Positions 1 to 32,077 of a stretch of 32,077 nt of DNA are shown one piece after another; the stretch's first letter is position 1; every line of letters begins with the position of its first letter. This stretch comes from Pelagibacteraceae bacterium AG-365-D07 (lineage in GTDB: Bacteria; Pseudomonadota; Alphaproteobacteria; Pelagibacterales; Pelagibacteraceae). Under the pieces are notes generated by a model. It had not been told where the DNA came from, did not search any database, and saw only the letters and a list, made by a program, of their open reading frames with translations. Where the stretch lies: assembly GCA_003280005.1 (NCBI GenBank), contig QCGH01000015.1, positions 1 to 32,077 on the forward strand, read 5' to 3'. A program made the position numbers and the translations under genes.

Positions 1-1
1 A

Positions 2-241
2 GAGAGCATAGAGTTAGCCAAAGAGGCTTTAAAATTATCAAAATTTATAGAATTGCAAAGAGAAATTAATAGACAAAAAAATTTAGCAAAAAAAGCAAAA
101 CTCTCTATAAATCAAACAGTCGATGGATTACTGAAGATACTTAAAAAGTATCCAATTAATAATTCTGATGGTGAAGGAAAAAATTTTAAAAAAAATATCG
201 TTTTAAAACCAGAAATTATAATATCAGAGTCTTTTAATTAA
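2..241 (+). CDS. C-terminal part of an unidentified protein (cut by window edge)
   Basis: An open frame runs from the left edge to a TAA at 239-241, giving about 79 residues. I see no convincing internal start; the only candidate is a TTG at 53, inside a frame that is open further upstream, so I treat it as the 3' end of a larger gene. The visible part is rich in Lys, Asn, Ile and Leu, starts with a stretch that looks helical (EALKLSKFIELQREINRQKN) and has no motif I recognise. The stop codon directly abuts the ATG of the restriction-modification gene with no spacer, so the two are almost certainly co-transcribed and translationally coupled. A role with that enzyme (for example a helicase or specificity-like partner) is possible but not shown. 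Confidence 0.6.
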   Translation, partial: ESIELAKEALKLSKFIELQREINRQKNLAKKAKLSINQTVDGLLKILKKYPINNSDGEGKNFKKNIVLKPEIIISESFN

Positions 242-3200
242 ATGGAAAAAAAGGAAATAAAAGAATTATTAAATAAAAAATACGATAGGGAGGAATGGAA
301 AATATTCACCCATAAAATATTTGGAAATATTGATTATTTTAAAACACCAAAAAAAATTGAAACAAAAAACGATAAAATTTTGGAATTTGTTCAAATAGGA
401 AATTTAAAACTTGAGGATAAAAAAAATATTTCACTTTTTGAATTAAAATTAATTAAAGATCTTAATATATACAAAAATAAAGTTGAATTAAGAAATATAG
501 TTACCAAATTTATTGATCAATATTCTAATCATGGGGTTTTGGTAGTTTTTGATAATCAAGGCCGCGATTTTAGATTAACATTTTCTTCCAAGTTCTCTGA
601 ATTTGATGAGGAAGGAAATATTATTGAAAAAGAAACTCCATCAAAAAGATATACCTATCTTCTTGGTGAAAATGAGTCTTGTGCAACAGCTGCTGAAAGA
701 TTTCACCTTCTTTATAATCAAAAAAATAATCTAACTATTAAGGATATGCTAAATGCTTTCAATGTAGAAAAAATAACTGACGAATTTTTTAATACTTATA
801 AAAAACTTTATCTTAAACTATATGATGAAATTAATGGACTTAGAATAAAAGACAAAAACATCGGTAATACTTTTAAAAAAAATAAAATTTCTACAGAAGA
901 ATTTTCAAAAAAAATAATGGGTCAATTAGTTTTTATATATTTTCTTCAAAAAAAAGGATGGTTAGGAATTAAAAAAAATCAAGATAATGTTTTTGAAAAA
1001 TGGGGAAGTGGTGATAAAAATTTCGTTAAAAATTTATTTAAAAAAGAATATTGTAATTATGATAATTTTTTTAATGACGTTTTAGAACCATTATTTATAG
1101 CTTTTTCTACAGATCTTCCTGAAAACTATTATTCAAAATTAGATACAAAAATACCATTTTTAAATGGTGGATTATTTGATCCACTTAAAAATTATGACTG
1201 GCTTGATACAAAGATAAATATAAGTAATGAATTATTTTCTGAGATAATAGAAAATTTTGAAATTTATAATTTTACCATCCAGGAAGAAGATCCAGAGGAA
1301 AAAGAGGTTGCAATAGATCCTGAGATGTTAGGAAAAGTATTTGAAAATTTATTAGAAATTAAAGATAAAAAATCTAAAGGAACTTTTTATACGCCAAGAA
1401 AAATTGCAAAATATATTTGTGACGAGTCTCTTAAAAATTTTTTAATCAATTATTTTGGAGAGGACTCAAGGGTAAATTTTGATAATTTTTTTAATAATAT
1501 TATTGATAAAGATCTTAATAAATTTTTAAAATCAAATTATCAAAAGATAGATGATAAATTAAAAAATATTAAAATCTGTGATCCAGCTATAGGATCGGGT
1601 GAATTTCCAGTAGAGCTTATGAATTTATGTGTTTTAACTAGATTGAGGTTAAATAATTATTTTAATGATAATAAAAGAACGAGTTATCTTATGAAAAGAA
1701 ATTTTATAAAAAATTCAATCTATGGTGTTGATATAGAAGATTCTGCGGTTGAAACAGCCAAGCTAAGGTTATGGTTGTCTCTTGTGATTGATGAAACAGA
1801 TTATTCAAAAATATTACCATTACCTAATTTAGACTACAAAATTTTTAAAGGCGATAGTCTTCTTAGTTTAGAAACAAACCTTTTGGGTTTTGAGATTAAA
1901 GATGATGTTAAAAAATTAAAAAATGAATATTTTAAAACTACCAATATAAAAAAAAAATTAGAGTTGAAAAAAGAAATCGACAATAAATTTAATACAGTTT
2001 TAGATGGCCACATATCATTTGATTATAAAATTTTTTTTAATGAGGTTTTTGAAGATAATGATGGTTTTGATTTAATTATTGGCAATCCCCCATATGTTCA
2101 AATTCAAAAACTAGAAAATAAATTTTATAAATCTCAATTAGATAAAACTTATAAAGTATTTTCAGGAAATGCAGACTTGTATTGTTTATTTTTTGAAAAG
2201 GGTGTTGATTTACTTAATCAGAATGGTTGTTTAGCTTATATTACCTCAAATAAATGGCTCAAAACAGCATATGGAGAATTATTAAGAAGCTATTTTTTAA
2301 ATAATACTAAAATTATAAGACTAATTGATTTTAAATCTTTAAAAGTATTTAAAAGGGCCTCAGTTGACACATCTATCCTTATTTTAAAAAAAGGAAATTT
2401 TGATATTCTATCAGCTACACAAGTAAACACCTCTGAGGAATATTATAATTTAGATAAAACCATTGAGACTAAAACAGTACAACTAAGTAGCTCAAATCTT
2501 AATGGGCCATGGGCCATAGAAGATAAAAAAAGCATAAACTTACTATATAAGCTTAAAAATTTAAAAAATAAACTTCAACTAAATAAAAAGAAATTTAGAT
2601 ATGGTATTAAGACTGGATTAAATAAAGCTTTTATAATTGATAAAAAAACTAGTAATGAAATCATTGATGAAAATTCTAAAAGTAGAAAGGTTATTGAAAA
2701 AGTAATTAGAGGTTCTTGTCTTAATAACTTTTCTTTCTCTTGGGATAATTTTTATTTGATAAATTCACATAATGGTTTTGACGAAAATATTCCTATTAAT
2801 GTGAAGAAAGATTTTCCAGCTATATTTAAATATTTATCAAAATATAAAAAACTCCTAGAAAAAAGAACAGATAAAGTTAATCATTGGACCAATTTAAGAA
2901 GCTGCTCATATATTAAAGAATTTAAATTACCAAAAGTTGCTTGGATGAACATGAATAGAGGATGGAAATTTTCTTATATACCAGAAAACTATTTTATAGA
3001 GGCATCCTTAAATTTTTACGCTGATAAAGATTATGCTAAATATCTTGTAGGCATTTACTCAAGCAATTTACACAAATGGTACTTTAAAAAAATTGGAAGA
3101 ATGTTCGATGATGGAGGTTATATGTGTAAAATTGATACTATATCAAGTTTTCCTGTAATCAATCCAACTAAAAAGCAAAAACAAATATTAGAGGAATATG

Positions 3201-3316
3201 TCGATAATTTATCTAAAATTCACACTCAAAAAGAGAAAGACAAATATGAAAATTATGTTATGGAACTTTATGGTCTAGATGAAACTGAAAAAAAACTCAT
3301 TACTGTAAATATGTGA
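242..3316 (+). CDS. Type IIG-like restriction-modification enzyme (Eco57I/N6-adenine methyltransferase family)
   Basis: The 1024-residue protein carries a DNA N6-adenine methyltransferase core. The SAM motif DPAIGSGEF begins at residue 447 and the catalytic NPPY is at 615-618, preceded by GxFYTP at 380-385, which is typical of large single-chain restriction-modification enzymes and of BREX PglX-like methylases. The C-terminal 350 residues fit a target recognition domain. The N-terminal 150 residues contain a FELKL stretch (about residues 66-70) that could be the E-x-K half of a PD-(D/E)XK nuclease site, but I cannot confirm the nuclease. It follows the upstream gene without a gap and ends 124 bases before tRNA-Leu. 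No separate restriction, specificity or BREX genes are visible downstream. An orphan or BREX-type methylase remains an alternative. Confidence 0.82.
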   Translation: MEKKEIKELLNKKYDREEWKIFTHKIFGNIDYFKTPKKIETKNDKILEFVQIGNLKLEDKKNISLFELKLIKDLNIYKNKVELRNIVTKFIDQYSNHGVLVVFDNQGRDFRLTFSSKFSEFDEEGNIIEKETPSKRYTYLLGENESCATAAERFHLLYNQKNNLTIKDMLNAFNVEKITDEFFNTYKKLYLKLYDEINGLRIKDKNIGNTFKKNKISTEEFSKKIMGQLVFIYFLQKKGWLGIKKNQDNVFEKWGSGDKNFVKNLFKKEYCNYDNFFNDVLEPLFIAFSTDLPENYYSKLDTKIPFLNGGLFDPLKNYDWLDTKINISNELFSEIIENFEIYNFTIQEEDPEEKEVAIDPEMLGKVFENLLEIKDKKSKGTFYTPRKIAKYICDESLKNFLINYFGEDSRVNFDNFFNNIIDKDLNKFLKSNYQKIDDKLKNIKICDPAIGSGEFPVELMNLCVLTRLRLNNYFNDNKRTSYLMKRNFIKNSIYGVDIEDSAVETAKLRLWLSLVIDETDYSKILPLPNLDYKIFKGDSLLSLETNLLGFEIKDDVKKLKNEYFKTTNIKKKLELKKEIDNKFNTVLDGHISFDYKIFFNEVFEDNDGFDLIIGNPPYVQIQKLENKFYKSQLDKTYKVFSGNADLYCLFFEKGVDLLNQNGCLAYITSNKWLKTAYGELLRSYFLNNTKIIRLIDFKSLKVFKRASVDTSILILKKGNFDILSATQVNTSEEYYNLDKTIETKTVQLSSSNLNGPWAIEDKKSINLLYKLKNLKNKLQLNKKKFRYGIKTGLNKAFIIDKKTSNEIIDENSKSRKVIEKVIRGSCLNNFSFSWDNFYLINSHNGFDENIPINVKKDFPAIFKYLSKYKKLLEKRTDKVNHWTNLRSCSYIKEFKLPKVAWMNMNRGWKFSYIPENYFIEASLNFYADKDYAKYLVGIYSSNLHKWYFKKIGRMFDDGGYMCKIDTISSFPVINPTKKQKQILEEYVDNLSKIHTQKEKDKYENYVMELYGLDETEKKLITVNM

Positions 3317-3337
3317 CGTTACTTTTTATAAATAATA

Positions 3338-3356
3338 ACTAGAACTAGACTAGAAC
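3338..3356. repeat. Short direct repeat after the restriction-modification gene
   Basis: ACTAGAAC occurs at 3338-3345 and again at 3349-3356, separated by TAG, giving an 11-base period. It lies in the 124-base gap between the restriction-modification gene and tRNA-Leu. No function can be assigned; a protein-binding site or chance are both possible. Confidence 0.35.
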
Positions 3357-3380
3357 CTGGTGAGATAAAATAAAAAAAAT

Positions 3381-3408
3381 TTACTTATTAGACTTGTTCA
3401 ATTATAAA
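3381..3408 (+). promoter_or_regulatory. Candidate promoter for tRNA-Leu and nadK
   Basis: TTACTT (3381-3386), a 16-base spacer and TATAAA (3403-3408) lie about 33 bases before the mature tRNA-Leu. An alternative pair just downstream (TTGTTC at 3395, TAAATA at 3417) is about as good. In DNA this AT-rich such matches are common by chance, so only the position in the gap supports the call. Confidence 0.35.
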
Positions 3409-3440
3409 TATTAGCATAAATACTCATGAAAATAACTCAT

Positions 3441-3526
3441 GCCCTCGTGGTGAAATTGGTAGACACAAAGGACTTAAAATCCTTGCCCTTTTGGGAGTGC
3501 CAGTTCGAGTCTGGCCGAGGGCACCA
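3441..3526 (+). tRNA. tRNA-Leu (anticodon UAA)
   Basis: The acceptor arms GCCCTCG and CGAGGGC pair. The anticodon stem AAGGA/TCCTT encloses the loop CTTAAAA, giving anticodon TAA. A long variable arm and a TTCGAGT T-loop identify a class II leucine tRNA. The 3' CCA is encoded at 3524-3526. It reads UUA, a heavily used Leu codon in this AT-rich genome, and sits only 5 bases before the nadK start, so both are probably on one transcript processed at the tRNA. Confidence 0.97.
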
Positions 3527-3531
3527 CTAAA

Positions 3532-4305
3532 ATGAAAAAATTATTTATTGTTTCAGATAAAAATAAAAAATCTGAGAATATTAAATCAAAAGTTCAAAAA
3601 CAAATTCAAAACTCACATTTTAGAAATATTAATATGATAATTGTTATTGGTGGAGATGGATTTATGCTTCAAACACTAAAGAAATTTTACAAATACAAAA
3701 AACCATTTTATGGAGTTAACTCTGGTGATTATGGTTTCTTAATGAATAAGTTTAATGAAAAAAATTTTATAAAAAATATATCTAAAACGGACTCTATTAA
3801 AGTTTCACCACTTCAAATGACAGTTAAAAATAAATTTAATAAAATTAAAAAATCAATTGCTATAAATGAAATATCAATATTAAGACAAAGTAGACAGGCG
3901 GCATCAATCTCAATTAAAAATGGTTCAAAGAATATAATTAAAAAATTAAGAGGAGATGGTTTGCTCGTTTGTACTCCCGCTGGAAGCACTGCATATAATC
4001 TTTCAGTACATGGACCGATTCTGAATTTAAATTCTAACAAATTAGCAATATCTCCAGTAAGTCCATTTAGACCTCGTAGATGGAAGGGGAGGATAGTTAG
4101 CAACAAATCAAGGATTTTAATTAAAAACTTAAATCCTAAAAAAAGACCTATAAGTGCAGTAGCTGATAATGTTGAGGTTCGTAATGCTGTTATAATAAAT
4201 ATAAGTGAAAATAAAAAAATAATTTTTAATCTTTTATATAACAAGAATAAATCTATAGAAAAAAAAATCAAAATTGAACAATTAAGAAAAGAAGTAGGTC
4301 GTTAA
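3532..4305 (+). CDS. nadK: NAD kinase
   Basis: This protein of 257 residues phosphorylates NAD to NADP in the cytoplasm. The diagnostic GGDG loop is at residues 40-43, followed by FMLQTL, and the NAD-binding region GDGLLVCTPAGSTAYNLS lies at about 141-158; both match the bacterial and alphaproteobacterial NAD kinase family. The ATG at 3532 is only 5 bases beyond the CCA end of tRNA-Leu, leaving no room for a separate promoter. The gene ends 3 bases before the 3' end of a convergent tRNA-Thr. Length is at the short end for the family, as expected in a streamlined genome. Confidence 0.93.
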   Translation: MKKLFIVSDKNKKSENIKSKVQKQIQNSHFRNINMIIVIGGDGFMLQTLKKFYKYKKPFYGVNSGDYGFLMNKFNEKNFIKNISKTDSIKVSPLQMTVKNKFNKIKKSIAINEISILRQSRQAASISIKNGSKNIIKKLRGDGLLVCTPAGSTAYNLSVHGPILNLNSNKLAISPVSPFRPRRWKGRIVSNKSRILIKNLNPKKRPISAVADNVEVRNAVIINISENKKIIFNLLYNKNKSIEKKIKIEQLRKEVGR

Positions 4306-4308
4306 TTA

Positions 4309-4384
4309 TGGTGCCCCCACACGGACTCGAACCGCGGACCTACTGATTACAAATCAGTTGCTCTACCAGCTGAGCTATAGGGGC
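4309..4384 (-). tRNA. tRNA-Thr (anticodon UGU)
   Basis: On the minus strand the molecule starts GCCCCTA at 4384. It has a D-arm with AGCTGGTAGAGC, anticodon stem ACTGA/TCAGT around the loop TTTGTAA (anticodon TGT), a TTCGAGT T-loop, and ends TGGGGGC-A-CCA with CCA encoded at 4309-4311. It is convergent with nadK, 3 bases away, and marks the left border of the accessory block. In E. coli the Thr(UGU) tRNA sits beside tRNA-Tyr and tRNA-Gly in front of tufB; here Tyr and Gly remain by tuf while Thr is 6.8 kb away on the other strand. Confidence 0.97.
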
Positions 4385-4402
4385 AGCTAGAATAATGTTT
4401 GA

Positions 4403-4431
4403 TAAATAGTTTAAATTAGAAAAATATTCAA
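4403..4431 (-). promoter_or_regulatory. Candidate promoter for tRNA-Thr
   Basis: Read on the minus strand, TTGAAT (4431-4426), a 17-base spacer and TATTTA (4408-4403) precede the mature tRNA 5' end at 4384 by about 18 bases, a normal spacing. The match is moderate and the region is very AT-rich. Confidence 0.4.
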
Positions 4432-4453
4432 TCAAAATAATCGTCTATATTTT

Positions 4454-4459
4454 TATAAT
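4454..4459 (+). promoter_or_regulatory. Possible -10 box for the sulfotransferase-like gene
   Basis: A perfect TATAAT lies 40 bases before the ATG at 4500, inside the 115-base divergent gap after tRNA-Thr. I could not find a good -35 at the right distance, so the call rests on this hexamer and on the gap being the only upstream space for the plus-strand trio. Confidence 0.3.
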
Positions 4460-4499
4460 AGAAGTATTTAAAAAGATAAGGTAAATAGAAAAAGATTTA

Positions 4500-5450
4500 A
4501 TGTTTTTAAACTTTTTACAGAAAAATAAAAATTTAGAGGATGTTTCAAGATATGACTTTAAGGCTAATCTTGAAAAATTTAATAAATTAAAAAAGACCAA
4601 AAAATTAATTATTGGCGTTACTGTAGGTAGATCTGGAATGAAATGGGTATTAAATATTCTAGAGGCTCATAAAAAAGTTTACGGTGCAGGTGGTGGTGAA
4701 AGAAATAGCTTGTGCGAATCCTTTTATAGATATGCTGTACATAATAAATTTAATGTAGACCAATCAGCACTTTTAAACTCAATAATTTGTGAAACTATAA
4801 ATGACTGGAAAAATAATGATGTTTCTTTTCAATTATCTCCTTATTTTTCTCATAGTATAAAAAAAATTGAAGAAACTTTGAAACCTCATGGGTATATTTG
4901 GGGAGTAAATGACTTTAAATTTACAGTGCAATCTTTTTATAATAAAAATTGGTATAATCCTGAGTACAATATTTCACTTTCAAAAAAAGTACCTGGTTTT
5001 AGTTTAACTGACTTAGCAAAACCAAGCCATTTTTTTGGAAGAATTGCACCTACAAATAAATTTTATAACAAATGGAAAAATTTTACGAGAATCGGCAAGA
5101 TAGCTTGGTACGTTAACTATACGAATAAAATAATTTTTGACTCATTAAAAAAAATTGATAGAAAAAAAAAATTTTTGTTTATCTTGGCTAAAGGAGATCA
5201 AAATTATAATTTTTATTTAAGTCTTGCAAACTGGATTAATTTAAAACACAAATTATCAAAAAAAAATTTTTTAAAAATAAAATTTAAAAAACCTGGAAGA
5301 ATTGGTGTTAAACCTAATGTTTCTCCATCTTTTAATATTTCTGAAAATAGAATAAAAAAGTTTAATAGAAGAGAAGTCAAAGAAATGAGTCATTTTCTTA
5401 AAGAGTATAATAAAATTTACAAAAAATTAATAAACAGTATTAATTATTAA
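4500..5450 (+). CDS. Sulfotransferase-like P-loop protein
   Basis: This 316-residue protein has GVTVGRSGMKWVLNILEAHK at residues 39-58. It resembles the 5'-phosphosulfate binding loop of PAPS-dependent sulfotransferases (usual pattern T/R-x-x-S/T-G-T/M-x-x-L). No signal peptide or membrane segment is apparent. The rest is Lys/Asn/Phe-rich and I see no other clear motif, so substrate is unknown. It is first of three plus-strand genes; the next ATG is 1 base after its stop. With a dioxygenase, a methyltransferase and, converging, a LicD-like transferase, a role in modifying a surface glycan or lipid is a reasonable inference. A different P-loop family is possible. Confidence 0.6.
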   Translation: MFLNFLQKNKNLEDVSRYDFKANLEKFNKLKKTKKLIIGVTVGRSGMKWVLNILEAHKKVYGAGGGERNSLCESFYRYAVHNKFNVDQSALLNSIICETINDWKNNDVSFQLSPYFSHSIKKIEETLKPHGYIWGVNDFKFTVQSFYNKNWYNPEYNISLSKKVPGFSLTDLAKPSHFFGRIAPTNKFYNKWKNFTRIGKIAWYVNYTNKIIFDSLKKIDRKKKFLFILAKGDQNYNFYLSLANWINLKHKLSKKNFLKIKFKKPGRIGVKPNVSPSFNISENRIKKFNRREVKEMSHFLKEYNKIYKKLINSINY

Positions 5451-5451
5451 A

Positions 5452-6252
5452 ATGAAAAAAAATATTCTTAAAAAATATAATTCATTAGGTTTTTGTATAA
5501 TTAAAAACGTTTTAACAAAAAATAAAATAAAAAGTATTCAAGAGACAATAATTGATAGAGTAAATTTAGACTTTAACAAAAATTTTAACAAAAATGATTT
5601 TGATAAAAAATTTTTTCATAAATATTTATTAAATAAAAGAAAAGAAAGTCCAGAAAAATTCTCAAACTTCTATAGTTCCTTACAGACAAACGTGAATATA
5701 TTTTCTATTGCAAGTGATAAAAAACTTAAAAATATTGTAAAAAAAATTCTGCAGATAAAAAAAGATTTTTTAAATTGTAGTGATTTTTTGTTAAGAGCTG
5801 ATGCACCTTTCGATAAAAGAAATTCTTTAGATTGGCACCAAGACTCATCTTATTTCAAAAGAACTGAAGATTTGGCAGATTGTTGTGTTATATGGATACC
5901 TTTACAAAAAATTGATAACAAAATTGGTCCTTTAAATATGATTTCATCAAGTCATTTGTTGGGAGGGTTGCCTTACCAGAGGGTTCAAAAAAATTTGTTA
6001 AGCTCTCCACAAAATACAATTAATAATAAATTTTATGTTAATAAAAAAATTAAAAAATTTAATATGTCTATAGGCGATGTTTTGCTTATGGATTCAAAAG
6101 TTATTCATAGAAGCGGAAAAAACTTATCAAATAAATTCAGGTTTACCATGCTAACTAGAATGGTAAGTTCATTTAATAAAACTTTTATTCCTGGACGTTT
6201 AATTTATCAATATAAAGATGAGTATAACAAAAAATTATTGAAGCGATCATGA
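5452..6252 (+). CDS. PhyH-family Fe(II)/2-oxoglutarate-dependent dioxygenase
   Basis: The 266-residue protein has the phytanoyl-CoA dioxygenase pattern. The facial triad HxD is H129-x-D131 (within LDWHQDSSYF), the distal His is H219 in VIHRSG, and R230 (NKFRF) is positioned to bind 2-oxoglutarate. IWIPLQKIDNKIGPLNMISSSH, roughly residues 147-168, is the usual conserved core strand region. These enzymes hydroxylate small molecules or lipid- or sugar-linked groups using O2; the substrate is unknown here. It overlaps the following methyltransferase by 4 bases (ATGA), so the two are translationally coupled. Some family members act on phosphonates (PhnY, TmpA types); with a phosphonate unit converging on it, that is a possibility but not demonstrated. 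Confidence 0.82.
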   Translation: MKKNILKKYNSLGFCIIKNVLTKNKIKSIQETIIDRVNLDFNKNFNKNDFDKKFFHKYLLNKRKESPEKFSNFYSSLQTNVNIFSIASDKKLKNIVKKILQIKKDFLNCSDFLLRADAPFDKRNSLDWHQDSSYFKRTEDLADCCVIWIPLQKIDNKIGPLNMISSSHLLGGLPYQRVQKNLLSSPQNTINNKFYVNKKIKKFNMSIGDVLLMDSKVIHRSGKNLSNKFRFTMLTRMVSSFNKTFIPGRLIYQYKDEYNKKLLKRS

Positions 6253-7166
6253 AAAAACAAAATATAGAAAAACAAAATGTTAAAAATTATTGGGAAGATA
6301 AAACACCACAAACATGGTATTCGAATAAAGATTTAACCCAGAGTCCAGTGTCATGGTTTAATGAGCTATCTTATAAAAGATATAATGTATTTTATGAATA
6401 CTTGTTAGATGTTGCAGAATTCAATTACCATTCTGGAGAAAAGGTTTTAGAAATAGGCACAGGGATCGGAACAGATCTAGTTTCTTATGCTAAAAATGGT
6501 TCAATTGTATCTGGTGTTGACTTGACAGAAAATGCAATCGAGATGACTAAAAAACATCTACAAGCTTTTAATTTGAAAGCTGAAAATTTATTAGTTGCTG
6601 ATGCTGAAAATTTGCCATTTAAAGATAATCAATTTGATCTAGTTTATTGTTTTGGAGTTCTGCATCATACGCCAAATACAGACAAAGGTATTCAAGAGGT
6701 AATTAGAGTTTTAAAACCAGGAGGAAAATTTATTATTATGTTATATTCAAGAGGTTGGAAACATTACTTTAAAAGACTTTTTATTTTTGGTTTGCTGAAA
6801 GGATATTTATTTAAGTATGGATATGATAAAACTGTCAATAAAACTACAGAAGTGCAAGGCGACTCTCCTCTTACTTATGTTTTAACAAAAAAAGTAATAA
6901 AACAAATTTTTCAAAGTTTAAAAACAGAAAGTATGACAATAAGAAGATATAGGTTAGGTGAGTTTTTTGATTATGCTCCTTATAACTCAAGAAAACTACC
7001 TGGTTTTATAACTAAGTTATTTTATTTTTTTAGTTTAGAAAAATTGCTTGGAGAAAATTATATAATTAAAGGCTTTAAATCTGATGAAAATAACAAAAGA
7101 AATTTTAATCAAAAGCATAGTGTTTGGCAAGTATTATGGGATGAATATAAAAATTATAAAAAATAA
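6249..7166 (+). CDS. Class I SAM-dependent methyltransferase
   Basis: This 305-residue protein has a Rossmann methyltransferase domain. Motif I is LEIGTGIGTD (about 67-76), the acidic residue at the end of strand 2 is D91 (GVDLTENAI), motif II is DAENLPF, and the FDLVYCFGVLHH-VIRVLKPGG region completes the UbiE/type 11 pattern. The C-terminal 120 residues have no obvious motif. It overlaps the dioxygenase gene by 4 bases and is last in the plus-strand trio. Its stop codon lies inside an inverted repeat shared with the converging LicD-like gene. Substrate cannot be read from the sequence; sugar, lipid or phosphonate ester methylation are all open. Confidence 0.85.
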   Translation: MKKQNIEKQNVKNYWEDKTPQTWYSNKDLTQSPVSWFNELSYKRYNVFYEYLLDVAEFNYHSGEKVLEIGTGIGTDLVSYAKNGSIVSGVDLTENAIEMTKKHLQAFNLKAENLLVADAENLPFKDNQFDLVYCFGVLHHTPNTDKGIQEVIRVLKPGGKFIIMLYSRGWKHYFKRLFIFGLLKGYLFKYGYDKTVNKTTEVQGDSPLTYVLTKKVIKQIFQSLKTESMTIRRYRLGEFFDYAPYNSRKLPGFITKLFYFFSLEKLLGENYIIKGFKSDENNKRNFNQKHSVWQVLWDEYKNYKK

Positions 7167-7178
7167 ATATTATTTTTT
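7158..7178. terminator. Bidirectional AT-only terminator-like inverted repeat
   Basis: AAAAAATAA (7158-7166), loop ATA, then TTATTTTTT (7170-7178) is a perfect 9-bp inverted repeat. On either strand it gives a hairpin-like element ending in a T run. Both convergent genes stop inside it: TAA 7164-7166 for the methyltransferase, and TAA read on the minus strand at 7172-7170 for the LicD-like gene. The stem is only A-T pairs and therefore weak. Confidence 0.45.
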
Positions 7179-7802
7179 TATCTTTTTCACTATTGAGTAA
7201 ATTTTTTTTTTAATTTCATGCTTTAAATCTTTATATAAAGCAATATTTTTATTTTTAAACTCACTTGTATTATAAAGATATTTATCAGATGTTCTTAAAG
7301 GTTTTTCCCAATTACCATATGCAAATTTTAAATATTCTTTTGGATTATTGGGGCATTTAAAACTTCTTCCAAAAAACTCAATTTCAGAAAACTTATTTAA
7401 AAATTTTGAAGGAACTGACATTTCTCTCCTCCAATAAACATCTTTTTTTTTTGAATAATTCCAACACCAAATAGTATAACCTGTAACATCCTGTGGATAT
7501 TTTCCTATAAAATCTATTTTCGCATCCATTTCTGTTTTATTTATCTTTAAAATTTTGAAATTATTCATTTCTAATTCCTTAGCCACACTATCAATCTTGT
7601 CTATAAACTCATTTGAAAAAACACTAATTTCAATATCCCAATCCCATTTAATTAAATCATTATCTCTGATTGCACCTAACAATATTCCTGTTTGTAAAAA
7701 ATAATTTATATTTAAATTATCTAAAACATCACAAATTTTTAGAAATTCAGACTTTCTTACTGATAACTCTTCTTTGGTTCTGTCCCTAACTTTTAAATCC
7801 AT
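7170..7802 (-). CDS. LicD-like transferase (nucleotidyltransferase fold)
   Basis: The 210-residue protein contains the LicD/fukutin signature: YFLQTGILLGAIRDNDLIKW (34-53) followed by the metal-binding acidic cluster D54-W55-D56-I57-E58. LicD-family enzymes move phosphocholine or similar phospho-groups from CDP/CMP donors onto sugars of surface polymers; relatives occur in phosphonate clusters and are thought to transfer phosphonates from CMP esters. It is last in a minus-strand unit, 5 bases after the dehydrogenase gene, which is in turn 6 bases after mpnS. The inference is that it puts methylphosphonate or hydroxyethylphosphonate on a cell-surface glycan. No cytidylyltransferase is in the window. 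No signal peptide is seen. Confidence 0.75.
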   Translation of the reverse strand: MDLKVRDRTKEELSVRKSEFLKICDVLDNLNINYFLQTGILLGAIRDNDLIKWDWDIEISVFSNEFIDKIDSVAKELEMNNFKILKINKTEMDAKIDFIGKYPQDVTGYTIWCWNYSKKKDVYWRREMSVPSKFLNKFSEIEFFGRSFKCPNNPKEYLKFAYGNWEKPLRTSDKYLYNTSEFKNKNIALYKDLKHEIKKKIYSIVKKIKK

Positions 7803-7807
7803 TAATA

Positions 7808-8923
7808 TTATTTCTTAGTAAGTAATATTGATTTTAAATCATTTCTTTCAATTCTAATTGGGCAATTTTTTAGTCTTTGATCATTAACCCCTGATAATAT
7901 TTTATTGTAGTCTCTTGATATATTGATACCAAGTTTTTTAAAGTTATTTTCTAATCCTGCTTGGTTTTTTATATTTTTAAGCATAGCATCAAGTTCATAA
8001 ATATTTTTTATTTTAAATAATTTAAAAATTGAATTAAATCTTTCTTTTAAATCAAATGATGTAATTGAATAATTTGAGTTCAAATAATACTTAAGCATAA
8101 ATTCATTTATTGTTAGAGAAACAGCATGTCCATGATCAATCCCATAGTATACACTAAATGGATAAGATGCAGCATGTGGTCCATTTGTTTTTGCGATAGA
8201 AATTGCCTTACCTGATAAATTTGCAGCAAGACACATTTTAATTGTGTTTTCAATGTTTGGTTTTTTAATAAAATTTATATAGTTTGGTATTGATAATTTT
8301 AATGATTTTTTTGAAAACTCAAGGCTCTTTTCATTAGATTTAACAGAAATCATAGACTCCAGAGCTTGTGCAATCGCATCAAAACCAGTTGATGCTTTAA
8401 GAATTTTTTTACTTTTTATAATTAGTTCGGGGATTATAAAATAATAATCTGGTTTAACAAATTCATTCTCAACTGAATATTTATTTTTATTTATATATAA
8501 AACTGCAAATGGAGTGACCTCTGCTCCAGAACCCGCTGTTGTTGGTATAGCTATTAATTTAGAATGTTTTTTTTTAAAATTAAAATTTGATTTTGAAACA
8601 CTTTCTTCAATATTTCCTTCATTAAAATAAACATTCGCTAATTTTGCGTAATCTAATACACATCCTCCTCCTACAGCAATAATCAAATCTGGTTTAAATT
8701 TATTTATTAATTTAATGATTTTTTTTAACTCTTGTAATTCTGGTAAGTATTTCTTTTTAAAGAAAAAATTTACTTCTTTATTTTTTGAAATATTTTTAAA
8801 AATCTTGTCTGCACCAGACTTATAAAAAGAATTGTATCCAGTTAAAAAAAAAATTTTTTTAAAATTTCTGTTTAAAATTAATTTTTGTAAATTTTTGTAA
8901 TCGTTTTTTCCTATAATATTCAT
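7808..8923 (-). CDS. Iron-containing alcohol dehydrogenase, probable phosphonoacetaldehyde reductase
   Basis: This 371-residue group III alcohol dehydrogenase has the NAD(P)-binding GGGCVLDYAK (85-94) and PTTAGSGAEV (127-136). Metal ligands by spacing are D182, Q186, H250 and H264. The usual pattern is Asp-x3-His and two His 14 apart, so the second ligand is Gln rather than His (FDAIAQALES). The best functional guess is reduction of phosphonoacetaldehyde to 2-hydroxyethylphosphonate (PhpC/Pdh role), because the gene lies 6 bases after mpnS, which uses that product. The family is broad, so the substrate rests on context. Weaker alternatives are a general short-chain aldehyde reductase. Confidence 0.8.
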   Translation of the reverse strand: MNIIGKNDYKNLQKLILNRNFKKIFFLTGYNSFYKSGADKIFKNISKNKEVNFFFKKKYLPELQELKKIIKLINKFKPDLIIAVGGGCVLDYAKLANVYFNEGNIEESVSKSNFNFKKKHSKLIAIPTTAGSGAEVTPFAVLYINKNKYSVENEFVKPDYYFIIPELIIKSKKILKASTGFDAIAQALESMISVKSNEKSLEFSKKSLKLSIPNYINFIKKPNIENTIKMCLAANLSGKAISIAKTNGPHAASYPFSVYYGIDHGHAVSLTINEFMLKYYLNSNYSITSFDLKERFNSIFKLFKIKNIYELDAMLKNIKNQAGLENNFKKLGINISRDYNKILSGVNDQRLKNCPIRIERNDLKSILLTKK

Positions 8924-8929
8924 AAAAAA

Positions 8930-10201
8930 TTAATACCATCTACTATTTTCACTCAATACTCTTTCTATATTCTTTTTACCTAACTGAGATAATTGAAGTA
9001 AATTATCACCACTTATATTGCCAGGCACTCGTAATATAAGAACATTTGCATTTTTATTAATAATTGAAAACTTAACAAAAGGTTTTAAGTAAAATGTGTC
9101 ATCTCTGTTTAATTTAAATATTTTTGAATTATGTTTTAACTTTATATTATCACTTAATACATACAAATACTGGTGACAAAAATTTTCAAGAACAATGTAA
9201 TTATTTTTTAATACATTTATTTCAATTGATTTAGCATCTGGAACAAATTTTGATGAAGCCAGCTCACTTATTTGAAAAGTTTTTTGCCTACTGTTTGGAA
9301 AGTACCATTTGTTAGAATTGTTTTTCTTATTAATTGTAACTTTGTTTCTTTTGTCAAATGCCATTACATCTTTTGTATTTACACCCAAAATATTTGAATA
9401 TTTTTCATATACATTATTTTTTTTAATTTTTTTAAGTCTTTTACTTATTTCCTCATCGGTTAATAATAAATTATTTTTAAACCTTTTTATTAAATCTTTA
9501 TTAATTTTTGAGCCATCTTTAACATCAACAAGTATTTTTTTTGCATTAAGATTTCCAATTAATGTTAAATTGTCCTGAAGTTGTGGTGTAACTTTATCTA
9601 AATATGTTAGTGCAATTATAAAGTTTTCTAAATTATCTCTACTTGCAAAGGAATGTGGTACATATGGACTTATATACATTGAGTCACCAGTTTTCATTTT
9701 AGCTACGGATTTTACACCTTTATCATTGACATAGTAAAAATTAATATTGCCTACAAAATAAGTAAATTGATGTAATAAATGACCTTTGTTCCATATTACA
9801 TTTTTGTTTGTAGGTTTGTTGTTATTAACTTTGCAAATTGTTCTTATCCATTCAGGTCTAAATGGTGCAAATTTTTCCATAACTGTATCTCTATATTCAT
9901 AATAATCTTTACCATTTCTTTTTATTATTCTAGATGTTTTCAAAGATTGTTTTTTTGTAAAGATTTTAATATCTGGAGATTTTTTATAAAAAAATTTATG
10001 ATTTATTAAACTGTCAACTTGAACAGGCCAAATTTTAATAATTTTTTTAACTGTTTTAAAATCAAGATTAGCTTTTCCATTTAAAATTTTTTTTATTTTA
10101 GTATGACTTATTTTAAGTTCTCTAGCAGCATCTTCAGGTCTTCTTTTTAAATCATTTAAAATTTGTCTTAATCTTACAGTTGAAAATAATTTTGTATCCA
10201 T
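8930..10201 (-). CDS. mpnS: Methylphosphonate synthase
   Basis: This 423-residue protein is in the HEPD/MpnS family of non-heme iron, O2-dependent, cofactor-free oxygenases; MpnS converts 2-hydroxyethylphosphonate to methylphosphonate. N-terminal residues 10-60 form a lambda-repressor-like HTH with K19, which aligns by eye with the phosphonate-contacting Lys from the neighbouring subunit. RDTVMEKFAPFRPEWIR (104-120) is family-typical. The first cupin has WNKGHLLHQF (137-146) and GDSMYISPYVPHSF (172-185). The metal set is H141, Q145, H183: His-x3-Gln, then His 38 residues on, the spacing I recall for Nitrosopumilus MpnS (148/152/190). HEPD instead uses a Glu where this protein has I177. The second cupin (about 320-395) is degenerate. 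Start ATG is the first in frame; it leads a tight operon with the reductase and LicD-like genes. Confidence 0.88.
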   Translation of the reverse strand: MDTKLFSTVRLRQILNDLKRRPEDAARELKISHTKIKKILNGKANLDFKTVKKIIKIWPVQVDSLINHKFFYKKSPDIKIFTKKQSLKTSRIIKRNGKDYYEYRDTVMEKFAPFRPEWIRTICKVNNNKPTNKNVIWNKGHLLHQFTYFVGNINFYYVNDKGVKSVAKMKTGDSMYISPYVPHSFASRDNLENFIIALTYLDKVTPQLQDNLTLIGNLNAKKILVDVKDGSKINKDLIKRFKNNLLLTDEEISKRLKKIKKNNVYEKYSNILGVNTKDVMAFDKRNKVTINKKNNSNKWYFPNSRQKTFQISELASSKFVPDAKSIEINVLKNNYIVLENFCHQYLYVLSDNIKLKHNSKIFKLNRDDTFYLKPFVKFSIINKNANVLILRVPGNISGDNLLQLSQLGKKNIERVLSENSRWY

Positions 10202-10271
10202 ATTTTTGAAATTAAGTTTAGATTTATCAAATTTTGTTGTTTTTTTAAATTCTTTTCTCTATGAATATCTT
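10202..10271 (-). promoter_or_regulatory. Spacer upstream of mpnS
   Basis: These 70 bases separate the rlmB stop from the mpnS start on the same strand and are the only place for an mpnS promoter. A TTGATA is present on the minus strand but no good -10 follows at the normal distance, and no GC-containing terminator hairpin is seen after rlmB. Read-through from rlmB is therefore possible. No strong Shine-Dalgarno precedes the ATG. Confidence 0.3.
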
Positions 10272-11012
10272 TTAGGTAATTTTACGTTCATTTATATTAT
10301 GAAATGCAATCGAAGCACTATTAGAGAGATTCAAACTTTCAATTTTATCATTAATTTGTATTCTAACTAAAAAATCTACATACTTTTCAGTATGCTTTTT
10401 CATTCCATATCCCTCTGAACCAAATATTAATACATTATTTTGATTTATTTCTATATCACGAATTTTTTTCGTACCATTTGAGTCAAATCCATATATCCAA
10501 AAGTTTTTTTCTCTCAAATATTTTAATGTTGAATTAATGTTTGATACTACGAATATATTTATGTGTTCCATGCATCCACTTGCTGCTTTATGCATAATTT
10601 TACTTGTCTCTGGAAAGTGTCTTTCTTTAACAATTATTCCATCCATATTAAATGCACTAGCACTTCTAATAATTGATCCAATATTTCTTGGATCGGTTGC
10701 TCCAGATAAACAGACAAGATTTATGTTTTTTTGATCTTTAATAAAATTTTTTAATTCTTTTTTTTCTAATTTTTCTACTTCTGCAACAAAACCTTGATGT
10801 AATATATCTTCATTCTTACAATATTTATCCAATTCTTTTCTAGTTTTAAAAAAAACCTTTAAATCTTTAAGTAAATTTTTTTTTGGGTTCTCTCTATGAA
10901 TTGTTTTTTTACTTTCCTCGGTTAAGAAAATTTTAAGAACTTTTCTTCTGTCATTTTTAAGAGCCTCAATTACCGAGTGTTTGCCTACGATGAAATATGA
11001 TGATTTATCCAT
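10272..11012 (-). CDS. rlmB: TrmH/SpoU-family RNA 2'-O-methyltransferase, probable RlmB
   Basis: This protein methylates the 2'-hydroxyl of a guanosine in 23S rRNA if it is RlmB. The three SPOUT motifs are visible: DPRNIGSIIRSA, LIFGSEGYGM and IESLNLSNSASIAFH. An N-terminal substrate-binding domain begins IVGKHSVIEAL. I chose the ATG at 11012 (protein MDKSSYFIVG, 246 residues), because the extra 39 residues of the longer frame to 11129 are Cys/Tyr-rich, unlike the family, and overlap the divergent tRNA promoter region. RlmB rather than another TrmH member is supported by length and domain plan, not by a search. It is divergent from the tRNA-Tyr/tuf operon and co-directional with mpnS. Confidence 0.87.
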   Translation of the reverse strand: MDKSSYFIVGKHSVIEALKNDRRKVLKIFLTEESKKTIHRENPKKNLLKDLKVFFKTRKELDKYCKNEDILHQGFVAEVEKLEKKELKNFIKDQKNINLVCLSGATDPRNIGSIIRSASAFNMDGIIVKERHFPETSKIMHKAASGCMEHINIFVVSNINSTLKYLREKNFWIYGFDSNGTKKIRDIEINQNNVLIFGSEGYGMKKHTEKYVDFLVRIQINDKIESLNLSNSASIAFHNINERKIT

Positions 11013-11036
11013 TTTTTTACATAATTTACACGTTTT

Positions 11037-11065
11037 TTGATAGATTTTACCATAAATTCTAATAT
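11037..11065 (+). promoter_or_regulatory. Candidate promoter of the tRNA-Tyr/Gly/tuf operon
   Basis: TTGATA (11037-11042), a 17-base spacer and TAATAT (11060-11065) form a good sigma-70-type match in the 134-base divergent gap. It lies about 80 bases before the mature tRNA-Tyr end, which leaves a processed leader. Other weaker boxes exist closer to the tRNA, so the start site is not fixed. Confidence 0.42.
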
Positions 11066-11146
11066 TGCAATTATAAGATAAAAATATATAAACCGCCTGT
11101 TGTTTAGGCATTATTAAACATGTGGACACTCTTCCATACTATATTT

Positions 11147-11232
<86 letters not shown>

Positions 11233-11269
11233 TTTAATTTTGTTTAAACAGGAGTGAACACTTGGTTAT

Positions 11270-11343
11270 GCGGGTGTAGTTCAGTGGTAGAACACTAGCC
11301 TTCCAAGCTGGTTGCGTGGGTTCGATTCCCATCACCCGCTCCA
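11270..11343 (+). tRNA. tRNA-Gly (anticodon UCC)
   Basis: GCGGGTG pairs with CACCCGC at the acceptor. The stem CTAGC/GCTGG (with a G-T pair) encloses CTTCCAA, giving anticodon TCC. The T-loop is TTCGATT and CCA is encoded at 11341-11343. It lies 37 bases after tRNA-Tyr and 37 bases before tuf, so both tRNAs are cut from the tuf transcript. Confidence 0.97.
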
Positions 11344-11380
11344 AATGTAAATAAAAATTATTAGTGAGGTAAAAAAAATA

Positions 11381-12571
11381 ATGTCTAAAGAAAAGTTTAA
11401 TAGATCGAAGCCACATTGTAACATTGGAACAATTGGCCACGTCGATCATGGTAAAACGACTCTTACAGCTGCAATAACAAAAGTATTGTCAGAAACTGGT
11501 GGAGCTCAATTTACAGCATATGATCAAATTGATAAAGCGCCCGAGGAAAAAGAGAGAGGTATTACTATTTCTACTGCTCACGTTGAGTATGAAACAGATA
11601 AAAGACATTATGCTCACGTAGATTGTCCAGGTCACGCTGACTATGTAAAAAATATGATTACAGGTGCAGCACAAATGGATGGAGCAATATTAGTTGTGAA
11701 TGCTGCAGATGGTCCAATGCCCCAAACTAAAGAACATATTCTTTTAGCTAGACAAGTTGGTGTTCCAGCAATTGTTGTTTACTTAAACAAAGTTGACCAA
11801 GTTGATGATAAAGAAATGATAGATTTAGTTGAAGAGGAAATAAAAGAACTTCTTACATCATATAAATTTCCAGGAGACAAAACTCCGATCATTAAAGGTT
11901 CGGCACTTGCAGCTGTTGAAGGAAAAGACGAGGAGATTGGAAAAAAATCAATTATGGAATTAATGAAAGCAGTTGATGAATTTATTCCTCAACCTGACAG
12001 ACCAAAAGACAAACCTTTCTTAATGCCTGTAGAAGATGTTTTTTCTATTTCAGGAAGAGGTACAGTTGTAACAGGTAGAGTAGAACAAGGTGTTGTTAAG
12101 ACTGGAGAAGAAATAGAAATTGTTGGAATTAGAGAAACTAAAAAATCTGTTTGTACAGGTGTTGAAATGTTCAGAAAAATTTTAGACACTGGTGAAGCAG
12201 GTGATAATATTGGTGCTTTATTAAGAGGTGTAGAAAGAACAGATGTTGAAAGAGGTCAAGTTCTTTGTAAACCTGGTTCGGTAACTCCTCATACAAAATT
12301 TGAAGCTCAAGCATATGTTCTTAAAAAAGAGGAAGGTGGCAGACATACTCCTTTCTTTACTAAGTACAGACCACAGTTTTATTTTAGAACTACTGATGTT
12401 ACTGGAGAAGTGGAATTGCCATCTGGTACTGAAATGGTAATGCCAGGAGATGATGCTAAATTTACTGTTAAACTAATTACTCCTATAGCAATGAGTGAAA
12501 AATTAAATTTTGCAATAAGAGAAGGTGGTAGAACAGTAGGTGCAGGAGTAGTAACTAAAATTATAGAGTAA
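11381..12571 (+). CDS. tuf: Translation elongation factor Tu
   Basis: EF-Tu delivers aminoacyl-tRNA to the ribosome as a GTP complex. The 396 residues carry GHVDHGKT (19-26), DCPGH (81-85) and NKVD (136-139) GTP-binding motifs, followed by the two beta-barrel domains ending in the typical [16 protein letters not shown] Shine-Dalgarno GAGGT at 11366-11370 is well placed before the ATG. It is the only tuf in the window: the usual second position between fusA and rpsJ is empty, so the genome probably has a single copy. The mature 5' part of the transcript carries two tRNAs and the 3' part tRNA-Trp. Confidence 0.98.
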
Positions 12572-12579
12572 AACTCCAT

Positions 12580-12655
12580 AGGAGTGTAGCTCAATTGGTA
12601 GAGCGCCGGTCTCCAAAACCGGAGGTTGGGGGTTCGATTCCCTCCGCTCCTGCCA
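12580..12655 (+). tRNA. tRNA-Trp (anticodon CCA)
   Basis: AGGAGTG pairs with CGCTCCT, and the stem CCGGT/ACCGG encloses CTCCAAA, giving anticodon CCA. The T-loop is TTCGATT, the discriminator is G, and the 3' CCA is encoded at 12653-12655. It sits 8 bases after tuf and 18 before secE, the common tuf-trnW-secE arrangement of alphaproteobacteria. Confidence 0.97.
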
Positions 12656-12673
12656 TTAGTTAACAAGGAAATT

Positions 12674-12865
12674 ATGAAAAACCCACTAAAATTTTTTCAG
12701 GAAGTTAAAAACGAGGCATTTAAAGTTTCATGGCCCACATCTAAAGAAACAGTTCAAGGATCTTTAATGGTTGCTGCGATGGCTATAATAGCTTCGTTAT
12801 TCTTTTTATTATTAGACCAAATTTTAAAATTTTTTTTGGAAATCGTTCTTAAAGTGAGTTTTTAA
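12674..12865 (+). CDS. secE: Preprotein translocase subunit SecE
   Basis: This 63-residue membrane protein has the SecE signature FQEVKNEAFKVSWPTSKET at 9-27, followed by one transmembrane helix (about 32-55). SecE clamps SecY in the Sec channel. A single helix is the usual form outside the enterics, which have three. I start at the ATG at 12674; the longer in-frame start at 12626 would translate the end of tRNA-Trp. The stop overlaps nusG by one base (TAATG). Confidence 0.95.
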   Translation: MKNPLKFFQEVKNEAFKVSWPTSKETVQGSLMVAAMAIIASLFFLLLDQILKFFLEIVLKVSF

Positions 12866-13395
12866 TGTCAAATTGGTTTATAGTTCAATCTCATTCAAGC
12901 TTTGAAAATAAAGTTGCTTCTCAAATAAGAGATGAAGCAGAAAAAAAGAAAGTATCAGATAAAATTGATGAAATTGTTGTACCAACTCATGATGTTACAG
13001 AGGTAAGAAGAGGCAAGCGGGTTCAACGTAAAAAAAAGTTTTTTCCAGGATATGTTCTTATTAAATGTGATATGAACGATGATATATACCATATGATTAA
13101 AGGACTAAAAAAAGTAAGTGGTTTTTTGGGATCACAGGGTACACCTGTACCAGTTTCTGATAAAGAAATTGAGAAGATTTTAGGCGAAATAAAAGATGGT
13201 GTAGTTCAGCCAAAATCTGGTATAGATTACGCGATTGGTGAAAAAGTTCAGGTGATCGACGGTCCTTTTGCATCATTCAGTGGTTTAGTTGAAGAAATAG
13301 ATGAAGATAAATCTAAACTAAAAGTTTCTGTTTCAATTTTTGGAAGACCAACTCCAGTTGAATTAGAATTTAACCAAGTAGAAAAGGCAAGTTAA
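12865..13395 (+). CDS. nusG: Transcription termination/antitermination factor NusG
   Basis: The 176-residue protein has the NGN domain, opening with [18 protein letters not shown] and containing [11 protein letters not shown], and a C-terminal KOW domain with the core [20 protein letters not shown]. NusG binds the RNA polymerase clamp and couples it with Rho or ribosomal S10. The position between secE and rplK is universal. It joins both neighbours through TAATG overlaps. Confidence 0.97.
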
Positions 13396-13823
13396 TGGCT
13401 AAAAAAGAAATAGCAGGCTATGTAAAACTACAAATCAAAGGTGGACAAGCCAATCCAGCTCCTCCTGTAGGTCCAGCTTTAGGACAAAGAGGTATAAACA
13501 TAATGGAATTTTGTAAAGCATTTAATGATAAAACTAAAGGTTTAATGGGTAAGCCAGTACCAGTAATCATAACAGTTTATAAAGATAAAAAATTTGATTT
13601 TATAATTAAAACACCACCAGCGACTTATTATATAAAAGAAAAGTTAAAATTAAAAAGTGGTTCTTCAGAACCTGGGCGAAACATAGTTAAATCGATAACA
13701 AAAAAACAATTAGAGGAAATAGCAAAAGAAAAAATGGCTGATCTAAATGCACATGATATTGATCAAGCAGCAAAAATAATTGCTGGATCAGCAAGATCTA
13801 TGGGTATCGAGGTTAAAGAATAA
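13395..13823 (+). CDS. rplK: 50S ribosomal protein L11
   Basis: The protein has 142 residues, the normal length. Residues 1-70 hold the N-terminal domain with [20 protein letters not shown], the Pro-rich loop of the GTPase-associated centre. The C-terminal domain (from about 75) binds the 23S rRNA thiostrepton region. It starts by TAATG overlap with nusG and ends the same way into rplA. Confidence 0.98.
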
Positions 13824-14512
13824 TGGTCTCAAAAAGATATAAAGGTTTGCTGAAGTCAGATAATGAAACAGGATCAAAGTCAATTATAGATCTTCTTCCA
13901 ATAATTAAAAAAAACTCTACAGCGAAGTTTGATGAGTCGATTGATTTAAGTTTTCAAATAAATAATAAACAAAAAAAAGGTGAAATTAATATAAGAACAG
14001 TTGTTAATATGCCATCTGGCACAGGAAAAAAAGTTAAAGTAGCTGTACTTTGTGATGAAGCAAAAAAGGCATCAGCTGAAAAAGCTGGGGCAGATTTAGT
14101 GGGCGCAGAAGATTTAATTGAAAAAATAAAAGCAGGTCAGCTTAATTTTGAAAAATTGATATGTACACCAAAAATGATGATAGGTTTATCAAAACTTGGT
14201 AAGATACTAGGACCAAAGGGTTTGATGCCGAATCCAAAACTTGGCACTGTGACAGATGATATAGAGACAGCTATAAAAAGTGCAAAAGCTGGACAAGTTG
14301 AGATTAAAAATGACAAAGATGGAAATATTGGTGTAAGTATTGGAAAAAAATCGTTTGCGGATGAAAAAATACTATTAAACTTTAAGGCGATAATTGAAAC
14401 TTTAGAAAAAGAAAAAGGAAACAACTCTTTCAAAGGCGAAATGATTAAAAACGTTTACTTAACATCTACTATGGGAACTTCATATAAACTTAAATTAGAA
14501 AAAAATTTTTAA
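13823..14512 (+). CDS. rplA: 50S ribosomal protein L1
   Basis: The 229-residue protein shows the L1 core with NMPSGTGK in domain I, the central domain II with PKMMIGLSKLGKILGPKGLMPN, and the returning domain I with NVYLTSTMGTSYK. L1 forms the mobile stalk at the E site and, in many bacteria, represses its own mRNA ahead of rplK; here nusG, rplK and rplA are joined by TAATG overlaps, so no leader of that kind is available directly before rplK. Confidence 0.97.
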   Translation: MVSKRYKGLLKSDNETGSKSIIDLLPIIKKNSTAKFDESIDLSFQINNKQKKGEINIRTVVNMPSGTGKKVKVAVLCDEAKKASAEKAGADLVGAEDLIEKIKAGQLNFEKLICTPKMMIGLSKLGKILGPKGLMPNPKLGTVTDDIETAIKSAKAGQVEIKNDKDGNIGVSIGKKSFADEKILLNFKAIIETLEKEKGNNSFKGEMIKNVYLTSTMGTSYKLKLEKNF

Positions 14513-14513
14513 A

Positions 14514-15020
14514 ATGAATAAAGATCAAAAGAAAAGCTATATAGAAAAAATGACGACTGATATTGATAAATCACAAGCCGTTATTGTTACTCATTACCAA
14601 GGTTTAAATATGCCTCAATTAGATCAATTAAGAAAACAAATGAGAGAACATGGCATCTTGTTCAAAATAACAAAAAATAGAATTACTAAGATCGCTTTAG
14701 AAAAAACTAGAGCAAAAGAATTAAGTAAGCTTTTTGCTGGTCCTACAGCAGTAGCATTATCAGATGATGCCATAACATCTGCAAAGATTCTAACAAATTT
14801 TTCTAAGCAAAATTCAAACCTAAAAATTTTAGGTGGCATAATGGGAGATGAGATTCTTGATGTAGCTGCGGTGCAAAATGTTGCGACACTACCTACACTA
14901 GATGAAGCAAGAGCCAAAATCGTAGGTATTTTGCGTACTCCTGCTCAAAAATTAGCTACGATTTTACTTGCGCCGGCCACAAAAATCGCTATTTTGGCCA
15001 GCGAAAAATCAAAAAAGTAA
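14514..15020 (+). CDS. rplJ: 50S ribosomal protein L10
   Basis: The 168-residue protein has the L10 rRNA-binding N-terminal domain ([19 protein letters not shown], then [13 protein letters not shown]) and a C-terminal helix from about 130 that anchors L7/L12 dimers. It begins 1 base after rplA with no intergenic space, so the long rplJ leader with an L10-binding site known from E. coli is absent here, or would have to lie inside rplA. Confidence 0.97.
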
Positions 15021-15039
15021 CCAGGGACACTTAAATATT

Positions 15040-15408
15040 ATGGCTGATTTAAATAAAATTATAGATGAATTATCAAGTTTAACAGTTGTTGAAGCTGCTG
15101 AACTTTCAAAACAACTAGAGGAGAAGTGGGGAGTAACAGCTGCAGCTGCAGTTGCTGCACCAGCTGCATCGGGTGGAGCGGCACCAGCAGAGGAAAAAGA
15201 CGAATTTACCATTGTATTAGCTTCAGCAGGAGATAAAAAAATAAATGTAATTAAAGAAGTTAGAGCAGTTACATCACTTGGACTAAAAGAAGCTAAAGAT
15301 TTAGTTGAAGGAGCACCTAAGGAAGTAAAAACAGGTGTTAATAAAAAAGAAGCAGAAGATATTAAGAAAAAATTAGAAGCTGCTGGCGCAAAAGTAGAAC
15401 TCAAATAA
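15040..15408 (+). CDS. rplL: 50S ribosomal protein L7/L12
   Basis: At 122 residues this is the usual size. An N-terminal dimerisation domain ([20 protein letters not shown]) leads to an Ala/Pro-rich hinge (about 40-55), then the C-terminal domain with [20 protein letters not shown] that recruits EF-Tu and EF-G. The start at 15040 gives the family N-terminus; an earlier in-frame ATG at 14968 would add 24 residues read from rplJ. Codon choice is unusually rich in GC-containing Ala codons for this genome, reflecting composition of the protein. Confidence 0.97.
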
Positions 15409-15435
15409 TTAACTTAAATAATTTTATTAAGTTAA
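15409..15435 (+). promoter_or_regulatory. Inverted repeat between rplL and rpoB (attenuator or processing hairpin candidate)
   Basis: TTAACTTAA (15409-15417) and TTAAGTTAA (15427-15435) form a perfect 9-bp stem with a 9-base loop immediately after the rplL stop. It lies where E. coli has an attenuator and RNase III site that set the ratio of L7/L12 to RNA polymerase. The stem has one G-C pair and no T tract after it, so a partial block or processing site is more likely than a full terminator. Confidence 0.4.
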
Positions 15436-15452
15436 TAAGCTAAAAAATTTTA

Positions 15453-18400
15453 ATGGATTTATCTTTTACAGGTAAAAAAAATATTAGGAAAAATTTTGGT
15501 AAACTTAAAGAAAGTTTATCGATCCCGAACTTAATTGAAGTTCAAAAAAATTCATACAAACAATTAACTGAATTCAACTCTGAAATAGAGGCTCATTTAG
15601 TTAAAGGTTTTGATAGAGTATTTAGGGGAATATTTCCTATAGAAGATATAAACGACAAAGCCTCTCTTGAATATGTATCTTACAGATTTGATAAACCAAA
15701 GTTTGATGTTGATGAATGTATTTCTAGAGGTCTAACATATTCTGCTGCACTAAAATGTACATTAAGATTAGTAGTGTACGAAATTAATGCCGAAAATAAT
15801 ACTAAGGAGATTTTATCAGCTAAAGAACAAGAAGTTTACATGGGTGAAATACCTATGATGACTAATAGCGGTACGTTTATTATTAATGGTGTACAAAGAG
15901 TCGTAGTAAATCAAATGCACAGAAGTCCAGGTGTTTTTTTTGATCATGACAAAGGCAAATCACACGCTAGTGGTAAACTTTTATTTAATTGTAGAGTAAT
16001 ACCCAATAGAGGATCATGGCTAGACTTTGAGTTTGATGTTAAAGATTTGTTATACTTTAGAATTGATAGAAAGAAAAAAATATTAGTAAGTACTTTATTG
16101 TTAGCATTGGGTTATTCAAAAAGTGATATAGTAAACAATTTTTATGAAAAGGAAGTTTATTCTTTCGATGAAAAAACCAAAAAATGGAAAACTAAGTTTG
16201 ATCCCGAGAATTATAAATCAAAGAATTTTTCTGAGGAAGTTATCGATACAAGAAACAATAAAATTGTAATTAAATCTGGTGAAAAAATAAATTTTTTAAA
16301 CGCTAAAAAACTTCAAAGTGATGGTTTAAAAGATATATATGTATCCAAAGAGTCTCTATTTGGTAAATTTTTACATAAAAGAATCGAGATAGACAGCTCA
16401 GATGATAAATTTGAAATTGGAACTGAATTAAATGAAACAATATTGGATAAAATATTGTCTTCTAATATTTCTAGTCTTGAAGTATCTAAAACTAATCCGA
16501 TTAATAAAGGTCCATATTTATTAATAACGCTTCTAAATGATAAAAATCAAACTAAAAATGAGGCCATTAATGAAATTTATAAAGTTTTGAGACCAGGCGA
16601 GCCGCCAACTATAGAAATAGCCTCGGAAATAATTAATAACTTGTTCTTTAGCTCAGATAGATATGACCTTTCTGATGTTGGTAGAGTTAAAATGAATTCT
16701 AGACTTAACTTAAATTGTTCAGATAAAATTACCATTTTAAGAAATGAAGATATTATTTCTATAATCAAAAAAATGTTAGAGTTAAGAGATGGCAAAGATG
16801 ATATTGACGATATTGATCATCTAGGAAATAGAAGAATAAGGTCTGTAGGAGAGCTAGTTGAAAATCAAGCTAGAATGGGTGTCTATAGAATGGAAAGGGC
16901 TATAAAAGAGAAGATGACAACAATAGATGTTGAATCTGCAATGCCTCAAGATTTGATAAATGCAAAACCACTAACTGTATCTCTTAAAGATTTTTTTGCG
17001 ACTTCTCAATTATCTCAGTTCATGGATCAAACAAATCCATTATCTGAAATCACACATAAAAGAAGAGTTTCAGCCCTAGGCCCAGGTGGTTTAACCAGAG
17101 AGCGCGCTGGATTTGAAGTAAGAGATGTGCACCCGACTCATTATGGAAGAATTTGTCCAATTGAGACACCAGAGGGTCCAAACATTGGTTTGATAAATAG
17201 TTTATCTACATATTCAAAAATAAATAAGTATGGTTTTATTGAGAGTCCTTATAAAAAAGTTGAAAACGGAAAAGTTGTCGAAAATATTGAATATTTATCT
17301 GCAATGGTGGAAACAAAATATACGATAGCACAAGCTAATTCAAAACTTGATAAAAACGGAAAATTCACTGAAGACCTAGTTTCTTGTAGACAGAATTTAA
17401 ATTTTATTTTAGCTAAACCAGAAAATGTTGATTATATCGATGTATCGCCTAAACAACTTGTTTCTGTTGCCGCTTCTCTAATTCCTTTTTTAGAAAACGA
17501 TGATGCAAATAGAGCTCTAATGGGATCTAATATGATGAGGCAAGCTGTGCCTTTAATGAAACCTGAGGCCCCATTAGTTGGCACAGGCATTGAAAGAGAT
17601 GTTGCTCTTGATTCAGGAGTTACGATAGTGGCTAAAAGAGATGGTATAGTTGATAAAATAGATGGAAAACGAATTGTTTTAAAAGCATCTGAAGAAAAAG
17701 ACTTTTCTAAATCAGGTGTTGATATTTATAATTTACAAAAATTTAAAAGGTCAAACCAAAATACGTGTATAAATCAAAAACCTCTTGTAAGAGTTGGTGA
17801 TAAAGTTAAATCTGGAGATATAATTGCTGATGGACCATCAACTAAAGTCGGTGAATTAGCCTTAGGAAAAAATGTTACAGTGGCCTTTATGCCTTGGCAA
17901 GGATATAATTTTGAGGACTCCATATTAATTTCTGAAAGATGTGTTACCGACGACGTATTTACCTCTATACATATAGAAGAGTACGAGGTAATGGCTAGAG
18001 ATACTAAATTAGGAGAAGAAGACATTACAAGAGATATTCCTAATGTTAACGAGGAGTCGTTAAAAAATTTGGATGAATCAGGTATAGTTTATATAGGCGC
18101 CGAAGTAAAACCTGGAGATATTTTAGTAGGTAAAGTTACTCCAAAGGGCGACTCTGCTTCTGGACCAGAGGAAAAATTATTAAGATCTATTTTTGGAGAA
18201 AAAGCAATTGATGTTTCTGACACCTCTTTGAGAATGCCAAGTGGCAGCGGTGGAACTGTTGTAGATGTTCGAGTATTTAATCGACATGGTATAGAAAAGG
18301 ATGAAAGATCTATTATTATTGAAAGATCTGAAATAGAAAGCGTACAACAAGACAAACTCGTTGAAGAGGAAATACTTCAAAGAAGTATTAAGCAAAGAGC

Positions 18401-19541
18401 TAGTTCAATATTATCAGGGCTAAAAAATCAAAAAAAAATGAAGAACTTAGAAGTTGGTGAAAATATTACAGATGAGAAAATTAAAAGTTTAAGTGTGAGT
18501 GAGTTATTTAAATTAAATGTAAGTGAAAAAAACGCTCTCGAAGCTATGGATAAACTAAAAGATCAATTTAATAGTGCAAATCTAGATATTCAAAATAGAT
18601 TTGAAGATAAAGTTCTTAAAATTCAACAAGGTGACGATTTACTTCCGAGTGTAATGAAAATGGTTAAAGTATTTGTTGCTATGAAAAGAAGACTAAGGCC
18701 TGGAGATAAAATGTCTGGGAGACATGGTAATAAAGGTGTTGTTAGTAAAATTGTACCTGTAGAAGATATGCCGTACATGGAAAGCGGTCAACCTGTAGAT
18801 ATAGTTTTAAATCCTCTAGGAGTTCCAAGTAGGATGAATGTGGGTCAAATTTTAGAAACACATTTAGGTTGGGCATGTTCTGAATTAGGAATTAAGTTAA
18901 ATAAACTAGTTAATAAAATGAGCAAAAAGATTGAAAAAAATGAGAATATTAAAAAAGTTCTTTCATCTGTATATGGAAATGATTTTTACTCAAACACTAT
19001 CGACAAACTATCAAATTCAGAATTTTCAGATTACATAAATAACATGAAAAATGGTATACCTATAGCTACACCTGTTTTTGATGGCGCAAAAGAAGCAGAT
19101 GTAACATCTATGCTTAAAACTGCTAATTTACCAGATTCCGGTCAAACGTATCTATGGGACGGTAGAACTGGTGAAAAATTTGATCGAGCTGTAACAGTTG
19201 GCACAATTTATATGCTTAAACTTCATCATCTAGTAGAGGACAAAATTCATGCAAGATCGACAGGTCCATATAGTTTAGTAACGCAACAACCACTTGGTGG
19301 CAAAGCGCAAAATGGTGGTCAAAGATTTGGAGAGATGGAAGTGTGGGCTCTTGAAGCATATGGAGCTTCATATACATTGCAAGAAATTTTAACTTTTAAA
19401 TCGGATGACGTAGCTGGGCGAGTTAAAGTTTATGAAACTATTGTAAAAGGTGAGGAAAATTTTGAGTCAGGTATACCCGAGTCATTTAACGTATTAGTAA
19501 AAGAAATTAAATCATTAGCACTTAATGTGGAATTAAATTAA
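15453..19541 (+). CDS. rpoB: DNA-directed RNA polymerase beta subunit
   Basis: The 1362-residue catalytic subunit has all expected regions: an N-terminal [20 protein letters not shown], the rifampicin pocket [20 protein letters not shown] around D525 (equivalent to E. coli D516), [20 protein letters not shown], the GHNFED-type segment [14 protein letters not shown], and GRHGNKGV near the active centre. The C-terminal [22 protein letters not shown] contacts beta'. The rifampicin cluster matches the sensitive form. It starts 44 bases after rplL and ends 2 bases before rpoC. Confidence 0.99.
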
Positions 19542-19543
19542 AT

Positions 19544-22500
19544 ATGAGCAAAGAACTTTCGAATTTATTTAAAGAGAAATCGGTAACAGAATCTCAAAAT
19601 TTTAATAGCATTAAAATTTCACTGGCAAGCCCAGAAAAAATTAAATCTTGGACATATGGGGAAATTAAAAAACCCGAAACCATAAATTACAGAACTTTTA
19701 GACCAGAAAAAGATGGTCTCTTCTGTGCAAGAATTTTTGGACCGATTAAAGACTATGAATGTTTATGCGGTAAGTACAAAAGAATGAAATTCAGAGGAAT
19801 TATTTGTGAAAAATGTGGTGTTGAGGTTACAAAGTCAAATGTAAGAAGAGAAAGAATGGGCCATATTAATCTTGCAACTCCAGTCGCCCACATCTGGTTT
19901 TTAAAATCTCTACCAAGCAGAATTTCATTAGTAATAGACATGAAATTAAAAGAAGTTGAAAAAGTGCTCTATTTTGAAAATTTTATTGTTATTGAACCTG
20001 GTTTAACTGGATTAAAGAAAAGCCAATTACTTTCAGAGGAGGAATTAATAAAATATCAAGACCAATACGGTGAAGAATCTTTCACAGCAGGAATTGGCGC
20101 TGAAGCAATACTTGAAATATTGAAAGCAATAGATCTAAAAGCTGAGAGAGAAAAATTATCTACCTCCATTAAAGAAACCAAATCGAAAGTAACAGAAGAA
20201 AGAAATGTTAAGAGATTAAAACTTATAGACTCGTTTATAGAAACTGGAAATAAACCTGAATGGATGATTCTAACTGTTATCCCAGTTATTCCTCCAGAAC
20301 TAAGACCTTTGGTACCACTTGATGGTGGAAGATTTGCCACTTCTGACCTTAATGATTTATATAGAAGAGTTATCAATCGAAATAATAGATTAAAAAGATT
20401 AATGGATCTTAAAGCTCCAGATATAATAATTAGAAATGAAAAAAGAATGCTTCAAGAGTCAGTTGATGCATTATTTGATAATGGAAGAAGAGGCAGAGTA
20501 ATAACTGGAACAGGAAAACGACCACTCAAATCATTAGCAGAAATGTTAAAAGGAAAACAAGGTAGATTTAGACAAAATTTACTTGGTAAAAGAGTTGACT
20601 ATTCTGGAAGATCAGTAATTGTTGTTGGCCCAGATTTAAAACTTCATGAATGTGGATTACCAAAAAAAATGGCACTAGAATTGTTCAAACCATTCCTATA
20701 CGCAAGACTAAATAAGCTTGGATTGGCTTCTACAATTAAACAGGCAAAGAAGATTGTTGAAAAAGAACGTGATGAAGTTTGGGATGCATTAGAAGTTATT
20801 GTAAGAGAACATCCTGTTTTGCTAAATAGAGCACCTACTTTACATAGACTTGGAGTTCAAGCCTTTGAACCTAAATTAATCGAGGGCGACGCAATCCAAT
20901 TACATCCATTAACATGCGCAGCATTTAATGCGGATTTTGATGGTGACCAAATGGCCGTACATGTTCCTTTAAGTCTAGAGGCTCAATTGGAAGCTAGAGT
21001 ACTAATGATGTCAACAAATAATATTCTAAGTCCGTCCAATGGAAAACCAATTATTGTTCCAAGCCAAGATATGATTTTGGGTATCTATTATTTATCTCAA
21101 CCACCATATCAGGAAGATAAAATTGAAGGATATTTTGTAAATACAGACGAAATTCTTCAGGCTTTAGAAAATGGAAATATAAAAATTCATTCAAGAATAG
21201 TTTCTAGATTTAAAACAATCGACGAAAACGGTAATATAAAATTTGAAAAGTATACAAGTACAGCTGGAAGATTTTTACTTGCAGATATTATTCCTAAAAA
21301 CATAAACAATAAATTTTCTTTAGTTGATAGACTTCTTCCTAAAAGAACAGTTTCAGAAGTAATTGATCATATTTTTAGATATACTGGCCAAAAAAGCACT
21401 GTAATTTTTTGTGATAAATTAAAAGAAATAGGATTTAAATATGCATTTAAAGCTGGAATTTCCTTCGGAAAAGACGATCTTGTAATTCCAGAAAATAAAG
21501 AGCTACTAATTGAAGAAACTAAAAAATTAATTACAGAATATGAAAATCAATATTCTGAGGGATTAATTACTAGAGGAGAGAAATATAATAAAGTAGTTGA
21601 TGCTTGGTCTAAATGCACGGATAAAGTAGCTTCTGAAATGATGAAAAGAATTTCTGCAACTGAAGTAACAAAAGATGGCTTAAAAATTAACTCAGTATTC
21701 ATGATGGCAGATTCGGGTGCAAGAGGCTCAGCAGCTCAAATGAAACAACTAGCTGGAATGCGAGGATTAATAGCAAAACCATCAGGTGAAATTATTGAAA
21801 GTCCTATAACATCAAATTTCAAAGAGGGGCTTACAGCTCTTGAGTATTTTAATTCTACTCACGGAGCAAGAAAAGGACTAGCAGATACTGCTTTAAAAAC
21901 AGCCAATTCAGGTTATTTAACTAGAAGACTGTGCGATGTAGCACAAGATTTGACAATTACAAAAAAAGAATGTGATTGTGGAATGGCAGAAAGTATTACT
22001 TTATCTGAAATTATTGAAGGTGGAAATGTTATTGTAGCCTTATCAGAGAGAGCCTTAGGTAGAATTACAGCTAATGATATTAAAAATCCAGTTACAGGAG
22101 AAAAAATAATTAAAAAGGGTGAAATAATTGACGAGGCAGGTTGCGAAAAAATTGATGCAGCTGGTGTTAAATCTTTACAAGTTTACTCAGTAATTACCTG
22201 CGGATCTAAAGAGGGTGTTTGTTCAATGTCATATGGAAGAGATTTATCCAGAGGAGCACTTGTAAATGTTGGTGAAGCTATCGGAATGATATCGGCACAA
22301 TCAATTGGAGAACCAGGAACTCAGTTGACTATGAGAACTTTCCATGTAGGTGGAACTGCTTCTATTAAACAGGAAAGTCAAATCGTTACCAAATCTAAAG
22401 GAACATTAAAAATAATTAATACAAATTTAATTGAAGATTCTAAGAAAAATTTAATTGTTATGGGAAGAAATACTCAACTTTCTTTGGAAGATGATAAAGG

Positions 22501-23716
22501 TATGCAAATTGCTGTATACAAAGTTCCATATGGATCTAAATTGTTTTTCCAAAACGATGATAAAGTAAATCAAAATACAAAAATTTGTGAGTGGGATCCG
22601 TATACAACACCTGTAATAGCTGAGAAAAGTGGAATTGCAAATTTTGTTGATTTAATCGATGGCGTGTCCATAGCCGAAACAACAGATGATGCAACTGGAA
22701 TATCAACTAAAACTGTGATTGATTGGAAAACACAATCAAAAAATACTGATTTAAAACCAAGAATTACATTAAGAGATGACAAAGGGAATGTTATTAAAAA
22801 AGCAGACGATAATGAAGCTAGATATTATTTAGTTCCAGATTCTATTTTATCAGTTACAGATGGTCAAAAAATACATGCTGGAGATGTAATAGCTAGATTG
22901 CCTAAAGAAACATCTAAAACAAAAGATATAACTGGAGGTTTACCAAGAGTAGCTGAGTTATTTGAAGCTAGGAAAGCTAAAGATAGCGCTATAATTGCTG
23001 AAAACGATGGAAAAGTTATCTTTGGAAAAGAAGTTAGAGGAAAACAAAGAATTACTATTGAAGCTGAAAACGGGGATAGTTCTTCATATTTAATACCAAA
23101 AGGCAAACATATTAACTTCAATCAAGGTGAAAAAATTAGAAAAGGTGAATATCTATTAGATGGTCAACCACTACCGCATGATATATTGCGAATTTTAGGT
23201 ATTAAAGAACTTACAGAATATTTTGTTAATCAAGTACAAGAAGTATATAGACTTCAAGGTGTAATTATTAATGATAAACATATCGAAGTGATTTTACGTC
23301 AAATGTTGAAAAAAATTGAAATCAAGGCTCCCGGTGATTCAACATTACTACCTGGTGAAATAATTGAAAAAACAACATTTGATGAAATTAATTCTAGATT
23401 AAAAAACGATGGTAAAAATTTAGCTTTAGGAGAGAGAGTTTTAATGGGTATAACGAAAGCTTCATTACAAACTGAGTCATTTATTTCTGCAGCTTCGTTT
23501 CAAGAAACAACGAGAGTTTTAACAGACGCAGCTATAAAAGGAAAAACTGATAAACTTAAAGGTTTAAAAGAAAATGTTATAGTTGGACGATTAGTGCCAG
23601 CTGGTACAGGTTCAGTAAAAGTAACATGGAATAAAAAAGCTAGTGAAGATGATAATACTTACTTAGCTGAGCAAGATAACAAAGAAACCTTGGAAAATCA
23701 GTCTACAGGCCAATAA
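19544..23716 (+). CDS. rpoC: DNA-directed RNA polymerase beta' subunit
   Basis: The 1390-residue subunit carries the catalytic NADFDGDQ with Mg ligands D464, D466 and D468. The first zinc site is complete with C73, C75, C88 and C91. The bridge helix/trigger loop region ([26 protein letters not shown]) is intact. The second zinc site is unusual: C812, C886 and C893 align with E. coli C814, C888 and C895, but the fourth position is S896 ([11 protein letters not shown] rather than GVCxxCYGRDL). The codon is TCA at 22229-22231. C810, two residues before C812, might compensate. The C-terminus has a short acidic, Asn/Gln-rich tail. Confidence 0.99.
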
Positions 23717-23742
23717 AATCAACAATTTTAACCCATTTTAAT

Positions 23743-23770
23743 TTGACAAATCAGAATTTTTAAGTATTTT
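23743..23770 (+). promoter_or_regulatory. Candidate promoter for the rpsL-rpsG-fusA operon
   Basis: A perfect TTGACA (23743-23748), 16-base spacer and TATTTT (23765-23770) lie in the 143-base gap after rpoC, the largest gap in the ribosomal part of the window. Transcription would start near 23777, giving a leader of about 80 bases that holds two hairpins. Confidence 0.55.
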
Positions 23771-23794
23771 GGCGATATTTTTTTGGTTGGAATG

Positions 23795-23839
23795 TAGTAC
23801 TTAGTACTAAACGCTGCCAAACTAGCCGCTGTATAGTTT
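23795..23839 (+). promoter_or_regulatory. Two-hairpin leader of the rpsL operon
   Basis: Hairpin 1 is TAGTAC (23795-23800), loop TTA, GTACTA (23804-23809). Hairpin 2 is AAACTA (23819-23824), a 9-base GC-rich loop, TAGTTT (23834-23839). The segment between and inside them, with two CGCTG copies, is much richer in G and C than the surrounding gap, suggesting a conserved RNA. A role in ribosomal protein autoregulation is inference. Confidence 0.4.
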
Positions 23840-23859
23840 CACTCAAAAAATATAATTTT

Positions 23860-24231
23860 ATGCCTACTGTTAACCAATTGTTAAGAAAAAAAAGAAGCAG
23901 ACCAAAGCTCAGGAATAAAGTTCCTGCTTTAGAAAAATCTCCACAAAAAAGAGGTGTGTGTTTAAAAGTTTATACAACTACGCCTAAGAAACCAAATTCT
24001 GCACTTAGAAAAGTTGCTAGAGTAAGATTGTCAAATGGTCACGAAGTTATTTCTTATATTCCTGGTGAGGGTCATAATTTACAAGAACACTCAGTTGTAT
24101 TAATTAGAGGTGGAAGAGTAAAAGATCTTCCAGGTGTTAGATATCATATATTAAGAGGTAATCTTGATACACAAGGTGTTACAGCAAGAAAACAACAAAG
24201 ATCTAAATATGGAGCAAAAAAAGGTAAGTAA
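23860..24231 (+). CDS. rpsL: 30S ribosomal protein S12
   Basis: This 123-residue decoding-centre protein starts [11 protein letters not shown] and has [20 protein letters not shown] and the PGVRYH loop. The lysine in PKKPNS and the following loop match the streptomycin-sensitive form. It opens the str operon, is preceded by its own promoter and leader candidates, and is followed 5 bases later by rpsG. Confidence 0.98.
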
Positions 24232-24236
24232 TAAAA

Positions 24237-24707
24237 ATGTCAAGAAAAAGAAAAGCTCCGAAAAAAATTCCAATTGTTGATCCAAAATTTAAATCAGCAA
24301 TTCTTCCAAAATTAATTAACTCAATCATGTATGATGGAAAAAAAACTACTGCAGAAAAAATTGTATATGATGCTTTAAATAAAATTAAATCAAAGTCTAA
24401 AGACGAACCAATAAATGTATTTAATGAAGCGATAAACAACATTAGACCTACTGTGGAGGTAAGATCAAGAAGAGTTGGTGGAGCCACTTACCAAGTACCT
24501 GTTGAAGTAAGACCAAAAAGATCTCAAGCTTTAGCTTTAAGATGGTTAATAGATGCCTCTAGAAAAAGAAAAGATAAAACTATGTCAGATAAGTTATTTA
24601 ATGAAATTTTTGATGCGTATAATAATAAAGGGTCATCAATAAAAAAAAAAGAAGATACACATAAAATGGCTGAGTCCAACAAGGCTTTTGCGCATTATAG
24701 ATGGTAA
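24237..24707 (+). CDS. rpsG: 30S ribosomal protein S7
   Basis: The 156-residue protein has [17 protein letters not shown] and the beta-hairpin region [20 protein letters not shown] that contacts 16S rRNA and the E-site tRNA, ending with AFAHYRW. The 5-base spacing from rpsL means the long S12-S7 intergenic S7 operator of E. coli is absent. Confidence 0.98.
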
Positions 24708-24713
24708 AATATT

Positions 24714-26792
24714 ATGGCGAGAACACATAACATAGACAAATACAGAAACATTGGAATCATGGCCCATATAGATGCCGGCAAAACAACTACCACAGAAAGA
24801 GTTCTTTATTATACAGGGAAAAGCCATAAAATAGGTGAAGTTCATGATGGTGCTGCAACAATGGACTGGATGGAACAAGAACAAGAGAGAGGTATAACAA
24901 TCACATCTGCTGCAACAACATGTTTTTGGAGAGACCATAGAATTAATATTATCGATACACCTGGACATGTGGATTTTACAATTGAAGTCGAAAGATCATT
25001 AAAAGTTCTTGATGGAGCTGTAGCTGTTTTTGACGGTGTTGCTGGAGTAGAGCCACAATCAGAAACTGTTTGGAGACAAGCAGACAAATATAAAGTACCG
25101 AGAATTTGTTTTGTAAATAAATTGGATAGAACCGGAGCTGATTTTTTTAGATGTGTAGACATGATAAAGGATAGATTGGGAGCCAAACCACTTGTTTTAC
25201 AGGTTCCAGTAGGAATCGAGGCATCTCTAAAAGGTGTTGTAGATTTAGTAAAGATGAAAGCCGTTATATGGAAAGATGAATCGCTTGGTGCAGAATTTGA
25301 GTATCAAGACATTCCAGCTGATCTAAAAGAAATATCTGAAAAATATAGACAAGAATTAGTAGAGAATGCCGTCGAACAAGATGAAAAACTTATGGAAAGT
25401 TATTTAAACGGAGATGAAATTAAGGAAGAGGATTTAATAAAATGCATCAGAACTGGTTGCTTGAATTTTAGTTTTGTTCCAGTGATAACTGGATCTGCAT
25501 TTAAAAATAAAGGTGTTCAGCCTTTATTAGACGCCGTGGTTGATTTTTTACCAAGTCCAAAAGATTTAGGATCTATAAAAGGAACAAAACCTAATACAGA
25601 TGATGAAATAGAGATGAAATTTGAAGATAGTGCTCCGTTTTCAGCATTAGCTTTTAAAGTAGCAAATGATCCATTTGTGGGAAGCCTAACCTTTATAAGA
25701 ATTTATTCAGGAACAGTGAAATCTGGTACAGGAATTTATAATACATCAAAGGATAAAGAAGAGAGAGTTGGTAGAATGCTTTTAATGCATGCTAATTCAA
25801 GAGAAGATATTAAAGAGGCTAACGCAGGCGATATAGTTGCTCTAGCTGGGCTAAAAAATACGATTACAGGTCACACACTTGCAAATAAAGATAATCCCGT
25901 TTTACTTGAACCAATGGAGTTTCCAGATCCAGTAATTGAAATTGCTGTAGAACCAAAAAGTAAAGCTGATCAAGAAAAAATGGGTGAGGCACTTGGTAGA
26001 TTAGCAAAGGAAGATCCATCTTTTAGAGTTACATCTGACGAAGAGTCAGGACAAACTATTATTAAAGGTATGGGAGAGCTTCACTTAGATATAATTGTGG
26101 ATAGAATGAAGAGAGAATTTAAAGTAGAGGCTAATGTTGGCGCACCTCAAGTTGCTTATAGAGAAACAATATTAGGTACTGCTGAAGCTGATTATACTCA
26201 TAAAAAACAAAGTGGAGGTGCGGGTCAATTTGCAAGAGTTAAGCTGCAATTAGAACCATTAGAGCCAGGCAAAGGTAGAGAAGTTGAGAATAAAATCAAA
26301 GGTGGAGCTATACCAAAAGAATTTATACCTGGTGTTGAGAAAGGAATAGAAGGTGTTTCAGATAATGGAATTTTAGCAGGTTTTCCGATAATTGACTACA
26401 AAGTAACGATCCTTGATGGATTGCATCATGATGTTGACTCAAGTGTTTTAGCCTTTGAATTAGCTTCAAGACAATGTTTTAAAGACGCTTGTCAAAAAGC
26501 AACATTAAAACTTTTAGAACCTGTTATGAGGGTAGAGGTGGTTACTCCTGAAGATTACATGGGAGATGTTATTGGAGATTTAAACAGCAGAAGAGGACAA
26601 ATAAGCACTCAAGAACAAAGAGGTAATGCCACGGTTATTACTGCAATGGTGCCATTAGCTAATATGTTTGGTTACATAAATGCATTGAGATCAATGTCAC
26701 AAGGTAGAGCTCAATACTCAATGTTTTTTGATCATTACGATAAAGTCCCACAAAATGTTCAAGACGAAGTTACAAAAAAAACAGGTACATAA
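24714..26792 (+). CDS. fusA: Translation elongation factor G
   Basis: The 692-residue translocation GTPase contains AHIDAGKT (17-24), DTPGHVDF and NKLDRTGAD, the G' insert, and domains III-V including [18 protein letters not shown]. It shows the translational EF-G (not EF-G2) plan, with the domain IV tip [16 protein letters not shown]. It ends 2 bases before rpsJ; no second tuf lies between, so the str and S10 operons are effectively fused. Confidence 0.98.
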
Positions 26793-26794
26793 AA

Positions 26795-27103
26795 ATGGAT
26801 AAACAAAATATCAGAATTAAATTAAGAGCATATGATAATAAAATATTAGATCAATCTACTGAAGAGATTGTAAATACAGTTAAAAGAACTGGCGCAAATA
26901 TCAAAGGACCAATCCCACTTCCAACCAAAATTGAGAGATATACTGTTTTAAGATCTCCTCATATAGATAAAAAAAGCAGAGAACAATTTGAAACTAGAAC
27001 ACATAAAAGATTAATAGATATAATTGAACCAACTCCACAAACAGTAGAGGCATTAATGAAACTCGATTTAGCATCAGGAGTAGATGTGGAGATAAAAATA
27101 TGA
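26795..27103 (+). CDS. rpsJ: 30S ribosomal protein S10
   Basis: At 102 residues it is the normal length, with [17 protein letters not shown] at the start and the extended loop [20 protein letters not shown]. Besides its 30S role, S10 (NusE) joins the NusB antitermination complex and NusG. It overlaps rplC by 4 bases (ATGA). Confidence 0.98.
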
Positions 27104-27810
27104 GTAATTTAGAATTAATTGGAAAGAAACTTGGAATGACAAGAGAATTTTATGAAACAGGACAATCTATACCTGTAACTGTTTTAAAAATGGAAAAAGC
27201 AAGAGTGATTAGTCTTATAGAGCCTGAAAAAAGAGGTTATACAGCAATTCAAATAGGTTTTGGTAATGTTAAGAGCTCTAAACTGACTAAACAAATGAAA
27301 GGTTTCTTTGCAAAAAAAAATACAGAACCTAGAAAAACTCTAAAAGAAATAAGAGTTAAAGATGCATCATCATTCAAAGAGGGTAATGAGTTTGGTATTG
27401 AAATATTTAACGATGTTAAATTTGTTGATATTAAATCTAAAACTATTGGAAAAGGTTTTGCTGGAGCAATGAAGAGACACAACTTTTCTGGATTGAGAGC
27501 TTCGCATGGTGTATCAATATCTCATAGATCTCATGGTTCGACAGGACAAAGGCAAGATCCGGGAAAAGTTTTTAAAAATAAAAAAATGGCTGGACATATG
27601 GGAGATAAATATAGAACCGTTCAGAACTTAGAGATAATCAAAAAAGACTTAGAAAACCAACTTTTATTTGTAAAAGGATCAATACCTGGATCCAGAAATA
27701 GTGAAGTTACAGTTAGAAAAGCAATTAAAAATATTAATAGATTGACCGTAGCAGAAAAAAATGAAGCAGCAAAAAAGGCAAAAAGCTTAGCTGATAAAAA
27801 AAAGAAATAA
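27100..27810 (+). CDS. rplC: 50S ribosomal protein L3
   Basis: The 236-residue protein has the L3 beginning [11 protein letters not shown] and the central loop [20 protein letters not shown] reaching the peptidyl transferase centre; the Gln in GQRQDPG is the position methylated by PrmB in other proteobacteria. It is about 25 residues longer than E. coli L3 owing to a Lys/Ala-rich C-terminal tail, common in alphaproteobacteria. Confidence 0.97.
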
Positions 27811-27813
27811 ACT

Positions 27814-28440
27814 ATGAAAATTGAAAAAATATCAATAAATGGAAATCAAAAATCTAGCTTAGATATTTCAGATAAAATATTAACTAATAAATTAAATAAA
27901 AGATTAATTGGTGAAATTTTATATAAAAATGTTGCCAATTTCAAAGGTAGAAAAGCGAAAACAAAACAAAAAAATGAAATTAAAGGATCAACTTCAAAAA
28001 TATACGCACAAAAAGGCACTGGTAATGCAAGACACGCAAGTAGAAAGGCACCTATATTTGTTGGAGGTGGTGTAGCTCACGGTCCTAAAGGTGAAAATTC
28101 TTATAAAACAAGAAAACTAAATAAAAAAGAAAAAAAACTTGGATTACTCTCATTAATATCTGAAAAAAATAATCAAAAAAATTTAATAGTATTTGAAGAT
28201 TTTGAAAAACAAATAACAAAAACTAAGGAAATATTTTCTATTTTAAAAAAAAATGACGCAATTAATTCAATAGTTGTATTAGATAAAAATTCCAATGAAA
28301 AAATAGGAAGATCATTAAAAAATATTCCAAATGTAAAAGTTTCAGATACTAATAATTTAGTTTTATATGATCTTATAAAGTACAAAAAAGCTATATTTAC
28401 AGAAACTTCAATTAAAGAATTTGAAAAAAGGTATATATGA
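27814..28440 (+). CDS. rplD: 50S ribosomal protein L4
   Basis: The 208-residue protein shows the L4 extended loop QKGTGNARHASRKAPIFVGG (rRNA-binding, lining the exit tunnel) followed by AHGPKGENSYKTRKLNKKEK. L4 autoregulates the S10 operon in E. coli; here there is no leader ahead of rpsJ, so that control is unlikely. It overlaps rplW by 4 bases (ATGA). Confidence 0.96.
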   Translation: MKIEKISINGNQKSSLDISDKILTNKLNKRLIGEILYKNVANFKGRKAKTKQKNEIKGSTSKIYAQKGTGNARHASRKAPIFVGGGVAHGPKGENSYKTRKLNKKEKKLGLLSLISEKNNQKNLIVFEDFEKQITKTKEIFSILKKNDAINSIVVLDKNSNEKIGRSLKNIPNVKVSDTNNLVLYDLIKYKKAIFTETSIKEFEKRYI

Positions 28441-28733
28441 TCAAGAAATTAAACACCTTTGATAAAATTATCAGTCCTATAGTAACAGAGAAGTCTACTA
28501 ATCAGTCTGAATTCAATAAAGTAGTTTTTAAAGTGAATAAGAAGTTTAATAAAAAACTTATTAAGAAAAACATTGAAAAAATTTTTAAGGTTGAAGTTAC
28601 AAAAGTGAATATAGTAAATAAAAAATCTAAATTAAAAGTAACGAGAGGAAGGAAAGTTAGAATTCCTGGTTTTAAAAAAGCGATTGTTACACTTAAAAAG
28701 GGACAAAATATAGATTTAACAACAGGTATTTAA
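28437..28733 (+). CDS. rplW: 50S ribosomal protein L23
   Basis: The 98-residue protein opens with IISPIVTEKSTNQSEFNKVVF, the L23 signature, and ends with the RGRKVRIPGFKKAIVTL segment. L23 sits at the tunnel exit and docks trigger factor and SRP. Start overlaps rplD; rplB follows after 3 bases. Confidence 0.96.
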   Translation: MIKKLNTFDKIISPIVTEKSTNQSEFNKVVFKVNKKFNKKLIKKNIEKIFKVEVTKVNIVNKKSKLKVTRGRKVRIPGFKKAIVTLKKGQNIDLTTGI

Positions 28734-28736
28734 TTT

Positions 28737-29564
28737 ATGGCTCTAAAACAATATAAACCCTATACGAAATCCTCTAGATCTACCATTCTAATAGACAGAT
28801 CAAATTTGTGGAAGGGAAAACCGTATAAAGCTCTTACCGCACCCAACAAATCAGTTAAAGGTAGAAATAATTTAGGTAGAATTACATCAAGAAATCATGG
28901 CGGCGGTCACAAACAAAAATATCGAATTATAGATTTTTATAGAAAAAAATTTAATGTTAAAGGATTTGTAGAGAGAATTGAATATGATCCTAACCGATCA
29001 TGTCATATCATGTTAGTTAAATTTGAAGATGGAGTAAGATCTTACTATCTAGCCCCCCAAAAAATTAAAATTGGTGACAAGATTGAGAACGGTCCAAATT
29101 CTGAAATTAAAGTAGGAAATGCATTACCTCTCAAAGACATACCAGTGGGAATAGACATTCACAATGTTGAATTGCAACCAGGCGCAGGTGGAAAAATAGC
29201 TAGGGCTGCTGGAACACACGTTACAATTTCAGGATCTGATGGAAATTATTCAATAATAAAGATGACATCTGGAGAGGTAAGAAAAATAGATTCCCGATGT
29301 TTAGCAACAATTGGTGTTTTATCAAATCCAGATCAGAAAAATATAAGTATTGGAAAAGCTGGAAGATCTAGATGGCTAGGAAGAAGACCGCACACAAGAG
29401 GTGTTGCAATGAATCCAGTAGATCACCCTCACGGTGGAGGTGAAGGAAAAACAGCTGGAGGTAGACATCCAGTTTCACCAACTGGCGTTTCAGCAAAAGG
29501 ATTAAAAACTAGAGATAATAAAAGAACAGATAAATATATAATCAGAAGAAAAGGTAAAAAATAA
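28737..29564 (+). CDS. rplB: 50S ribosomal protein L2
   Basis: The 275-residue protein contains [19 protein letters not shown] near the start and the conserved [20 protein letters not shown] near the peptidyl transferase centre. The length is normal and the C-terminus [10 protein letters not shown] is typical. rpsS follows after 2 bases. Confidence 0.98.
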
Positions 29565-29566
29565 TT

Positions 29567-29869
29567 ATGGCAAGATCAGTGTGGAAAGGACCGTTTGTAG
29601 AGGAAAGTTTGATTAAAAAAGTTGAAAAAGAAAAAAACAATCCAAAAAGAAAACCTATCAAAACATGGTCAAGGAAATCAACAATTTTACCTGACTTTGT
29701 TGGAATTAGTTTTCTTATTTATAACGGAAAAAAATTTATTCCAATTACAATATCAGAGGATATGGTTGGGCATAAGTTTGGTGAATTTGCACCAACTAGA
29801 CAATTTTTTGGCCATACTCCAGCAGATAAAAAAGCTAAAGAAACTACAGAAAGCGCAGCTAAAAAATAA
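29567..29869 (+). CDS. rpsS: 30S ribosomal protein S19
   Basis: The S19 core is clear: [33 protein letters not shown] and [16 protein letters not shown]. At 100 residues it is about 8 longer than E. coli S19 because of a charged tail ending in ESAAKK. A second open frame overlaps it but has no family match and is a shadow. Confidence 0.97.
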
Positions 29870-29871
29870 AA

Positions 29872-30270
29872 ATGAAAAAAAATAAAAAAAATATAAATAG
29901 TACAAAAGTTGTTAAAGCAGTGAATAAAAATATTAGATCAAGTACAAGAAAACTTTCACCAATATTGAGATCTATTGTAGGAAAAAAAGCAGATGAAGCT
30001 ATAAGAGATTTATCATTTTCAGAAAAAAGAATATCAAAAGATATTAAAAAAACTATTTCATCAGCAGTAGCTAACGCTGAAAATAATTATCAATACGATA
30101 TAGACAAATTGTTTGTGACAGAAGCTTTTTGTGGAAAACAAATAATTATGAAAAGATTTAGAGCAAGAGCAAAAGGTAGGGCGGCTCCAATAGTTAAACC
30201 ATATTCGAATGTAACAATTATATTAACAGAAAAACAACAGGAGATAAAACAAGATGGGCCAAAAAGTTAA
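29872..30270 (+). CDS. rplV: 50S ribosomal protein L22
   Basis: The 132-residue protein has the L22 features [20 protein letters not shown] and the tunnel-lining beta-hairpin [20 protein letters not shown]. An N-terminal Lys/Asn-rich extension of about 18 residues precedes the conserved core. The 3' end overlaps the rpsC start by 17 bases. Confidence 0.96.
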
Positions 30271-30913
30271 TCCTATAGGTTTAAGACTGGGTATAAACAA
30301 AGGTTGGGACTCTGTCTGGTATGCAAATAAAAAAAACTTTGGAAATTATTTAATAGAAGATTTCAAAATAAGAGATCATATTAAAAAAACAGTTATTAAT
30401 TCTGGTGTTTCAAAAGTGATGATAGAAAGAACGTCTAAGAAATGTTTTGTGACCATTTATACCTCAAGACCAGGATTTGTTATTGGTAAAAAGGGTAGTG
30501 ATATAGAAAAAATTAAGAAAAAGTTATCTGAAATTACTTCAAATGAAGTTGTTTTAAATATTAAGGAAGTAAAAAAACCTGAGACAAATAGTTTTTTAGT
30601 AGCAGAAAATATTGCACAACAATTAGTTAAAAGAGTTTCATATAGAAAAGCTATGAAGAGAGCTATGCAATCTGCACTTAGGCTTGGTGCAAAAGGTATT
30701 AAAGTGGCATTAAGCGGTAGATTAGGTGGAAATGAAATTGCAAGAACTGAATGGTTGAGAGATGGAGCAATACCTTCACACACGCTCAGAGCTGACATAG
30801 ATTATGCCGAGGCTGAGGCGTTAACTACATATGGAATTATAGGTGTAAAGGTATGGATATATAAAGGTGAAATATTTACTAGGGAGTTTAGTCAGGAGAC
30901 AAATAAAAATTAA
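30254..30913 (+). CDS. rpsC: 30S ribosomal protein S3
   Basis: The protein starts [19 protein letters not shown], carries the KH-type RNA-binding [18 protein letters not shown], and has the C-terminal domain [23 protein letters not shown]. At 219 residues it is slightly shorter than E. coli S3 (233). It lies at the mRNA entry site. Confidence 0.98.
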
Positions 30914-30915
30914 TT

Positions 30916-31323
30916 ATGTTACAACCAACTAGATCAAAATATAGAAAAGCTCATAAAGGTAGAATTCATGGTGTTGCATCTAGATGCCACATTATGAATT
31001 ATGGATCATATGGCTTGAAAGCTATTCAACCAGATAGAGTAATTTCAAAACAAATAGAAGCTGCAAGAGTTGCTTTAACAAGACATATGAAAAGACAAGG
31101 AAGAGTATGGACTAGAGTATTTCCAAACATACCTGTTTCAAAAAAACCTACGGAAGTAAGAATGGGAAAAGGTAAAGGATCACCAGAATTTTGGGCTTGT
31201 AGAGTAAAACCGGGCAGGATTTTGTTTGAAGTCGATGGAGTTTCAGAACAAGTAGCTAGAGAAGCGTTGTACAAAGCATCCGCCAAGCTTCCTATTAAAT
31301 GTAAATTTATTAAGAGAATATAA
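30916..31323 (+). CDS. rplP: 50S ribosomal protein L16
   Basis: At 135 residues it is normal. It has [15 protein letters not shown] at the start, [19 protein letters not shown], and [20 protein letters not shown]. The Arg of the RVFPN region corresponds to the residue hydroxylated by YcfD in E. coli. It joins rpmC by a TAATG overlap. Confidence 0.98.
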
Positions 31324-31511
31324 TGAAAAAGAAAGAATTGAAAAATTTAAGCAAAACTGAAATTTTTAAAAACATAGAGTCTTCAAAAAAAGATTTATTT
31401 AATTTAAGGTTTCAAAAAAATAATGGACAACTTAAAAATCCAGCAAAGTTTAAAGAATTAAGAAAAAATGTTGCTAGATTAAAAACATTGTTGAAAGGAA
31501 AAGATGCCTAA
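31323..31511 (+). CDS. rpmC: 50S ribosomal protein L29
   Basis: The 62-residue helical hairpin protein has [20 protein letters not shown] and [11 protein letters not shown], the L29 signature. It starts within the rplP stop and overlaps rpsQ by 8 bases. Confidence 0.95.
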
Positions 31512-31740
31512 AAAAGTATTAGACGGAGTAGTTGTGAGTGACAAAGGAAATAAATCAATAACAGTAATTGTTGAGAGAAAATACCAGCACCCAACATTAC
31601 AAAAAGTTGTGAAATCTAAAAAAAAATACCATGTTCATGATGAAAACAACTCTTTTAAGACTGGTGACAAAGTTAGCATAATAGAATCAAGACCAATTTC
31701 AAAAACGAAGAGATTTAGAGTTTTAGAGGAAAAAATATGA
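31504..31740 (+). CDS. rpsQ: 30S ribosomal protein S17
   Basis: The 78-residue OB-fold protein has [40 protein letters not shown], and [18 protein letters not shown], all typical of S17. It overlaps rpmC by 8 bases and rplN by 4 bases (ATGA). Confidence 0.97.
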
Positions 31741-32077
31741 TACAAGTACAAACTGAATTAATGGTTGCAGATAATACTGGTGCTAAAAAAGTTGAGTGTA
31801 TAAAAGTACTAGGTGGATCCAAAAGACGATATGCAAGCATAGGTGATATAATCAAAGTTTCAGTTAAAGAAGCAATACCAAAAGGAAAAGTTAAAAAAGG
31901 TTCAGTTCATAATGCTGTGGTTGTGCGTGTTAAAAAAGGAATTCATAGGAATGATGGATCAAAAGTTAGATTTGATAATAATGCAGCAGTTTTAACAGAC
32001 GAAAAAGGTGAGCCAATAGGAACTAGAATATTTGGTCCTGTAACAAGGGAATTAAGATTAAGAGGGCAAATGAAAAT
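31737..32077 (+). CDS. rplN: 50S ribosomal protein L14 (cut by window edge)
   Basis: The first 113 residues of about 122 are present. [39 protein letters not shown] and [13 protein letters not shown] identify L14. The ATG overlaps the rpsQ stop (ATGA). The reading frame is open at the right edge, and the usual spectinomycin operon order (rplX, rplE next) is expected beyond it. Confidence 0.97.

Follow-up and report, generated by a model that had tools for sequence, protein, structure and literature searches.

A divergent candidate methylphosphonate synthase in a SAR11 genome, with phosphonate partner genes on a separate contig

The window, by which we mean the whole stretch of DNA that was analyzed, is the entire contig C15 (32,077 bases) of a genome of 1.05 Mb in 31 contigs with a completeness of 85%. 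The genome belongs to SAR11, a common group of ocean bacteria: its core blocks match named Pelagibacteraceae and Pelagibacterales records, and a GMP/PMI-ilvD-valS-HTH block is shared with two other SAR11 mpnS loci (L012 and L031) at 71-72% identity for ValS and 85-89% for the HTH protein. In the window, an insertion of 5.9 kb separates a tRNA-Thr gene from the core gene rlmB, and mpnS, the putative methylphosphonate synthase (MPnS) gene, stands at its rlmB end. The features of the island and its edges are as follows.

4309..4384, minus strand: tRNA-Thr, left edge of the 5.9 kb insertion
4500..5450, plus strand: gene without a Pfam or NCBIfam match at E 0.01, sulfotransferase-like by eye only
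5452..6252, plus strand: PhyH-family dioxygenase, island gene
6249..7166, plus strand: SAM methyltransferase, island gene
7170..7802, minus strand: LicD-family phosphotransferase, candidate activated-phosphonate-to-glycan transferase (Pfam LicD 32.6 bits, cut-off 22.6)
7808..8923, minus strand: iron-containing alcohol dehydrogenase, candidate phosphonoacetaldehyde reductase (Pdh/PhpC role; Pfam Fe-ADH 107 bits)
8930..10201, minus strand: mpnS, putative methylphosphonate synthase, 423 aa, layout HTH - cupin - shortened HTH - cupin
9362..9514, minus strand: shortened second helix-turn-helix (HTH) region of mpnS, from residue counts between fixed columns, helices predicted in the model
9653..9781, minus strand: active-site stretch with H141, L142, H144, Q145, F155, I177 and H183, from alignment to N. 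maritimus MPnS (NmMpnS)
10272..11129, minus strand: rlmB, core gene, right edge of the insertion (TIGR00186 172.6 bits, cut-off 160.15)

The mpnS frame opens with ATG on the minus strand (10201..8930), the strand having been left unstated in the first-pass annotation, and is intact over its 423 aa; the plus-strand reading of the same positions contains many stops. Membership in the HEPD/MpnS family, which the first-pass annotation of this DNA had claimed for the protein, was borne out, with the MPnS 6b9s as the closest solved protein (E = 6.6e-86, 292 bits) and a match to the S. albus HEPD 6b9r at E = 7.6e-50 and 173 bits. Compared with the N. maritimus enzyme (6b9s, 6b9t), to which it is ~41-42% identical, the window protein keeps the fold, the predicted 2-His-1-Gln set and the counterparts of Phe162/Ile184, His151, K28, R102, Y110 and N145, but its residue 142 is Leu where the N. 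maritimus enzyme has Phe149, and its second HTH is shortened. We give hardly any credence to the idea that this double-HTH/cupin protein has another role, for instance as a regulator or as an oxidase of another phosphonate. While its Pfam matches (HTH and Cupin_2) and its one NCBIfam match, to an oxalate decarboxylase family, are all under the cut-offs, the last of them far under, the MPnS match extends over residues 13-423, the domain layout is that of solved MPnS, and phosphonate pathway genes stand beside its relatives in many loci.

Relatives for the comparison came from a scan of genome_contigs with two short peptide patterns (the Gln motif and Tyr-Glu-Tyr), which gave 72 relatives with organism names; because one of the two patterns holds the Gln motif, Glu-type HEPD is under-sampled in this set. 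The main tree (IQ-TREE, midpoint root) comprised 69 rows, with 6b9s as the sole verified MPnS and no class I (Glu) HEPD. It left out 11 of 80 rows, namely L011, L069, L070, L079, L080, L081 and L082 (incomplete or fragmented), L062 (frame interrupted) and L009, L034 and L036 (copies of L010), and the SAR11 loci added later (L084-L087) are in none of the trees. Two sides were resolved, one of them with 34 rows including 6b9s (support 100/90). The other, of 35 rows, holds L044 and a 13-row marine group along with a 21-row HEPD clade, to which 6b9r and L057, from the argolaphos producer S. monomycini, belong. The window fell within the 34-row MPnS side, paired with L058 (100/98), and the sister group of the pair consisted of the SAR11 MPnS rows and L022 (13 rows, 100/96). 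Forcing the window and L058 into the 21-row HEPD clade was 46 log units worse and was rejected (p-AU 0.00675), and with it a grouping with S. albus HEPD and AlpG, the class II HEPD. The window was flagged in the trees for its long branch and odd letter make-up. In a quick tree built without the active-site columns and without L058, L044 and L078 it stayed on the MPnS side (33 rows, SH-aLRT 94), the exact place of this long-branched row in that tree being unsure. In the tree, which had been named beforehand as a check, the window groups with the verified MPnS.

Window residues H141, L142, H144, Q145, F155, I177 and H183 align with NmMpnS H148, F149, H151, Q152, F162, I184 and H190 (numbered as in the PDB chain), and by this alignment H141, Q145 and H183 are the predicted 2-His-1-Gln metal set of MPnS. 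The first-pass annotation had given H141, Q145, I177 and H183, with spacings of 32 (Gln to Ile) and 6 (Ile to His), correctly. Its use of the Gln ligand to separate MPnS from HEPD fails, since S. albus HEPD has Gln153 and all 21 rows of its clade have Gln. Ile177, which it had set against a ligand Glu in HEPD, does distinguish the window from class II HEPD, but what that class carries at the column is Gly (21 of 21), 31 residues from Gln153 in S. albus HEPD as against 32 in the window. A ligand Glu at this position we take to be a property of class I HEPD, whose 2-His-1-Glu set is absent from the window, Q145 and I177 leaving Glu at neither place. The columns of K19, R95, Y103 and N138, which presumably bind the phosphonate as known from work on HEPD, are invariant across the MPnS side, the HEPD clade and the marine group.

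Judged from these columns, the residues that separate the window from class II HEPD are the pair Phe155/Ile177, of which only the Ile had been pointed out before. The two columns hold Tyr/Gly in all 21 HEPD-clade rows, Phe in 31 and Ile in 33 of the 34 MPnS-side rows, and Phe/Ile in 13 of 13 rows of the marine group; at the H144 column, all 34 MPnS-side rows have His and none of the 21 HEPD rows does. According to the main text of PMC8976061, AlpG was shown to convert 2-hydroxyethylphosphonate to hydroxymethylphosphonate, and its Tyr158-Gly179 is given as the diagnostic pair for class II HEPD. L057, which comes from the AlpG strain (S. monomycini) and was read from its first Met, has Tyr158 and Gly179 on the columns of window F155 and I177, and this mark is missing from the window, which has Phe and Ile instead. 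A passage of PMC11978286 that is without positions names a phenylalanine and an isoleucine as needed for methylphosphonate synthesis. From the AlpG pair we take that Phe to be NmMpnS F162 (window F155), and the marks, read as F162/I184, are present in the window as F155/I177; were the Phe F149, the window, with L142, would fail that mark.

Leu142 bears on the alternative that the enzyme functions as a HEPD, or yields both methylphosphonate and hydroxymethylphosphonate, with a Leu near the metal altering the outcome of the shared radical intermediate. We hold this to be unlikely, though not negligible. At this column Leu predominates in the HEPD clade (16 of 21) but is found in only 2 of 34 MPnS-side rows, the window and L058, the other 32 having Phe; furthermore, the main text of PMC9381506 assigns its marine hepD sequences to Pelagibacterales, with the single exception of one from Prochlorococcus. 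Against this, Phe occupies the column in the other 5 of the 21 HEPD rows, so that the column does not separate the two and was not used as an MPnS/HEPD mark, while Phe155, Ile177 and His144 are all MPnS-like and union with the HEPD clade was rejected as given above. No SAR11 row with the Tyr/Gly mark was found in our scan, which favored proteins with the Gln and Tyr-Glu-Tyr patterns. The window gene also offers a natural test for an effect of Leu142 on the MPnS/HEPD outcome.

Other combinations at the marker columns were seen outside SAR11. An MPnS-side protein of the Marine Group I thaumarchaeote strain F20 (L035:2874-4298) has Tyr and Gly, the HEPD pattern, and may have switched product, and two SAR202 rows (L029 and L050) have Tyr/Ile. 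The 13-row marine group (L063, L065-L068, L071, L073-L078 and L083; Rhodospirillaceae and others, SAR202 and Prochlorococcus) branches on the HEPD side of the midpoint-rooted tree and has MPnS-like Phe/Ile and His, varied residues beside the Gln and mostly DSNYI later on.

An AlphaFold2 model from a 59-row alignment (14 of 77 loci skipped; L041, L053, L054, L072 and L083, 5 of 63 listed references, left out) reached pLDDT 93.2 and pTM 0.91, with low confidence only around residues 61-70. Foldseek returned ten MPnS chains, two S. albus HEPD chains, one further MPnS chain and then PhpD. Because the TM-scores to MPnS and to S. albus HEPD are alike (~0.77), the fold backs the family and not the choice between the two, and it is the E-values and identity in the structural match that lean to MPnS. 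Structure modeling, which had also been proposed as a check, thus supports the family, the best ten PDB matches being MPnS, but does not separate MPnS from HEPD by TM-score. As regards the two classes of HEPD, class II (S. albus 6b9r; AlpG of S. monomycini) shares the fold and the 2-His-1-Gln set with the window but has Tyr/Gly for Phe155/Ile177 and forms a separate clade, and class I (PhpD, 3g7d) shares the fold at TM 0.66 but only 15% identity in the structural match, with a weak family profile match (29 bits).

Between fixed columns, the second HTH region counts 82 residues in the window, 29 in L058 and 92-101 in the other full rows, which places the window 10 residues below the next shortest full row, with only L058 shorter. 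Such shortening would suit a decaying or inactive copy, its second HTH eroding and the PEP mutase locus of the genome serving another phosphonate, as would the facts that PEP mutase does not adjoin mpnS and that it is common for SAR11 genomes to have PEP mutase but no MPnS relative (41 against 6 of 397 genomes). A copy in decay is nevertheless very unlikely in our judgment: the frame is intact, all conserved metal and pocket residues are retained, the model is confident across the second HTH, and mpnS lies 6 nt from the Fe-alcohol dehydrogenase, which as a query matched nothing else in the genome. That the window gene encodes a methylphosphonate synthase is supported by its sequence, tree position, predicted active-site residues and modeled fold, and we put the probability at roughly 0.8 that the product is a non-haem Fe(II), O2-dependent synthase converting 2-hydroxyethylphosphonate to methylphosphonate.

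The dehydrogenase gene starts 6 nt after mpnS and the LicD gene 5 nt beyond the dehydrogenase, all on the minus strand. The dehydrogenase scored under the cut-off of each NCBIfam model that it matched, including TIGR03405, shares 47-48% identity with its counterparts in 8 other SAR11 mpnS loci, and has a relative in 15 of 30 SAR11 PEP mutase loci (L088-L117, viewed over ~1.5 kb on each side). The LicD protein is 62% identical to the LicD adjoining mpnS in L031 and L084. Contig C4 carries, between valS and the HTH gene, a PEP mutase fused to a PF01467 cytidylyltransferase (353 bits, NCBIfam cut-off 319.55, motif EDKVGSKKNS) and a candidate phosphonopyruvate decarboxylase (362 bits, NCBIfam cut-off 312.5). 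PEP mutase, decarboxylase and a candidate reductase, the last assigned by family and neighborhood, are thus all in the genome on two contigs, the first two apart from mpnS in an assembly that is fragmented and incomplete. The first-pass call of an MPnS in a SAR11 genome is upheld by these pathway genes along with the tree, the residues and the predicted fold. PhnJ was not found in the source genome, with a positive control in E. coli; this absence is weak because the genome is 85% complete.

The genes, their families, the company they keep in other genomes and the conserved active site are matters of observation, and the route to which they point would run as follows. The C4 cytidylyltransferase-PEP mutase fusion would form phosphonopyruvate, which the C4 decarboxylase would convert to phosphonoacetaldehyde; the window dehydrogenase would reduce this to 2-hydroxyethylphosphonate, from which the window MPnS would make methylphosphonate, and the cytidylyltransferase domain and LicD may then attach the product to a surface glycan. 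Each reaction in the SAR11 host is our inference, most of all the attachment to a glycan. Phosphonates can be activated by fused cytidylyltransferases, as when Fom1 makes CMP-hydroxyethylphosphonate (main text of PMC6697681), and LicD-like genes lie beside such clusters (main texts of PMC6697681 and PMC9381506), which suggests that the product is placed on a glycan.

Among 397 genomes sampled across the order, 6 had an MPnS relative, as did 8 among 399 sampled from the genus; the two draws overlap, and both counts include the source genome. PEP mutase was over the cut-off in 41 of the 397; one of the SAR11 MPnS relatives (G201) is a fragment at a contig end. Other SAR11 MPnS (e.g., L007, L008, L010, L012 and L031) are sister to the window pair in the tree and have the same kind of dehydrogenase neighbor, and L031 and L084 also have a LicD neighbor of the window's kind, but the other SAR11 enzymes are only about 39-43% identical to the window enzyme and read GHFLHQF where it has GHLLHQF. 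In 16 of 19 SAR11 mpnS loci (some species being counted twice) PEP mutase lies in the same stretch, which it does not in the window; the exceptions are L011, cut by a contig end, L086, with ~1.5 kb on each side, and L012, with none in 16 kb. Set against the C4 genes, PEP mutase of the SAR11 clusters is 75-80% and decarboxylase 66-69% identical, compared with 38-41% for full-length MPnS. Because this last identity is so much lower, the window MPnS seems to have a history different from that of its own PEP mutase. The nearest row, the gammaproteobacterial L058 (Saanich Inlet MAG SI072_bin62), is 45% identical and shares Leu142, but it has lost the second HTH and has PEP mutase and decarboxylase (over the NCBIfam cut-offs) and an Fe-alcohol dehydrogenase directly behind. 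In another SAR11 genome, AG-365-F20, mpnS is in two frames (L062:7998-9293), through a true frameshift or a sequencing error.

The distance from tRNA-Thr to the end of the rlmB match is 36-55 bp in 5 of 7 same-genus relatives and 0.9 and 1.5 kb in the other two, compared with 5.9 kb in the window; these 7 of 9 same-genus rlmB matches exclude two near contig ends, and nine matches of another family were also left out. On the opposite side of the same tRNA-Thr, between it and NAD kinase, the genome G328 (L145:8353-14523) holds a different phosphonate set. It encodes a fused PEP mutase that passes the cut-off with 366.6 bits, a decarboxylase-like protein that at 280.8 bits falls short of its cut-off (312.5), a member of the APS-kinase family and a nucleotidyltransferase. 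Since this set and the window island flank the same tRNA, the variable region has held phosphonate genes at least twice. The product of the gene at 4500..5450 is 29-30% identical to that of a gene near mpnS in L031 and L084. Within 4300-10280, neither the 13 families of direct repeats nor the 25 longest inverted pairs (out of 48), which are mainly A+T-rich, involve the tRNA-Thr end, and no integrase was seen that explains the arrival of the island. Base composition is uninformative because the island (22-28% G+C) and the left flank (23-27%) are alike. A viral origin was considered and rejected: a tblastn comparison with 50,697 phage records (E 1e-5) gave no match, and of 66 pattern-matching stretches in viral_contigs none was confirmed. 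At the left end of the contig, beside a tRNA-Leu, lies a large Eco57I-type restriction-modification protein (242-3316; Pfam 151 bits).

In oxic surface water, methylphosphonate gives rise to methane when other microbes break it down. Who makes it, and how often mpnS moves, decide how far surveys can be trusted. The first-pass annotation was right that mpnS had been linked to SAR11 before, and it overstated the importance of the gene for the same reason, since MPnS in Pelagibacterales is already in print (main text of PMC9381506). The core finding of MPnS in SAR11 is not new; less expected are the divergent MPnS and the split pathway. Beyond the earlier annotation, the analysis shows how far the protein departs from the usual SAR11 enzyme, that its partner genes lie on C4, and where the island is inserted. 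Neither the window gene nor a split SAR11 mpnS pathway was found in passages of PMC8931226, PMC11978286, PMC8976061, PMC6697681, PMC10734540, PMC4010748 and PMC9381506, though a supplementary table may list it.

An even bet, in our view, is a broader reading in which SAR11 has a second, separately acquired MPnS lineage that is losing its second HTH and works in a mosaic pathway, with SAR11-type PEP mutase and decarboxylase elsewhere and foreign-looking mpnS, dehydrogenase and LicD at the tRNA-Thr/rlmB site, and in which such producers are undercounted. Acker et al. recorded mpnS only where it adjoined pepM (main text of PMC8931226), and if the broader reading is true, surveys of that kind would not record the second lineage. 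In the survey by Lockwood et al., a read counted as mpnS if it was at least 60% identical across 32 or 40 residues (main text of PMC9381506). When the window protein is compared with the 79 other rows, this level is reached by 122 of its 392 stretches at the length of 32 residues and by 124 of 384 at the length of 40; with the 13 usual SAR11 rows alone, the figures are 87 of 392 and 92 of 384, respectively, so that such read counts would catch about a quarter to a third of the stretches of the second lineage. These partial matches rule out that a survey of reads at 60% identity would miss the window gene altogether; a gene of this kind would be undercounted rather than missed, unless its own sequence is in the reference set.
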